From positions 1-64,000 of the forward strand of contig JAAYUC010000006.1 of NCBI GenBank assembly GCA_012517865.1: 64,000 nucleotides of DNA. Reading direction: 5' to 3'. The notes under the pieces were generated by a model. The model searched no databases. It saw only the letters and a list, made by a program, of their open reading frames with translations, and was not told where the DNA came from. Made by a program: the position numbers and the translations under genes. How positions within the stretch are numbered: the stretch's first letter is position 1; the number at the start of each line of letters is the position of its first letter. The DNA comes from Chloroflexota bacterium. GTDB taxonomy: Bacteria; Chloroflexota; Anaerolineae; Anaerolineales; Anaerolineaceae. Below are positions 1-64,000 of this stretch, in pieces.

Positions 1-28
1 AGCTATTGGCAACCTTTTCGGCATATAA

Positions 29-1278
29 GTTTTCCCCACGCATGTGGGGGTGTACCGCTCGTGCAGGAATTGCCTAAGCTCCCGATAAAGTTTTCCCCAC
101 GCATGTGGGGGTGTACCTATTACTACTCGTAGTAAAATCCTTGGTACCAGGTTTTCCCCACGCATGTGGGGGTGTACCTTTGTACTTCAGCTTTATCAAG
201 CAGGTTGCTCCGTTTTCCCCACGCATGTGGGGGTGTACCATGCGATAGCGCAGACAAGCGCATCCGATTTGTCGTTTTCCCCACGCATGTGGGGGTGTAC
301 CGTAGAGATCCTGGCGATTGCCTGGGGATTTCTAGTTTTCCCCACGCATGTGGGGGTGTACCGCGTCAAGAACCTGGCGGAAGCCCTTAGCAGGGGTTTT
401 CCCCACGCATGTGGGGGTGTACCTTATAACGGGTTGCGGGCGGCTAACCCATTACCGTTTTCCCCACGCATGTGGGGGTGTACCGGGGCAGGTCGTAAAC
501 TGGGACGCGAAAGTAACGTTTTCCCCACGCATGTGGGGGTGTACCTAAAATATCGGGAGAAATCCCGATATTTCACTTCGTTTTCCCCACGCATGTGGGG
601 GTGTACCTAAACACTCCGTTTAGTCTGTCCATTAAACGCGTTTTCCCCACGCATGTGGGGGTGTACCGCAGTCAGGACGGCACGAAACTGCAGGACTTCA
701 GTTTTCCCCACGCATGTGGGGGTGTACCGGTGTGAAAGTAGATAGGCGCATTGCCGCGCAAGTTTTCCCCACGCATGTGGGGGTGTACCTAAAACCGCTG
801 ACCGTCCCACTCAAAGAAGATAGTTTTCCCCACGCATGTGGGGGTGTACCTCCATAGTGTACTCCACCAACCTTTCCTCGAGTGTTTTCCCCACGCATGT
901 GGGGGTGTACCGGTTGAAAGACGCTGCCGCTTTCGGACGCCAGGCGTTTTCCCCACGCATGTGGGGGTGTACCCAGTTTGATCTGAGTAATCAGATCAGC
1001 ATCGGAAGTTTTCCCCACGCATGTGGGGGTGTACCCTATCTAGACGGAATCGCACCGTCTCAAGCTCAGTTTTCCCCACGCATGTGGGGGTGTACCGCCG
1101 ATCCACGACGCGACCTGGGCGAAATCTGTGTTTTCCCCACGCATGTGGGGGTGTACCTTCAGCACGCGGATGAAAATAAATCGTGTTGAGTTTTCCCCAC
1201 GCATGTGGGGGTGTACCGCAGCATATCATCCCGACGGCACTGTCACAAAAGTTTTCCCCACGCATGTGGGGGTGTACC
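29..1278 (+). CRISPR. CRISPR array, type I-E-like repeats (21 repeats, 20 spacers)
   Basis: There are 21 copies of an identical 28-nt repeat that begins GTTTTCCCCACGC and ends GTGGGGGTGTACC. Its centre is a perfect palindrome, CCCCAC-GCAT-GTGGGG. Repeats start at 29, 90, 151, 212, 274, 335, 396, 457, 518, 580, 640, 701, 762, 823, 884, 946, 1008, 1069, 1130, 1190 and 1251. Spacers are 32-34 nt, mostly 33. Repeat length, spacer length and the GTTTTCCCC...GGGGGTG form match type I-E repeats as in Streptococcus and Bifidobacterium. In that family the repeat reads away from the leader in this orientation, so the leader and cas genes should lie left of base 1; bases 1-28 look like a truncated spacer. 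The last repeat is not degenerate. No cas gene is in the window, so the subtype is inferred from the repeat alone. Confidence 0.97.
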
Positions 1279-1431
1279 TTAATGAGGACTGAGGCGGAGA
1301 TTTTGGATGTATAATGGGAATGCAAGCTGAAAATGAATTCAGCGGGATTGTTGAGGGAAGCTAAAAAAGCGACAGCACTTTAACTCAATGGCTTATCATG
1401 AAATGGGGGGAAAGCGATCGTGATGACCGCC

Positions 1432-1468
1432 ATATATAGGGGTTGAACTGAGCAAGACCCCTATATAT
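1432..1468 (-). terminator. Long AT-rich inverted repeat after tRNA-Met
   Basis: Arms ATATATAGGGGT (1432-1443) and ACCCCTATATAT (1457-1468) pair perfectly over 12 bp around a 13-nt loop. On the minus strand the hairpin lies a few bases downstream of the tRNA-Met 3' end, so it may stop or process that transcript. There is no T-run, so a standard intrinsic terminator is not certain. Confidence 0.45.
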
Positions 1469-1474
1469 AGGTAA

Positions 1475-1546
1475 TGGCGAGGCTGGGATTTGAACCCAGA
1501 ACCAATGGCTTATGAGTCCACTGCTCCACCGTTGAGCTACCTCGCC
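1475..1546 (-). tRNA. tRNA-Met (anticodon CAT)
   Basis: A 72-nt cloverleaf lies on the minus strand. Acceptor arms GGCGAGG and CCTCGCC pair fully, with A as discriminator. The T-arm reads CTGGG-TTCAAAT-CCCAG. The anticodon loop is CTCATAA with anticodon CAT. The acceptor stem pairs at 1-72, so this looks like an elongator tRNA-Met, although a CAT-anticodon tRNA-Ile2 (lysidine-modified) cannot be excluded from sequence alone. CCA is not encoded. Confidence 0.93.
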
Positions 1547-1599
1547 AAACAGCGCGATGATATTACCCGATTCGGCGAAAAATGTCAACATCCCCCCGC

Positions 1600-1628
1600 C
1601 TGATAACATCGCTTGATTCAGGTATAAT
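1600..1628 (+). promoter_or_regulatory. Sigma70-like promoter of the GTPase gene
   Basis: A -35 box CTGATA (1600-1605) and a perfect -10 box TATAAT (1623-1628) are separated by 17 bp. The predicted transcript start near 1635 falls after upstream in-frame start codons and so supports ATG 1669. Confidence 0.7.
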
Positions 1629-1668
1629 CTCCCTATGCCGTGTTCGAGCATCCAGGAAGGGCTTTTTG

Positions 1669-2934
1669 ATGCCTGATTTTGCTGACTTTATTAAGTACTT
1701 TCCGTCCGCAACCCAGAGCCTGATTAACAGGATCTGGAGCGCCGTGCCCGAGAATGAGCGCCGCAGCCTCGAAGATACGTTTAAAGGTCTGCCGCTGGAT
1801 AAAAACCCCCTGAACGCCCTCATAGACCTGGCAGTCATCCAGTTTAAAACCACTTTCGGCAAAGCCCGCAAAGTCGCTATTATCGGCCCCGCCAATGTGG
1901 GCAAGTCCACCCTTTTTAATCAATTCATCCGTTCCAAAAATGACAAGGCACTTGTCGGCCCCATTCCCGGCACCACCCGCCTGAACCAGGAAGCCGACGC
2001 CGGCATGTTTGCGATTATCGACACACCCGGCGCGGACGCGGTAGGCTATGTCGGTCAGCAGGAACGCGATTACGCCATGGCAGCCGCTGCCGAAGCTGAC
2101 TTCCTCATCCTGATGTTCGACGCGATTCAGGGCGTCAAGCAGACGGAACTGGACCTTTATGAAGAAATACTCTCGCTGAAAAAGCCCTTCCTGATTGTGC
2201 TCAACAAAATCGACCTGACTCGCAAGGACCGCGACGCGGTCATCCGCAAAGCCGCAGAAAACCTTGGTGTCAGGCCCCAGGAAATTCTGCCGGTTTCCGC
2301 GCTAAAAGGCGAGGGCGTCTCCAGCATCATGATGGCCATTGTGGCTTCAGACCCCGGCATGACTGTCTCGCTGGCTCGGGCCATGCCGCAGTACCGCCAG
2401 AAACTTGCCTGGCGCAGCATCACAGCCGCATCATCACTTTCGGCAGCGATCGCGCTCACGCCGCTGCCGGTGATTGATTTTGTTCCGCTGCTTGCCAACC
2501 AGGTCAGCATGGTATTGACAATCGCGCGCATCTACCAATACAGAATCACCGCAGAGCGCGCCAAGGAGCTTATCGGCACCTTTGGTTTGGGCCTGATTGG
2601 GCGAACACTCTTCCAACAGCTCTCCAAAGCGGGCGGTGTGTCCGGCTGGCTGCTTTCCTCCGCGATTGCCACTTCGATGACGGCAGTAATGGGCTACGCG
2701 GCCATGCAGTGGTTTGAAAAAGGCGAGAAAGTGAGCCAGGAGAAGCTGAAAGCCCTGAGCAAAAAGCTGACAGAAACAACGCTCGCGCGGCTGAAAGCCA
2801 GCTTCCGCCGCAAGCCCTCCAAAAAGAAGATGGAAGAGACAATCAGCACCCTGCTCAGCCAGTCCGCGGGTGACCTCAGCCCGGTTCCAGGCAACCAGAT
2901 GAAGCCGCCGGAACGGCCGACAGAGCAAAACTGA
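1669..2934 (+). CDS. Era/Der-like GTPase with C-terminal DUF697-type domain
   Basis: This 421-residue protein has a G1 P-loop GPANVGKST (about 73-81), a G2 region with PGTTR (about 100-104), G3 DTPG (118-121), G4 NKID (179-182) and a G5-like SALKG. The C-terminal half (about 245-350) carries hydrophobic helices with the P-x-P-V-I-D-F pattern of DUF697 proteins, and the tail is Lys-rich. Proteins with this layout are membrane-associated GTPases of unclear function. ATG 1669 was chosen because AGGAAGG lies 8 nt upstream and the promoter TATAAT is at 1623; an earlier in-frame ATG at 1582 precedes that promoter. It converges on the oxoamine synthase gene across a shared terminator. Confidence 0.88.
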   Translation: MPDFADFIKYFPSATQSLINRIWSAVPENERRSLEDTFKGLPLDKNPLNALIDLAVIQFKTTFGKARKVAIIGPANVGKSTLFNQFIRSKNDKALVGPIPGTTRLNQEADAGMFAIIDTPGADAVGYVGQQERDYAMAAAAEADFLILMFDAIQGVKQTELDLYEEILSLKKPFLIVLNKIDLTRKDRDAVIRKAAENLGVRPQEILPVSALKGEGVSSIMMAIVASDPGMTVSLARAMPQYRQKLAWRSITAASSLSAAIALTPLPVIDFVPLLANQVSMVLTIARIYQYRITAERAKELIGTFGLGLIGRTLFQQLSKAGGVSGWLLSSAIATSMTAVMGYAAMQWFEKGEKVSQEKLKALSKKLTETTLARLKASFRRKPSKKKMEETISTLLSQSAGDLSPVPGNQMKPPERPTEQN

Positions 2935-2967
2935 CCCAATCGCCTCCCCCCTTTGCCTCCCAATAAA

Positions 2968-2993
2968 ACAAGCTCCCGGGATCGGGAGCTTGT
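2968..2993. terminator. Bidirectional terminator between convergent genes
   Basis: A perfect 11-bp stem, ACAAGCTCCCG (2968-2978) and CGGGAGCTTGT (2983-2993), closes a GGAT loop. On the minus strand it is followed by TTTTATTG, so it should act best on the oxoamine synthase transcript. Confidence 0.75.
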
Positions 2994-3012
2994 TCATTTA
3001 TATCGGTGCGGA

Positions 3013-4191
3013 CTAAATCAGACCGACTTCCTTCCCCACTTTGGCGAACACATCCAGCACGTGTTCCAGTTGGTCCCGGGTATGGGTTGCCATATAACTG
3101 GTGCGCAGCAGCTGCCGGCCGGGGGCGGTGGCCGGGCTGATGACAGGGTTCACAAACACGCCGTTATCAAACAGAAGCCGCCAGGTCCGGAAGGTCAGCT
3201 CGTCGTCGCCAATGATGATAGGAATAACCGGCGTGCAGGAATGGCCCGTATCGAAGCCCAGCTGCCTGAAGCCTTCGCGCATGAACTCCCCATTGCGGAT
3301 GACATTCTCGACGCGCTCGGGTTCTTCCCGCATGATTTGCAGGGCAGCCAGCACGGTGGCAGTATTTGCCGGCGGGATGCTGGCGCTGAAAATCAGGCTG
3401 CGGGCGTGGTGTTTGATGTAATCCACCACGGGGAACGCGCCCGCGATGAAGCCGCCGATGGATGCCATCGACTTGCTGAATGTGGACATGATCAGGTCGG
3501 TCTTATCGGTCAGGCCGAAATGCGCGGCTGTTCCGCGACCCCCACCCAAAACACCAAAGGCATGCGCGTCATCCACCATCAGGCGTGCTCCGAAACGTTC
3601 ACACAAAGCCACTATCTCCGGCAGCGGCGCGATATCGCCTTCCATGCTAAAGAGGCCATCCACCACCAACAATTTGCCTTTGTCTTCCGGAAGGCTCTTA
3701 AGCACGCGCTCAAGATGCTCCATGTCGTTATGACGGAAACGTTCAATTTTGCCGCCGCTCAAAAATGCGCCGTCAACGATGCTGGCGTGGTCTTCCTTAT
3801 CCAGGATGACAATGTCATTTTTGCCGACCAGCGCGCTGATGGTGCCCAGGTTTACCTGCATGCCGGTTGAGAACACCAAAGCCGCTTCCATGCCCACCCA
3901 TTCCGCCAGTTCCCTTTCCAGGGTTTCGATCAGGGTCATGTTTCCATTTAAAAAGCGCGAGCCTGTGCAGCTGGTGCCGTATTCCGCGATCGCGTCCATG
4001 GCCGCTTTGCGAACCTTTGGATGCGTGGTCAGACCCAGGTAATTATTGGAGCCGCACATGATAATGCGGCGTCCTTCATACAGCACTTCGGTGCCTTCGT
4101 TTTTATCCAGCGGGATAAAGTAGGGATAGGTGCCCCGCGCCCTGGCCTCGGTTACAGTCTTAAAATCCAAACATTTCGTAAAAATATCCAT
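3013..4191 (-). CDS. PLP-dependent alpha-oxoamine synthase (BioF/KBL/SPT family)
   Basis: The protein has 392 residues. Family marks are SNNYLGL near the N-terminus, GTSCTGSRFLNG, the PLP-ring motif DDAHAFGVLG and the Schiff-base lysine in STFSKSMASIGG. These enzymes condense an amino acid with an acyl-CoA and release CO2 and CoA. Members include glycine C-acetyltransferase, 8-amino-7-oxononanoate synthase and serine palmitoyltransferase. No biotin or threonine dehydrogenase gene is adjacent, so the substrate is open; the N-terminal MDIFxKC and the SRFLNG stretch resemble the serine palmitoyltransferase-like branch. ATG 4191 was chosen: an in-frame GTG lies at 4206 but has no Shine-Dalgarno site, and homologues commonly begin MDIF. 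Confidence 0.88.
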   Translation of the reverse strand: MDIFTKCLDFKTVTEARARGTYPYFIPLDKNEGTEVLYEGRRIIMCGSNNYLGLTTHPKVRKAAMDAIAEYGTSCTGSRFLNGNMTLIETLERELAEWVGMEAALVFSTGMQVNLGTISALVGKNDIVILDKEDHASIVDGAFLSGGKIERFRHNDMEHLERVLKSLPEDKGKLLVVDGLFSMEGDIAPLPEIVALCERFGARLMVDDAHAFGVLGGGRGTAAHFGLTDKTDLIMSTFSKSMASIGGFIAGAFPVVDYIKHHARSLIFSASIPPANTATVLAALQIMREEPERVENVIRNGEFMREGFRQLGFDTGHSCTPVIPIIIGDDELTFRTWRLLFDNGVFVNPVISPATAPGRQLLRTSYMATHTRDQLEHVLDVFAKVGKEVGLI

Positions 4192-4283
4192 TTCACACTC
4201 TTTCACTTAGGATGATAACTTTTAAAGACAAACGCGATTATACCCCATCCTGCAGACACAGAAATTTGGTCTGCCGCTATCCA

Positions 4284-4292
4284 TGCTATACT
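4284..4292 (+). promoter_or_regulatory. Extended -10 promoter of the lipoprotein gene
   Basis: TGC precedes TATACT (4287-4292), an extended -10 element about 50 nt ahead of ATG 4342. No good -35 box is visible at 16-18 bp. Confidence 0.5.
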
Positions 4293-4341
4293 TAATTTCA
4301 AATCACCGCTGAACTCATTCAGTTACAGGGAAGGAATTACC

Positions 4342-5172
4342 ATGAAGAAGATTTTCATGTTACTTACCGCACTTTTACTATTAAGCGCCTGCAGCGCGCC
4401 CACCGGCACTGCCCCTACTGCGGACCTCATTGGCACCGCGGTTGCTGTCGCTCTCACCAACGCGCCTACCAATACACCAGTTCCGCCCACCGCCGAGCCG
4501 CCCACTGCCGAACCAGTGCCTCCCACCGACACTCCCACAAGCATCCCCAGCGCGACACCCACAGAGGCCCCGACTCCTACCGCTACCCTGAATCCGCAGG
4601 ACCCGGCGCTGCAGTACGGCAGCCCCGATAAAGTTGAAGATTTCTCCACAGCCACCGGTGCCTGGAATTACGAGGATGACTGGTCCAGTTGGAACGTGAA
4701 CGATGGGTTCCTGAACATCTATTCCAAGGGCACACCCTACTGGCACAGCTGGTACACCACCGGCCAGAAAATCCAAAATTTTTACCTGGAAGCGGAACTG
4801 AGCATGCCTAATTGCTCCGGCAAAGACCGCATCGGCCTGGCTTTCCGTCTGACGGAAGGCAGCCGTTTCTACTTTATGGGACTCACCTGCGACGGCACAT
4901 GGGGCTTTAACCGCTACACGGCGTCCAACGCCTCCGAAACCATCCTGGCCTACCAGGCCTCCGACAAAATCCGGCCTGCCAACGAGACAAACCGCATCGG
5001 CGTGCTCGCCAACGGCAATACCTTCAGTTTTTACATCAACGGCGCGCTGGTTGGCTCTGTCACCGATGACACCTACCCCGGGCCCGGCACCACGGGTTTT
5101 GTCAGCATGTCAGCCGGCACAGTGAATTTTAAAACCAGCGTGGACGTATTGCGCTACTGGGTACTGCCGTAA
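4342..5172 (+). CDS. Secreted lipoprotein with LamG/concanavalin-like C-terminal domain
   Basis: The 276-residue product starts with a lipoprotein signal peptide and lipobox LLSAC (acylated Cys17). A Pro/Thr/Ala-rich linker with repeated PPTAEP and PTPTAT units runs to about residue 90. The C-terminal half (about 95-276) is rich in aromatic residues and beta-strand-like segments such as FYLEAEL, GLAFRLT, RFYFMGL and FSFYINGALVGSV, a pattern seen in LamG/DUF1080-type jelly rolls that bind carbohydrate. The binding role is an inference. GGAAGGA lies 7-8 nt ahead of the ATG, and TATACT with an upstream TG supplies a promoter. The gene looks monocistronic. Confidence 0.82.
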   Translation: MKKIFMLLTALLLLSACSAPTGTAPTADLIGTAVAVALTNAPTNTPVPPTAEPPTAEPVPPTDTPTSIPSATPTEAPTPTATLNPQDPALQYGSPDKVEDFSTATGAWNYEDDWSSWNVNDGFLNIYSKGTPYWHSWYTTGQKIQNFYLEAELSMPNCSGKDRIGLAFRLTEGSRFYFMGLTCDGTWGFNRYTASNASETILAYQASDKIRPANETNRIGVLANGNTFSFYINGALVGSVTDDTYPGPGTTGFVSMSAGTVNFKTSVDVLRYWVLP

Positions 5173-5246
5173 GCGGCGCGCTCGCAGAGCAGACCGATAT
5201 AAGCCAATATTTATTAACAAACCACAAGCAATGAAGGAACTGCGCC

Positions 5247-5993
5247 ATGAAAGACAACTCGTACATGAAAAATGCCCATCTGGACGGTGAAAGCTTTTTT
5301 CTGGAAGGCGGGCCTGTTGGCGCGGTCCTCATTCACGGGCTGACTGCCACAACGGCCGAAGTGCGCCCGTTGGGTGAGTATTTGCACGGCAAAGGCTTCA
5401 CCGTTTCAGCTCCGCTTCTTCCGGGGCACGGTACCCATCCGGATGAACTCAACCGCTGCAAATGGTTGGATTGGTATGAGAGCGCCGAAGCCGCCTTCCT
5501 GGAGATGCGGCAGCGCAGTGAGAAAGTATTCATTGGTGGTGAATCGATGGGAGCTCTGCTCGCTCTTCTGATTGCCAGCCGGTACGAGCAGGTATCTGGT
5601 CTTTTTCTGGCAGCTCCCGCGTTAAAAATCCGCAGGCTGCAAGCAGCCTATCTGATGCAGTACTTCATCCATCATATGGACAAGCATCAGGCGGAAGATA
5701 ACCTGCCCTGGAAAGGCTACAATGTCTACCCTGTCAGGAGCCTGGTTCAACTGCTCAAACTTCAGTCTGTGGTCAAAAAGGAGCTGCCCGCGGTAACCCA
5801 ACCGCTGCTCGTATTCATTGGCGGCAAGGACCAGAGCGTTCCGCCGGAGAGCGGCGAAATGATTATTGCGCGCGTCGGTTCGAAAGAAAAACAGCTTGTT
5901 CGCATGCCGGAATCCCCACACGTCATGCTGCTGGCGCAGGAAAGGGAAAGCATCTTCGCGCAAATTGAGGCTTTTATCAGCGCGCGCGCCTGA
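5247..5993 (+). CDS. Alpha/beta-hydrolase, carboxylesterase/monoacylglycerol lipase type
   Basis: The protein has 248 residues. The oxyanion-hole motif is LIHGLTATTAEVR, as in Est30-type carboxylesterases. The nucleophile elbow is GESMG, the acid is the Asp in GGKDQSVPPES, and the catalytic His is in SPHVML near the C-terminus. There is no signal peptide, so it is a cytosolic esterase acting on short acyl or monoacylglycerol esters; the natural substrate is unknown. GAAGGA lies about 9 nt before ATG 5247. A second in-frame ATG follows 15 nt downstream but lacks as good a site. Confidence 0.88.
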   Translation: MKDNSYMKNAHLDGESFFLEGGPVGAVLIHGLTATTAEVRPLGEYLHGKGFTVSAPLLPGHGTHPDELNRCKWLDWYESAEAAFLEMRQRSEKVFIGGESMGALLALLIASRYEQVSGLFLAAPALKIRRLQAAYLMQYFIHHMDKHQAEDNLPWKGYNVYPVRSLVQLLKLQSVVKKELPAVTQPLLVFIGGKDQSVPPESGEMIIARVGSKEKQLVRMPESPHVMLLAQERESIFAQIEAFISARA

Positions 5994-6091
5994 AAACCAG
6001 GCGCTATTTTGCCCGGCCTCACCAAAGTCTGCCGCTTTCTTCTCGCAACAGATAAAATCCATATCAGAATCATCCGTTTTGGCAAAGTCGA

Positions 6092-6120
6092 TTGACGCTC
6101 TTCCCGCGCGCGTGTATACT
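6092..6120 (+). promoter_or_regulatory. Sigma70 promoter of the ABC exporter operon
   Basis: TTGACG (6092-6097), a 17-bp spacer and TATACT (6115-6120) make one of the best promoter matches in the window. It sits about 55 nt upstream of ATG 6175 and should drive the three-gene operon through 10608. Confidence 0.8.
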
Positions 6121-6174
6121 GAATTTTTGTCTGTCTGTAAAGAGTATTGAACCAGACAGAATTTGGAATAATAA

Positions 6175-8001
6175 ATGAAGCAGCATTTTTCAGACTACCC
6201 TCCCCTGGACCCCAAAAAAGTCGTGTCCAGCAAAAATGGATTGACAGCTCTCTGGCGGCTGATGTCAGGCTATCATGGCCATTATCTCCTCGCCGCTCTG
6301 ATGCTGGCAATCTCCGCGACTGCCCGCGCGGGTATTTATCTGTTTCTGGGTTGGTTCGTCGACCATATCCTGAAAGAAGGCCGTTTTGGCAGCGAGCTGC
6401 TGCTCTCCGCGGCGGGATTTATGGGCCTCATCCTCATGCAGGCGGTTTCTGGTTTTCTCAGCAACCAACTGGCCGCCCAGACTGCCGAATCCAGCACCCG
6501 CCGCCTGCGCGACCTGCTTTTTGACCATATCCAAAGGCTCTCGTTTGCCTACCACGCCGAAGCGAAAACCGGCGATTTGCTCGAACGCGCTTCTTCAGAT
6601 GTGGATACTCTGCGCCGTTTTATCAGCGACCAGGCTGTTGGCGTGGCGCGGATTATCGCCATTTTTATCATTAACTTCACAGCTATCCTTCAGCTCAATA
6701 CCAGGCTGGCCTTTGTTTCTGTCATCATCGTGCCGGTAATTCTGGTGGTTTCCATCCTGTTCTTCCGCAAGCTCTCCAAAGCTTACGAAGCGTATCAGGA
6801 GCAGGAAGCGGTGATTTCCACCAACCTGCAGGAGAACCTCAGCGGGGTACGGGTGGTAAAAGCGTTCGCGCGTCAGGCCTACGAAATTGAGAAGTTTGAA
6901 AAGAATAATTTTGAGAAGTACAGGCGCGGACGAAAGCTAAACATGATGCACTCGCTTTTCTGGCCTATCTCAGACACAGTCTGCGCAGCGCAGTTGGTCG
7001 GAAGCAACATAATGGCAGCCTTTATGGCAATTGACGGTGTCATCACGCTGGGCAATTACATGTCATTCACGGGTTTGCTTGGCTGGCTCATCTGGCCCAT
7101 CCGCAACCTTGGCCGTCTGATTGTGGATACTTCGCGGGCGCTGGTCTCGCTCAACCGCGTGACCGAAATTCTGCGCGTGCCTCAAGAACCGCTCTATGAG
7201 GGCTCTTACATTCCCGCGGATGGCGTCAAAGGCAGCATTCGCTTTGACCATGTCAGTTTCGCCTACGAAAAAGACCGCCCAGTGCTGGAAGACATCTCCT
7301 TCGACTGTCAGGCAGGCCAGGTGGTTGCCCTGCTCGGCTCCACCGGCTCCGGAAAAACCTCTCTGGTGAACCTGCTGCCGCGCTTCTATGACGTAACCGC
7401 CGGCCGTATCCTTTTGGATGAAGTAGACCTGCGCGAGTATCCGCGGCATTATCTGCGTTCGCAAATTGGCATCGTGGAACAGGAACCTTTTCTTTTCTCC
7501 TGCTCCATCCGCGATAACATCACCTACGGAATTACCCGGGAGGTCAGCCAGGCCGAAATTGAGGCAGCCGCCCGCGACGCAGCGATCCATGACGTAATCA
7601 TGGGCTTCGCCAACGGCTACGATACCCTGGTGGGTGAGCGCGGCGTCACCCTTTCGGGTGGGCAGAAGCAAAGGGTGGCCATCGCGCGCACCCTGCTGAT
7701 AAACCCGCGTATCCTGATACTGGATGACTCCACCTCTTCAGTCGACATGGAGACGGAAGTGCAGATTCGTCAGGCGCTCGAGAAGTTGATGGAAAACCGC
7801 ACCACCTTCATCATCGCTCACCGCATCCAAAGCATCATGAGCGCGGACCTGATTCTGGTCTTTGACCAGGGAAAAATCGTGCAATCCGGCGTTCACGATG
7901 ACCTTATCAGGCAGCCGGGTATATACCGCAGCATCTACGATATCCAGACGCGCATCGACAGCGCGCTGCAAGAGGAAATTAACCGTGTCCACGTATTATG
8001 A
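6175..8001 (+). CDS. ABC exporter half-transporter, degenerate-site subunit
   Basis: This 608-residue protein has an N-terminal six-helix ABC_membrane domain (about 35-320) and a C-terminal nucleotide-binding domain. Walker A is GSTGSGKTS (near 388-396), the signature LSGGQKQR (near 493-500), and the H-loop AHR. Walker B reads LILDDS, so the catalytic Glu is replaced by Asp (about residue 518), a hallmark of the degenerate site in heterodimeric exporters such as TM287/288 and BmrCD. The second subunit overlaps its 3' end and carries the complementary signature change, so the two should form one heterodimeric exporter. The substrate (drug, lipid or peptide) cannot be read from sequence. Confidence 0.92.
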   Translation: MKQHFSDYPPLDPKKVVSSKNGLTALWRLMSGYHGHYLLAALMLAISATARAGIYLFLGWFVDHILKEGRFGSELLLSAAGFMGLILMQAVSGFLSNQLAAQTAESSTRRLRDLLFDHIQRLSFAYHAEAKTGDLLERASSDVDTLRRFISDQAVGVARIIAIFIINFTAILQLNTRLAFVSVIIVPVILVVSILFFRKLSKAYEAYQEQEAVISTNLQENLSGVRVVKAFARQAYEIEKFEKNNFEKYRRGRKLNMMHSLFWPISDTVCAAQLVGSNIMAAFMAIDGVITLGNYMSFTGLLGWLIWPIRNLGRLIVDTSRALVSLNRVTEILRVPQEPLYEGSYIPADGVKGSIRFDHVSFAYEKDRPVLEDISFDCQAGQVVALLGSTGSGKTSLVNLLPRFYDVTAGRILLDEVDLREYPRHYLRSQIGIVEQEPFLFSCSIRDNITYGITREVSQAEIEAAARDAAIHDVIMGFANGYDTLVGERGVTLSGGQKQRVAIARTLLINPRILILDDSTSSVDMETEVQIRQALEKLMENRTTFIIAHRIQSIMSADLILVFDQGKIVQSGVHDDLIRQPGIYRSIYDIQTRIDSALQEEINRVHVL

Positions 8002-9814
8002 TGAAAACGAACTGGACGACAACGTTCCATTAAAGAGCAATGTGCTCAAGCGTTTATTCAGCACGCTGCGCCCGCACCGGAAGACTTTGCTGGGCGGAGT
8101 CCTCGCGATTGTGGTTGTCTCCCTGTTGGACGCCTATTTCACGATTTTAAGCAAACGTATCATTGATGAGGGCATCGCTCTTCAGGATAAAGCCGCTGTC
8201 CTGCGCTTCTTCATGATTTACGGCGCGATTGTTTTGGTGCAGGCTGTTGGCGTATTCTTTTTCATTTATCTGGTGGGCGTGCAGGGCGAGCGCGTGCGCT
8301 ATGACCTGCGTAAACAGCTTTTCAACCACTTGCAGGACCTTTCCCTTTCTTATTTCAGCAAGACTCCTCTCGGTTGGATTATGTCGCGGGTTACCTCGGA
8401 CACTGAAAAAATGGCGGAACTGCTTACCTGGGGCGTCATCGACACCGCCTACGCGTTCGTGAGCATTATCGTTTCGGCTGTGTTCATGTTCACGATTAAC
8501 TGGCAGCTGGCGCTAATTGTCCTGTTTTCACTGCCGGTGATGATTTACGCCGCCTTCAAATTCCGCCTGCGCATTTACCACCACTACCGCCTTTCGCGCA
8601 AAGCTAACTCCAGGATGACCGCCAGCCTGAATGAAAATATTACCGGCGTGCGGGTTGTCAAGGCGCTGCGCCGCGAGGACCGCAATCTGAATGATTTCAA
8701 GGTGCTTTCGACCGCGATGTACAAATCCAGCTACCGCGCGGCGTATCTCTCCGCGCTTTTTCAGCCGACCATTCAGATGGTCAGCGCAATATCGTTGGGT
8801 TTGATATTGTGGCGCGGCGGCATCAAAGTAGAGCTTGGCAGCATCACCATCGGTGGTTTGCAGGCTTTCATTTCTTACATCATGATGATTTTGTGGCCAA
8901 TTCAGGACCTGGCCCGGGTTTACGCGGATATGCAGAACGCTGTGGCTTCTTCCGAGCGGGTCTTCTCCCTGATGGACACGCGTCCTGCCATTGACAACCG
9001 CCCGAATGCCTCGCAAGCAGTATCGTTGGCTGGGGATATTGACTTTGAGAATGTTTCCTTCCGCTATGAAGAAGATGAACCGGTCATCCGCAACATCAGC
9101 TTCCATATCCCCTATGGGCAGTCCGTCGCTTTGGTCGGACCGACAGGCGGCGGCAAAACCACCCTTGTGAACCTCCTCTGTCGGTTTTACGAGCCGACGG
9201 AAGGCGTGATTCGCATCGCGGGCAGGAATTACCTGGACCTTGACCTGCACACCATCCAGTCCCGGATAGGTGTGGTTTTGCAAACCCCGCACCTATTTTC
9301 CGGAAGCATTCGCGAAAATATCCGCTATGGAAAATTGGATGCCACTGATGCAGAGATTGAAGAGGCCGCGAAACTGGCTGGCGCGCATGATTTCATTCAG
9401 CACTTCGAGCACGGCTACGACCAGAACGTTGGCGAAGGCGGTAATTTGCTTTCGGTCGGTCAAAAACAGCTGATCAGCATTGCCCGTGCGATTCTCTCCA
9501 ACCCGGATATTTTCGTGATGGATGAAGCCACCAGCTCCGTGGATACGCTCACTGAGGCGCTCATCCAAAGCGGCATGGAAAAACTGATGACCGGACGTAC
9601 CAGCTTTATTATTGCGCACCGCCTCTCCACTATTAAAAACGCCGACAAGATATTCGTGATTACTGACGGTCAGATTGCAGAAAGCGGCAATCACCATTCG
9701 CTTATGCTCCTGAAAGGGCACTACTACCGGCTCTATACTCAGCAATTCCGGCATGAACTCGAGTCAAAACTTGACCCCTACAGCAGCATCCCCACGGAAC
9801 CGGCTGTGGAATAA
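7985..9814 (+). CDS. ABC exporter half-transporter, partner subunit
   Basis: The 609-residue protein has a transmembrane domain followed by an ATPase domain. Walker A is GPTGGGKTT (from about 385), and Walker B FVMDEATSS keeps the catalytic Glu (about 514). The signature is LSVGQ instead of LSGGQ (about 489-493). That change pairs with the Asp-for-Glu change in the upstream subunit, so one composite ATP site would be degenerate and the other canonical. GTG 7985 was chosen because AGAGGAA lies 8-9 nt upstream; it overlaps the preceding gene by 17 nt, which fits translational coupling. The upstream in-frame ATG at 7862 lies deep in the first gene and was rejected. Confidence 0.92.
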   Translation: MSTYYDENELDDNVPLKSNVLKRLFSTLRPHRKTLLGGVLAIVVVSLLDAYFTILSKRIIDEGIALQDKAAVLRFFMIYGAIVLVQAVGVFFFIYLVGVQGERVRYDLRKQLFNHLQDLSLSYFSKTPLGWIMSRVTSDTEKMAELLTWGVIDTAYAFVSIIVSAVFMFTINWQLALIVLFSLPVMIYAAFKFRLRIYHHYRLSRKANSRMTASLNENITGVRVVKALRREDRNLNDFKVLSTAMYKSSYRAAYLSALFQPTIQMVSAISLGLILWRGGIKVELGSITIGGLQAFISYIMMILWPIQDLARVYADMQNAVASSERVFSLMDTRPAIDNRPNASQAVSLAGDIDFENVSFRYEEDEPVIRNISFHIPYGQSVALVGPTGGGKTTLVNLLCRFYEPTEGVIRIAGRNYLDLDLHTIQSRIGVVLQTPHLFSGSIRENIRYGKLDATDAEIEEAAKLAGAHDFIQHFEHGYDQNVGEGGNLLSVGQKQLISIARAILSNPDIFVMDEATSSVDTLTEALIQSGMEKLMTGRTSFIIAHRLSTIKNADKIFVITDGQIAESGNHHSLMLLKGHYYRLYTQQFRHELESKLDPYSSIPTEPAVE

Positions 9815-9825
9815 GGAAGACCCGC

Positions 9826-10608
9826 ATGCGATTTGCTGTAAACTTTTCGGTTCCCATGGCCAGGCTGCTCTCGGAAGGCGCAGTGGACTGCGATTCTCTC
9901 AAGTGCCCGGAGTGGGAAGGCGTCGTAGCCGCTGCCAGGCCGCTTCGGCCGGTGCATGTGCATTTTGACATCGTCGTGGGCAACGGCGGCTTTGACCATC
10001 TTGATTTTGCGCTTATCCGCAGGCTGCTTGCCAGCACGGATACCACTCACCTCAACTGCCATCTGATGAGCAGCTCAGACACGAAACTCTCGAGCCCGGC
10101 CGACAAAAAAAGACTGGTCGAGAGCTGGGTGGCAGGAATGGAATACCTGAAAGCGCAGGTTCCGGGCTGCCCCCTGGTTGCGGAAAATCTCCCCTTCATT
10201 CCTGGATACTACAGCAGTGAAATCGCGGCCTCACCCGATTTAATTACCCAGGCGCTAAAAGAAGCGGATGCCGGCCTGCTCTTTGACCTTTCTCACGCGC
10301 GCATCAGCAGCCATTACCTTGGCAGCAGCATTAAGGATTACGCCGCGCGCCTGCCCATGGACAGATTGGCAGAGCTGCACATCACCGGGCTTCGTTATTA
10401 CCGCGGCTACCTGAGTGACCACTTTGAAATGAGCCCGGAAGATTGGGATGCCGCCCGCTGGGCTCGCGCTCAAATTAAAACGGGAATCTGGCGGGAGCCG
10501 GACATTACCGCCTTTGAATATGGCGGCGTTGGTGAAGTTTTTGGATGGCGCACGCACGATTGGGTACTGCGGGAACAGGTCCCGCGCCTGTCCGAGCTGT
10601 TCGGTTAG
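9826..10608 (+). CDS. DUF692/MNIO-like TIM-barrel protein
   Basis: The protein has 260 residues. His, Glu and Asp residues recur at strand ends in the order expected for DUF692 proteins (multinuclear non-heme iron enzymes) or the related xylose-isomerase-like barrel. In order they are VHVHFD, THLNCHL, VAENLPF, LLFDLSHARIS, ELHITG, SDHFEMSPEDW and FEYGG. DUF692 enzymes oxidatively modify Cys-containing peptides, but many TIM barrels of this shape are sugar isomerases or endonuclease IV-like, so the function is open. It follows the exporter by 11 nt with AAGGAAG ahead of the ATG and so belongs to that operon. No precursor peptide or DUF2063 partner was seen. Confidence 0.65.
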   Translation: MRFAVNFSVPMARLLSEGAVDCDSLKCPEWEGVVAAARPLRPVHVHFDIVVGNGGFDHLDFALIRRLLASTDTTHLNCHLMSSSDTKLSSPADKKRLVESWVAGMEYLKAQVPGCPLVAENLPFIPGYYSSEIAASPDLITQALKEADAGLLFDLSHARISSHYLGSSIKDYAARLPMDRLAELHITGLRYYRGYLSDHFEMSPEDWDAARWARAQIKTGIWREPDITAFEYGGVGEVFGWRTHDWVLREQVPRLSELFG

Positions 10609-10692
10609 CTTCCTCGCTTTTCACGTCCACAGAATCTCCCTTTCCGTAAAGCTCTCTTTTCTCGGTATTCTTGTGTTTCCCCCCGGATTTAA

Positions 10693-10711
10693 AAGAACCC
10701 GCAGGGTTCTT
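10693..10711. terminator. Hairpin after the exporter/MNIO operon
   Basis: AAGAACCC and GGGTTCTT form a perfect 8-bp stem around GCA. No T-run follows on the plus strand, so it may be a weak or factor-assisted terminator. A second small stem, CGCAA/TTGCG at 10760-10774, is followed by a run of six T and is an alternative termination point. Confidence 0.45.
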
Positions 10712-10886
10712 CCAATCTGGCTGTTTTTCTGATTCCCTTCAAAATCCTCGTTCTCTAAACGCAAAAGGGTTGCGGTTTTTTCCGGCAGGCAGTCATTTTA
10801 CGCGGGTAGAAAACAGCAGCTTCGCGATGCATGAGAAGGACCAAGAAAATGAGTTAATAAAATCCCTCTGTTCAAAAGTCCTGGAG

Positions 10887-11110
10887 TATAATAGGGATGA
10901 AATCTTGGATGAGATGAAAATGGAAACCGAAATTACTGCCGGAAGCGAACCCGCATCAGACGACCAGTCTGGCCCTGCAAGTCAGGGCGGGCATCCAGCC
11001 TCACCCTTCACCGCTGTCGCTTAAACCAAAACGACCGGGGGAAGGATAGGTTGCCTGTCCCCTGAGGTGTTTTCTTCCAACTGCATATAAGAAAAATTAA
11101 AAACGTAGGC
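10887..11110 (+). promoter_or_regulatory. Candidate structured leader of the MgtE_N/Nramp operon
   Basis: The 512-nt gap 10609-11120 has no convincing large gene. A TATAAT box (10887-10892) lacks a good -35. Downstream come adjacent stems CAGAC/GTCTG (10957-10971) and GCCCTG/CAGGGC (10972-10988), then a longer hairpin GGGGA/TCCCC (11038-11062) with an inner AGG/CCT stem. A short in-frame ORF covers 10914-11024 (36 codons; four Pro, several acidic residues near its start), with a longer version from ATG 10829 (65 codons). The layout is compatible with a cis-regulatory leader or leader peptide. I could not match it to the M-box, ykoK or yybP-ykoY consensus. Confidence 0.35.
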
Positions 11111-11120
11111 GAGGTGCGTG

Positions 11121-12386
11121 ATGATCTATTTAAGTCAACTAATCGATCAGAAGGTTTGGGACGCGTTTGGACACGTCGTGGGCAAAATTGACGATATCAT
11201 GGTCAACGCGACGGAAAAGAGCGTGCCGCCGCTTTCGGCTTTGGTTCTAAAAGGCGCTCCCGAAAACAAGAACCTGATTGACGCCCAGTCAATTGCCAGC
11301 CTTTGGCCCAGCGTCACTCTTAAAACGGACATCAGCAAACTGATTCCTTACACACCCAAAGGCCACGAGCTGCTTCTCAAGCAGCGCGTGCTCGACCAGC
11401 AGATTGTGGATACTGAGGGCAAACGGCTGGTGCGCGTGAACGACCTCCAAATCGCCCGCAAAGGCGACCAGTTCTTCCTGACCGGAGTGGACGCCAGTTT
11501 TAATGGCTTATTGCGCCGACTCGGACTGGAGAACATTGGCAAATCCATCGCGCGGACCTTTAAGAAAGAAGCCAAGACCCACGTCATCCCGTGGGAGTTT
11601 GTCGCTTCCATCGAACATGACGACCCCCTGCGCCTTAGCGTTTCCCAGTCCAGGCTGGTGCAAATGCCGCCCGCGGATATTGCCGCGATCCTGGACGACC
11701 TGGACAGCCACACGAGCAAAGCCCTTCTGCAGGGTTTCCCCAACGAGGAACTGGCCGACACCCTTGAACAAAGCTCTCAGGAAGTCCAGCAGGCGGTACT
11801 CTCACATTTGCACCCGGAGCGCGCCGCGGATGTTCTGGAAGAAATGGACCCCGACGAGGCAGCTGATATTCTGGCCGACATGGATGACCAGGTCAGTGAG
11901 CGCCTGCTGACCTTGATGGAAGATGATGACGCGGAAGAGGTGCGCACTCTGCTTGGGTATCCCGAAACTTCCTCCGGCGGCATCATGACCACCGAATTTG
12001 CCTGGGTTCCCTATACCTACAATGTGGAACAGGCTCTCGCCTATCTGCGTTCTTCCGAAGACGCGCTGGAAGATGAGTTTATGTATTATGTCTACCTTCT
12101 GGACGAGCAACACCAACTCAAAGGCGTGGTCAGCCTGCGGGATTTGGTAACCGCGCCGCTGGACCAGCCTCTCTCCAAGTGGATTGATGACGACATCGCC
12201 TACGTGTATCCCCTCACGCCGCAGGAAGAAGCGGCCTACCTGGTTGCCAAGTACGACCTGATGGCTCTTCCGGTGGTGGAACCTGAAACCAAGCGAATGA
12301 TTGGCATCGTTACCGTGGACGACGCCCTGGATACCGTTCTGCCGACAGCGTGGAAAAAGAAACTGCCGAGATTTTCGGGAAAGTAG
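11121..12386 (+). CDS. PRC-barrel/MgtE_N/CBS-pair protein, soluble partner of an Nramp-like transporter
   Basis: The 421-residue protein has three parts. An N-terminal PRC-barrel-like half (about 1-150) begins MIYLSQLIDQKVWDAFGHVVG. The middle (about 175-275) has MgtE_N-type helical repeats such as HPERAADVLEEMDPDEAADILADM. A CBS pair follows (about 285-405) with GGIMTTEFAWV and IVTVDDALDTV. The MgtE transmembrane domain is absent, so this is a soluble Mg2+ or nucleotide sensor, probably gating or regulating the transporter encoded 12 nt downstream. GAGGT lies 6 nt ahead of ATG 11121; a GTG at 11118 is too close to it. Confidence 0.85.
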   Translation: MIYLSQLIDQKVWDAFGHVVGKIDDIMVNATEKSVPPLSALVLKGAPENKNLIDAQSIASLWPSVTLKTDISKLIPYTPKGHELLLKQRVLDQQIVDTEGKRLVRVNDLQIARKGDQFFLTGVDASFNGLLRRLGLENIGKSIARTFKKEAKTHVIPWEFVASIEHDDPLRLSVSQSRLVQMPPADIAAILDDLDSHTSKALLQGFPNEELADTLEQSSQEVQQAVLSHLHPERAADVLEEMDPDEAADILADMDDQVSERLLTLMEDDDAEEVRTLLGYPETSSGGIMTTEFAWVPYTYNVEQALAYLRSSEDALEDEFMYYVYLLDEQHQLKGVVSLRDLVTAPLDQPLSKWIDDDIAYVYPLTPQEEAAYLVAKYDLMALPVVEPETKRMIGIVTVDDALDTVLPTAWKKKLPRFSGK

Positions 12387-12398
12387 GCGGAGAGGAAT

Positions 12399-13652
12399 AT
12401 GAAGAAGCAACTGAAGGTTCCTTTCTGGCTGCGAAAGTTTTTCCTCTTTTTCAGCCTTATCGGCCCGGGGATAATTACGGCCAGCGCGGATAATGACGCG
12501 CCGGGCATTGCCACATATTCCATTTCGGGCGCCAGATACGGCTACGGCTTCCTCTGGATTATTCTGCTCATCACCGTTGGTGAAGTTCTGGTGCAGGAAA
12601 TGGCTGCCCGCATGGGCACCGTGACCGGCAAGGGCACAGCCGACCTGATCCGCGAACGTTTTGGCGTCCGGACATCCGCCTTTGCCATGGCCTGTTTGCT
12701 CATTGCCAATACCGGAACCACCCTGGCGCAGTTCGCGGGCGTCGCGGCGGTAGGCGAACTGTTTGGTATCAGCCGTTACATTACGGTACCTCTGGCCGGG
12801 ATAATCATCGGATTGGTCATACTGCGCGGGAATTACAAAAGCGTGGAAAAGATTCTGCTGGTCTTGTGTCTTTCCGCTTTCAGCTATGTCATTACGGTCT
12901 TTGTCATCAAGCCGGATTGGGGAATCATTCTGAAGGATGCCATCACCCCTACGATTAAAATGGAAGCAAATTATCTCATCGCGGTGCTGGCTGTCATCGG
13001 CACGACGATTACTCCATGGGGCATTTTTTACCTTCAGGCTTCCGTCGCGGATAAAGGCACAGATGTAACGGATTACAAGAACACGCGCGCGGATGTGGTT
13101 TTTGGTTCAGTCTGGGGCAATATCATCTCAGCTTTCATTATCATCACAACCGCCGCGACTCTCTATCCCAAGGGAATCCTGGTGAACTCCGCGGAAGAAG
13201 CCGCCATGGCCCTCATTCCCCTGGCCGGCTCATTTTCCAGTCTGCTTTTCTCAATCGGCATGCTGGGAGCTTCGCTGCTAGCAGTCTCGGTGCTTCCGCT
13301 TTCCACCACGTACGCGATGTGTGAAGCGTTTGGCTTTGAACGCGGGCTGAACAGGCCGGTAAAGGACGCGCCGGTCTTTTATTCTATCTTTATCAGCATC
13401 ATGCTCATCAGCATGCTCTTCGTCTTGATTCCAGGGATACCGTTATTCCAAATCATGCTCATCTCCCAGTCTGTGAACGCCATCCTGCTGCCGGTCATCC
13501 TCATCCTGGTGCTTATCCTGGCAAACGACAAGAACATCATGGGAAAATGGGTGAATACCCGCCTGTCCAATTATCTGGGATACGCTCTGACTGGAATCAT
13601 CTTTCTGGCCACCGTCGCTCTGCTGGTGGGTGAATTTCTGCCTGCCACTTAA
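12399..13652 (+). CDS. Divergent Nramp-family divalent-metal transporter
   Basis: This 417-residue protein has about eleven predicted membrane helices and begins with the Nramp pattern GPGIITASADNDAPG. The TM1 motif, DPGN in canonical Mn/Fe Nramps, reads DAPG (33-36), so the metal-binding Asn is lost. In TM6 the usual MPH reads TPW (205-207), so the conserved metal-binding Met is lost. Loss of Met is known to relax selectivity, as in NRAT1 and the Mg-transporting NRMT group. Pairing with a MgtE_N/CBS protein makes Mg2+ or Mn2+ the best guesses; this is an inference. GGAGAGGAAT precedes the ATG. The 3' end overlaps the convergent ABC ATPase gene by 4 nt. Confidence 0.85.
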   Translation: MKKQLKVPFWLRKFFLFFSLIGPGIITASADNDAPGIATYSISGARYGYGFLWIILLITVGEVLVQEMAARMGTVTGKGTADLIRERFGVRTSAFAMACLLIANTGTTLAQFAGVAAVGELFGISRYITVPLAGIIIGLVILRGNYKSVEKILLVLCLSAFSYVITVFVIKPDWGIILKDAITPTIKMEANYLIAVLAVIGTTITPWGIFYLQASVADKGTDVTDYKNTRADVVFGSVWGNIISAFIIITTAATLYPKGILVNSAEEAAMALIPLAGSFSSLLFSIGMLGASLLAVSVLPLSTTYAMCEAFGFERGLNRPVKDAPVFYSIFISIMLISMLFVLIPGIPLFQIMLISQSVNAILLPVILILVLILANDKNIMGKWVNTRLSNYLGYALTGIIFLATVALLVGEFLPAT

Positions 13653-14665
13653 GATAGTTCAAGCAAGGCGGCCAGCAAGGCATAGATGGAGCTGACTTCC
13701 CGCGACACTCCCTGCCAGGTAAGCCGCCAGCACGCGCCAAGACCCTGCCCTTCCACTTCAACGAAGGGCAGTTCCGGCGCGCCATCAACCAGCACCTCAA
13801 AGCCAGCCCTGCGCAGAGCGCGCGCGGTCCAGACCGCCGCCAGGCCTTCTGCGCGCAGCACAACGGGTTTGGCGTCGTCGCCCTCTTCCTCAAATTGGCC
13901 GGTCAGCGCGTCGTAACGCAGATTAAGCTGGCTGAAAGTACGTCCAAATTCACCGTTTAAAACCAGGTCCTCAGGAGAGCCCTGAGAAATCCCGCCGTTC
14001 CGGTCCATTAACCAGATGCGGTCCGCGGTGCGCATGGCCAGATCCAAATCATGCGTGGAGGTGAGCACTGCCTGCTGGCGGCCTCTTGCCAGGTCCCGCA
14101 GCAGGTGCATAATCGTAATTCTGCCCGGCAGGTCCAGGAAAGCCGTCGGCTCGTCCAGCACCAACAAAAGTGGTTCCTGAGCCAGAGCGCGGGCAATCAT
14201 CACCCGCTGTCTTTCTCCGTCGCTTAATTCCTGCACAAAGCGCTCGGCCAGATGGACTACATCAGTCAGTTCCAGGGCTTTCTGGACAGCGGCTTCATCT
14301 TGCTGGGTTCGGCTGTCAAAAATGCCTGTATACGGCGAGCGTCCCAGCCCAACCAGTTCCCGGACCCGCATGACGTTCACCTGGACATGCTCCGTCAGCA
14401 CAATGCTGACCATCCCCGCCAGTTCCTTATTGCTGTATGCGTGCAGCGCTCTGCCGCTCAGCAGCACCTCACCCCCAAGAGCTGGCTGCAGGCGCGTCAG
14501 GGTGCGCAGGAGCGTGGATTTTCCAACGCCGTTTGGCCCGGCCAGGCACACAAATTCGCCGGCATATAAATCCAGATTCAAGCCGCGGGCAACTACCGTG
14601 CGGCTGCCGCGGGAGGGTTGGAAGCCAATCTGCAAATCGCGCGCGCTGAGAATTGGGCTGGTCAT
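13649..14665 (-). CDS. Cobalamin/siderophore-type ABC importer ATPase (BtuD-like)
   Basis: The 338-residue ATPase has Walker A GPNGVGKST, a Q-loop region, signature LSDGERQR, Walker B LLLVLDEPTAFLDL and the H-loop THD. After the ATPase core there is an extra C-terminal domain of about 90 residues with an EEEGDDAKPVV linker that typical BtuD lacks; its role is unknown. ATG 14665 overlaps the stop of the permease gene as ATGA, so the genes are translationally coupled. An upstream in-frame start at 14710 lies inside the permease gene and was rejected. It is the third gene of a cobalamin-riboswitch operon. Confidence 0.9.
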   Translation of the reverse strand: MTSPILSARDLQIGFQPSRGSRTVVARGLNLDLYAGEFVCLAGPNGVGKSTLLRTLTRLQPALGGEVLLSGRALHAYSNKELAGMVSIVLTEHVQVNVMRVRELVGLGRSPYTGIFDSRTQQDEAAVQKALELTDVVHLAERFVQELSDGERQRVMIARALAQEPLLLVLDEPTAFLDLPGRITIMHLLRDLARGRQQAVLTSTHDLDLAMRTADRIWLMDRNGGISQGSPEDLVLNGEFGRTFSQLNLRYDALTGQFEEEGDDAKPVVLRAEGLAAVWTARALRRAGFEVLVDGAPELPFVEVEGQGLGACWRLTWQGVSREVSSIYALLAALLELS

Positions 14666-15741
14666 ACGGAAAACGATGTCCTTCCTTTGCGCTGCTTGAT
14701 GATGACCCAAACCACAAATGGCGCGCCAAAAAGGGAGGTCACCACGTTAATGGGGAGGACAAACTGACTGCCGGGCAGCTGCGCGATTGCGTCAGCCAAG
14801 AGCGCCAGAGCGCCCCCAAGCAGCGCGGCGGCCGGCAGCAGAGATTTATGATTGGCACTGTGCAGCAAGTTCCGGCAAAGGTGCGGCACTGCCACCCCGA
14901 TAAAACCTATCGGTCCGCAGAAAGCCGTCACAGTCCCTGCCAGTACAGAAGCGCTGAGCAAAATGAAAACGCGCGTCCAGCGCACATCGACGCCCATGCT
15001 GCGGGCGTATTCTTCGCCCAAGAGCAGCGCGTTCAGCGGCTTTGGCAAGAAGATTGTCACGGCGAGGCCGACGAGAATCACCGGCGCCATCACCCGCAGC
15101 TGGCTCCAGGTCACCCCGCTGAATGAGCCGTAAGACCAGACAGTGTAGGCCTGAATTCGTTCCGGCAGGCTGAAGTAAATCAGCAGGCTGGTCACTGCGC
15201 TGGCCGCGTATCCAAACATCAGCCCAAGTATCAGCAGTGTGGTTGGGTTTCTCACCTGCCGTCCGACCAATAAAATCAACCCCAGCACGAGGCCGGCTCC
15301 AATGGAAGCGGCAATTGCCAGTCCCAAATCTCCTGCTGTGCTGATGCCGGCCATTAAGATGCTGCCGGTGGTGCCAATTGCCAGCACAGCCAGGGCCACG
15401 CCCAGGCTCGCGCCGGAATTAATCCCCAGAATGAATGGGTCCGCCAGCGGGTTGCGGAACATGGTTTGCATCTGCAAACCCGCCACCGAGAGGGCTGCGC
15501 CCGCAAGCAGCGCTGTAAGGGCTTTGGTCAGACGAAAATTAAGGATAATTGTCGTCCAGCTTTCCTTAAGAGCGGGTTTCCCCAGGAGTATCCCGATTAT
15601 ATCTTTCAGAGGAATGGAAACCGACCCAAGGCTAAGGCTGACCACAAACGCCGCGGCCAGAATTATCGCGAAGAGCGCGATGACCCAACCCCGAGCTGCG
15701 GGGCCGCGAATGGTAGTGGTTTTATCCGGCCGGGCTTTCAT
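14662..15741 (-). CDS. FecCD-family ABC permease (BtuC-like)
   Basis: The 359-residue integral membrane protein is of the BtuC/FecCD class with about ten helices. Family patterns include PLADPFILGINSGASLGVALA and, near the C-terminus, FCGPIGFIGVAVPHLCR. These form the translocation path for cobalamin, siderophores or heme. The 5' end is 7 nt from the binding-protein gene and the 3' end overlaps the ATPase gene by 4 nt. The upstream cobalamin riboswitch makes a corrinoid the likely substrate. Confidence 0.92.
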   Translation of the reverse strand: MKARPDKTTTIRGPAARGWVIALFAIILAAAFVVSLSLGSVSIPLKDIIGILLGKPALKESWTTIILNFRLTKALTALLAGAALSVAGLQMQTMFRNPLADPFILGINSGASLGVALAVLAIGTTGSILMAGISTAGDLGLAIAASIGAGLVLGLILLVGRQVRNPTTLLILGLMFGYAASAVTSLLIYFSLPERIQAYTVWSYGSFSGVTWSQLRVMAPVILVGLAVTIFLPKPLNALLLGEEYARSMGVDVRWTRVFILLSASVLAGTVTAFCGPIGFIGVAVPHLCRNLLHSANHKSLLPAAALLGGALALLADAIAQLPGSQFVLPINVVTSLFGAPFVVWVIIKQRKGRTSFSV

Positions 15742-15748
15742 GGCAATT

Positions 15749-16918
15749 TCAGTTTAGTTTCTGATAATAGTAGAGCGTGTGCTCCGGCAGCAATTCCGGG
15801 TAGAAAATGCGAATCAAGTCCTTCAGGATGATATCCGGGTTGGCAACGCCGCTCTCAAAGTAATCGGAGCCGCCGGTTTCGGTCACCCGCGCGTTGTAGT
15901 TATATACGCTGCCCCGCGCGAACGCTTTGAATTCAGCGTAGCGGGCGTCCATCGTCAAAAGACTATCGAGGTCGGACGCGAAACCCACGTTCAGCCAAAA
16001 ATCCGCGTCCCTGGCGGCATCGAAGACGGCTTCAAATGCCAGCGGCGCGGCGCCGTATCCTGGCTGAGATTCAAAGACATAGCGCGCGCCGGCATCCTTT
16101 AATAACAGCGCCGCGTAGCTTTCTCCGCCGGGTACATACCAGGTTCCCTGATAATCCGTGTTGGTAAAGACAGTGACCCTGTCTGACAGACCTTCTGTAA
16201 GCGCTTTGGCAGCTTCGTAGCGCCGCACGAGCGCGTCAAAGTCACGAGCAGCCTGCTCTTCCATGTCAAAAAAAGCGGCAATAAAAATACCCCATTCCGC
16301 TCTGCCCAGCGGGCTTTGCTCAAGGTAATCAGCATTGATGACCACCGGCAGGCCGGCTTCCAGCAATTTCGGGTGCGCGTCCAGCTCGGGCGACCCGCTG
16401 GCGCTGGTCATAATCAGGTCCGGCTGCAGTTCCAGCAGCTTTTCCACATTTACGCTGCCTCCGCCGGCTCCACCGCCAACCTGCGCGACAGCGCCGGAAC
16501 TGACTTTCTCGCGCACCTGCGGGTTGTATGTGTAAGTCGCGTCGTCGACGGCCACGAGCGCGTCCAGTTTCCCAAGTTTCTCAAGGAAGGGAAAATACGT
16601 GGTAGACATGGCCACAAAACTGCGCGCTGGCGTCTCCAAAACCTGCGCGTTCGCCACATTGGCAGGTGCGGCGGAACCGCGCGGCACGAGAATATACACC
16701 ATCGGTTCGCTTGCGCCGGCCCAGGGCTGTGTGACCGTCAGTTTCTTATATCCATCGCCATATTCAAGCGTGAAATGCTGGGCGTATCGGATTGGAAAAG
16801 ACCGCAAAACGGGCGCGGAATCCGCGCTGTTGGGCGTCTGCGGGCTTGGTTGCGCGGCGCAGGCTGAAAGCGCGAGAATCAAAAAGATAAATAGTAGTCG
16901 GGTTGTTTTTTTCACCAT
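15749..16918 (-). CDS. Cobalamin-type substrate-binding lipoprotein (BtuF-like)
   Basis: The protein has about 389 residues with a short lipoprotein signal and lipobox ALSAC. The TroA/BtuF-type fold is suggested by two lobes joined by a long helix, with VAVDDATYTYNP, LLELQPDLIMTSASG and LDAHPKLLEAGLPVV. It would capture corrinoids outside the membrane and pass them to the permease. The start is ATG 16918 or GTG 16915; GGAGG at 16922-16926 is spaced better for the GTG. The gene follows the terminator of the cobalamin riboswitch directly, with the SD site just after the T-run. Confidence 0.9.
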   Translation of the reverse strand: MVKKTTRLLFIFLILALSACAAQPSPQTPNSADSAPVLRSFPIRYAQHFTLEYGDGYKKLTVTQPWAGASEPMVYILVPRGSAAPANVANAQVLETPARSFVAMSTTYFPFLEKLGKLDALVAVDDATYTYNPQVREKVSSGAVAQVGGGAGGGSVNVEKLLELQPDLIMTSASGSPELDAHPKLLEAGLPVVINADYLEQSPLGRAEWGIFIAAFFDMEEQAARDFDALVRRYEAAKALTEGLSDRVTVFTNTDYQGTWYVPGGESYAALLLKDAGARYVFESQPGYGAAPLAFEAVFDAARDADFWLNVGFASDLDSLLTMDARYAEFKAFARGSVYNYNARVTETGGSDYFESGVANPDIILKDLIRIFYPELLPEHTLYYYQKLN

Positions 16919-16923
16919 TACCT

Positions 16924-16960
16924 CCAAAAAAATAACCCAACTCGAATTAGGGTTGGGTTA
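16924..16960 (-). terminator. Riboswitch-controlled terminator before the cobalamin operon
   Basis: A 9-bp stem TAACCCAAC/GTTGGGTTA (16952-16960 and 16933-16941) with a 10-nt loop is followed on the minus strand by ATTTTTTT. It sits between the cobalamin aptamer and the SD of the binding-protein gene, the expected place for transcription attenuation. Confidence 0.88.
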
Positions 16961-17021
16961 CTGTGGTGTCGAAACAACATACCCACCTTCTTAATCCGAG
17001 AAGGCTGCAGCGGGAGATATT

Positions 17022-17130
17022 TTGAGGCAGGCTTCCTGGCTTATCTTGCGATTTACAGTTGCGGTACAGCGCTGGACTCGCACCAGCTTCCACCTTTACA
17101 CCCTGGCTTCCGGGCATCGGGTTACCTCAA
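17022..17130 (-). promoter_or_regulatory. Cobalamin riboswitch
   Basis: On the minus strand this 109-nt element shows the core GGTGCGAGTCC, the CCGCAACTGTAA segment and the B12 box AGCCAGGAAGCCTGCC. It is closed by P1 arms TTGAGG and CCTCAA. This is the classic adenosylcobalamin aptamer, in a compact form without extended peripheral stems. It is followed by an intrinsic terminator and the btuFCD-like genes, so high cobalamin should end transcription early. Confidence 0.95.
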
Positions 17131-17155
17131 TTTTGAATGTCAACGTGCTCTGTTA

Positions 17156-17184
17156 AAAATACCACGACGCGCGGGAACTGTCAA
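17156..17184 (-). promoter_or_regulatory. Promoter of the cobalamin riboswitch operon
   Basis: On the minus strand TTGACA (17184-17179), a 17-bp spacer and TATTTT (17161-17156) lie just upstream of the aptamer. Transcription would begin about 20 nt before the riboswitch P1 stem. The rest of the gap up to 17345 shows nothing recognisable. Confidence 0.75.
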
Positions 17185-17345
17185 AGCTCTTTTTTCCCGA
17201 AGTGAACCGCCCTGAAGCGTCAGGAGCGCGCTTTTTCGAGTAAGCGGCGCCTGGCAAACCAACCCATCTTCGCGATTTCGCGACTCCCGCCCAGCGGTTT
17301 TGCGCGAATACCCCCCAAACTTCTCCCCGCCGGCTTATTCCATTG

Positions 17346-17351
17346 TAAAAT
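17346..17351 (+). promoter_or_regulatory. -10 box immediately before the protease gene
   Basis: TAAAAT ends 6 nt before GTG 17358, so transcription would start at or next to the start codon. No SD site is present, which fits a leaderless mRNA. No clear -35 box is seen. Confidence 0.45.
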
Positions 17352-17357
17352 TGGCGT

Positions 17358-18008
17358 GTGAAAAAACGCTTCTTGAAATCTTTGCCGGAATGGGAACTGG
17401 CGCGTTTTCAGTCCCTGCAAAAAGGCAACGACTGCGCGCTTCACGCCATTTCCGCGGCGCTTGCGCTTTTATGCGGCACCCACCTGGCCCCGGAGGAACT
17501 GGCCTCCGAAGTGAACCGCCTTTGGTGGCGCGGCAGACTCTTTCGGGTTCTCCCTAATTGGGCAGTCACCCCGCCCATGCAGGCCGCCATCGTGAATTAT
17601 CTGGCGCGCTCGCGCGGTTTACCTGTACGCGCCCGCTTGCTGCACCTCTCCCCCGAAATTCTGCGCAACCTTCCGGAGGATGACGACCTGGCCGCACTGG
17701 TCACAATTTACTGGCGCCGCGGCCGTGCGCCCGCAATTTACCGCGGAGGCACGGACTGGAACTACAACCAAAGCAAATCCACAGCCGGGCATACCATGCT
17801 GTTTGCCGCCTACGACCCAGAGCACACCAATAAAACTAACCTGCCGACGCCCTGGGGCTTCATTAATTCCTGGGCGGACGCGAACACCGAGCTCTTCTGG
17901 ATGGAAGATGCCGCCTTCCGACGCGCGTGGAGTTCGCCGCTGCCCGTAATTGGTCGAAATGCGGCCGTGATCATCACCCGCCAACATCAGGACAACCTGA
18001 GCGCATGA
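17358..18008 (+). CDS. Stand-alone C39/papain-like cysteine protease
   Basis: The 216-residue protein starts with GTG. Near the N-terminus LQKGNDCALHAISAALALLCG matches the catalytic Gln...Asp-Cys block of C39 bacteriocin-processing peptidases, followed by the typical LAPEEL helix. A His lies in AGHTMLFAAYD and an Asn in GFINSW, completing a Cys-His-Asn triad; the NSW form recalls papain-type C1 enzymes. No signal peptide is present. Its stop overlaps the start of an ABC exporter as ATGA, so protease and exporter are coupled. C39 domains are usually fused to the exporter N-terminus to cut double-glycine leaders; here the module is separate. No precursor peptide was found nearby, so the substrate is unknown. 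Confidence 0.75.
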   Translation: MKKRFLKSLPEWELARFQSLQKGNDCALHAISAALALLCGTHLAPEELASEVNRLWWRGRLFRVLPNWAVTPPMQAAIVNYLARSRGLPVRARLLHLSPEILRNLPEDDDLAALVTIYWRRGRAPAIYRGGTDWNYNQSKSTAGHTMLFAAYDPEHTNKTNLPTPWGFINSWADANTELFWMEDAAFRRAWSSPLPVIGRNAAVIITRQHQDNLSA

Positions 18009-19744
18009 GACCTCTCTCCCTGCTTTTAAAACTCAGCAAACGCTATTTGCGGTCCATCGCGCTGACCACGCTGACCATGCTTGGATTGGTCGCGGCACAG
18101 CTGCTCATTCCCTGGCTGATACGCACCCTCATCAGCACGCTGACCGCTTCCTCCCTGGCGCAAACCACCCTGGATACCATCACCCGCCTGACTGCCGCCG
18201 CGCTGCTGGTCTTCATCGCGCGCGGGTTTATGCAGTTTGTGCGCTCTTTTCAGGCACATATTGCCGGCTGGGGTGTGGTCGCGGACTCGCGCAAGCTGGT
18301 TTATCAGCAGCTCCAGCGCCTCTCCCTGCGCTACTACGAAGACAAACAAACCGGCCAGCTCATGTCCCGCGTCATCAACGATACCGAGCTGTTTGAGCGC
18401 ATGATCGCGCACGCCCTGCCGGACGTATTCGTCAACGCGGTCACGTTGATTGGCGTCACCGCCATCCTCTTCAGCGTAAGCTGGCAGCTGACCCTCCTCA
18501 CCCTCATTCCCATCCCGATTATCGCGCTGACCCTGATGCTTTACGCCAGACTGGTCCGCCCCGCTTTCCGCTACCGCCAGAGCGAACTGGGAGAACTGAA
18601 CGCGGTTCTGAACGACAGCATCACCGGCGTGCGGGAGATTAAAGCTTTTGCCCACGAAGATATCGCCATGGTCAAAGTTGGCGCGCGTATCGAAAATTAT
18701 CTGCGCTCAAACCTGAAAGCTTTGAAAATCATGGCCATTTTCACCCCCATACTTGATTTCGCGGCGGGCATCGGCCAGTTGATTGTCATCTATTTTGGCA
18801 GCCGCCTGGCATTAAAAGGCTCGCTCCAAATTGCGGACCTGGTGGCGTTTTTTCTGTACCTGGACAGCTTTTACCAGCCTGTACGCAACCTGAATAATGC
18901 CTGGGAAGCCGTGCAGGAATCACTGGCGGGTTTTGAACGCGTTGCTGAAATCCTGAACGAAACGCCCGATATTACCGAGCCCGAAAAGCCTGTCCCTTTG
19001 CCAAAGCCTGTGCGCGGCGCGCTGCGCTTTGAAAATGTCAGCTTCCATTACATTCCGCAGGAAACCATCCTGAACAATATCTCTCTGGATATCCCGGCAG
19101 GCTCCACCCTGGCGCTGGTTGGCCCCACCGGCGTGGGGAAATCCACCCTTGCCAGCCTCATCCCCCGCTTTTACGACGTGTGCGGCGGAAGGATTACGCT
19201 GGACGGCATCGATATCCGCTGCCTGGATACCAAAGAGCTGCGCGGCCAAATCAGCATGGTGCTGCAGGACGTGGTCTTGTTCCACGGCAGCATCCGCGAA
19301 AACATCCTGTTTGGCAACCCGCAGGCCAGCGAGGAAGAAATGCTTGCAGCGGCAAAAATCGCCAATGTGCACGAGTTCATTCCTTCCATGCCAAACGGCT
19401 ACGATACCATGATTGGCGAGCGCGGCGTCAAGCTCTCCGGCGGGCAAAAGCAGCGCATCTCCATCGCGCGGGCGCTGCTCAAGAACAGCCCCATCCTGAT
19501 ACTGGATGAAGCCACCTCCTCAGTGGACGCGGAAACTGAAATGCTCATCCAGGAGGCTCTGGAGCGCCTGATAGAGGGCCGCACCACCATCATCATTGCC
19601 CACCGGCTGTCCACTGTCCGCAATGCTGACCAAATCGCCGTGCTGGAAGGCAGCACCATCACCGAGATTGGCACACACGCGGACCTGATTGCCCGGGAAG
19701 GGCATTATCACCGGCTCTACAGCATCCAGCAGCGCCTGAACTAA
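18005..19744 (+). CDS. ABC exporter, full ATP sites (MsbA/LmrA-like, homodimeric type)
   Basis: The protein has 579 residues with six membrane helices and an ATPase domain. Walker A is GPTGVGKST, the signature LSGGQKQRISIARAL, Walker B ILILDEATSSVD with catalytic Glu, and the H-loop AHR. All catalytic residues are present, so a homodimer is expected, unlike the split pair at 6175-9814. There is no N-terminal C39 domain, but the gene before it encodes one as a separate protein and the two overlap by 4 nt. ATG 18005 was preferred over an ATG at 17927 inside the protease gene. Peptide export is a reasonable guess; lipid or drug export is not excluded. Confidence 0.9.
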   Translation: MRPLSLLLKLSKRYLRSIALTTLTMLGLVAAQLLIPWLIRTLISTLTASSLAQTTLDTITRLTAAALLVFIARGFMQFVRSFQAHIAGWGVVADSRKLVYQQLQRLSLRYYEDKQTGQLMSRVINDTELFERMIAHALPDVFVNAVTLIGVTAILFSVSWQLTLLTLIPIPIIALTLMLYARLVRPAFRYRQSELGELNAVLNDSITGVREIKAFAHEDIAMVKVGARIENYLRSNLKALKIMAIFTPILDFAAGIGQLIVIYFGSRLALKGSLQIADLVAFFLYLDSFYQPVRNLNNAWEAVQESLAGFERVAEILNETPDITEPEKPVPLPKPVRGALRFENVSFHYIPQETILNNISLDIPAGSTLALVGPTGVGKSTLASLIPRFYDVCGGRITLDGIDIRCLDTKELRGQISMVLQDVVLFHGSIRENILFGNPQASEEEMLAAAKIANVHEFIPSMPNGYDTMIGERGVKLSGGQKQRISIARALLKNSPILILDEATSSVDAETEMLIQEALERLIEGRTTIIIAHRLSTVRNADQIAVLEGSTITEIGTHADLIAREGHYHRLYSIQQRLN

Positions 19745-19794
19745 TCCCCCGCACGGCGCGCCCTCACCCGCAAGGCCGCCGGCGCCATCCAAAA

Positions 19795-20439
19795 TTAATC
19801 TACCGGAAAAATGGTCTCCGGGTCGCGTTCCAAAACGACGGGCTGCAGCCTGCCAGCGCTCAGGCTGGTCAGCTGCGCGACGAACGGCTCCACCTGCTCA
19901 TCCCTGAAGCGCAGCATCAGGGTCACATCCTCCAGGAACTGGCTGCCCAGCGTTTCCCCGCCGCAGGCCGCTGCCAGGCGCTGCACCTGCTCGTAGAGCG
20001 GGTAAGGCAGTTGCAGGCCGAGCGTGGTGGTGGGCACCTTTACCGCCCTGCGGACCAGTTTGAGCACTTCCCGCACCGCGTCGCCATAAGCCTTGACCAG
20101 CCCGCCGGTGCCCAGCAGCGTGCCGCCGAAGTAGCGCGTCACCACCACTGCCGCGTCCCCCAGCCCGCTGCCCTGCAGCACCGCCAGGGCCGGCCTGCCC
20201 GCCGTGCCGGAAGGTTCGCCGTCATCGGAGCAGTGCGTGATGACGCTGCTGCCGTGCCCGATGACAAAAGCCGGCACGTGGTGCGTCGCGTCCGGGAAGC
20301 GCTGGCGGATGCTCTTATGGAAGGCGCGCGCCTGCTCCACGCTAAAGGCGGGGCTGAGGCTGGCGATGAAACGCGAATTCACCACCAGGATTTCGGTTTC
20401 GACTGGCGCGGCCGGAATGTGATAAGGGGTGCTCTGCAT
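19795..20439 (-). CDS. YigZ/IMPACT family protein
   Basis: The 214-residue protein has the UPF0029 N-terminal domain with SRFIASLSP, HHVPAFVIG, SDDGEPSGTAGRPAL and VVVTRYFGGTLLGTGGLVKAYG, which is diagnostic. A C-terminal ferredoxin-like DUF1949 domain follows. Members bind RNA or ribosomes and may affect translation; the enzymatic role is not established. ATG 20439 was chosen because family conservation starts just after it. An extension to 20547 would add 36 residues of unusual composition. It converges on the exporter gene. The AT-rich 20440-20706 gap shows no feature. Confidence 0.9.
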   Translation of the reverse strand: MQSTPYHIPAAPVETEILVVNSRFIASLSPAFSVEQARAFHKSIRQRFPDATHHVPAFVIGHGSSVITHCSDDGEPSGTAGRPALAVLQGSGLGDAAVVVTRYFGGTLLGTGGLVKAYGDAVREVLKLVRRAVKVPTTTLGLQLPYPLYEQVQRLAAACGGETLGSQFLEDVTLMLRFRDEQVEPFVAQLTSLSAGRLQPVVLERDPETIFPVD

Positions 20440-20706
20440 GGCTGGCTCTCTTGGAATTAATGATAAGCGAGAAATAAGTTCTTTGAAACCATGACGGATA
20501 TAATTACAGAAATTTACATGATTTTCACACACAAGGTAATTTAACATCTATTGCTAAGAGGACAATCCTTACCTCATAATCTTTATAGCCAATTCCATGA
20601 GCCTGCTCTTTTCCATCTTTCTTAATACTGCGTACACCTCGAAGACTGCCTTGTGATATATTTCATCGCATTGTATTCAGTATCAACACTCACCGGAGCC
20701 GCACTC

Positions 20707-20952
20707 ATGTTCTATTTATTCCTCGCCCTCAGCCTCCTCACCTTCCTGCTCTTTGGTTTCGATAAAAACGCCGCGCGCACGAACCAATGGCGCGTCCCCG
20801 AAAAAGTGCTGCTCGGGCTGAGCATTCTGGGAGGCGCTGCCGGCGGATTGCTGGGCATGCTCACCTTCCGGCACAAAACCCGCAAGAACTATTTCTGGGT
20901 GGTCCTTATCGCCTCTGCCTGCGCGCATCTCTTCCTCCTCTCGGTTATCTAG
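20707..20952 (+). CDS. DUF1294 small membrane protein
   Basis: This 81-residue protein begins MFYLFLALSLLTFLLFGFDK and contains WRVPEKVLLGLSILGGAAGGLLGMLTFRHKTRK, which matches DUF1294 along its length: an N-terminal helix, a DK pair, a Gly-rich helix and an FRHKTRK turn. Three membrane segments are predicted. Its function is unknown in the family. ATG 20707 fits the family length; a GTG at 20653 would add 18 residues not seen in typical members. Confidence 0.8.
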   Translation: MFYLFLALSLLTFLLFGFDKNAARTNQWRVPEKVLLGLSILGGAAGGLLGMLTFRHKTRKNYFWVVLIASACAHLFLLSVI

Positions 20953-21069
20953 CCCGTCCTGCCTGCCAGCCCGTCATATTCCTCCAGATGATGCAAATGG
21001 CTAATCCTTCATTGGATTAAGCTATAATAATAAGATATTATTTTTCTCACCTTGCAAGGTAAGTGAGCT

Positions 21070-22923
21070 ATGGTAGAGATTGAAAACATCACCGAAATTC
21101 GCCCCCGCGTGCTGGGAGAGTTCCATGTGGAGCAGTTTGTCCCCCGGACGGAAGCTATCGCGCGCGCCTGGGAGTGGGGCAAACAGGTGCACGGCAATCA
21201 GCTGCGCCTTTCCGGTGAGCCTTACTTCGAAACCCACTGCGGTTGGGTGGCCGGCTTCGTGGACAACTTGGTCCACAAAGAGTCCTGGACCATTGCCGCC
21301 CTTCTCCACGACACGATTGAAGATACCGGCGAAAGTCTGGAAAAAATCAAGGAACTTTTTCCGGGGCCGCTGGGCGAGGAAATTGCGCACATCATCGACG
21401 GCGTGACCAAAATGAGCAACCCCCGCGACGGCAGCACACGCGAATTGGAAACCCTGCGCAAGATTGCCATGTTCCGGGACCCCGCCGTCTTCGTTGTAAA
21501 ACTGGCGGATAAAAGCCACAACATGATGACGCTACAGTACATGCCCCCTGCCAAGCAATGCCAAAAAGCCAGCGAAGCCATCCGTTCTTACGGCAAGTTG
21601 GCTGGCATCCTCAACTGCTACCGCTGGCGGCGTTGGATTGAAGACATGGCTTTCCCTTACGCGGAACCAGAGTCGTATGAAACAGTAAAAACTAAAATCG
21701 ACCGCGACCCGCGCCTGAATCTGAACTTTATTCGCTACAACCTGGGTGAGTTAGGCCGCTTAATGGAGGCGGAAGGCATCGATGGCGCCGTTCGTTTTAC
21801 AGTGAATGGCTATTGGCAGGCGTGGGATAAGCTGCAGCGCATGGCGCGCGCCCGCCGCACCTCCCTGGATGATTTTTCCGCTGTGAATGACATTGTCAGC
21901 TTTCGCATGATTGTGCGGGATAACGACGAAGCAGCCTGTTACAGGCTGCTTTCGCGTGTGAATCGCTACTTCAGCAAAAACCTGGACCAGGACCGCTTTG
22001 ACGATTACATCGCCTCGCCGCAAAACGGCTACCGGGCGCTGCAAGTGACTACCTGGCAGCCGGGCGTGGGGGCTGTGGAAGTGGCTATCGCCACAGAAGA
22101 AATGGAAGGCGAAAACACCTGGGGCGTCATCTACGCGGTGAACCACAACAAAGACATCAGCAAGTACCGCCCTGTCCAAATCCTCACCCCTTACGGCGGC
22201 ACGCGCTTCTTGCAGGAAGGCGGCACGGTTCTCGACGGCGTGGCCGCAATTCAGGAGTTCTACCTGGATAAAATTAGTAAGGTGCTTGTAAACGGTGAGG
22301 AACGCCACCTTTATGACACCCTTGCCCCGGGTGATGTCGTGGAAGTCATCAGCACCGGCCCGCATCTGGTTCCCAAACCGGAATGGTTGGACCACTGCGA
22401 TGTGTCTACAGCCCGCCGTCTGCGCGTCGTTCTGGCAAGGGTGGCGCTGAAAGAGGCCAGCCAGAAAGGCAAAGCTTTAATTCATCCGATACTGGCCAAA
22501 AGAGGCATTCTGGCGCTGGAAGATGTCTCAGCGCTTGAGCATACCCGTGTGGAACAACTGCTGGGGCTGATGGCGTGCGCCAGCCTGGACGACCTCTATT
22601 CCGCCGTGGGCGGAGGCTCAATTTCCCTCGCGCAGCTCGAATCCGCCCTGGACCTGGTTGGGATTTCGCGCGTCGGTCTGGGATGGATAACGATAGAAGT
22701 GTCTGGCTCGAACACCGCCAACCGGCCGGGGGGTCTGGCGTACCTGGCTGGTTTAGTCTCAGAGGCGGACGGCAACATCATCCGCACCGTGCAAACAACG
22801 CAGGAGGACGGCAGTTTTTACCTGCGCCTGCTGCTCACCGGCATAACGGAAGACAGTAAAAAGAGGTTGGCTGAAGCTTTTGCCAAGAGCCGCTTCCCGC
22901 TGGACCGCGTGGAAATCGTCTGA
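21070..22923 (+). CDS. Rel/SpoT-family (p)ppGpp enzyme with eroded synthetase domain
   Basis: The 617-residue protein has an HD hydrolase domain, a RelA_SpoT-like domain, a TGS domain (from about 375) and a C-terminal ACT domain. Hydrolase residues align with Streptococcus Rel: His56, His80-Asp81 in LLHDTIEDT and Asp147 in LADKSHNM. In the synthetase region NGYRALQV and Glu337 remain. However, the ATP-binding R-x-K-x-x-Y stretch reads NGYWQAWDKLQRM (from 246) and the EIQIRT motif reads EVAIAT. Synthesis is therefore doubtful and the enzyme may act mainly as a ppGpp hydrolase. It is also shorter than typical Rel (about 730). TATAAT lies about 45 nt upstream and AAGGTAAG is the SD. Confidence 0.85.
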   Translation: MVEIENITEIRPRVLGEFHVEQFVPRTEAIARAWEWGKQVHGNQLRLSGEPYFETHCGWVAGFVDNLVHKESWTIAALLHDTIEDTGESLEKIKELFPGPLGEEIAHIIDGVTKMSNPRDGSTRELETLRKIAMFRDPAVFVVKLADKSHNMMTLQYMPPAKQCQKASEAIRSYGKLAGILNCYRWRRWIEDMAFPYAEPESYETVKTKIDRDPRLNLNFIRYNLGELGRLMEAEGIDGAVRFTVNGYWQAWDKLQRMARARRTSLDDFSAVNDIVSFRMIVRDNDEAACYRLLSRVNRYFSKNLDQDRFDDYIASPQNGYRALQVTTWQPGVGAVEVAIATEEMEGENTWGVIYAVNHNKDISKYRPVQILTPYGGTRFLQEGGTVLDGVAAIQEFYLDKISKVLVNGEERHLYDTLAPGDVVEVISTGPHLVPKPEWLDHCDVSTARRLRVVLARVALKEASQKGKALIHPILAKRGILALEDVSALEHTRVEQLLGLMACASLDDLYSAVGGGSISLAQLESALDLVGISRVGLGWITIEVSGSNTANRPGGLAYLAGLVSEADGNIIRTVQTTQEDGSFYLRLLLTGITEDSKKRLAEAFAKSRFPLDRVEIV

Positions 22924-23085
22924 CCACTCTCCCATTCCTATGAATTTGCTGTGTTTTTCTGTGCCCGACCCGCGGCAGAGCGTTTCCGGTTCGCTCTGTG
23001 CTAAAATAACGCCATTCGCACCCGGCGTTTTTTTATGAATCAGTCAATTGCCGCCGGGCGGACATCCATCAGACCAAGAGAAGCA

Positions 23086-24726
23086 ATGACGACGCTACGA
23101 AAACACGCTCTGACCATTTCCCTCGCATTATCCTTGCTTTCGTTATTCAGCTTGCTGATTCCGCAATCAGCAGCCGCGCGCTCAGCCGCTCCGCAGGGAA
23201 TTGGCCCCGACGTTGCCAATCCAACCCCGGACCTCAGCGGCGCGAAAGTGCATGGCTATTTCTTCTATTCGAAAACCTGCAGCCACTGTCTTGAAATTTT
23301 TTCAGAGATTCTTGAGCCCTTGGAAGCTGAAAACCCAGGGCTCATCGACATGCGCCTGCTTGAGCTTGGCAACCCGGAGTATTACCGTGCGATGCTGGCC
23401 GCGGAAGAAGCTTTTCAGGTAAAGCCCGAAGCGCGCGGGCTGCCGACGGTAATTTTGGGCGATGAGATTCTGATTGGGGAAGCGCCCAACAAAGAGCGCC
23501 TTGCCGCGCTGATTCAGGAAGGTCTCACGGGCTCCGGCATCGCTTTTCCCGATATTTCGGGGATAGATCCTGAACTCATGATTTCTATTCCGGTGGGCAG
23601 CCTGAACGAAGAGGTGGAAGCTTGCACAACCACCAACCCCGAAGCCTGCGCCGTAGACGCTCCCATTTATGCCGCCTACTTCTATCAGGTTGGCTGCAAA
23701 GAGTGCAGCCGCGCGGACGCGGATATTAAATACCTGCAGTCACAATTCCCCCAGTTAATCATTGAAGAATTCAATATATACGAAAACACTCCCCTCGCGA
23801 ATTGGATGGCTGAACGCACCGGCCGCAGCGCCGATATACGGGTCCCCGCGCTTTTCATCGGGAACGACGCCTGGATTGGCGAAGGTGAGATTACGCCCCA
23901 GAATCTTGAGCCGGTACTGCGCGGTTACAGCGCGTCCGGTTCCGCCCGTTTCTGGGAAGAGTTTGACGCGGCTCAGGCAACCGGCGCCCTGAACGCAAGG
24001 TTCCAATCCATCGGCTGGCTGGCGATTTTGCTGGCGGGCCTGGTTGACGGTCTAAATCCCTGCGCTTTCGCGACGATTGTTTTCTTCATTTCCTATCTCA
24101 CCCTGAGCGGACGCAAAGGCAAAGAGGTCATTTTTACAGGAATCAGCTTTACTGTTGGCGTTTTCCTCACCTATCTGCTGGTCGGTCTGGGCTTCTACAA
24201 GGTGCTCGACCTGATTAAAGGCGCTCTGTCAGTTCTCAGCACAATCGTATACGCGGCAACCGCGCTCTTGTGTCTTGTATTGGCGGTTCTCAGCATTAAA
24301 GATTACTTTACCGCGCGCAAAGGCGAGCTGGAAGATATGGCTCTCAACCTCCCCAAAGCGCTGCGCAAGCGCATCAATGCCACCATCCACAGTACCAAAA
24401 AAATAAGCGGCTACGCCATCGGCGCGTTTGTTAGCGGCATCCTTGTTTCACTGCTGGAACTGGCGTGCACAGGTCAGATTTACCTGCCGACGATTATTTT
24501 CATGAGCAGCGTACCCGAGCTGCGCGGAAAAGCGATTGGCTACCTGCTGCTTTACAACCTGATGTTCATCATCCCGCTAATCGTGGTTTTTGTCTTAGCC
24601 TACTACGGCACCACCTCCAAACAGCTCAGCGCTTTCCTCAAAAAGCACGCCGCGGCAGTCAAACTGGGTATGGCGCTCGTGTTCCTCACGCTGGCCGGCT
24701 GGCTAATATTCACCCTGCTAAAGTAA
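23086..24726 (+). CDS. Thioredoxin–thioredoxin–CcdA fusion (DsbD-like electron carrier)
   Basis: The protein has 546 residues. After a signal peptide ending AAARSA come two thioredoxin-like domains outside the membrane. The first has CSHC (Cys65, Cys68) and the second CKEC (Cys204, Cys207). The C-terminal part is a CcdA/DsbD-type membrane domain of about six helices with paired cysteines in GLNPCAF (Cys326) and LELACTGQ (Cys461). Electrons would pass from cytosolic thioredoxin through the membrane pair to the outer domains. DsbD normally has one N-terminal immunoglobulin-like and one C-terminal thioredoxin domain, so this order is different. ATG 23086 was chosen because GAGAAG precedes it and the signal peptide begins there; ATG 23035 lacks an SD. 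Confidence 0.88.
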   Translation: MTTLRKHALTISLALSLLSLFSLLIPQSAAARSAAPQGIGPDVANPTPDLSGAKVHGYFFYSKTCSHCLEIFSEILEPLEAENPGLIDMRLLELGNPEYYRAMLAAEEAFQVKPEARGLPTVILGDEILIGEAPNKERLAALIQEGLTGSGIAFPDISGIDPELMISIPVGSLNEEVEACTTTNPEACAVDAPIYAAYFYQVGCKECSRADADIKYLQSQFPQLIIEEFNIYENTPLANWMAERTGRSADIRVPALFIGNDAWIGEGEITPQNLEPVLRGYSASGSARFWEEFDAAQATGALNARFQSIGWLAILLAGLVDGLNPCAFATIVFFISYLTLSGRKGKEVIFTGISFTVGVFLTYLLVGLGFYKVLDLIKGALSVLSTIVYAATALLCLVLAVLSIKDYFTARKGELEDMALNLPKALRKRINATIHSTKKISGYAIGAFVSGILVSLLELACTGQIYLPTIIFMSSVPELRGKAIGYLLLYNLMFIIPLIVVFVLAYYGTTSKQLSAFLKKHAAAVKLGMALVFLTLAGWLIFTLLK

Positions 24727-24728
24727 AG

Positions 24729-24757
24729 AAAAGACCTGGCGGTGCCAGGTCTTTTTT
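24729..24757. terminator. Bidirectional intrinsic terminator
   Basis: AAGACCTGGC/GCCAGGTCTT forms a perfect 10-bp stem with loop GGT, followed by T on both strands. It serves the CcdA fusion on plus and the PHP gene on minus. Confidence 0.92.
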
Positions 24758-24765
24758 ATCTCGTT

Positions 24766-25437
24766 TTATTCCGCGGCAATTCCAATGCTTTTTACCAGCT
24801 TTGCCCAGGTGGAAATCAGGTGGACCATTTTGGTCGAACGGCGGGTTTTTTGCTCAGAGCTTTGTAAAGCTGCCCGCAGCTCCTGCGCGCTGTTAAAGTC
24901 CGGAAGAGAAAGAACCGCTCTGCCAAGCTCAGTCGTGCTGTGGGCGTCTGAGCCTACCATCTGGGGGAGCGCGAACTCTTGCGCGAAGGCAAGCGCTTGT
25001 TGGTTAAACGCGCTTTCAACACAGCGCGAATTGAACACCTCAATGCCGTCCAGATGCGGCGCCAGGGCTTCCAAGGTCGCTTTTTGCCAGCGAGACCCGC
25101 GGTACGGGTCAAAGGGGTGCGCCACGCTGATAAAAGCGCCTTGTTCGCGCAGCCTTCGCACCACCTCCATCGGCTGCAGTCCGGCAGGGATTTCTTCAGT
25201 GAGAAAATATCCCAGAATCTCACCCTCGGTGGTCATGATTTCTTCGCCCACAATCACGAGTTCAGGGGCCATCGCACGCGCTTCCAGCGCGCCTTGCAGG
25301 CTGTTGTGGTCAGTCACCGCGACTTTGGAGATGCCCTTTTTCCGGCAGGCACTCAGCAGCGCTTCCACGCTCATCAGGCTGTCTGGTGAGTATCGGGTGT
25401 GGCAGTGAAATTCTGCTTTAATGGACGCGGGGCTCAT
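24766..25437 (-). CDS. PHP-domain phosphoesterase
   Basis: The 223-residue protein shows the four PHP metal-binding motifs: FHCHTRYSPDS, VTDHNS, the Glu pair in IVGEE with VAHPF, and GSDAHS. These proteins hydrolyse phosphoesters with a two- or three-metal centre; YciV/RnaAM-like nucleases and histidinol phosphatases are relatives, and the substrate here is not defined. The start overlaps the alanine racemase stop as ATGA, so it is the second gene of that operon. An intrinsic terminator lies directly downstream. Confidence 0.88.
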   Translation of the reverse strand: MSPASIKAEFHCHTRYSPDSLMSVEALLSACRKKGISKVAVTDHNSLQGALEARAMAPELVIVGEEIMTTEGEILGYFLTEEIPAGLQPMEVVRRLREQGAFISVAHPFDPYRGSRWQKATLEALAPHLDGIEVFNSRCVESAFNQQALAFAQEFALPQMVGSDAHSTTELGRAVLSLPDFNSAQELRAALQSSEQKTRRSTKMVHLISTWAKLVKSIGIAAE

Positions 25438-26543
25438 TCAAGGTATATCCTGGGGAGTCTATCCGCCAATCCGCAAACAACCTCATAGTTAATCGTAGAC
25501 CAGCGCGCGGCGACCTCGTCAACGCTGATAGTTTCATCGCCCTGAGAGCCAATAAGCACCACTTCATCCCCAACCTTCGCCTCAGGGACCTCATCCAGCT
25601 GCAGCATGCACTGGTCCATGCATACCCGGCCAACCACGTTGACGCGTTTGCCCCCAACTAACACCTGCTGGTTATCAATGCGCCGGTAACCGTCGCCGTA
25701 GCCAATCGGCATCACGCCGATGCGTTCATTGCCCGAGGTAACGTAGCGCGAACCATAGCTGATGCCGCTGCCCTTTGGATAGGTGCGCACCGAGATTAAG
25801 CGCGCTTTCCACGCCAGCGCCGGCCTGAAATCCGACCCCAGCGGCGTCTGTGGAGAAGGCGCCATACCAAAGATGGCATCCCCCGGCCGCACCAGGTCGT
25901 ACCAGGCTTCAGGGAAATTAATGACAGCCGCCGAGTTCGCGGCATGAACAATTTGCGGTTTCAGGTCCGCGCTGCGCAGCTCATCAAGGAGTCGATTAAA
26001 AATGGAAATCTGCCTGCGTGTGTAATCTGACTGCGGCTCGTCAGCCTGGGCAAAATGGGTAAAGATGCCCTCAACGTGGATGGGGCCTCCGCGCAGCGAT
26101 TTCAGGAAATCGGGGACATCCTCAGGCAGCATCCCCAACCTTCCCATGCCCGTCTCCACCTTGACGTGCGCCTTCAGGATACCGCCGTTGATGCGCGCGA
26201 ATTCCAGGTAACTGTGCGTCAGTTCCGGATCAAAGAGAGATACGGTGATTTGCTGGTCTATCGCTTCCGGTATCTTGGAAGGCGGGGTGTAGCCGAGCAC
26301 AAGCAGTCTGCACGAAATACCCGCCCGCCTGAGAGCCAGCGCTTCTTCGATGCGGGCAACGCCGCACCAAGTGGCGCCGCCCTGCACAGCAGCCTGCGCC
26401 GCGGGGCGGGCTCCGTGGCCGTAGCCATTGGCTTTAATCACCGCCATCACTTCCACGCCAGTCAGGTCTTTTACCTTGGCGACGTTATTTCTGATGGCGT
26501 TCAGGTCTATTTCCAACCAGGTTGAGTAACTGTTAATATCCAC
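25434..26543 (-). CDS. alr: Alanine racemase
   Basis: The 369-residue PLP enzyme interconverts L- and D-alanine for peptidoglycan. The PLP lysine is in AVIKANGYGHG (Lys37), the second catalytic Tyr in SGISYGSRYV, and VGRVCMDQCMLQ is the family pattern near the C-terminal beta domain. Family members start at the strand W-x-E-I-D-L-x-A, which follows GTG 26543 directly. A TTG at 26594 would add 17 residues but lies upstream of the -10 box. That -10 box is 8 nt before the GTG and there is no SD, so the mRNA is probably leaderless. Confidence 0.92.
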   Translation of the reverse strand: MDINSYSTWLEIDLNAIRNNVAKVKDLTGVEVMAVIKANGYGHGARPAAQAAVQGGATWCGVARIEEALALRRAGISCRLLVLGYTPPSKIPEAIDQQITVSLFDPELTHSYLEFARINGGILKAHVKVETGMGRLGMLPEDVPDFLKSLRGGPIHVEGIFTHFAQADEPQSDYTRRQISIFNRLLDELRSADLKPQIVHAANSAAVINFPEAWYDLVRPGDAIFGMAPSPQTPLGSDFRPALAWKARLISVRTYPKGSGISYGSRYVTSGNERIGVMPIGYGDGYRRIDNQQVLVGGKRVNVVGRVCMDQCMLQLDEVPEAKVGDEVVLIGSQGDETISVDEVAARWSTINYEVVCGLADRLPRIYLE

Positions 26544-26551
26544 AGCAGCTA

Positions 26552-26580
26552 AGTATAATCCCCACAAAAATTCCTTACAA
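26552..26580 (-). promoter_or_regulatory. Promoter of alr-php, placed for a leaderless transcript
   Basis: On the minus strand TTGTAA (26580-26575), a 17-bp spacer and TATACT (26557-26552) end 8 nt before GTG 26543. Confidence 0.65.
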
Positions 26581-26655
26581 GCGCAAAAAATCAATTAGCG
26601 CCCAACATCAGCAATATCAGGTAAAATGCAAAGCACTGTAATTTTGGGATATGCT

Positions 26656-27965
<1,310 letters not shown>

Positions 27966-27971
27966 AAAAAA

Positions 27972-28793
27972 ATGACCATCATTCAAGCCGTAATTCTCGG
28001 GATTGTGCAGGGGCTGACGGAATTTTTGCCGGTATCTTCATCCGCGCACCTGGTCTTGGTGCCATTCCTGTTTAACTGGAAACTGGACCCCGCGCAGGCT
28101 TTCGTCTTTGACGTGCTTGTGCAGCTTGGCACACTGGGGGCTGTAATCGCATATTTCTGGAAAGACCTGCTGACTATCCTGAAAGCCTGGGCAGACGGCC
28201 TCCGCACGAAAACGCCTTTCGCGGATGCTGAAAGCCGGCTGGGCTGGCTTATCATCCTGGGAACTATCCCGGCTGGCGTGGCGGGCCTGTTTCTCAAGGA
28301 TAAAGTCGAAGCTGCCTTTTCAGACCCGATGCTCACAGCTGTGATGCTCTTTCTCACCGCGGTTTTGCTTACCCTGGCGGAAGTATTCTCGAAAAAGACC
28401 CGCGATGTGAATGAACTTACGTGGCTGGACGCATTGATTATCGGAGCGTTCCAGGCAATCGCGATTTTCCCTGGGATTTCCCGCTCTGGTGCGACCATCT
28501 CAGGCGGCCTCTTCCGCGGACTTAAAAGACAGAACGCCGCGCGTTATTCTTTCCTGCTGGCCATCCCCATTATGGCTGCCGCGGGCCTGATGGCGTTCTC
28601 GGACCTCCTGGCTGTGCCCGGTTTATCCGCCTTCCTGCCGGTCGTGATAGTCGGGTTTGTTGCTGCCGCTTTGGTTGGATATTTCGCGATTCGCTGGTTT
28701 CTGTCATTTCTTAAGGCCAAAAGCCTGCTGCCTTTCGCGCTTTACTGCGCGCTACTCTCCATTGGCGTGCTGTTGGTGATGGGCACGCGATAG
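27972..28793 (+). CDS. uppP: Undecaprenyl-diphosphatase (BacA/UppP)
   Basis: The 273-residue integral membrane protein dephosphorylates undecaprenyl diphosphate to recycle the carrier for peptidoglycan. Motifs are GIVQGLTEFLPVSSSAHLVL near the N-terminus and FPGISRSGATISGG in the middle, the two blocks that hold the catalytic Glu, His, Ser and Arg. It is probably co-transcribed with tgt. The stretch 28794-29058 after it shows no gene. Confidence 0.96.
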   Translation: MTIIQAVILGIVQGLTEFLPVSSSAHLVLVPFLFNWKLDPAQAFVFDVLVQLGTLGAVIAYFWKDLLTILKAWADGLRTKTPFADAESRLGWLIILGTIPAGVAGLFLKDKVEAAFSDPMLTAVMLFLTAVLLTLAEVFSKKTRDVNELTWLDALIIGAFQAIAIFPGISRSGATISGGLFRGLKRQNAARYSFLLAIPIMAAAGLMAFSDLLAVPGLSAFLPVVIVGFVAAALVGYFAIRWFLSFLKAKSLLPFALYCALLSIGVLLVMGTR

Positions 28794-29058
28794 CTGGCTG
28801 GCTTAGCTCCAAAGAAAGTGCAACCGCGCCTCTGACGGGTTTTTGCCCTGCAAAATTCAGGGATGGAGACGGCGGAGGAGCGCGTCAGTATTATCCATAT
28901 GGTTCTGGCCCACCCTCCCCATTCAGCATTCGTAGCGAAATCTGGAGAAATGACTCTCTGCCCGCTGAGCGCGGGCAGTTGCGGCAATTCGATTTTCAAA
29001 GACCAATCTGATTTCAGATGCGCGGTGCTGGCGCCCTGTACGCGCGGGCTTCCGCCGG

Positions 29059-29865
29059 TCAGCGTTTTGGCCCTTCAGCCCGAAATATTCCCGTGGATTT
29101 GTGAATGAAAATGCCCCCGTCCCTGTCAATTTTGCGCTGGAAGAAAGCCGCCATGTCGCAGATTTGGTCTTTACAAAACCAGATTTGCCCGGTTGGCGTG
29201 CTGAAGACATAATCCGCCAATAATTCCGCGTCTGTGACCCACAAGTCGCTGGCGTAGGGAATCAACTCCACGCGCTCAAAAAACGGCTCAATTTGTCCGC
29301 GGCCGTTTTCCAGGCTGAACGGACGGCTCATAGCTGTTTCGGCCTCAAAGCGCGGTTCAAATTCGCGCAGCAGGATATCTAGCTCGGCCATGTGTCTCGC
29401 GCCGTTGGTAGCCGCCAGGAATCTGCCGCCGGGCTTGAGAACCCTGGCAGCTTCTTCTATCGCGCGCGCGGGCACAGGCACATGATAGAGCATATGATTG
29501 GCAATTACAGCATCAAAGGCCTGGTCCGGGAAGGCCAGGGACTGCGCTTCCTGGCTGAGGAACTGCACCGCTTTGGGAGCCGTCAGCATTTTGCGCGCTT
29601 CCCAAATCATGCCAATGGATAAATCAGACAGGACGAGCCCGACCCCGGCAGGCAGGCGGCGCAGGTTAATTTGCCACTGCGCGGCATGCCCGCAGCCCAG
29701 TTCCAGCAGGAGCTCCCCGGCTTTTGGATTGATTTGGTCGAACACAAAACCAGCCCAATCCTGCCGTCCGGTGCTGAAAAGCATGTGAATCGTGATGCGC
29801 GAATTCAGATTACCCGGATCGCGATACTGGAATTTTTTAAGATAACGCGGGTCGTTAATTGTCAT
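29059..29865 (-). CDS. Class I SAM-dependent methyltransferase
   Basis: The 268-residue protein carries motif I ELGCGHAAQW (about 54-63), an acidic motif II around LVLSDLS, and the Methyltransf_11 pattern PDQAFDAVIANHMLYHV then LKPGGRFLAATN. It resembles UbiE/small-molecule methyltransferases. The substrate is unknown and no biosynthetic neighbours help. It is transcribed alone on the minus strand. Confidence 0.85.
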   Translation of the reverse strand: MTINDPRYLKKFQYRDPGNLNSRITIHMLFSTGRQDWAGFVFDQINPKAGELLLELGCGHAAQWQINLRRLPAGVGLVLSDLSIGMIWEARKMLTAPKAVQFLSQEAQSLAFPDQAFDAVIANHMLYHVPVPARAIEEAARVLKPGGRFLAATNGARHMAELDILLREFEPRFEAETAMSRPFSLENGRGQIEPFFERVELIPYASDLWVTDAELLADYVFSTPTGQIWFCKDQICDMAAFFQRKIDRDGGIFIHKSTGIFRAEGPKR

Positions 29866-30065
29866 AATGGCTTTCTAAAGAATCAGGCTGCCAGGCTAAA
29901 AGCGGCAGGCAGTAAATAACCTGTTTTGTACATGCGAGGATGCGGCGTTTACCGCAGTCAGTTTTATCACATTTACAGGTTTCGGTGCGAAAGGCCGGTG
30001 CAGAAAGACAGTCCAAAGTCCCTGCGGCATAGTCTCACTTCATCCTGATAATTATTAAGGTAATC

Positions 30066-30094
30066 TTGACAGATATCTATTGCCGTGCTAAATT
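30066..30094 (+). promoter_or_regulatory. Strong sigma70 promoter of the cold-shock gene
   Basis: Consensus TTGACA (30066-30071), a 17-bp spacer and TAAATT (30089-30094) lie about 45 nt upstream of ATG 30140. The surrounding UTR is AT-rich. Confidence 0.82.
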
Positions 30095-30139
30095 CAATTT
30101 AAATTTGTTTGTTCGTTTTTAAAAGAATTGGGAGAAAGC

Positions 30140-30355
30140 ATGTCAGAACGTTTGGTTGGCACCATTAAATGGTTCAGCGCCCCAAAGGGGTACGGTTTTA
30201 TCGGTCAGGAATCAGGCGAGGATATCTTCGTTCATTATTCCGCGATAGAGATGGATGGTTACAAGCGCTTGAGAGAAGGCCAGCGAGTGGAGTTTTCAAT
30301 CGAAGAAGGCCCAAAAGGAAAACAAGCCGCGAATGTAGTTGTGCTTGATAAGTAA
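30140..30355 (+). CDS. Cold-shock domain protein
   Basis: The 71-residue single-domain protein has RNP1 KGYGFIG (about 16-22) and RNP2 DIFVHY (about 28-33), which bind single-stranded RNA or DNA. It begins [12 protein letters not shown], the standard CspA-family start. GGGAGAAA lies directly upstream of ATG 30140; a TTG at 30128 is part of that SD region and was rejected. A consensus promoter and an intrinsic terminator make this a single-gene unit. Confidence 0.96.
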
Positions 30356-30375
30356 TCGATTATTACCAGCCACAG

Positions 30376-30405
30376 AAAAAAGACCGGTCTCCCGGTCTTT
30401 TTTTA
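30376..30405. terminator. Bidirectional intrinsic terminator
   Basis: AAAAAAGACCG (30376-30386) pairs with CGGTCTTTTTT (30393-30403) around a 6-nt loop. T-runs on both strands serve the cold-shock gene and the convergent aminotransferase gene. Confidence 0.92.
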
Positions 30406-30414
30406 TTTTCGTTC

Positions 30415-31566
30415 TTATCGCGACTTGAGGGCGGCAGCCATGCGTTCCAGCGCTTCCACAAGAACCGAGCGCTGGGTGCCAAAGTTCAGGCGCACAAAAG
30501 AACTCCCCTCCGGCCCGTAATCGGCGCCGCAATTCAGGCCTACCCGGGCATGTTCCTGGAAGAACCGCTGCGGATTTGGCTGCAGGTCCAGCTTTTGGCA
30601 GTCCAGCCAAGCCAAAAAGGTCCCTTCGGGCTTGCGCATTTCCACGCCCGGCAGCTCGGCTGCGATAAATTCCGCCATCCAATCCCGGTTCGCCTGAAGA
30701 TAGGCAATCAATTCCTTCAGCCAGGCATCGCCGTGCAAATAAGCGGCCCGCGCCGCGGTAAGCGCCAACAAATCCGGTCCGCTGGTCAGCCCATTCTTGA
30801 ATTCACGATAGCGGCGCGACAGCTCGGGATTGCTGATTACCGCCACCGACGCGTACAGACCGGCGATATTGTAGGTTTTGCTGGGAGCCAGGAGCGTCAG
30901 GGTGATATCGGCAATTTCCGGGTCGAGGGAGGCAATCGGAATATGCTTTCGGCCGTCGTAGGTGATATCACAATGGATTTCATCCGAGCAGATGATGACC
31001 TTGTGGCGCAGGCAAATCTCCGCCAGGCGCGTCAGCTCCTCCCGCGTAAAGACCCGCCCGGTCGGATTCTGTGGGTTGCACAGGATAAAGACCTTCACGT
31101 TTTCGGCCTCGATTTGCTTTTCGAAGCGTTCAAAATCAAGGTTGTAAGAACCGTCGGCGCCGCGCACGAGGGGGTTGGTAACGTAGGGAAGCCTGGCAGA
31201 CTGGGGCGCGGCGAAAAAAGGCGGGTAAGCTGGCGTATTAAAGAGAACCGAGGAGCCGGGCTCGGAAAATGCGCGGATAGCAAGGTTAAAACCGGTCACA
31301 ACGCCGGGAACATAACTCAGATGGGCTGGCTGCGGTTTCCAATCAAAATGACGATGGAGGTAATTCACCACAATTTCCGAGAGATCGGCAGGTGGAATCC
31401 CATAACCAAAAATGCCGTGGTCCACGCGTCGATGTAGCGCTTCCAGGACTTCAGGCGGGCTCTGAAAGTCCATATCCGCGACCCACAAAGGCAGGACGTC
31501 TTCTGGAAAGTATCTCCACTTGATGCTTTCCGTGTTCCGGCGGTCCACAATCCTGTCAAAATCCAT
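30415..31566 (-). CDS. PatB/MalY-type PLP enzyme (cystathionine beta-lyase-like aminotransferase)
   Basis: The 383-residue fold-type I PLP protein has the MalY/PatB marks: N-terminal RRNTESIKWR, LWVADMDFQSPPEV, CNPQNPTGRVF, SDEIHCDI and the PLP lysine in APSKTYNIAGL. Members cleave cystathionine or other C-S bonds to a thiol, pyruvate and ammonia, and some act as aminotransferases. Precise substrates cannot be fixed here. GGAGGAA lies 6 nt before ATG 31566. Confidence 0.92.
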   Translation of the reverse strand: MDFDRIVDRRNTESIKWRYFPEDVLPLWVADMDFQSPPEVLEALHRRVDHGIFGYGIPPADLSEIVVNYLHRHFDWKPQPAHLSYVPGVVTGFNLAIRAFSEPGSSVLFNTPAYPPFFAAPQSARLPYVTNPLVRGADGSYNLDFERFEKQIEAENVKVFILCNPQNPTGRVFTREELTRLAEICLRHKVIICSDEIHCDITYDGRKHIPIASLDPEIADITLTLLAPSKTYNIAGLYASVAVISNPELSRRYREFKNGLTSGPDLLALTAARAAYLHGDAWLKELIAYLQANRDWMAEFIAAELPGVEMRKPEGTFLAWLDCQKLDLQPNPQRFFQEHARVGLNCGADYGPEGSSFVRLNFGTQRSVLVEALERMAAALKSR

Positions 31567-31664
31567 TCACATTCCTCCGCGTTGTTATTGTCGGTATATT
31601 CTATACCCGTTAGCTCAAAAATAACGGCGGCGCCAGCATTACTGCCGCTTTGGCTTAGCAGTAC

Positions 31665-31673
31665 TGGTATACT
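31665..31673 (+). promoter_or_regulatory. Extended -10 directly before the UbiA-type gene
   Basis: TGG precedes TATACT (31668-31673), only 6 nt before ATG 31680. No SD is present, so the mRNA is probably leaderless. No good -35 box was found. Confidence 0.55.
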
Positions 31674-31679
31674 CATGGC

Positions 31680-32567
31680 ATGACGAAGCGAATCCAGGGC
31701 TTTTTTGAACTCAGCCGCCCAAAAGATTTCATTTTCTTTGTGTTGGCATACAGCCTGCCTGGCATTGCCAGCGCGCGAGGAGAATTTGGGGTTCGCTTTT
31801 TGCTGGTATGCGCGGCTAATTTCTTTGCGGTCGCCTTCACGTTCATCTTTAATCACATAGCAGACGCGCCATCGGACACTTTCGGCGAAACAAAAGCAGC
31901 GCCAAACCCCATCGCGCAAGGAATTGTGTCCGGTACCGAAGCGAATCTTGCCGCCCTTGTCAGCGCGGCGCTGGCTCTGGCGCTTTTCTGGCTGCTGGAT
32001 TGGCGCCTTGTTCCGGCAGGCCTGGCTCTGCTCGGGCTGGGCCTTCTGTACTCTTCCCGCGGGACGCGCGTGCACGGTATCTCCATGCTGGACCTGGCCG
32101 GCCACAGCTGGCTGCTCGCGCCGGCGCTCTCGGTTACCGGCTATCTCGCGTTCCGGCCGCGGCTGACCACCGAGCTGCTTTTCCTCTTTTTGCTGATGTT
32201 TTTTCTTGGTTTGGTCGGAGAGATTTCACATGAACAAAGAACGCTGCAGGCATTGGATAAAACACCGGCGCGCCAAACTGTTCTCAATATCAGCTCACGC
32301 GCGGTCCACTTCCTGCTGCTGGTCTGTTCAGCCGCGGGTTTCCTGAGCGGGATATACTTGTTTTTCTTCCTGCGCGTTTTACCCCTCCGCGCGGCAGTCT
32401 TTGTGTTGGTTTGCGCGGCAATTTTGTTAATTCCCGGAGTTCTCAAGCCCAACCGCGAGCCCGCACCCAATCCCAATCGATTGCATTTGCACGTACCGCT
32501 GGAAAAAGCCGTCGCGCTTGGTCTTTTGGTAGAATTTTTAACCAGTTTTCTAATCAAATTGCTTTAA
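31680..32567 (+). CDS. UbiA-family prenyltransferase-like membrane protein
   Basis: The 295-residue protein has about eight hydrophobic helices. The first UbiA motif appears as NHIADAPSDTFGE (N-x3-D-x3-D), which binds the prenyl diphosphate through Mg2+. The second Asp-rich loop is degenerate (GEISHEQRTL). The acceptor (quinone, chlorophyll-like or other) cannot be predicted. The next gene follows by 9 nt in the same direction. Confidence 0.78.
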   Translation: MTKRIQGFFELSRPKDFIFFVLAYSLPGIASARGEFGVRFLLVCAANFFAVAFTFIFNHIADAPSDTFGETKAAPNPIAQGIVSGTEANLAALVSAALALALFWLLDWRLVPAGLALLGLGLLYSSRGTRVHGISMLDLAGHSWLLAPALSVTGYLAFRPRLTTELLFLFLLMFFLGLVGEISHEQRTLQALDKTPARQTVLNISSRAVHFLLLVCSAAGFLSGIYLFFFLRVLPLRAAVFVLVCAAILLIPGVLKPNREPAPNPNRLHLHVPLEKAVALGLLVEFLTSFLIKLL

Positions 32568-32576
32568 TGGTGAACA

Positions 32577-33473
32577 ATGCCCACGACAAAACTTCCACTT
32601 CCCGAAATAAAACTACTGGCGGCCGAAAACTGGCGTGAATACGTGCTGGTAGATAGCGGCGATGGAAAGGCTCTGGAACGCTTTGGTCCGTACCTGTTAA
32701 TCAGCCCGGAACCACAGGCTGTCTGGAAAAAATCCCTGCCGGCATCGGAGTGGCAAAAAGCGCATGCTGTTTTGCGCGAGGAAAATAAGGAATACGGCGG
32801 GACCTGGGAGCTGCTAAAACCCATTGAAAAATCCTGGGAGATGCACTATCAAACCCTAACCTTTCAGCTTCAGTTGGGGAGTTCCCGTCACATCGGGGTT
32901 TTTCCTGAACAGGCCAGCCACTGGGATTGGATAATGGAACGCGTCGCGATGGAAAAACGCCCTCTGCGCGTCCTGAACCTTTTTGGGTATTCCGGCCTGG
33001 CAACACTGGCAGCCGCCAAAGCAGGCGCGGAGGTGACCCATGTGGATTCCTCAAAACACGCGCTGAATTGGGCAAGCTACAACCTTAAGCTCTCCCGTCT
33101 GGCCGACAGGCCGGTGCGGTGGATTGCCGAAGACGCTCTAAAATTCACGCAGCGCGAAGCCAGGCGGGGAAATAAATACGAAGGCTTGATATTGGATCCG
33201 CCGAAATTCGGCCGAGGCTCCCAAGGACAGGTGTGGGACTTTTTTAAGAAACTTCCGGATTTGGTGGAGGCCTGCCGGGCAGTTCTCTCACCAAAAGCCA
33301 GCTTCATCGTGTTCACAACCTACGCGATATCCGCTTCGGCGCTTGTAGCGCTGCAGGCTGTGCGCGATATTACCGGCAGCAAAGGCAGCTTTGAATGCGG
33401 AGAACTGGTTTCAATTGAAGAGAGCGCGGGGCATATCCTTTCGCACGCCCTCTACACGCGCTGGACTCCCTGA
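32577..33473 (+). CDS. SAM-dependent methyltransferase, RlmI/RlmK-like
   Basis: The 298-residue protein has a C-terminal Rossmann methyltransferase domain with motif I VLNLFGYSGLATLAAAKAG, acidic VTHVDSSKHAL and motif IV ILDPPKFGRG. The LFGYSG and DPPKFGRG forms are those of 23S rRNA C5-cytosine methyltransferases (RlmI) and relatives. The PUA domain usual in RlmI is not evident in the N-terminal 100 residues. Target RNA is an inference. It is coupled to the UbiA-like gene upstream. Confidence 0.85.
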   Translation: MPTTKLPLPEIKLLAAENWREYVLVDSGDGKALERFGPYLLISPEPQAVWKKSLPASEWQKAHAVLREENKEYGGTWELLKPIEKSWEMHYQTLTFQLQLGSSRHIGVFPEQASHWDWIMERVAMEKRPLRVLNLFGYSGLATLAAAKAGAEVTHVDSSKHALNWASYNLKLSRLADRPVRWIAEDALKFTQREARRGNKYEGLILDPPKFGRGSQGQVWDFFKKLPDLVEACRAVLSPKASFIVFTTYAISASALVALQAVRDITGSKGSFECGELVSIEESAGHILSHALYTRWTP

Positions 33474-33492
33474 TACGGCCGGATTACGCGAC

Positions 33493-34803
33493 TTAATCGG
33501 ATGTTTCCGGCTGCATCGTCACCAAAACCCGGTCAACCCGGCGGCCGTCCATATCCACGACTTCAAATCGGTATTTATCCCAGGTAAATACCTGCCCGAC
33601 TTTGGGGATGCTCCCTAACTGGTTCATCACAAACCCGCTAAGAGTCTGGTATCCCGCGCGGGCTTCGTCGGGGAGTTCATCCAGGTCCAGCAGCTCCTTA
33701 ATTTCATCAACCGGCAGCATTCCATCCAACAGATAGGAGCCATCGGTCCGCTGGACAATTTCCTGGTCCTGGTCTTCCGAATCCAGCGGAATCTCACCCA
33801 CAATTGCTTCCAACACATCATAAAGCGTGACCATGCCCTGCACGCCGCCGTACTCGTCAATCACCAGTGCTTGGTGGGTTCCCGTCGCCCGGAACTGCTC
33901 GAAAACCTTGAGCGCCTGCATATTTTCTGGCACAAACATCGGTTCACGGATGTAATCCGTCAGCCGGAAATTTGGCGCGTGGAGGTCCACTCCAACCAAT
34001 TCTTTGACGTTAACCATTCCCAGGATGTCATCCAGACTGCCCCTCCCTACCGGAATGCGGGAATACTCGCTGTGCGTCAGCGCGTAAATAATCGTGTTCT
34101 GGTCGTCTTCGATGTCAATCCATTCCAAATCGGTTCGCGGGGTCATGAGCGCGTCCACCCGCCTATCCCCCAGGCGGAACACTCCCGAAAACATATCCGA
34201 TTCGGTCTGCTCAATCAGGCCGATATCGCGCCCCTGCTCGATATACACCTTGATTTCATCTTCGGTGATGCTCGGTTCGGACTGGGTATCGATACGCAGC
34301 AGTTTAATGCCAAGGTTGGTTGAAAGGCTTAGCAGCCGCGTGAGCGGACGCAGGACGCGGGTCATCGTCCGGATTCCCGGCGAGAGCCTACAAACCACAT
34401 CTTCCGGTTTGCTCACGGCCAGCCGCTTTGGGATTAATTCCCCCAGCACGATGGAAAAATAAGTGATGACAGCCACCACCAGAATTAATGCGACCGTATC
34501 CGCGGCAGGCGCCAGCCAGTCAATTTTCCGCAGCACCCCCGCCAGGGGTCCTGCCAACATCGCACCGCCGATACCGCCCGCCAGGGTATCAATCATGGTA
34601 ATCATGATTTGTATCGTGGAGAGATACTGTTGGTTTGGGTCCTTCAGCAATTCCAACGCGTCGGCCGCGCCGCGGCTGCCGTCTTCGCTGCGCTGCTGCA
34701 GCCTTGTTTTGCGGGCAGAGACCATCGCGATTTCATACATCGCGAATATGCCGTTAAAGTAAAACAGAATCGCGATGAGGAGGATATTCAAATACAAAGG
34801 CAT
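33493..34803 (-). CDS. CorB/CorC-HlyC family protein (DUF21, CBS pair, transporter-associated domain)
   Basis: The 436-residue protein has an N-terminal DUF21 membrane domain with four hydrophobic helices and the EIAMVSARKTRL and LGELIPKRLA motifs. A CBS pair begins at VDALMTPRTDLEWID and includes DEYGGVQGMVTLYDVLEAIVGEI. A C-terminal CorC_HlyC domain has the DGxxxVDEIxxLL pattern. This is the CNNM/CorB layout linked to Mg2+ export or homeostasis; the 'hemolysin' label of the family is historical. Confidence 0.93.
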   Translation of the reverse strand: MPLYLNILLIAILFYFNGIFAMYEIAMVSARKTRLQQRSEDGSRGAADALELLKDPNQQYLSTIQIMITMIDTLAGGIGGAMLAGPLAGVLRKIDWLAPAADTVALILVVAVITYFSIVLGELIPKRLAVSKPEDVVCRLSPGIRTMTRVLRPLTRLLSLSTNLGIKLLRIDTQSEPSITEDEIKVYIEQGRDIGLIEQTESDMFSGVFRLGDRRVDALMTPRTDLEWIDIEDDQNTIIYALTHSEYSRIPVGRGSLDDILGMVNVKELVGVDLHAPNFRLTDYIREPMFVPENMQALKVFEQFRATGTHQALVIDEYGGVQGMVTLYDVLEAIVGEIPLDSEDQDQEIVQRTDGSYLLDGMLPVDEIKELLDLDELPDEARAGYQTLSGFVMNQLGSIPKVGQVFTWDKYRFEVVDMDGRRVDRVLVTMQPETSD

Positions 34804-34928
34804 GTCAGTTCCTTTCCCCGGGCCGTAAATTGACGCATTTTTTGGAAAGCTTCCGAATCGGGGAAACTGCCGCTATTCTATCAGAATTTCGAGGCACGGC
34901 TGCGCCCGCTGGCGCGCAGCCCGCCGCG

Positions 34929-35678
34929 CTATGTAACCAAATCATCCGGGAGAAAGTCCGTGCGGTTGTGATAAACAAAAAGGTAGCGGGCTTCCTGTAT
35001 TGAAAATCGCGTGACGCCGCAGTTATTCAGCTCTATCTGGTAACCAAGACGATGCTGGTTCGGTTCATCCAAATCCAAATTGAAAATCGCCCGGAAAAAG
35101 CAGGCGAAAAAACCGCCGTGCGTAATCACGCCAACGCGGTCTTCAGTGTTGCCGTGCCTGGAAAACAGCAAATCCAACATTCGCAGCGCCCGCGGGATGC
35201 GCGCCGCCCGTTCTTCCCGTCCACCCGGCCACCAGCCCTCAGCAGGGATAGGTTCGAGCAGGGTGAGGTTTGGATAATGCTGCCGCAGGTATTCGGGGGT
35301 TAGTCCGTGTTCAATGCGGATACTGCTTACTCCATCGACGACTTCTTCATAATAAATCCCACCGACTTCATGTAAATCCGGCACGCCGAAGAGTGGAATT
35401 CCCAGTCTCTGGGAAATGACCGTGCCGGTCTGAACGGCGCGTTCCATTAAGCTGCAGTAAAGGTGCGTCAGACCGTGCTCAGCGCGGTTCTGAAATCCTT
35501 TGCGGCTGATTGGGGCTTTGGCAGCCCCCCGTGCAAAAAAATCGGCTGCCAGGGCGGCCTGCTGAAATCCAATGTCCGTAAGCCGGGGGTCCGAGCGGCG
35601 GCTGCCTAAATCGTAATCTTGTTCCCCATAGAGCGCGTTATTCTCTGATTGTCCGTGCCGGATAAAGTAAAGTTCCAT
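34929..35678 (-). CDS. Histidine phosphatase (phosphoglycerate-mutase-like)
   Basis: The 249-residue protein starts MELYFIRHGQSENN with the phospho-acceptor His in RHG. It keeps the second Arg/Glu region (YCSLMERAVQT) and the second catalytic His in GVITHGGFF. Members are cofactor-independent phosphatases or mutases with varied substrates; the specific one is not clear. It is a single gene on the minus strand. Confidence 0.88.
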   Translation of the reverse strand: MELYFIRHGQSENNALYGEQDYDLGSRRSDPRLTDIGFQQAALAADFFARGAAKAPISRKGFQNRAEHGLTHLYCSLMERAVQTGTVISQRLGIPLFGVPDLHEVGGIYYEEVVDGVSSIRIEHGLTPEYLRQHYPNLTLLEPIPAEGWWPGGREERAARIPRALRMLDLLFSRHGNTEDRVGVITHGGFFACFFRAIFNLDLDEPNQHRLGYQIELNNCGVTRFSIQEARYLFVYHNRTDFLPDDLVT

Positions 35679-35851
35679 ATCCCTTCCCGTTCTCGTGTTT
35701 CCCCAACATTATCACACATTTCCAGGCGATCCCAGTGGATTAATCAGATTGGCATTTTTGAATGCGGATTAGACTGGCGCCGCGAGTCAATCATTGATGC
35801 AAAATCCACTCATGCTGCGTTTTTAGGCGCGTGTATTTTCTTTGCGGCAAG

Positions 35852-35860
35852 TGGTATAAT
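35852..35860 (+). promoter_or_regulatory. Extended -10 promoter of prfA
   Basis: TGG then TATAAT (35855-35860) is an extended -10 element 15 nt before ATG 35876. The transcript would have a leader of about 8 nt without an SD. Confidence 0.6.
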
Positions 35861-35875
35861 CTTGCGGCGATTAAA

Positions 35876-36958
35876 ATGGAAACACAACTGGAAGATAAAC
35901 TCAAAAACATTCTCGAGCACTTTGATGAGCTCGAACAAAAACTCGCGGAAGCCGGCACGGATTACCAACTGGTAGCGGAACTTTCCAAGGAACGCGCCGA
36001 GCTTGAACCTGTCGTGAATCTGGCCAAGCAGTACCAAACCGCCCAGACCCAACTGGAGGAGACCAAAGCTCTTTTAGAAATGGCGGACGAAGAAATGCGC
36101 GAAATGGCAGAGCTGGAAATGCAGCAGCTCTCCGAGAAAATGGACGCGCTGCAGACAGAGCTGCGCTCCCTTCTGGTGCCAAAAGACCCGCGCGACAACC
36201 GCAATGTCATCGTTGAAATTCGCGCCGGCACTGGCGGCGATGAAGCCGCGCTCTTTGCCGCCGACCTGCTGCGAATGTACCTGCGGTACGCCGACCTGCA
36301 CCACTACAAAACCGAAATTCTGTCAGCCAATGAAATTGGAATCGGCGGATACAAAGAAGTGACCTTCTCGGTCAAAGGCAAAGGCGCATATTCCCGCCTG
36401 AAATTTGAATCCGGCGTGCACCGCGTCCAGCGCGTACCCGAAACTGAATCGCAGGGACGCATTCATACCTCCACAGTCACCGTCGCTGTTCTGGCAGAAG
36501 TGGAAGATGTGGAAATTGATATTCCGGAATCTGATATTCAGGTGGATGTTTACCGCTCCGCCGGCGCTGGCGGTCAGAACGTCCAGAAGAACATGACCGC
36601 GGTGCGCATCACCCACCTGCCGACAGGCATCGTGGTAGCCTGCCAGGACGAGCGCTCGCAGCTGCAAAACCGCCTGCGCGCGATGAGCGTCCTGCGCGCC
36701 CGCCTGTACGAAATTGAGCAGCAGAAGCGCCAGTCCGAGCTGGATGCAACCCGCCGGTCTCAAATCGGAACCGGTGAGCGCAGTGAAAAAATCCGCACCT
36801 ACAACTACCCGCAGTCCCGCGTGACGGACCACAGGATTAACCTGTCATCGTTTAACCTGGCAGGCGTGATGAACGGCACGGAACTGGATACTTTCATTGA
36901 TGAGCTGCAGGTCGCCGATGAGGCTGACCGTCTGGCGAACTATGAAACTTCCGACTGA
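35876..36958 (+). CDS. prfA: Peptide chain release factor 1
   Basis: The 360-residue protein recognises UAA/UAG stop codons and triggers peptide release. The catalytic GGQ loop is in [10 protein letters not shown], preceded by the stop-codon reading region with [20 protein letters not shown]. Length is standard for RF1. ATG 35876 was chosen because TATAAT lies just upstream and RF1 proteins start close to this point; a GTG at 35831 precedes the promoter. It is the first gene of a prfA-prmC-tsaC operon, and PrmC methylates the Gln of the GGQ loop. Confidence 0.96.
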
Positions 36959-37799
36959 CGCCAATCTGGCGGAACTACAGCAGGCAGTTTTAAAGCAGAT
37001 TTCCCCCGAGATTACGGACACCCAGGCCAGCCTCCTGGTTCTGCTCGCTCACGTGCTGCAAACGCCAAAAACCTGGGTTTTAGCCCATCCCGAAGCTCAT
37101 CTGAACGCTGAACAGGCCGGCCTCTTTATCCAGCTGGCACAGCGCTTCGCGCACGGCGAGCCGCTGGCTTACCTGACAGGCTGCCAGGAATTTTTTGGCC
37201 TCAAGTTTTTCGTCTCTCCCGCCGTGCTGATACCGCGCCCTGAAACTGAACTGCTGGTGGAAGAAGCGCTTGACTGGCTGCAGGGAAAGCCCGGCTCACT
37301 TCAGGCGCTGGATGTCGGCACAGGTTCGGGCTGCATCGCGATTACCCTCGCCAAATTGGTGCCGAACCTCAATGTGACAGCTGTGGATAGTTCCGCGGAG
37401 GCTTTGACCGTCGCCTCCGCCAACGCCCGGCAGCACCAGGTTTCTGAACGCGTCACTTTCCTGCAGGCAGATTTAATTCCTGAAGCTCTGCCCCGCTTCG
37501 ACTTGATTTGCGCCAACCTGCCCTACATCCCCACCGGCAAGCTCTCAGCGGTCAACAGCCGCGCCTACGAGCCCAGCGAAGCGTTGGACGGCGGAGCGGA
37601 CGGCCTGCGTCTGCTGCGCCGCTTTTTCGAGCAGATCCCTCAGCATGTGTGCCCGCGCGGCCTGGTACTGGCCGAGACGGAAGCAGGCCTGGGACCGGCA
37701 ACGCTTGCCCTCGCGCGGGAAAGCCTGCCGGACGCGCAAATTGACCTGTTGCAAGACCTTAACCAGCGCGACCGGTTGGTTCGGATACAATTACTGTAA
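36942..37799 (+). CDS. prmC: Release factor glutamine methyltransferase
   Basis: The 285-residue enzyme methylates the GGQ glutamine of release factors. SAM motif I is [13 protein letters not shown], and the N-terminal helical domain includes [13 protein letters not shown] and [14 protein letters not shown], which are diagnostic. The catalytic motif reads NLPY instead of the usual NPPY. ATG 36942 overlaps the prfA end by 17 nt; an upstream in-frame start at 36897 lies further inside prfA. Confidence 0.94.
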
Positions 37800-37802
37800 C
37801 GT

Positions 37803-38435
37803 ATGGACGCAATATCTACGCGCATTATTACCACGGAGGACCCCGGCTCGCTTGACCTGGCGCTGCAGGTTTTGCGGTCCGGCCGGCTGGTTGTTTTCCC
37901 GACCGATACCCTGTACGGACTGGGCTGCGACCCCTACAACGCTGCCGCGCTGGCGTCCATTTACGCAGCCAAGAACAGACCGGCGCTAAAGGCTTTACCC
38001 GTATTGATTGGCGAGCCTGACCAACTGCACAGTCTGGTGAAACATGTGCCGCCCAAAGCCGCGCGGCTGATTGCGCGCTATTGGCCTGGGCCGCTGACGC
38101 TCGTTCTGCCCAAGAATCCGCTTCTGCCGCAGGAACTCACGCCCTACCCCGGGTTGGCCGTGCGCCTGCCGGACCAGCCCTTCGCGCGCGCGCTGCTGCG
38201 CGCGGCCGGTCCCCTGGCGGTTACCTCAGCGAACATCTCCGACCGGGAAAATCCGCAGGATGCGCAAGAAGTGCGCGCGCAGTTGGAAGGCAGAGTAGAC
38301 TTAATCCTGGACGGCGGTAGACTGCGCGGCGGCACAGGTTCCACGATTATTGACTGCCTTGGCAGCCAGCCAAAGCTCCTGCGGGAAGGCCCTGTGCCAT
38401 TTGAAGAAATTTTGGATTGCTGGTCAGGCGCCTGA
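37803..38435 (+). CDS. tsaC: Threonylcarbamoyl-AMP synthase (Sua5/YrdC)
   Basis: The 210-residue YrdC-domain protein makes threonylcarbamoyl-AMP from Thr, bicarbonate and ATP, the first step of t6A37 formation in tRNA. Marks are VFPTDTLYGLGCDPYN, KNRPALKALPVLI, PGPLTLVLP and VTSANISD. It lacks the C-terminal Sua5 domain, so it is the short form. Three bases separate it from prmC. The partner tsaD is at 48358-49392. Confidence 0.95.
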   Translation: MDAISTRIITTEDPGSLDLALQVLRSGRLVVFPTDTLYGLGCDPYNAAALASIYAAKNRPALKALPVLIGEPDQLHSLVKHVPPKAARLIARYWPGPLTLVLPKNPLLPQELTPYPGLAVRLPDQPFARALLRAAGPLAVTSANISDRENPQDAQEVRAQLEGRVDLILDGGRLRGGTGSTIIDCLGSQPKLLREGPVPFEEILDCWSGA

Positions 38436-38494
38436 CTCGCGGCTTTTATGGATATCAGCTGACCGGAAAAACGCTGCAGGAACAATGAAGACAA

Positions 38495-38523
38495 AAAGAG
38501 GCTGCCTTTCAGGCAGCCTCTTT
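38495..38523. terminator. Strong bidirectional terminator
   Basis: AAAGAGGCTGCCT/AGGCAGCCTCTTT makes a 13-bp perfect stem with loop TTC. It separates tsaC from the convergent DUF4349 gene. Confidence 0.9.
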
Positions 38524-38546
38524 CGGGTATTAGCGGGGAAGAAAGA

Positions 38547-39461
38547 TTATTCTTTTTTCTCGGCCGCCGCTTTACGCGCGGCCTTGCGCTTCTTGGACCC
38601 TCTCACAATCAGGAAAATGATTAACCCGATGGGCAGAAGGAAGGGCACCCAGGTAATTGCAAACCAAATCAGGCCTGTTCCAACCTTCTGGGCGGTGCGG
38701 ATAAGGGCCTGCACAGCCTTCTTCGCTTCGCCGGAGGGCTTCCATGGGCCAACCTGAATGGGCTGGAGCGATGCCTCTGCGACAAATTCCACACTGATGG
38801 ACGAGAGTGAGGAAGATTCCTCGAGGTACTTGATGTGGCCTTTCAGAACCTCAATCTCGCTGCGGATGTTGGTCAGCTCGCGGAAGATATCCAGCGTGTA
38901 CTGCAAATCTGTGGCGCTTTCCAGCAGTTTCACCAGCTGCTGTTCGGCCGCTTCCAGATTGCGCAGGCGGGACTGCGAATCCACATAATCCGACGTGACA
39001 TCCTGCCCATTGACGCTTTCAGAAAGCACGCCGCTCTTGGGGTCTGCCGCCAAATCGCGGATATTTTGCATGGCTTCGTCCAGGCGCTCGGATGGAACGC
39101 GAATGGTGATGGAGGTTTGCGCGTATTCCTTGCCGCTGCTGTCCACGGAATTCCATTGATTGGAGCTGACAACATATCCGTCCATGCCCTCCGCCATGCT
39201 CATGACAGACCGCATGGCAGCGGCCGGGTCCGCGACCGATACGCGCATGTAGGCCTGTTTGATAACCAGGCGTTCAACCGCTTCCCGTGCGGATTGCTCA
39301 CCCACGCTGCCCGCGGTTTGGTTCATGTACGCGTCCTTGCTTTCCTCAACAGCAGGCGCAACCGCTGCAGGTCCCTCGGCTGCTTGCTGAGAAGAACGGC
39401 TGGCGCAGGCGCTGAGCGCGAAGATAAGGAAAACACTAAGGATAATCCAACGCTTCTTCAT
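38547..39461 (-). CDS. DUF4349 lipoprotein
   Basis: The 304-residue protein has a signal peptide with lipobox ALSAC, then the DUF4349 body with TSITIRVPSERLDEAM and a long coiled coil (SRLRNLEAAEQQLVKLLE through EIEVLKGHIKYLEE). One C-terminal membrane helix (about 270-292) is followed by a Lys/Arg-rich tail. Both a lipid anchor and a helix would tether it to the cytoplasmic membrane. The function of the family is unknown. AGGAG lies 8-9 nt before ATG 39461; the in-frame extension to 39656 runs into the neighbouring gene. Confidence 0.88.
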   Translation of the reverse strand: MKKRWIILSVFLIFALSACASRSSQQAAEGPAAVAPAVEESKDAYMNQTAGSVGEQSAREAVERLVIKQAYMRVSVADPAAAMRSVMSMAEGMDGYVVSSNQWNSVDSSGKEYAQTSITIRVPSERLDEAMQNIRDLAADPKSGVLSESVNGQDVTSDYVDSQSRLRNLEAAEQQLVKLLESATDLQYTLDIFRELTNIRSEIEVLKGHIKYLEESSSLSSISVEFVAEASLQPIQVGPWKPSGEAKKAVQALIRTAQKVGTGLIWFAITWVPFLLPIGLIIFLIVRGSKKRKAARKAAAEKKE

Positions 39462-39534
39462 TTCTAGTCTCCTGTTAGTAACAAACTCTACACTAAAGAC
39501 GCATGACGCGCGAAAATGTTCCAGGGTACGGCTG

Positions 39535-40260
39535 TCAGACGCCCTCAGCCAGGCGGTAGGCATGCCTGGAAGGGATGCCAAGCGCGAGGATGCGCTCCTG
39601 GACCGGGCGGAAGTCGTAAGAGACGCGGTGGTAACTCCAGATTTGCTCATCATCATCCCAAATGACGTAAGAAGCGCGCGGGTCGCGGTCGCGCGGCTGT
39701 CCGACCGAGCCGGGGTTGAGCAAAAACCGCTTTTCTGAACGCCACATATCGCCGGAAGATGGAAGCAGGATGCCCGGCTGACCGGAATTTCCGTCGATAA
39801 AAATCACAGGGATGTGAGAATGACCAATCAGGCAGACCTGGGAATCAAAAGCCAAAAAGTTTTCTTTAGCTGTTCTGGCGTTCATCACATATTCCCAGAT
39901 GGGATTGCGCGGGCTGCCGTGGGCAAGTGTGATGCCGTCTTCAATTCGCAGCACATCAAGCAGTTCCAAAAATTCGCGCGATTCCTGGTTCAGCAGGCGT
40001 TCCTGGATTCTGATAGCTGCGCTGGCTTCGTGATTGAAAGCTTCCAGCTCAATAAACCCCATCACCGCCGCGTCGTGATTGCCGAGGATGCATACCATCT
40101 CCGGCAGGTCTTTCAGTATCTGAATGCACTCGTTGGGGTCCGGCCCATAACCAACCACATCCCCAAGGCACCAAACACGTTCAAACGAACCGGCATCCGC
40201 GATGACAGCCTTTAGCGCGTCAGCGTTGGAGTGAACGTCCGAAATGACCAGAGTGCGCAT
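39535..40260 (-). CDS. Metallophosphoesterase (YfcE/MJ0936-like)
   Basis: The 241-residue protein has the calcineurin-like motifs ISDVHSN, CLGDVVGYGP, LGNHD, LAHGSPR and GHSHIP, which bind two metal ions. Relatives are small phosphodiesterases with broad activity. It starts 4 nt after the end of the DUF3048 gene and so lies in an operon with it. Confidence 0.92.
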   Translation of the reverse strand: MRTLVISDVHSNADALKAVIADAGSFERVWCLGDVVGYGPDPNECIQILKDLPEMVCILGNHDAAVMGFIELEAFNHEASAAIRIQERLLNQESREFLELLDVLRIEDGITLAHGSPRNPIWEYVMNARTAKENFLAFDSQVCLIGHSHIPVIFIDGNSGQPGILLPSSGDMWRSEKRFLLNPGSVGQPRDRDPRASYVIWDDDEQIWSYHRVSYDFRPVQERILALGIPSRHAYRLAEGV

Positions 40261-40264
40261 CTTG

Positions 40265-41458
40265 CTAAGGCATCCGGAAGGTGAAGAACCATTCGGAATC
40301 TGTGACTTCCAGGGTGGTATTGGAGCCCACCAGATTTATCCAGGTGTTGCCCGGTTTAAGCGGAAATAGATTTCCCTGCGCGTCAAAAAATTGGATGGGC
40401 TTCTCCTGGTTGGTAGCCTTCCAGGTGACTTCGTAAGCCTTGCCGTCGCGAAACACCACCGCTGGCATGCCGCCAGTGTTATCCCACACTGCGATATCGT
40501 GCAAGACGCTGCTGTATTCTGTGTAGGTGGCATAGGCCATGATGACATTTGAGAATGCCAGCTGCTGGTTGTTCAGTCGGTCCACTAAAGGAATCATCTG
40601 CTCGTAGTTATCAGCGTTCTCAATCCAGCGCAGGTATTTTCCGCTGGTCTCATCATAAACCCAGTCGCCTTTATCCAAAAAGTTGTAAAACAGGGTGGCT
40701 TTTTCCGCGTTTTTTCCGCCGGCCGGCAGTTTTGTGTCAAACAGCATGCCGGTCAGGTCGGGTTTGCTTTGGGTGACACCGCGTGCTTCCATTTGCGCGG
40801 TGATATCAGCCGAGTTGGCAAAGACCCCCACAACGGTGTAATCATCCCGGCATAAACCCGGGCAGTTTCCTTCAGTCAGAATGCGGTTCCCTAACAAGTC
40901 ATAAATTCTTGGCAGCACGTTTTCCTGGTTCGCCCCGCTGAATGCCAGCACAGCCTGGTACATGCGCGCCAGTTCAGGGTCAACTAATCTGCCGGACCGG
41001 ACAGGACCAATTTTTTCGCCGTCCTGTCCGTAATACAGCGCGGCAAAGCGGTTGGAGCCCTCGCCAATGTAGTATTCCCAGACGATATCCGCGTACGAAA
41101 GCCCGGCATGCGGCCGGCCCACGGCTGGGTAATTGGCAACCTTGACTATCACCGGCCGGCGGTTGAGCAAGTTGGGATTTTCGACCTGCAGGCCGGTTAA
41201 TGGGTTGACATCCGCCGGGAAGTTATCCGGCCCAATTGAAGTCACCAGGGTCGGGGTCGGGGTGGGTGTGTTGGTAGCCGTGGGAGTTGGGGTTTCCGTG
41301 GGAGGAGGCAGGGTTGGCGCCATGGCGGTCAGCGTCTGTACGACGGCCGTCTCTTCCATGTCCGAAAGCTCGCGTGGGGTGTTCTGCGCGCAGCCGGTCA
41401 TGAGCAGCAGAAGCGCCGCCAGCAGCATACCAAAAAAGGAAATACGCTTATTTTTCAC
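40265..41458 (-). CDS. DUF3048 lipoprotein (YerB-like)
   Basis: The 397-residue protein starts with GTG. Its lipoprotein signal ends LLMTGC, then comes a Pro/Thr linker made of TPTPT-type repeats to about residue 72. The DUF3048 body starts at NPLTGLQVENPNLLNRRPVIVKVAN and includes GPVRSGRLVDPELARMY. B. subtilis YerB is a homologue of unsettled role. AAGGTGA precedes the GTG. It heads a short operon with the phosphoesterase. Confidence 0.9.
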   Translation of the reverse strand: MKNKRISFFGMLLAALLLLMTGCAQNTPRELSDMEETAVVQTLTAMAPTLPPPTETPTPTATNTPTPTPTLVTSIGPDNFPADVNPLTGLQVENPNLLNRRPVIVKVANYPAVGRPHAGLSYADIVWEYYIGEGSNRFAALYYGQDGEKIGPVRSGRLVDPELARMYQAVLAFSGANQENVLPRIYDLLGNRILTEGNCPGLCRDDYTVVGVFANSADITAQMEARGVTQSKPDLTGMLFDTKLPAGGKNAEKATLFYNFLDKGDWVYDETSGKYLRWIENADNYEQMIPLVDRLNNQQLAFSNVIMAYATYTEYSSVLHDIAVWDNTGGMPAVVFRDGKAYEVTWKATNQEKPIQFFDAQGNLFPLKPGNTWINLVGSNTTLEVTDSEWFFTFRMP

Positions 41459-41553
41459 GGGTCACCTTCTTTCGCCAGACAATTGTAACCCAGGAAGCAC
41501 CTGCCTGTCGGATTTGTACGCTGATGCCAGCTAATGAGCCAGGCTGGTAAAGC

Positions 41554-44500
41554 CTATCCAAGCAGCTGGTCCACCCTGTTCACGCCGATGTTGAAGTATT
41601 TGGCTTGAGGGTGGTGCAAAATGACCGCCGCTGTGGATTGTTCCGGCACAAGCTGAAAAGCTGATGTGAGCTGCATTCCCAGAGCTTCTTCCGCCGGCAG
41701 GAGTCTGAACACTTTTGCGTGGTCGGAAAGTTCGGGAATAGCCGGGTAGCCCCAGGAGTAACGCAGTCCCTGATTCTCTTTCAGTCCCAGTTCCCGGCGG
41801 ATATGCGCGTGCAGATAATCCGCCGCGGCTTCTGCCATCTGAACCGCCAGCCCATGGGTGAAGTATGCCTCGGAATAGGCCTGGGCAGCCTCAAGCCCGG
41901 CAAAACGCCGCGCGGCGGCCTCCCCGACGGTGACGACCTGAAAGGCAACCACATCAAAGCGCTCGGAACCCACTGGCAAAAAGTAATCCGCCAGGCAGAG
42001 TTCCTCACCGCCAACCTGACGCGGAAACTCGAAGCGCTCCAGTTCTTTTGGCTGTGCGTCCTGCAGGGTGAGCGGGTCATAAATCACCAGGGCGTCGCCG
42101 TCCGCCAGGGCGGGCCAGTAACCATAAACGCCCTGAGGTTTCAGCCAGCCTTCCTTTACCGCGCTGCGCAGCATTTCCGCGCGGCGTGCATCAAATTCAG
42201 CTTGCAGGCGTTTCCATTCCGCTCCGTGGGCGTTTTTCGCCCCCCACGAAAGTCGGTACAGTTCATTCAAATTCAGGTGCTGGGCCACAAGCTGCAGCGG
42301 CATGGATTTTACAACCCTCACGCCCCACTGCGACACCTGCGGAATTACCTCGGCAGGAGCAACGGAGCGATTGGCGCCGCGGGTGGTGGCGCGCTCGGGC
42401 CTGGTTTGCGCGGCCGCGAATTCATGCTCAGCTTTTCGCTTTAAATCTTCCAGCAAGGCCTGCCGGCGGTCAGAGTCTGTCAGGGCATCCATCACAGCCA
42501 GCCCTTCGAAAGCATCCTTGCAGTAGAACACTCCCGGCGCGTAATACTCGCCGTCCTCGCACTTAAAAATGCGCCAGCCAAAGCGCGGGTTAATCGCCGC
42601 GCCGCCAATCAGCACTGGAATGTTCAGCTTTCTGCGGTGCAATTCGTTCACAATCAAAGGCATTTGCTTGCTGGTGGAAACAAGCAGAGCGCTGAGGCCA
42701 ATAGCAGTGGCCTGGTTTTCCAGCGCGGCCTGGATTATGGTTTCGGCGGGCACTTGTTTGCCCAGGTCAACGACCTCAAAGCCGTTGTTAGAGACAATGG
42801 TCTTGACCAGATTCTTGCCAATATCGTGGACGTCGCCGTAAACCGTGGCCAGCACCAGCTTGCCTTTACTTTCGCCTGATTTCTTTTCCAGGTAGTTTTC
42901 CAAATGCGCCACGGCCTTTTTCATCACTTCCGCCGACTGCAGCACAAAAGGCAAAATCAATTCTCCGGCGCCAAAACGGTCGCCAACCTCTTTCATTGCC
43001 GGTAAAAGCACTTGATTCAGGATTTCCACAGCGGTCTGGCTTTTGGGCACGTCCGGTTTTTCCGCGAGGACAGCCTCAATATCCTCTTCGACGCCCACCT
43101 TCAGGCGGCGGATAATGCGCTGCGTCAGGCGCTCGGACGGCGTCAGACCTTCGAGGGGGGAGCTTTTTTCTTTGCTCTCGGCAGCGGCTTCGGGATTCGC
43201 GTCAAAATATGCGATTAAATCGGCCAGCGCGTTTTCGTGGCGGTTGAAAATCAATGCCTCTGCCAGTTCGCGCTCATGCGGTGGAATTTCGCCGTAGGGA
43301 CGAATCTGTGCCGGGTTGACAATCGCCATGTCCAGGCCGGCCTGGATAGCATGATGCAGAAACACGCTGTTCAATACTTTCCGGGACGCTGGAGAGAGCC
43401 CGAACGAGACATTGCTGACCCCCAAAGAGGTGTGCACGCCCGGCAGTGCCTGCTTTATCAACGTCAGCCCTCTCAGGGTCTCTATGGCGGACTGTCGATA
43501 AATTTCTTCGCCAGTCGCCAGGGTGAAAGTCAGGTCATCAAAGACCAGGTCCTGGGCTTTCAGGCCGCATTCCCGCACAGCCAGGTCGTAAATCCTCTTA
43601 GCGACTTCCAGCTTACGTTCGGCTGTCTTTGCCATGCCCTGCTCGTCAATGGTCAGGGCGAGCACCGCGGCGCTGTACTTTTTTGCCAGGGCGAATATGC
43701 GCCTGGGCTTTACGGTGCCGGCCTCCAGATTGGTGGAGTTTATCAAGCAGCGCCCGGGAGCGGTGCGCAGCGCGGCTTCAGCCACATCCGGTTCGGTGGT
43801 ATCTATGATGAGCGGCACGGGCGTTTCAAGTGAAAGGCGTTTGACCAGTTTTTCCATCAACCGAGCTTCGTCACTGCGTTCCGTGACAGCAACGCTCACA
43901 TCAAGGCCGTGCGCGCCTGTCTCCAGCTGCTCCCGCGCAATTTGCAGCATCCCGTCGTAATCCTCTGCCAGTAAAAGCTTTTTGAAAGCGCGTGAGCCCT
44001 GCGCGTTCAGGCGCTCTCCAATCAGGAAGGGCACAGGCTCCTGTTCGATGGGTACCGCCTGGACCGGCGATGCCAACAGCGCTTCCGGTTCGCGCACCGG
44101 CAGCTGCGGCACCTGAGTGGGGATTTTTTCCACCAGCTTGCGGATGTGTTCAGGACGGGTACCGCAGCATCCGCCCACCACCCGCACGCCGTATTCCCGC
44201 ACGTACTCCGCCAGCTTCGCCGCGAAAGGTTCCGGCTGTTGGGGATAAACAGCCTCGCCGTTCACATTCATTGGCAGCCCCGCGTTCGGGATGCAGGAAA
44301 TTGGAAGCGTGGCGTGTTCACTCAGGTACTGCACCGAAGCGCGCATGTGTTCCGGTCCCGTGGAACAATTCAGGCCAATCACATTCACGCCCATGCCTTC
44401 CAAAATTGCCAGCGCGGCCGTGATATCCGTGCCAAGCAGCATTTTGCCGTTCACATCCAGGGTCACCTGCGCCTGAATTGGCAGGATGACGCCGGCCTCT

Positions 44501-45081
44501 TCGAAAGCCCGATGAATGCCCTCGATTGCCGCTTTGACCTCCAGAATATCCTGCTGGGTCTCAAGCAAAAGCAGGTCCGCCCCGCCTTGAATGAGCCCAA
44601 GCGCCTGTTCGCGGAAAACATCCGCGAGCTCGTCATAGCTGATATCCGACATTTGCGGATCATTGGTGGAAATAAGTTTCCCCGAAGGACCCATGGAACC
44701 AGCCACAAAACGCGGCTTTTCAGGAGTGCTGAAGCTGTCCGCGACGCGCCTGGCAAGGCGCGCTGCCGCGATGTTCAATTCCAGCGTTCGGTCTGCCAAC
44801 CCGTAATCCGCCAGAGTCAGGCGGTTGGCGCGGAAAGTATCCGTTTCTATCACGTCCGCGCCGGCTTCCAAAAAAGCGCTGTGCACTTTCGCGATTGTAT
44901 CGGGGGAATTCAGCACCAGGCAGTCGTTGCACCCGACCAGATGTTTCCCGCCAAAATCTGCTTCTGTCAGGTTCATCGTTTGCAGAGTGGTGCCCATTGC
45001 ACCGTCAAAAACCAGCACGCGTTCTTTCAGCGCGTCCAGGTAGGCGGTTTTTCTGGTGAATTTTGATTTATCCTGACTCAT
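41554..45081 (-). CDS. metH: Cobalamin-dependent methionine synthase
   Basis: The 1175-residue protein has all four MetH modules: a homocysteine/zinc domain (GLNCSTGPEHM and GGCCGTRPEHI, the zinc cysteines), a pterin-binding methyltetrahydrofolate domain, a B12 domain with the axial His in DVHDIGKNLVKT (about 750), and a C-terminal SAM-dependent reactivation domain with RYSWGYPAIPEL. It transfers a methyl group from methyl-THF to homocysteine. GAGGAA lies 4-5 nt before ATG 45081. The reading frame is open upstream to 45177 through the riboswitch, but this is not coding. Transcription is controlled by the SAM-I riboswitch. Confidence 0.96.
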   Translation of the reverse strand: MSQDKSKFTRKTAYLDALKERVLVFDGAMGTTLQTMNLTEADFGGKHLVGCNDCLVLNSPDTIAKVHSAFLEAGADVIETDTFRANRLTLADYGLADRTLELNIAAARLARRVADSFSTPEKPRFVAGSMGPSGKLISTNDPQMSDISYDELADVFREQALGLIQGGADLLLLETQQDILEVKAAIEGIHRAFEEAGVILPIQAQVTLDVNGKMLLGTDITAALAILEGMGVNVIGLNCSTGPEHMRASVQYLSEHATLPISCIPNAGLPMNVNGEAVYPQQPEPFAAKLAEYVREYGVRVVGGCCGTRPEHIRKLVEKIPTQVPQLPVREPEALLASPVQAVPIEQEPVPFLIGERLNAQGSRAFKKLLLAEDYDGMLQIAREQLETGAHGLDVSVAVTERSDEARLMEKLVKRLSLETPVPLIIDTTEPDVAEAALRTAPGRCLINSTNLEAGTVKPRRIFALAKKYSAAVLALTIDEQGMAKTAERKLEVAKRIYDLAVRECGLKAQDLVFDDLTFTLATGEEIYRQSAIETLRGLTLIKQALPGVHTSLGVSNVSFGLSPASRKVLNSVFLHHAIQAGLDMAIVNPAQIRPYGEIPPHERELAEALIFNRHENALADLIAYFDANPEAAAESKEKSSPLEGLTPSERLTQRIIRRLKVGVEEDIEAVLAEKPDVPKSQTAVEILNQVLLPAMKEVGDRFGAGELILPFVLQSAEVMKKAVAHLENYLEKKSGESKGKLVLATVYGDVHDIGKNLVKTIVSNNGFEVVDLGKQVPAETIIQAALENQATAIGLSALLVSTSKQMPLIVNELHRRKLNIPVLIGGAAINPRFGWRIFKCEDGEYYAPGVFYCKDAFEGLAVMDALTDSDRRQALLEDLKRKAEHEFAAAQTRPERATTRGANRSVAPAEVIPQVSQWGVRVVKSMPLQLVAQHLNLNELYRLSWGAKNAHGAEWKRLQAEFDARRAEMLRSAVKEGWLKPQGVYGYWPALADGDALVIYDPLTLQDAQPKELERFEFPRQVGGEELCLADYFLPVGSERFDVVAFQVVTVGEAAARRFAGLEAAQAYSEAYFTHGLAVQMAEAAADYLHAHIRRELGLKENQGLRYSWGYPAIPELSDHAKVFRLLPAEEALGMQLTSAFQLVPEQSTAAVILHHPQAKYFNIGVNRVDQLLG

Positions 45082-45099
45082 AGGGTTCCTCGTTATTAC

Positions 45100-45122
45100 A
45101 AAAAAAGCCTCGCGGGAGAGGC
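45100..45122 (-). terminator. SAM-riboswitch terminator before metH
   Basis: GCCTC/GAGGC closes a 6-nt loop and is followed on the minus strand by seven T. It lies between the SAM-I aptamer and the metH SD site. Confidence 0.85.
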
Positions 45123-45141
45123 GTTCAGCGGCGGTGCCAGC

Positions 45142-45235
45142 CTCATCTTCCAGAACAGGTTCTGCCGGAATTGGCACCCGAACCAGCGGGTTGCCGAAGC
45201 TTCACAGGGCCGGTCCCTCCGCTTCTCTGGATGAG
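45142..45235 (-). promoter_or_regulatory. SAM-I (S-box) riboswitch
   Basis: The minus strand shows the S-box core AGAGAAGCGGAGGGACCGGCCC, GAAGCTTCGGCAACC and GGTGCCAATTCCGGCAG, closed by P1 arms CTCATC and GATGAG. It precedes an intrinsic terminator and metH, so high SAM should stop transcription. Confidence 0.95.
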
Positions 45236-45247
45236 CTAATTGCTGCA

Positions 45248-45276
45248 AGTTTAACATAGCTGACACAGCGCGTCAA
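45248..45276 (-). promoter_or_regulatory. Promoter of the metH leader
   Basis: On the minus strand TTGACG (45276-45271), a 17-bp spacer and TAAACT (45253-45248) lie about 12 nt before the aptamer P1. Confidence 0.78.
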
Positions 45277-45317
45277 TTCGCGCGGCTACTGGTAACATTC
45301 CGCAGTACAAAATACGA

Positions 45318-45323
45318 TATAAT
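45318..45323 (+). promoter_or_regulatory. TATAAT box 7 nt before a membrane-protein gene
   Basis: Perfect TATAAT ends 7 nt before ATG 45331. With no SD, this points to a leaderless transcript. No good -35 is visible. Confidence 0.55.
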
Positions 45324-45330
45324 TCAGGGC

Positions 45331-45747
45331 ATGGAAAACCCTCAAAGCGTCAAATCCCCCTCCTTTAAAGAATTTTTGCCTGCGTTTCTTATTCTTCTGG
45401 CAGCCGGAGGCGGCGGTCTGGCTTTGGTAATCAATCTGACCCTGCCCACGCTTGGTCCGCGCTGGCTGTTTTTCTTTTTTCTGGTGCTGTTAGGCGCGGG
45501 GGCCGCCCTGCCGGCCGCGTACTTCCTGAATCTGCGTTTTCCCACCACTCCACCGGCGGAACGCTCCGTCATCCTGCGGGAAGCCTTATGGGCCGGTATT
45601 TTTATCAGCCTGATGGCATGGTTGCGGATGGGCAGAGTGCTCACTTTTCCGCTGGGCGTGATTCTCGCTGCCGTTTTTGTGCTCATCGAAGTTCTGCTTC
45701 GCCTGTGGGACCGCAGCCGTTGGAAACCCGAAAATCCTGAATCCTGA
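45331..45747 (+). CDS. Small integral membrane protein of unknown function
   Basis: The 138-residue protein has four hydrophobic segments (about 15-35, 45-66, 84-100 and 105-122), with a soluble charged tail. No domain was recognised. It lies 3 nt upstream of selA and probably heads the selA-peptidase-tsaD operon. Confidence 0.7.
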   Translation: MENPQSVKSPSFKEFLPAFLILLAAGGGGLALVINLTLPTLGPRWLFFFFLVLLGAGAALPAAYFLNLRFPTTPPAERSVILREALWAGIFISLMAWLRMGRVLTFPLGVILAAVFVLIEVLLRLWDRSRWKPENPES

Positions 45748-45750
45748 TTT

Positions 45751-47118
45751 ATGGATGCATTTCGTCATATACCCTCGGTAGAACATCTGCTCACGCACGC
45801 GCGTACCGGGGAGCTGATTGCATCTTTTGGCAGGGAATGGACTGCAAACGCCATTCGGGAGGTGCTGGCGGAATACCGGCAGGAACTGCGCGCGGGGATG
45901 CCTCTGACCACTGACGACGAGATACTCATCACCCGAACAGCAGCGCGCCTGAACAGTCAGGCCGCTCTTTTTCCCGTCCATGTCATCAACGCGACTGGCG
46001 TGGTGCTGCATACCAATCTTGGGCGGGCGCCCTTAAGCGCGCAGGCCATGCTGGCTGTCGCATCCGCGTCAGGCGGATATTCCAACCTGGAATATGAGCT
46101 TTCATCAGGGAAGCGCGGCTCGCGCAACACACAGGCAGAAAACCTGCTCATCCGCCTGACTGGCGCGGAGGCGGCGCTGGTGGTCAATAACAACTCCGGC
46201 GCGGTGTTGCTCGCCCTCACCGCCCTTGCCCGCCGAAAAAAAGTGGCTGTCGCGCGCTCACAACTGGTAGAAATCGGCGGAGGCTTTCGCGTTCCGGATG
46301 TGCTGCGCGAATCTGGCGCCCGGCTGTTGGAAATTGGAACTACCAACCGCGTGCATCTGCGGGATTATCAGCTCGCGCTGGAACAAGGTGCGCAGGTGCT
46401 GCTGCTTACCCACCACTCCAATTTTAAGATTATCGGCTTTACCACTGAACCCACTTTGCAAGAGCTTGCCGGCCTGGCAGCTTCGGCGGGGGTGCCTGTA
46501 ATCTTTGACCAGGGCAGCGGAGCTTTATTGGATACCGCCCGCTGGGGCCTGCCGCATGAAATCACCGTCCAGGAAGCATTACAGGCAGGAGCAGACCTGG
46601 TTTGTTTCTCCGGAGATAAACTTCTGGGCGGACCGCAAGCTGGAATCATCGCGGGCAAAAAGGCACTGGTGGATAAACTGCGCAGGCACGCGCTCTACCG
46701 CGCGCTGCGTCCCGATAAGCTCTGTCTTGCCGCTCTGACGGCCACCCTGCTGCACTACCTCAAAGGCGAAGCAGAAACGCTCTTGCCGGTTTACCAAATG
46801 CTCAGCCGTCCAGAAGCCGCTTTGCGCGACCAGGCTCTCAGCTGGCAGCAGCAGCTCGGCTTTGGCAGCCTAATCTCGGGCCGCTCCACAATTGGCGGCG
46901 GCAGTCTCCCCGAAGAAACTCTGCCCACCTGGCTGCTCGCGCTGGAGGTTCGCGGTCCGCAGAAACTTCTTGCCAGGTTGCGGGCCAGCAAGCCAGCCAT
47001 TATCGCCCGCGTGGAAAATAATCAGGTGGTTTTTGACCCACGAACCGTCCTTCCGGATGAAGACCAGTATTTACTCGCTGGAATCAGGACAGCCCTCAGG
47101 CAAATTAAGGAACAGTAA
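45751..47118 (+). CDS. selA: L-seryl-tRNA(Sec) selenium transferase
   Basis: The 455-residue PLP enzyme turns Ser-tRNA(Sec) into Sec-tRNA(Sec) with selenophosphate. Its marks are the N-terminal SelA_N region (IPSVEHLL), VINATGVVLHTNLGRAPLS, YSNLEYELSSGKRGSR and the PLP lysine in FSGDKLLGGPQAG (Lys290). Length is normal. No selB, selC or selD is within the window, so the rest of the pathway, if present, is elsewhere. The stop overlaps the next ATG by one base. Confidence 0.94.
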   Translation: MDAFRHIPSVEHLLTHARTGELIASFGREWTANAIREVLAEYRQELRAGMPLTTDDEILITRTAARLNSQAALFPVHVINATGVVLHTNLGRAPLSAQAMLAVASASGGYSNLEYELSSGKRGSRNTQAENLLIRLTGAEAALVVNNNSGAVLLALTALARRKKVAVARSQLVEIGGGFRVPDVLRESGARLLEIGTTNRVHLRDYQLALEQGAQVLLLTHHSNFKIIGFTTEPTLQELAGLAASAGVPVIFDQGSGALLDTARWGLPHEITVQEALQAGADLVCFSGDKLLGGPQAGIIAGKKALVDKLRRHALYRALRPDKLCLAALTATLLHYLKGEAETLLPVYQMLSRPEAALRDQALSWQQQLGFGSLISGRSTIGGGSLPEETLPTWLLALEVRGPQKLLARLRASKPAIIARVENNQVVFDPRTVLPDEDQYLLAGIRTALRQIKEQ

Positions 47119-48356
47119 TGAAACAACACATAGACACCCTCATGCAGCAAAATCACGTGGACGCCTTGTGGATAAGCGGCGCCGGACAGCACAATTCCGC
47201 CATGGTGTACTTTACCGGTATTGCCCACCTGACGGGCGCGGATTTGTTCGTAATCCCCGGTCGGACGCCCATCCTCTGCCACGGCCCAATGGAACGGGAT
47301 GAAGCCGCTAAATCCGGTTTTGACCTGCTCAGCTACGCGGAATTTGACCTAAGCGCGCTTTTAAAGGAAACAGGCGGAGACCTGCGAACGGCCTACGCCT
47401 TGCGTTACAAGCGAATTTTGGAGAGCATCGGGCTGACCAAAGGAAAAGTGTTGGTCTACGGCTCTCGGGATGTTGGTCCATATCTCGCCGTTGTGCAGGA
47501 GCTGCAAAAAATGCTGCCCGAGCTGGAACTTACTGGCGACGTGAACGAGATCATCCTCCTGGAAGCCCGCGCGACCAAAGACGAGCGGGAACTGGAGCGC
47601 ATTCGCGCCATGGCGCGCGTCACAACCCGCGTGGTGGGCAATACCCTGGACATGCTCACCGCTCACAAGGTCAGAAGGGATACCCTGATTAAATCCGACG
47701 GGCAGCCGCTCACAATCGGGGACGTGAAGACGCAGATTAATTTGTGGCTCACCACTTACGGCGCTGAAAACCCCGAAGATACCATATTTGCCATTGGCAG
47801 GGATGCCGGCGTTCCGCATAGTTCCGGCACACCCACCGACCCAATCCGATTGGGGCAGACCATCGTCTATGATATTTTTCCATGTGAACAAGGCGGCGGT
47901 TATTTTTACGACTTCACCCGCACCTGGTGCCTGGGGTACGCCACCGATGAGGTGCACCAGATTTACGACCAGGTGCTGCGTACCTATAACCAGCTGGTTT
48001 CTGAGCTGAAGGTCGGGATAAACCCGGCTGGTTTACAGCAGCGCACCTGTGAGCTTTTGGAAGCTTACGGCCACGAGACCGTGCGCACCAATCCGCGGGT
48101 AAGTTCCGGCTACGTGCATTCACTTGGGCACGGCGTGGGTCTGGATGTGCACGAAAAGCCCTGGTTTAGCCGCCCGACCGACGACAGCAACAAGCTTCTG
48201 CCCGGCTCTGTTTTTACCCTCGAACCTGGGTTATACTACCCTGAGCAAGGTTACGGCATCCGCCTTGAGGATACGTACTATGTCACTGAGGATGGCCGGT
48301 TTATCCGGTTCGCAGACTTCCCAATGGATTTGGTCGTCCCGATGAGGGCAGGTTAA
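47118..48356 (+). CDS. M24 family aminopeptidase (Xaa-Pro type)
   Basis: The 412-residue protein has the pita-bread metallopeptidase domain in its C-terminal half. Metal ligands are Asp in IVYDIFPCEQ, Asp in YFYDFTRTW, His in HSLGHGVGLDVHE, Glu in TLEPGLY and Glu in GIRLED. The N-terminal creatinase-like domain covers the first 160 residues. It probably removes X-Pro dipeptides, though some relatives are not peptidases. It is translationally coupled to selA (TAATG). Confidence 0.9.
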   Translation: MKQHIDTLMQQNHVDALWISGAGQHNSAMVYFTGIAHLTGADLFVIPGRTPILCHGPMERDEAAKSGFDLLSYAEFDLSALLKETGGDLRTAYALRYKRILESIGLTKGKVLVYGSRDVGPYLAVVQELQKMLPELELTGDVNEIILLEARATKDERELERIRAMARVTTRVVGNTLDMLTAHKVRRDTLIKSDGQPLTIGDVKTQINLWLTTYGAENPEDTIFAIGRDAGVPHSSGTPTDPIRLGQTIVYDIFPCEQGGGYFYDFTRTWCLGYATDEVHQIYDQVLRTYNQLVSELKVGINPAGLQQRTCELLEAYGHETVRTNPRVSSGYVHSLGHGVGLDVHEKPWFSRPTDDSNKLLPGSVFTLEPGLYYPEQGYGIRLEDTYYVTEDGRFIRFADFPMDLVVPMRAG

Positions 48357-48357
48357 C

Positions 48358-49392
48358 ATGAAAGCTCCGCATCTACGCATATTAGCCGTTGAATCCAGCT
48401 GTGATGAAACCGCGGCCGCGGTTGTCGCGGACGGACGCGAAATTCTGAGTTCGGTCATCGCCAGCCAGGTAGACCTGCACGCGCAGTTCGGCGGGGTCTA
48501 TCCTGAAATCGCCTCGCGCGAGCATATCAAAGCGGTATACGCCGCCGTGAATGAAGCGCTTCAGCAGGCCCATTTGGAGCTGAGCGACATTGACGGCATC
48601 GCGGTAACGCGCGGACCTGGATTAGCCGGCTCGCTGGTGGTCGGCGCGAACATGGCAAAAGCCATGGCCCTGGCAGCCGGCCGGCCGATTATTGGCGTGA
48701 ACCACCTCGAGGGCCACATCTACTCTTCCTGGCTCTACCAAAGCGGCAGCACGCCCGGCCCCGAGCCCAAATTCCCGCTGATTGCCTTGCTTGTCTCAGG
48801 CGGGCACACGGAACTCATCCTGATGCGCGGGCATCTCCAGTATCAGCGTCTGGGCGGCACTGTGGACGACGCAGCCGGCGAAGCTTTTGACAAGGTTGCC
48901 CGCCTGCTGGACCTGCCCTATCCTGGCGGCCCTTCCATTCAAAAAGCCGCGCAGGAAGGCAATCCGCGCGCCTTTAACTTCCCAAAAGCCCGGCTTTCCG
49001 ACCCTTTCAACTTTTCCTTCAGCGGGGTCAAGACTGCCGTCCTGCGCACTGTGGAAGATTTGCGAGCCCAGAAGAAAAGCCTGCCGGTGGCAGACCTGGC
49101 CGCCAGTTTTCAGGCCGCGGTGGTCTCCGCTTTATACGAAAAAACCATCGCCGCGGCGCAGCAATATGACGCCCGGGAAATCATCATCGCGGGCGGCGTT
49201 TCTGCCAATAAAGCCCTGCGGGAAGCCTTCCGCTCCCAGACGCATTACAAAGTGCATATCCCGCACATTTCCCTGTGCACGGACAACGCGGCAATGATTG
49301 CCGCCGCGGGATACCAACACCTGGCGCTCGGGGAACACGATGACCTGGACTTTGACGTGCTCCCCACCTGGTATCTCACGCCGGCGGCTTAA
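48358..49392 (+). CDS. tsaD: tRNA N6-adenosine threonylcarbamoyltransferase
   Basis: The 344-residue ASKHA-fold protein transfers threonylcarbamoyl to A37 of ANN-reading tRNAs. Marks are AVESSCDETAAAVV, GGVYPEIASREH, TRGPGLAGSLVVG, the metal-binding NHLEGHIYS and LLVSGGHTEL. It lies 1 nt after the M24 gene. TsaC is encoded at 37803-38435. Confidence 0.96.
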   Translation: MKAPHLRILAVESSCDETAAAVVADGREILSSVIASQVDLHAQFGGVYPEIASREHIKAVYAAVNEALQQAHLELSDIDGIAVTRGPGLAGSLVVGANMAKAMALAAGRPIIGVNHLEGHIYSSWLYQSGSTPGPEPKFPLIALLVSGGHTELILMRGHLQYQRLGGTVDDAAGEAFDKVARLLDLPYPGGPSIQKAAQEGNPRAFNFPKARLSDPFNFSFSGVKTAVLRTVEDLRAQKKSLPVADLAASFQAAVVSALYEKTIAAAQQYDAREIIIAGGVSANKALREAFRSQTHYKVHIPHISLCTDNAAMIAAAGYQHLALGEHDDLDFDVLPTWYLTPAA

Positions 49393-49482
49393 GGTATGTT
49401 CGGCCGCGGAAAATTCTGGATGTAATAAAAATGAGAACGCCGCGCGAGCAAAAAAGAGAGAGTGACAGACCCGGAGGATATT

Positions 49483-49710
49483 TTGAGCAGTGCGCCTGAG
49501 CCCGCTGAGGAACTCCCCGCGCAGCCCGACTCTTTGCCCGGCAGCAAAAGACAGGAAAAATCCTTGCGCGTGTGCGGTCCAAGCAGCTCGCTCTCGCTGA
49601 GGTACGGCCTGCCGTGCCCCTTCTGCCTGATTGGCCGGGTGGATTATGACAGTCAGCTCAATCTGGTTTGCGCCAATTGCGGAAAAACCCAAACAGGTAC
49701 TTTTACCTGA
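49483..49710 (+). CDS. Small zinc-ribbon protein
   Basis: The 75-residue product has CPFC and CANC pairs about 18 residues apart, a typical zinc ribbon. The N-terminus is acidic and Pro-rich (SSAPEPAEELPAQPDS). The start is TTG 49483, where GGAGG stands 5 nt upstream; a GTG at 49462 would add 7 residues with a weaker site. Function is unknown. It lies between tsaD and the OsmC gene in the same direction. Confidence 0.65.
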   Translation: MSSAPEPAEELPAQPDSLPGSKRQEKSLRVCGPSSSLSLRYGLPCPFCLIGRVDYDSQLNLVCANCGKTQTGTFT

Positions 49711-49756
49711 TAAGATTAAATCATCCGGTCAGTTGACTGGAGAGAACGGAGGAATA

Positions 49757-50173
49757 ATGGAAGCAAAGGCAGTATGGCAGGGAGATATGAGTTTTTTGGG
49801 CAGCGCGGATACTGGTTTTACGCTGAAAATGGATTCCGCGGAAGTCGCGGGCGGCCACGATGACGGCTTCAGACCCACCGAACTGTTAGCCATTGGCACG
49901 GCAGGATGCACAGCCATGGATGTGATTTCCATCCTCAAAAAGAAACGCGCCGAGGTAATCGCTTTTGAGGTGCGCGCTCACGTGGACAAGGCGGAGACTT
50001 ACCCAAAAGTCTTTACCCGCATGCACCTTACCTATGTTGTCACCGGGCATGGAATTAAGCCGGAGGATGTGGAACGCGCGGTACAGCTCTCCGAAGAAAA
50101 GTACTGCCCCTGCATCGCCATGTTCCGTCAGGTCTTGGAACTGACGCGGGAGATTCAAATCATCGAAGCGTAA
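49757..50173 (+). CDS. OsmC/Ohr family protein
   Basis: The 138-residue protein has the OsmC pattern FRPTELLAIGTAGCTAMDV with the first redox Cys, and the second in KYCPCIAMF. Family members reduce organic hydroperoxides; the small YhfA-type subgroup has less certain activity. GGAGGAAT lies directly before ATG 49757. An in-frame earlier start at 49631 overlaps the zinc-ribbon gene and was rejected. Confidence 0.9.
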   Translation: MEAKAVWQGDMSFLGSADTGFTLKMDSAEVAGGHDDGFRPTELLAIGTAGCTAMDVISILKKKRAEVIAFEVRAHVDKAETYPKVFTRMHLTYVVTGHGIKPEDVERAVQLSEEKYCPCIAMFRQVLELTREIQIIEA

Positions 50174-50202
50174 GGAAAGCTGACGGAAAACAATTGTAAC
50201 CC

Positions 50203-50230
50203 AGAGCCCCGCTTGAACGTGGGGCTCTTT
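50203..50230 (+). terminator. Terminator after the OsmC gene
   Basis: AGAGCCCC (50203-50210) pairs with GGGGCTCT (50221-50228) around a 10-nt loop. Only three T follow, so it is a moderate candidate. Confidence 0.6.
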
Positions 50231-50384
50231 CCGACTTAACCCCCAACCTGCTAAGAGCCAGCGTTGCCGGCCGAGCCGATTGTTGTGGAAAAACAAAATG
50301 CTCCTCTGCTTTCCTCTCCGCGCGATACAGCCACAATGCTCCCAGCGTTTTTTCTGGTAGAATGTGTCAGGGTGTGAGGTCCTG

Positions 50385-51911
50385 TTGAAAAAATCCGCAG
50401 TCATATTCATAATGCTTGCCGCGGCGCTGGCCTTGAGCGCCTGCGCGAACAAACAGGCCGGGACGCCTGTCGGCACCCTGCCGGCTCCTCAGGTGCAGGT
50501 CTCAAACGCGACGCTGGCAGCACCCGAGGCAAACCCGACAGCCAAAGAAACACCCCTCGCGGCTGAACAGCCCAGCCCGACCCCCGAGGTAAACCAGGCT
50601 GTTGATATCCCTCAGCCCGAAAACCGCACGCACTACCAGCTGAACACTATCCTCAACTACTACACGCAATATGCTGTTGTGGATGAGACCATCACCTACA
50701 CGAACCGCAGCAGCCAAACTTTCACGGAATTGGCTGTCGTAGTTCCTCCCAAGTATTACCCGGGCAGCTTTTCACTGCGCAGCCTTACAGACGGCAGCGG
50801 CAGTCCGATTGGCTCCTGGCAGGAAGACGGCGTGCGCTTTACCATCCCCCTCAAGACGCCGCTTGCCCCCGGGGAAACAACCAGCCTCAAGTTTAGCTAT
50901 CGACTGGACCTGCCCAACCATGAAGGCACATACGGCGTTTCCGGCAGACAGACCAACCTGACCAACTGGTACCCGTATATCCCGCCGTACGATGAAGAGA
51001 AAGGCTGGATAATCCACCCCCAGCAGCTGGAAAACAACATGCTGGTAGGGGAATATGTGGTCGCGGAGATGGCCGATTTTGACGTCAGCCTTCAGCTCAC
51101 CGACAGGCAGGAGCTGATTGAAGTCGCCGCCAGCGCACCCGCGGAAGAGAGAAACGGCACCAGATATTACCATCTGGAACTGGCGCGGGGGTTTTCGTTC
51201 TCGGTAAGCGATAGTTACTTTGAACACGAAATCATTCAGGACGGCGTGCGCATCCATTCATATGTGTTCATGGAAGCCCAGGAGGCTGGAAAGGCTGTGA
51301 CCGAAATCGCGGCGCAGGCTCTAAAGCTTTTTGGACAGCTTTACTACCCCTACCCGCGCGAGATGATTTCGATTGTCGCTGCTGATTTCCTGCACAACAT
51401 GGAAATGGACGGGATGGTCATGATCAGCTATGGGGTCTTTGATTTTTTCAACAAGACGCCCAAGACCAACCTCACCATCCTGACCCCGCACGAAATTTCG
51501 CACCAGTGGTTCTTCAGCATGGTCGGAAACGACCAGGCGCGGGAACCCTGGCTGGACGAAGCCCTGGCGACTTACCACGAGGTGCTCTATTATCAGCGAT
51601 ATCACCCGGACCTGGTGCAGTGGTGGTGGAACAACCGCGTGGATGGGTTTGAGCCCAAAGGCTATGTCAATTCTGACATTTACCTCGCAGGCGGTTACCC
51701 TGCCTACCGCGACGCGGTTTACCTGCGCGGAGCGCAATTCCTGCAGGAACTGCGGGACAGCGTTGGCGACGAGGCTTTTTTTGCCGCTCTGAAGGATTAT
51801 GCTCTCAGCAACACCTATAAAATTGCCAGCGGCGGCGACTTTTTCGCCGCGTTCGCCCGGCACAGCCAGGTGGACCTGACCCCCCTGCTGGCAAAGTATT
51901 TCAAGAACTAA
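50385..51911 (+). CDS. M1-family (gluzincin) metalloprotease lipoprotein
   Basis: The 508-residue protein has a lipoprotein signal with lipobox ALSAC. A beta-rich N-terminal domain (about 80-300) is followed by the catalytic region with HEISHQW (zinc HExxH) and the third ligand Glu in WLDEALATYHE 18-20 residues on. This is the M1/aminopeptidase N layout without the GAMEN exopeptidase motif (the equivalent reads NMEMDGMVMIS), so peptidase specificity is uncertain. TTG 50385 was chosen because TGAGGT lies 5 nt upstream; a GTG at 50364 is in-frame. It probably acts at the outer face of the membrane. Confidence 0.82.
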   Translation: MKKSAVIFIMLAAALALSACANKQAGTPVGTLPAPQVQVSNATLAAPEANPTAKETPLAAEQPSPTPEVNQAVDIPQPENRTHYQLNTILNYYTQYAVVDETITYTNRSSQTFTELAVVVPPKYYPGSFSLRSLTDGSGSPIGSWQEDGVRFTIPLKTPLAPGETTSLKFSYRLDLPNHEGTYGVSGRQTNLTNWYPYIPPYDEEKGWIIHPQQLENNMLVGEYVVAEMADFDVSLQLTDRQELIEVAASAPAEERNGTRYYHLELARGFSFSVSDSYFEHEIIQDGVRIHSYVFMEAQEAGKAVTEIAAQALKLFGQLYYPYPREMISIVAADFLHNMEMDGMVMISYGVFDFFNKTPKTNLTILTPHEISHQWFFSMVGNDQAREPWLDEALATYHEVLYYQRYHPDLVQWWWNNRVDGFEPKGYVNSDIYLAGGYPAYRDAVYLRGAQFLQELRDSVGDEAFFAALKDYALSNTYKIASGGDFFAAFARHSQVDLTPLLAKYFKN

Positions 51912-52104
51912 ACGCATTGCCGGCATTGAGGAATACGCGAACAAGGTGACAAAAAAAACAGCCCGGCCGCTCACTGCTTTCCGAAAGTGATTTGTATAGA
52001 TCACATCCGGGAACCTTTGCCCTGTCGTATTCCATCAATATAAACCGGCATTCCGGCAGCGAGAAAGACGAAATGACGCAGTACCTTCCGATTAAACAGT
52101 CAGC

Positions 52105-52133
52105 TTGACAGGCGCAGCGAAGCTGGTTATTAT
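52105..52133 (+). promoter_or_regulatory. Sigma70 promoter of the LysM-M23 gene
   Basis: TTGACA (52105-52110), 17 bp, TATTAT (52128-52133), about 18 nt upstream of ATG 52151 with GGAGA as SD. Confidence 0.82.
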
Positions 52134-52150
52134 GCCTGTTCGGAGATCCA

Positions 52151-53761
52151 ATGGAAGATTACAACACGAATTCCCAAGCGGAGCCGTCCGCGGAGAGTAA
52201 ACCCGACTCAGCGGCCCTCCAGCCTGAAACAAACCTGATAGAAGACCGCCGGCCTGAAAAAAGCTGGTACAAGCAGCCGGGCAGCATTGCCGCGCTGCTG
52301 ATGATTCTGGCAGCGATGGTTCTCCTGACTGCCTGGCTGACCGGAAAACCTGGAGAAGAGACAGCTGCCCCCATGCCAGGCGCCGCCGCGCTGAACGCAC
52401 CCTTACTGACCTTTGAGACCGACATCCCGACGCCCACAGCAACACTTCAGCCCACCGCGCAGCCCACAGCGCAACAGGCCCGCACGGAAGTGATAACTTA
52501 TGTCATCCAGGAGGGAGACTCGATTTTTTCCATCGCTTCCAAATTCAATCTCGCGCCCGAAACAATCTTATGGTCCAACCGCTATGAATTAGGTGACGAC
52601 CCTTCGGTTTATACCCCCGGCGTATCCATCTATATTCTGCCGGTGGACGGGGTTTACCATATCTGGCAGCAAGGCGAAGGCCTGAATGGGGTTTCTGAAT
52701 TTTACGGGGTCACTCCGGATGTCATTATCGACTATCCAGGCAACAAACTGGACCGGGCGACGCTTGGCAATCTTTCGCTCCCCAACATCGCTCCGGGTAC
52801 ACGGCTGGTAGTCCCTGGAGGAACCCGCCCCGAAACCGTCTCCGCTGACAGCCTGCTCACCTACGCGGCACTCACGCAAATTGAGAAAATTCCCGTCGGA
52901 GACCCAAGCACTTACCCCGCTCCGCGCAAAGAAATCATCGCTTATGTGGTGCAGCCGCAGGACACGCTTTTCACTATCGCGGATAAGTTTGGCCTGACGC
53001 CCGAGACGGTCTTGTGGGCAAACCGCTACCTGCTTGGGGATACTCCGGATGGAATCATTCCAGGTCAAAAGCTTTTTATTCTGCCGGATAACGGTGTTTA
53101 TCATGGTTGGAGCTACAAAGAGAACCTTGACAAGGTCGCTTCTTTTTACAACGTCAGCCGCGACGTGATTTTGGACGAACCCTTAAATCAGCTGGACCGC
53201 AACAAATTTCCAGACCTGAGTCACCCGAACATCAAAGCCGGCACGCTGCTCTACGTCCCGGGTGGGACCCGCCCGCCGGTGACCTGGGTTACTCCGGTAG
53301 GACCAGGCGAGGACGGCATTGGCGAGCACCCCAACGTTTCCTATCTGGGCGCGTATGCCTGCAACAGCACTGCCTGGGCGGTTGGCACCGGAAGCTGGCA
53401 GTTCCCGACCTCAGAGCACTGGATTTCGGGCTATGAATACACACCGCCTACACACAACGGGTTGGATTATGCCGGCCGGATGGGATACGAAATCTACGCC
53501 GCTGATTCTGGCGTCATCATTTACTCCGGCTGGTCAACCCGCGGTTATGGCAACACCATCGTCATTGACCACGGCAACGGTTATCTCTCGCTTTACGCCC
53601 ATCTGATGGACGGAGGCATGGTGCAGGGCTGCGGCGTGGAGGTTTCCGCCGGCCAGCTCATTGGCTACATGGGTTCCACCGGCAAAAGCACCGGCCCGCA
53701 CCTGCATTTTGAAATCCGGTATAACGGTTCGCCCGTCAACCCGCACGACCTGGGTTTGTAA
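52151..53761 (+). CDS. Membrane-anchored LysM/M23 endopeptidase
   Basis: The 536-residue protein has a cytosolic N-terminus, one membrane helix (about 47-66), a Pro/Thr linker and two LysM-like modules (starting YVIQEGDSIFSIASKF and YVVQPQDTLFTIADKF), each with an extra repeat. The C-terminal M23 domain carries all expected residues: HNGLDYA (zinc His and Asp), LYAHL and GPHLHFEI (zinc HxH). It should cut peptidoglycan cross-bridges. It differs from the three convergent paralogues, which lack the first His. Confidence 0.9.
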   Translation: MEDYNTNSQAEPSAESKPDSAALQPETNLIEDRRPEKSWYKQPGSIAALLMILAAMVLLTAWLTGKPGEETAAPMPGAAALNAPLLTFETDIPTPTATLQPTAQPTAQQARTEVITYVIQEGDSIFSIASKFNLAPETILWSNRYELGDDPSVYTPGVSIYILPVDGVYHIWQQGEGLNGVSEFYGVTPDVIIDYPGNKLDRATLGNLSLPNIAPGTRLVVPGGTRPETVSADSLLTYAALTQIEKIPVGDPSTYPAPRKEIIAYVVQPQDTLFTIADKFGLTPETVLWANRYLLGDTPDGIIPGQKLFILPDNGVYHGWSYKENLDKVASFYNVSRDVILDEPLNQLDRNKFPDLSHPNIKAGTLLYVPGGTRPPVTWVTPVGPGEDGIGEHPNVSYLGAYACNSTAWAVGTGSWQFPTSEHWISGYEYTPPTHNGLDYAGRMGYEIYAADSGVIIYSGWSTRGYGNTIVIDHGNGYLSLYAHLMDGGMVQGCGVEVSAGQLIGYMGSTGKSTGPHLHFEIRYNGSPVNPHDLGL

Positions 53762-53782
53762 CAGAAACGTTCTGGAAAGCAG

Positions 53783-53812
53783 ACAGGCTGTCAGCAAGAC
53801 AGCCTGTTTTTA
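53783..53812 (+). terminator. Terminator after the M23 endopeptidase gene
   Basis: ACAGGCTGTC/GACAGCCTGT makes a 10-bp stem with loop AGCAA followed by TTTTTAT. It also stands 3' of the convergent paralogue. Confidence 0.88.
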
Positions 53813-53834
53813 TTTCATAGATTGGGGCAGCGGG

Positions 53835-55310
53835 TTATTTCCGGGTAATCATGCTGCTGGAAGGGGAGTCGACACTGGCTGTGACGACCTCATCCCCGCG
53901 AACCAGCTGCCCCAGGTAAGCGCGGCTGCCTTCCACAGGCGTCCAACCATCCATATTGAAAGGCAGAAAACCTGTTGCGGAAATCCATTCCCCATTGTAC
54001 TTGCGCGCGATATGCAGATGCGTGCCAGTCGCCTGCCCGCCTTCACAGGACGGATGACCGATGGGGTCGCCCTGTTTTACATGAGTTCCCAGCGCCACGC
54101 GGCCTTCCTGGGCAATATGCAAGTAGAAAATGTTCCAGCCGGTGCGTTCATCTCCATCGCCGTCCAGGTCCAGTACCGCGGTACCGGGACCAGTCCGGAC
54201 TATCACGCCATCCGCAACAGCGACAGCCACTTCGTTAGTTCCCACGCAGCCCTTAGAGCCGACCGGCGGGGCCAGGTCAATCGCGGCATACGGCTTCAGA
54301 TTTCCCCAACCGGTGTGCGGTCCGCCGGTATAAGACCACGTGGTGCCCATGCGGAAGGGTAAAATAAACTGCGGCTGGGTCAGGCTGCCGGGCAGCACGG
54401 TGGTATTGCCCTGCCAGGGGTCTCCAAACATTTCCCGGTAGGTTTTCGCGAAGCCGTCCGGTCCTATGGCGCGTTTGTACTCCTCGCCGTCCAGAAACAA
54501 CGAAAAGAAGTACTGCAGCGCCACTGTGCCGGCATTTTGCCAGGGGTCAATGTTTTCAATCTCACCATTCAGGTGCGTGATAGATGTCAGCTCACCCTGT
54601 CTGTAACGGTAGTAACCGTCGTTCAACAAGTCAGCGCTGTGAGAAAGCTGCAGGTAGACCCCGGTGTAGACATCTTCGGGCATAATCAGCGTCAATTCGG
54701 CGGAACGGTCCCGCGTGGGGTTGCTAAGAGCCTGCGCCCGGTATTCCAGCAGGGCCAGCAGCAGCCTCGGATTGATGCTGTAATTCTCTCCCAACCATTG
54801 GAGCAAGTCCGCCGCGTCTTTATACTCCGCCTGAATGTAGGAGCCGTACTGCTTGTACCAGCCCGGGCTGGATTCCACGAATGCCCGCAAGTCAAAACCA
54901 ATCAGGTCGGGACCATACACAAAAGCGGAGTCAGGAATAATCTGGTACGCTGTTCCCCATAACGGCTTGTAATAGATTGGCATTTTCATCGGGAAACCGG
55001 GCGGCAGTGTGGCTGTGGATTCCGGTATTTCAGGGTTTGCCCACAGAATTTCCTGAACGGTCGCGCCAAAACGAACGGACAATAAATGCAGGGTGTCCCC
55101 GCTTTGAGCGATATAATCCACCAGGGTTCCGGGCGCGTAAACCGGGCGGGCGGGGAAAGGCGTAGAGGTAGGCAGTTCCGCCTCCTCCGTTTGCTGCGCG
55201 GCTGTAACAATGTATGTGGGTCGGGCTGTCGTGCAAGCGCTGGTGAAAAGGACAAGCGCGAGCAGGAACCCTATCCACTTGTGTTTAATTCGGAAGTTAG
55301 AATCCATCAT
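53835..55310 (-). CDS. LysM/M23-like lipoprotein, paralogue 3
   Basis: The 491-residue protein has a lipoprotein signal (lipobox TSAC) and a LysM module (IAQSGDTLHLLSVRFGATV). A central helical region contains the SINPRLLLALLEYRAQAL block shared by the three paralogues. The C-terminal M23-like domain shows GGPHTGWG, AAIDLAPP, FYLHIA and GTHLHIARKYNG. At the HxxxD zinc site the His is a Tyr, whereas HxH is kept; the conserved His of GPHxxWG may replace it. ATG 55310 and ATG 55307 are both possible. It lies 47 nt downstream of paralogue 2. Confidence 0.87.
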   Translation of the reverse strand: MMDSNFRIKHKWIGFLLALVLFTSACTTARPTYIVTAAQQTEEAELPTSTPFPARPVYAPGTLVDYIAQSGDTLHLLSVRFGATVQEILWANPEIPESTATLPPGFPMKMPIYYKPLWGTAYQIIPDSAFVYGPDLIGFDLRAFVESSPGWYKQYGSYIQAEYKDAADLLQWLGENYSINPRLLLALLEYRAQALSNPTRDRSAELTLIMPEDVYTGVYLQLSHSADLLNDGYYRYRQGELTSITHLNGEIENIDPWQNAGTVALQYFFSLFLDGEEYKRAIGPDGFAKTYREMFGDPWQGNTTVLPGSLTQPQFILPFRMGTTWSYTGGPHTGWGNLKPYAAIDLAPPVGSKGCVGTNEVAVAVADGVIVRTGPGTAVLDLDGDGDERTGWNIFYLHIAQEGRVALGTHVKQGDPIGHPSCEGGQATGTHLHIARKYNGEWISATGFLPFNMDGWTPVEGSRAYLGQLVRGDEVVTASVDSPSSSMITRK

Positions 55311-55357
55311 GACAAACCTGGTGGTTAACGCCCCAAATATACCACAAACCGAATGGT

Positions 55358-56929
55358 TTATTCCCAGCGGCTGATATGCGAGGGGGTAGCACTGTATCTG
55401 TTGGAGCGGATGACTTCCCCGCCGCTGATGAGCCAGCCCTGGTAAGGTACCGACGCGGCTTTGGCAATCCACCCGCTGAGGTTGAATGCCAGGGGCCCGT
55501 CCGCTGGTATCCACTCACCGTTGTATTTGCGGGCGATGTGCAGGTGGGTTCCGGTTGAAATGCCCCCCTCGCAAGAGGGATGTCCAATCCGCCCGCCTTT
55601 TTCCACCCATTCACCAACCTTAATCCGATGGGTCGTCCCCACATGCAGGTAAACGATGTTCCAACCGGTTTCCTCTTTGCCGTCCCCGTCCAGGTCAATC
55701 ACCACGGTACCGTTATCGGAACGCACCACCAGCCCGGCAGAGGAGGCGGTAATCCAGGTGCTGTTCGGAAGGCAGCCGGGCGCGTCTGCCGGCGGGGCAA
55801 AATCGAGGGCCGCGCGCACCTCAACCGCACCCCAGGCCGCGTGCGGACCGCTGGTGTAGGACCAGACAATACCGCTCTCAAACGGCAAATCCAGCGGAGG
55901 TTGTTCCATCCCCGGCGTAAATAAGGAAGGATATTCCTGCGCTATCAGCCAGGGATTGCCAAACATCGATTCGTAGGTGGCGAGCAAACTGCGGTCGGAA
56001 TACAGGGCCTGGTTCCAGGCATCCTGGTTGCGCGTCTGCGCAAAGTAGTACATCCAGGCAACTGTGGCGCAGTTTAGTTCCGGCGCCAGGCGCAAGGTGC
56101 TGCCGTCAGGGAAGGTGAGCGCCAGCAAAGTGCCTTCCCGCCAGCCGTAATAACCGGTGCCGAGTTTGCCGGCAGCCAAAACCAGCTGCTTGTAAAGTCC
56201 GGTCTGTCCGGATTCCTTCAGGCCCAGCGGGTAATAAAGCTGGTCCTGTGTGGCAGGGCTGCCGTAAACCCAACCGCTTTCATATTCCAAAAGCGCCAGC
56301 AAAAGACGCGGATGGATGGAATAATCGCGCGCGACCCGCTGAATGATTTGCGTGCCGTTCATGATGCCGTTGGCATAGACGCTTTCCTGGTAATTGGCAA
56401 GTTTTCCGCCCGCCTGGGAAATGAAAGCCTCCAGGTCAAAGTCCAGCGCGCTGGGAGAATTCACCACTTCGGCGTCTGGAAAGAGCTTGAGGCTGGAACT
56501 GACATTTTCCAGCACTGAAGGAATCAGAAGCAGCTGGCCTTCGGAAATAAAACCGCTGTCGGATAACGGTCCGGTACTGCTGATATCGCTGACAGAGACT
56601 CCAAAGCGCAGCGCGAGCACGTCCAGGCTGTCGCCGCTCTGTCCGTAATAAAGAATGGGCGCGTTCTGGCTGGCCGCGACGGCCGGAGCTTGATTGGCCA
56701 GCACCGCCGGTTCCGGCGTGATATCGACGGATTCTTCCGGCAGAGGCGCTTCGGTAATCTCAGGCAGCTGCGCCAGAACAATGGGTGGGGCCGCGGTCTC
56801 ATCCGCGGCTTTATTCGCAGCCACCTTTTCCGGGGCTTTAAAGGGCAGTACCAAAACCGCGCCAACGCAAACAGCCAGCACAAGCACGCCAAGGAATAAA
56901 CGCTGCGTCTTCCGCCTGCGCCGGGCAGC
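55358..56929 (-). CDS. LysM/M23-like membrane protein, paralogue 2
   Basis: The protein has about 523 residues with a basic N-terminus (MAARRRRKTQ), one membrane helix and an acidic/Pro linker. A LysM-like module (YGQSGDSLDVLALRFG) is followed by the shared central block (SIHPRLLLALLEYESGW) and an M23-like domain with SGPHAAWG, AALDFAPP, VYLHVG and GTHLHIARKYNG. The HxxxD His is an Arg here. ATG 56929 was chosen: AAAGG is 9 nt upstream and this start leaves a 31-nt gap to the previous gene. In-frame ATGs at 56992 and 57019 would overlap it. Confidence 0.87.
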   Translation of the reverse strand, partial: AARRRRKTQRLFLGVLVLAVCVGAVLVLPFKAPEKVAANKAADETAAPPIVLAQLPEITEAPLPEESVDITPEPAVLANQAPAVAASQNAPILYYGQSGDSLDVLALRFGVSVSDISSTGPLSDSGFISEGQLLLIPSVLENVSSSLKLFPDAEVVNSPSALDFDLEAFISQAGGKLANYQESVYANGIMNGTQIIQRVARDYSIHPRLLLALLEYESGWVYGSPATQDQLYYPLGLKESGQTGLYKQLVLAAGKLGTGYYGWREGTLLALTFPDGSTLRLAPELNCATVAWMYYFAQTRNQDAWNQALYSDRSLLATYESMFGNPWLIAQEYPSLFTPGMEQPPLDLPFESGIVWSYTSGPHAAWGAVEVRAALDFAPPADAPGCLPNSTWITASSAGLVVRSDNGTVVIDLDGDGKEETGWNIVYLHVGTTHRIKVGEWVEKGGRIGHPSCEGGISTGTHLHIARKYNGEWIPADGPLAFNLSGWIAKAASVPYQGWLISGGEVIRSNRYSATPSHISRWE

Positions 56930-56960
56930 CATGCGCCGCTGCCTTTCCGCGCGCGAGCAG

Positions 56961-58544
56961 TTAACGTCCGATGGCGTTGAAATCGGCACGGCCATTGAAA
57001 GCTTCAACGGTTTGTCCATTTTTTACCAGATACCCATCATATTCAATCCCAGCGCTTTCGCTGGTCCAACCACTGAGCACAAACGGAACCTCTCCGTCCG
57101 CGGAAATCCAAACGCCGTTGTAACGCCTGGCCAGGTGCAAATGCGTACCGGTTGAGAAACCGCCTTCACAGGAGGGGTAGCCAATCAGGTCACCCTGACG
57201 CAGATAAGTCCCCGCAGCAGCTCTGCCTTCAGAGGCGATGTGAAGGTACAGGAGCGACCAGCCTGTCTGTTCTCTACCGTCGCCGTCCAGATCTTGAACC
57301 ACCACGCCATTTCCAGAGCGCACTACCATGCCGTCGGCAGCAGCCACTACGGGGGTCTTGCTTTCGTAACATCCAAATTCCTCGCCGGGCGGGGCGAAAT
57401 CGATACCCGCGTAGGCAGAGCCTGTTCCCCAGCCGACGTGGGGCCCGCCGGTAAAGTACCAGGTATCGCCGGCCGAGAAGGGCAGCATGAGCTCGGGCTG
57501 CGTAATATTTTCCGGAACCAGGGGTTCAATGGAAAAGGCGAAAGGAAAGCCAAAAAGTCGTTCATAAACCGCGTAAAATCCTGCCGGAGAAACCGCCGTT
57601 TTCCAATCCGCTTTATCCAAAAGAAGGCTCATCAGATATTGAATGCCGGCCGTGGCGCCGTTGATAGTGGCATCCGCGCGCATCACGGTGCCGTCGGAAA
57701 GCGTCCACACCGCAACGGCGGAATTTTCCCAGAGCGTGTATCCGCGCGTCATTTCATTGGCCGCCCAGCTGAGCTGTTTATAAAGTCCCTTGCGGTTGGC
57801 GTCCTTAAGCCCCAGCGGATAATCTTCTGATACAGCGGTTTTGCCCTGCGAGCTGACCCACCCGCTGCGGTATTCCAGCACTGCCAGCAGCAGCCGCGGG
57901 TTGATGGAAAATTCCTCAGCCACGCGCTGCACAATCTCAGCACCGCTTAGAGCCGTACCATCCTCCAGGGTCTCAGAGTAAGTGCTCAGCCTGCCCCCGA
58001 ACTGCGCGGATATCGCGAGCGTGTCGAAACCGAGCGCGGAAGGGCTGTAAAACAATTCCGAGTCGGGGATGATTTTAAAGTTGGTTGCCAGCTCGTTCGC
58101 GCTGGCTGGCGGAATAATCAGCTTCTGACCTGGTTCAATCAGATTGGGGTCTTTAATATCCGGGTTGGATGCCAGGATTTGTCCGATAGAAACCTGATGC
58201 CGCAGCGCTATCCGGGCCAGGGAATCACCGGAGACCACGATGTATTCGTCAGTTTGCGCACGCAGCGTGGGCAAAATCGCCGGGGAATTTGGCGTGGGCG
58301 TCGGACCGCCAGGGGCTGGTGTGATGGTAATCCGGGGAAGCTCGGGAGAGGCGCTCTTTGCCAGGGTGTTTACCGGAGTCGGAGTCGCGTTGATGCGCGC
58401 CCCCTGGGGCACCTGCCACGGGTCATAGTTGGCGATGGGACGGTAACAGCCCCCCAGCAGAGCCAATGCCAGGGAAGCGCAAATAATCACGAAAAGCGCG
58501 CGTCTGGTAGAACTGAGGTGCTGGAAAAGAGGTTTCGGTCTCAT
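56961..58544 (-). CDS. LysM/M23-like lipoprotein, paralogue 1
   Basis: The 527-residue protein has a lipoprotein signal (lipobox LGGC) and a Pro/Thr-rich linker. Its LysM module (VVSGDSLARIALRHQ, ending EPGQKLIIPP) precedes the shared central block SINPRLLLAVLEYRSGW and an M23-like domain with GGPHVGWG, AGIDFAPP, LYLHIA and GTHLHLARRYNG. The HxxxD His is a Tyr. It heads the three-gene array, with all members in the same direction and similar domain order, which points to tandem duplication. Confidence 0.88.
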   Translation of the reverse strand: MRPKPLFQHLSSTRRALFVIICASLALALLGGCYRPIANYDPWQVPQGARINATPTPVNTLAKSASPELPRITITPAPGGPTPTPNSPAILPTLRAQTDEYIVVSGDSLARIALRHQVSIGQILASNPDIKDPNLIEPGQKLIIPPASANELATNFKIIPDSELFYSPSALGFDTLAISAQFGGRLSTYSETLEDGTALSGAEIVQRVAEEFSINPRLLLAVLEYRSGWVSSQGKTAVSEDYPLGLKDANRKGLYKQLSWAANEMTRGYTLWENSAVAVWTLSDGTVMRADATINGATAGIQYLMSLLLDKADWKTAVSPAGFYAVYERLFGFPFAFSIEPLVPENITQPELMLPFSAGDTWYFTGGPHVGWGTGSAYAGIDFAPPGEEFGCYESKTPVVAAADGMVVRSGNGVVVQDLDGDGREQTGWSLLYLHIASEGRAAAGTYLRQGDLIGYPSCEGGFSTGTHLHLARRYNGVWISADGEVPFVLSGWTSESAGIEYDGYLVKNGQTVEAFNGRADFNAIGR

Positions 58545-58682
58545 TAGAAAACAAGATGCAATAATTATGCCAAACGGCGGCAGGCCAGCCCGCGTGCGGC
58601 TCCAGAGGCAGTTTTATCGAGAGAAAACGAAGCAGCCTATCAAAAAAATGGAAAAATTCTGAGGCCAAATGCTAATTTGCAT

Positions 58683-58710
58683 TTGACAAAATGGCAGGAT
58701 TGGATAAAAT
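58683..58710 (+). promoter_or_regulatory. Promoter of tRNA-Leu
   Basis: TTGACA (58683-58688), a 16-bp spacer and TAAAAT (58705-58710), 11 nt before the tRNA 5' end. Confidence 0.78.
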
Positions 58711-58721
58711 ATTACTCTCAT

Positions 58722-58806
<85 letters not shown>

Positions 58807-58809
58807 CAA

Positions 58810-58836
58810 ACGCAACCTAACCGGTTGCGTTTTTTA
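58810..58836 (+). terminator. Intrinsic terminator after tRNA-Leu
   Basis: ACGCAACC (58810-58817) pairs with GGTTGCGT (58823-58830), then a T-run. It follows the tRNA by 3 nt. Confidence 0.9.
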
Positions 58837-58872
58837 TTGTCAGAGAAGCAGCCCCGCGGCCCGCTAAGACGG

Positions 58873-58881
58873 TGGTACAAT
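58873..58881 (+). promoter_or_regulatory. Extended -10 promoter before the FtsB-like gene
   Basis: TGG plus TACAAT (58876-58881) lies 21 nt upstream of ATG 58903. The SD is weak. Confidence 0.5.
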
Positions 58882-58902
58882 AGTTGCAACGGATTCAAGC
58901 AA

Positions 58903-59301
58903 ATGAAAAGCATTTTGGAAAAAATAAAGCAAATCAAGTGGGCTGACCGGCGCGTTTTCTTAGTTATCGCCATTGTGATTCTGGTTTTCCTGATGATGGA
59001 TTTTAATAACCGCATGGTGCGCTCTCTCAAACTGGAAAAACAGGAACAACAGCTCATATCCCGCGTCGCGGCCCTGGAACAGACCAAGCAGCAGCTTCTG
59101 GCGGATATCGCTTATGCCAATTCCGACCGGGCTGTGGAAGAATGGGCGCGCGAAGAAGCAAAGTTGATTAATGAAGGGGATATTCCCATTGTCGTTCGGC
59201 CGCAAACCGGCGCGGCTGCCGCCGCAACCCCCGCTCCGCCGGCAGAGACGGAAGCGCTCTCCCATCTGGAAATCTGGAAACAGCTTTTCTGGGGGGATTA
59301 A
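58903..59301 (+). CDS. FtsB/DivIC-like septum formation initiator
   Basis: The 132-residue protein has a short basic N-terminus and one membrane helix (about 19-33). A coiled coil follows with the leucine-heptad stretch from LKLEKQEQQLISRVAALEQT. The tail is Ala/Pro-rich. This size and layout match the FtsB/DivIC family of division proteins; sequence identity in the family is low, so the call rests on architecture plus the VEEWAREEAKLI segment, which resembles the conserved A-R-E motif of these proteins. Confidence 0.75.
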   Translation: MKSILEKIKQIKWADRRVFLVIAIVILVFLMMDFNNRMVRSLKLEKQEQQLISRVAALEQTKQQLLADIAYANSDRAVEEWAREEAKLINEGDIPIVVRPQTGAAAAATPAPPAETEALSHLEIWKQLFWGD

Positions 59302-59323
59302 ACTGTTCCGCTAAAGAAAGTTA

Positions 59324-59349
59324 ACTCCGCTGCAGCGCGGAGTTTTTTT
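59324..59349 (+). terminator. Intrinsic terminator after the FtsB-like gene
   Basis: ACTCCGC (59324-59330) pairs with GCGGAGT (59337-59343), followed by seven T. Confidence 0.88.
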
Positions 59350-59534
59350 GTTGTCTCTGGCTGCCGAACAGACGGTTTTCTTTTACTTATCCTGGCGGTA
59401 CGGCAAAAGCTCAACCCGGCGCATTTTTACCTGGAGAAAACCTTATTCCAGTGCTTACATCCAGCCGCATTCATAAGCCAGAGAGCAAAACGCATTTTTG
59501 CAGAAGCGAAACTAATATCTCAGTGCTTCTCAGG

Positions 59535-59540
59535 TATAAT
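59535..59540 (+). promoter_or_regulatory. TATAAT box 9 nt before the MazG-like gene
   Basis: Perfect TATAAT ends 9 nt before ATG 59550. With a -35 of only 3/6 match and little room for an SD, a leaderless or near-leaderless start is likely. Confidence 0.55.
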
Positions 59541-59549
59541 TTAAAGGTT

Positions 59550-59872
59550 ATGAACCTGGAAGAATTAACTCAAAAAATGCACGCCCTGGTGGAATCCAAG
59601 GGCTGGTACGCCTCAGACTCGGTTAAGCAGCAGACCCCGCGCAATCTGGCCATTTCGCTGGTACTGGAAGCCGCTGAAGTGCTCGAGCTGTTTCAATGGC
59701 AGGCAAACTGCCAGGACCAGAAAGCTCTGGCCGGCGAACTGGCGGATACCATGCTGTACCTGCTGCAGCTTGCCAGCGTGTCCGGAATCGACCTGGAGCA
59801 GTCGGTTTTGGACAAAATCGCCCAGAACCAAACCCGCCTCTGGCCGGAACACCAGCAAAAGGAGCCGGCAGA

Positions 59873-59876
<4 letters not shown>
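59550..59876 (+). CDS. MazG-like nucleotide pyrophosphohydrolase
   Basis: The 108-residue protein has the MazG-type metal motif EAAEVLELF (E-x2-E) and, further on, GELADTMLYLLQLA (E-x2-D). These all-alpha NTP pyrophosphatases (dCTPase/RS21-C6-like) hydrolyse non-canonical or excess dNTPs. Its end overlaps the next ATG as ATGA. Confidence 0.88.
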
Positions 59877-61856
<1,980 letters not shown>

Positions 61857-61865
61857 GCCAACGGC

Positions 61866-62678
61866 ATGACAGCGATTGATTTGACCAGACTCCAGAAGCA
61901 AATCGGGGAGCTGGTCTCCGTTTTCCCTGAACCGGCTGCCTTTATCAAGGCACTTCATGAGCTGCTTGGGTTTTACGAACGCCGCGCCTTCCGCCCCAGC
62001 AGCGAGTTGGTGCCAAAGACCTTCATGCGGTCGTACAAGCTGCCCGCCCAGGTGTTGCCGCTGATTGAGATCGGACTTAAACAGACTGTCAGCCATTATC
62101 CGGCGCAGGCGCTTTCACTTGCCCGCGCCCTATGGCAGGACCTTTACTACGAATCCCGCGTTCTTGCTGCGGGAATCCTGGGTCAGATGCCCCCTGAATT
62201 TGGCGCGGATGTGCTCGGACTCATCGAGGAATGGGTCTCTGTTCCGATGGACCGCGCCGTCTTGGAATCCCTGCTACAAAAAGCCAGCCGCTCTCCGCGC
62301 GCGGGCGGTGAATGGGACAGCTTTATGGAGAAGCTGCTCTCCAGTCCTTCCGCGCGCCTGCAGGCTGTCGGTCTGCTGGCCCTGGCGCAGGACCTCGAGC
62401 AGCGCCCCTTAAGCAAGTTTTCCGGTATCTTCAAAATAGTTCGTCCCTTTCTCCAGGCAGCGGATGACCAGCTGGAAAACAACCTGAGCCTGGTTGTCAG
62501 AAATATGGCCAGGCGCACCCCCAACGAGACCGCCTACCTGCTGAAACAGGTCCTATCTGACACAGCCGGCAGCGAAATCGAACGTCGAATTCGGGATTAT
62601 CTGCCTTACTTCCCACCCGAAACAGCCGCCGGACTGCTTGAGGCTGTCAAGACTCACGCAAAGATTCACAAACAGTAA
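61866..62678 (+). CDS. HEAT-like / AlkD-superfamily protein
   Basis: This 270-residue, wholly alpha-helical protein has repeated pairs of helices such as ALSLARALWQDLYYESRVLAAGILGQ and SFMEKLLSSPSARLQAVGLLAL. The W-x2-L-Y-Y-E-x-R-x-L-A segment is close to that of AlkD-type DNA glycosylases, but the catalytic Asp and Trp contacts cannot be confirmed here. It lies 9 nt after proS in the same direction. Confidence 0.62.
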   Translation: MTAIDLTRLQKQIGELVSVFPEPAAFIKALHELLGFYERRAFRPSSELVPKTFMRSYKLPAQVLPLIEIGLKQTVSHYPAQALSLARALWQDLYYESRVLAAGILGQMPPEFGADVLGLIEEWVSVPMDRAVLESLLQKASRSPRAGGEWDSFMEKLLSSPSARLQAVGLLALAQDLEQRPLSKFSGIFKIVRPFLQAADDQLENNLSLVVRNMARRTPNETAYLLKQVLSDTAGSEIERRIRDYLPYFPPETAAGLLEAVKTHAKIHKQ

Positions 62679-63029
62679 GTATTTATCGCCTGTACACATG
62701 ATTATTGGGGATGCCAGGATTCAGACAGCCTCTGATGCCCGGTAAAACAGTCCATCAATCAGTAACCGCGCCGCGATGAACCGCGAAGGGAAATTACCGG
62801 AGCGGCAAAAGGTCCCGCAGGCTGTTTTTCCGGTCTCCATCAGCCCTCTTATCAGCATTTATTCGCCCGCTTTTGGTTCATCTACACTTTTCGGCGCTGC
62901 CTGCTCATACGCAGCCTGCAGCCCGGCCCCCATCCTTGTATTTGCGATGGCAAGCTTGTTAGCGTTTGGGTTAAGGCACACCCGCCAGCCTTGCCTTCAA
63001 ACCAGGCGGCATCAGCAGAACAGCCGCAA
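62679..63029. other. Non-coding gap
   Basis: About 350 nt between the HEAT-like gene and the pyrophosphatase terminator. Only a short ORF with an unlikely composition is present. No repeat, RNA or promoter was recognised. Confidence 0.6.
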
Positions 63030-63060
63030 AAAGACAGCCCGGGCAAGCCGGGCTGTCTTT
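63030..63060. terminator. Strong bidirectional terminator
   Basis: AAAGACAGCCCGG/CCGGGCTGTCTTT forms a 13-bp stem with a 5-nt loop. It is 3' of the pyrophosphatase gene on minus. Confidence 0.88.
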
Positions 63061-63079
63061 TATTCAGGTAAGTTTCTAT

Positions 63080-64000
63080 TTAGAAGAGATGAAAAACCGC
63101 GATAATCGGCGCGAAAAGCGAAGATACCAGCGACATCACGGTGATGAGCGTGTTGAGGGAAGGGCCCGCGGTATCTTTGAAGGGGTCGCCCACCGTATCC
63201 CCTACCACCGCGGCTTTGTGCGCTTCCGAGCCGGGGCCGCCAAATTTTCCAGTCTCGATATATTTCTTGGCGTTATCCCACAGCCCGCCCGCATTTGCCA
63301 TCAACAAGGCAAAGATGACACCGGTGAAAATCGCGCCGCCCAGGAAACCTCCCAGGGCGTTTGGTCCCAACACAAATCCGACAATGAGCGGCAGCCCGAC
63401 GGCCAGGAAAGCAGGCAGCAGCAGTGATGACAGCGCGCCGTGCGCGGCCAGACCGACACAGCGGTCGTAATCCGGGTCTTCCGTCCCCGCCAGAATGCCC
63501 GGCTTTTCGTGAAACTGCCGGCGAATTTCTTCAATCATGTCAAAAGCGTTGTGCGTGACGGACAGCATCAGCAGCGCGGAGAACAGAGGCGGCGTCAGCG
63601 CGCCAAGCAGCACGCCGGCTATGACAATGGGCTCCCGCAGGCTGATGTTGATATCCAGGCCGTTGGCCTTTACCACCTCCGCGTAAGCGGCAAAAAGCGC
63701 CAGAACAGTTAGAGCCGCCGCGCTGATGGAGAAACCTTTGGTAATGGCTTTGGCCGTGTTGCCAGCCGAGTCAAGCACATCCGCGCGTTCAATGACTTCC
63801 TGACCCATGCCTGCCATTTCCGCGATGCCGCGTGCGTTGTCCACAATCGGCCCATAAGCATCCGCCGAGACAATCATGCCGCTGATGGAAAGCATGCCGA
63901 CTGCCGCCACACCGATGCCGTAAATGCCCGGCAGTCCGTTCCCAACTGCGACGTAGTAAGAAATCAGCGTCGCCACAACGACACCGAGAATGGAGGGAAC
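63080..64000 (-). CDS. hppA: Membrane-bound proton-pumping pyrophosphatase, C-terminal part (truncated by the window)
   Basis: The frame is open to base 64000, so the 5' end is outside; about 307 residues are visible. Family marks are DAYGPIVDNARGIAEMAG, GNTAKAITKGFSI, a late helix with GLWDNAKKYIE, and the C-terminal block VVGDTVGDPFKDTAGPSLNTLI. It couples pyrophosphate hydrolysis to ion pumping. The position that decides K+ need carries Lys (GNTAKA instead of GNTTAA) with Thr three residues later, which marks the K+-independent H+-pumping type. Confidence 0.93.
   Translation of the reverse strand, partial: VPSILGVVVATLISYYVAVGNGLPGIYGIGVAAVGMLSISGMIVSADAYGPIVDNARGIAEMAGMGQEVIERADVLDSAGNTAKAITKGFSISAAALTVLALFAAYAEVVKANGLDINISLREPIVIAGVLLGALTPPLFSALLMLSVTHNAFDMIEEIRRQFHEKPGILAGTEDPDYDRCVGLAAHGALSSLLLPAFLAVGLPLIVGFVLGPNALGGFLGGAIFTGVIFALLMANAGGLWDNAKKYIETGKFGGPGSEAHKAAVVGDTVGDPFKDTAGPSLNTLITVMSLVSSLFAPIIAVFHLF

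Follow-up and report, generated by a model that had tools for sequence, protein, structure and literature searches.

The closest solved relatives of the proteins described here are LasA (3IT5), Blp (8AF1), and pseudoalterin (6IK4), bacteriolytic exoenzymes of the M23A type, a group characterized by broad Gly-X endopeptidase activity. The zinc motif of LasA is H(x)12D (PMC9662197), the zinc ligands of Blp are His22, Asp36, and His123 (PMC9783410), and the oxyanion Tyr of M23A enzymes sits in the C-terminal part of the protein (PMC4594094). M23B proteins such as LytM, lysostaphin, DipM, and ShyA have the M23 fold and an HxH motif in common with the proteins described here but differ in HxxxD spacing and in the placement of the oxyanion Tyr in loop 1. 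Literature searches on M23 with Chloroflexota and LysM and on inactive lytic transglycosylase domains found no paper on this protein family among the results listed.

Within the window (the whole stretch of 64,000 nucleotides that we analyzed), three real ORFs lie on the minus strand at 56961-58544, 55358-57019, and 53835-55514, encoding the first, second, and third genes of an array that we refer to as g3, g2, and g1. All three ORFs contained LysM and M23 matches and shared 38-41% mutual identity, confirming the three tandem LysM-M23 paralogues reported in the initial annotation. g3 (56961-58544, minus strand) encodes a predicted lipoprotein (LLGGC) with a LysM domain (58110-58244, minus strand; Pfam LysM E 4.7e-14), a putatively lysozyme-like central block, and an M23A-like peptidase domain. 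g2 (55358-57019, minus strand) combines a hydrophobic N-terminal segment, predicted to lie in the membrane, with a weak LysM match, the central block, and an M23A-like peptidase domain, and g1 (53835-55310, minus strand) encodes a predicted lipoprotein (FTSAC) with a weak LysM match and the same two downstream domains; the lipoboxes and the hydrophobic segment were recognized by eye. Although its ORF reaches 55514, g1 probably starts at an ATG near 55310. g2 may start at an ATG at 56932, given that a start at 57019 would overlap g3 by 59 nt. We found no NCBIfam family over the cut-off for g1-g3 and no more promoter-like sites at the array than expected by chance. Convergent with the array is a LysM-LysM-M23B gene (52151-53761, plus strand), which, as the initial annotation stated, keeps the normal HxxxD motif in the form HNGLD. 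A terminator-like stem-loop (53781-53809, plus strand) lies between this gene and the array.

Analysis of the putative zinc sites verified that the three paralogues keep HxH and lack the His of HxxxD, with the residue four positions before the Asp (Asp-4) being Tyr in g3, Arg in g2, and Tyr in g1. The shared His of a GPH motif, previously placed about 13 residues upstream of the Asp, is exactly 13 residues upstream in g1, g2, and g3. The predicted zinc ligands on the minus strand include this GPH His (g3 His369, 57438-57440; g2 His393, 55841-55843; g1 His333, 54315-54317) and the Asp (g3 Asp382, 57399-57401; g2 Asp406, 55802-55804; g1 Asp346, 54276-54278). HLH and YLH motifs are present in all three proteins. 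In g3, the HLH motif (57135-57143, minus strand) contains His468, predicted to be catalytic, and His470, a predicted zinc ligand, and His435 of YLH (57240-57242, minus strand) is the equivalent of LasA His81. g3 Tyr502 (57039-57041, minus strand), which aligned to the YDTNC sequence of Blp, is a candidate for the C-terminal oxyanion Tyr of M23A enzymes (LasA Tyr151).

These residues are nearly invariant across the family. The GPH His and the Asp were each found in 272 of 272 distinct relatives, and among the non-gap rows of the same set, the YxH His was conserved in 269/269 and the two His residues of HxH in 259/261 and 260/261. The position of Tyr502, again by sequence alignment to Blp YDTNC, was Tyr in 235 of 244 non-gap rows. 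The Asp-4 position was variable (Trp in 133 relatives, Leu in 52, Phe in 34, Arg in 27, Tyr in 16, and Gln in 4), and His was not among these six commonest residues, which account for 266 of the 272 relatives. Such a His/Asp pattern is far beyond chance.

Sequence and structural comparisons placed these domains beside the M23A enzymes. In phmmer alignments, the GPH His and the Asp aligned with those of LasA (3it5), pseudoalterin (6ik4), and Blp (8af1), and in a PDB sequence search g1, g2, and g3 each matched LasA and pseudoalterin, with the GPH His falling on the LasA-type His. An AlphaFold2 model of g3 (pLDDT 92, pTM 0.89) returned 8af1, 3it5, and 6ik4 as the top three Foldseek matches. VIA comparison of this model gave Z values of 19.7 for pseudoalterin, 19.5 for LasA, and 18.7 for Blp over 160-161 residues with rmsd of 2.2-2.4, whereas the next M23 proteins, including the M23B proteins LytM, lysostaphin, DipM, and ShyA, reached at most 12.9. 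The alignment of residues 310-489 of the model with residues 1-173 of 6ik4 (161 aligned residues, Z 19.7, rmsd 2.4) included the C-terminal subdomain. H-x12-D, YxH, HxH, the C-terminal subdomain, and the overall fold (Z near 19) are all common to the paralogues and M23A enzymes, with Tyr502 as a candidate counterpart of their oxyanion Tyr, and a CEGGxSTGxHLH stretch of LasA is almost identical in the paralogues. These alignments support the prediction that the GPH His acts as a zinc ligand and corresponds to the His in the known H(x)12D motif of M23A, as the initial annotation had guessed in calling it a possible substitute ligand. What had been described as a shifted zinc site is a layout already known from M23A, the earlier comparison having used M23B HxxxD spacing; the outcome that the initial annotation had itself set against its reading, a standard active M23 enzyme under a different alignment, is the one to which our comparisons point. 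We rejected a novel or decayed zinc site, since H-x12-D is the published motif of LasA, beta-lytic protease, and pseudoalterin.

Other features set the paralogues apart from described M23A enzymes. Whole-domain identity to M23A was only about 26%, and in an iqtree tree of 40 M23 domains, the Anaerolineae paralogues and the M23A references grouped together with a bootstrap of 91, the paralogues being sister to the LasA/Blp group and not inside it. Unlike M23A enzymes, the paralogues are predicted to be cell anchored, have a LysM and a probably lysozyme-like central domain ahead of the peptidase, and carry an extra DxDxDG hairpin and a different cysteine partner. Relative to the two LasA disulfides, they keep one equivalent Cys (in SCEGG), the partner of which lies elsewhere, and lack the second pair; in Blp, one of the two LasA disulfides is formed only partly (PMC9783410). 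The conserved Cys pair of the paralogues (in GC and SCEGG) suggests a disulfide in which one Cys occupies a LasA-like position and the other is a new partner. Because the two-disulfide pattern of LasA, which we did not take to define M23A, does not recur in them, we refer to the family as an M23A-like sister clade with unusual architecture rather than as the LasA/Blp group proper. The DxDxDG motif, DLDGDG in the paralogues (g3, 57276-57293; g2, 55679-55696; g1, 54153-54170; minus strand), falls within the longer sequence DLDGDGxExTG, which fills the loop of a beta hairpin in the g3 model at a point where LasA has a short turn. Its three Asp residues were found in 263, 267, and 269 of the 272 relatives (97-99%). 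DxDxDG motifs bind calcium in many folds, although M23 goes unmentioned in the survey PMC3123361, and the hairpin loop probably binds calcium here as well.

The proteins encoded by g1-g3 are most likely working zinc enzymes that cut the bacterial cell wall, a reading that we favored over loss of activity because the ligands and the catalytic His are invariant or nearly so and because the pattern of decay in a related protein differs. In this sister protein from elsewhere in the phylum (L197:833-2413, plus strand), the GPH His, the Asp, and HxH have all been lost together, and L197 appears from its sequence to be a natural inactive version that illustrates real decay. The conserved ligands may also be compatible with a nonhydrolytic role. 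One such role, raised in the initial annotation, is that of inactive LytM-like regulators of the EnvC/NlpD type, which would have no cutting activity of their own and act by binding and activating other wall enzymes. The missing HxxxD His and the low Pfam M23 scores of g1-g3 (30-39 bits), as in diverged domains, are in keeping with this role, but all zinc and catalytic residues expected of M23A are present and nearly invariant, the M23 domain is far closer to active M23A structures than to EnvC or DipM, and true decay as in L197 strips all ligands together. We found no support for the regulator proposal, which we consider very unlikely. Secreted toxins that lyse other bacteria, as LasA and Blp do, are if anything slightly more improbable. 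The bacteriolytic habit of the closest solved relatives speaks for them, yet the predicted lipoprotein and membrane anchors, the presence of the protein in 146 of 147 genomes of the source organism's family, and a conserved array of fixed order point to upkeep of the cell's own wall.

We also analyzed the central block upstream of the peptidase domain, which lies on the minus strand at 57504-58079 in g3, 55907-56491 in g2, and 54381-54947 in g1. The initial annotation noted this INPRLLLAxLEY-type block as shared and of unknown function; it is indeed shared family-wide and is probably a degenerate lysozyme-like domain. Foldseek matches to a separate model of the block (pLDDT 94.7) were weak throughout, the best having an E of 0.15. 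VIA comparison yielded Z values of 8.3 for MltF, 8.1 for LytB, 7.2 each for GH23 chitinase, autolysin E, goose-type lysozyme, and MltC, and 6.1 for Slt and MltE, within a range of 5.9-8.3 in which any single Z could reflect a common arrangement. Nearly all of these matches were enzymes of the lysozyme superfamily, and our lysozyme-like reading follows from the agreement of the list as a whole and not from single Z values. In hhalign comparisons with a profile of 24 SLT domains, the block scored 28-30 after trimming to shared columns, whereas 100 column shuffles gave at most 20.8 and the reversed profile 14.4; this score depends on trimming, as the untrimmed match was weak. The hhalign alignment lined up an LEY-X-S motif of the block with the catalytic Q-E-S of SLT. 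No match was obtained to GH73 (an alignment of four sequences only), in a PDB sequence search with the block, or in plasmid tblastn searches with the block and with its relative L206, and a Pfam-A scan of 46 central blocks gave no confident family and one weak Glucosaminidase match.

Position X of the LEY-X-S motif, on which the catalytic Glu of SLT falls, is Arg226 in g3 (57867-57869), Glu247 in g2 (56279-56281), and Arg192 in g1 (54738-54740), all on the minus strand. Among 266 relatives, this position was Gln in 170, Arg in 34, and Glu in 33, with Glu confined to the g2 clade. Compared with MltF, LytB, goose lysozyme, Slt, and other GH23/GH73 lysozyme-superfamily enzymes, the block appears to resemble their fold but presents LEY[Q/R/E]S at the catalytic QES, with the Glu mostly replaced, and nearly all copies seen are M23 fusions, stand-alone forms being rare. 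These comparisons make it probable, as a moderate inference, that the central block is lysozyme-like and related to GH23 and that its catalytic Glu was lost in most M23 fusions. A lysozyme-like domain that still cuts glycan would make these proteins bifunctional hydrolases, as would be consistent with fold matches that are nearly all to lysozyme-superfamily enzymes, with Glu at the aligned catalytic position in g2 and 33 of 266 relatives, and with a nearby Glu (E224 in g3) that is 90% conserved. We consider bifunctionality unlikely, since Glu at this position is restricted to the g2 clade and outnumbered by Gln, was found in 0 of the 12 M23B fusions that we sampled among more distant Chloroflexota, and the fold scores are individually weak. 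Among the stand-alone forms, L206:1190-2413 (plus strand) reads IQKEQGL, with Glu at position X, and carries a Golvesin_C domain and no M23; this protein is possibly a catalytically active form of the block. L233, a further relative of L206, reads MQQES and also has Glu at position X.

Considering the sequences, conservation, fold matches, and gene order together, we regard it as highly probable that g1-g3 form an operon-like set encoding anchored peptidoglycan hydrolases, in which a LasA-type M23 domain cuts cross-links and LysM and lysozyme-like modules engage glycan. A lipobox (g3 and g1) or transmembrane segment (g2) would anchor each protein on the outer side of the membrane, and the LysM domain would bind glycan. 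The lysozyme-like domain, which in most copies lacks the catalytic Glu, probably serves to bind the glycan strand or to set its position, and the C-terminal LasA-type M23 domain would cut peptide cross-links. In the peptidase domain, the GPH His and the Asp would coordinate one zinc together with the second HLH His, with water activated by the first HLH His and the YLH His, the C-terminal Tyr stabilizing the intermediate, and the DxDxDG hairpin loop probably both coordinating calcium and stiffening the domain. The three genes may represent an ancient set with divided labor in wall growth or division. A broader proposal, to which we give slightly less than an even chance, is that these are Chloroflexota-specific wall hydrolases in which a lysozyme-like module altered from Glu to Gln or Arg holds glycan and steers an M23A-like or M23B peptidase, with three versions fixed in Anaerolineales. 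The M23A-type reading removes the false lead of a zinc site that is new or dead, and it adds to the LasA-type peptidases a near-universal set, predicted to be cell anchored, from Anaerolineales, an order whose cell walls have received little study. Should the central domain be a lysozyme that became a binding module, the family would offer a clear case for testing how a wall pseudoenzyme guides a peptidase.

The central block was found in 64 of 301 sampled genomes of the phylum. In sampled Anaerolineae, it occurred with an H-x12-D M23 domain, the exceptions being the degenerate L197 and the stand-alone L206, whereas the 12 sampled fusions from more distant Chloroflexota paired it with an H-x3-D M23B domain; two other fusions (L135 and L139) joined it to a LasA-like domain. 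The paralogues formed three clades of 65, 100, and 101 members with supports of 0.996, 0.788, and 0.677, and the order g3>g2>g1 was found in 55 full triplets in Anaerolineales, with none contrary. A fourth family member outside the array, on contig 40 of the same genome (L131:1992-3842, plus strand), retains H-x12-D and DLDGDG.

The commonest upstream neighbor of the array elsewhere, in 33 loci, is a same-strand gene for a polysaccharide-deacetylase-like lipoprotein, as judged by sequence (e.g., L040:3030-4262, minus strand). This neighborhood fits a cell wall role for the array; no copy of the gene lies upstream of the array in the window. An OsmC-like protein is encoded in the window at 49631-50173 (plus strand); in approximately 30 loci, a relative of it is encoded on the opposite strand, downstream of the array. 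Upstream of the array is an FtsB/DivIC-like ORF (58720-59301, plus strand), which recurs in approximately 12 loci. A tRNA-Leu gene (58722-58807, plus strand) overlaps the beginning of this ORF, the true start of which probably lies after the tRNA.
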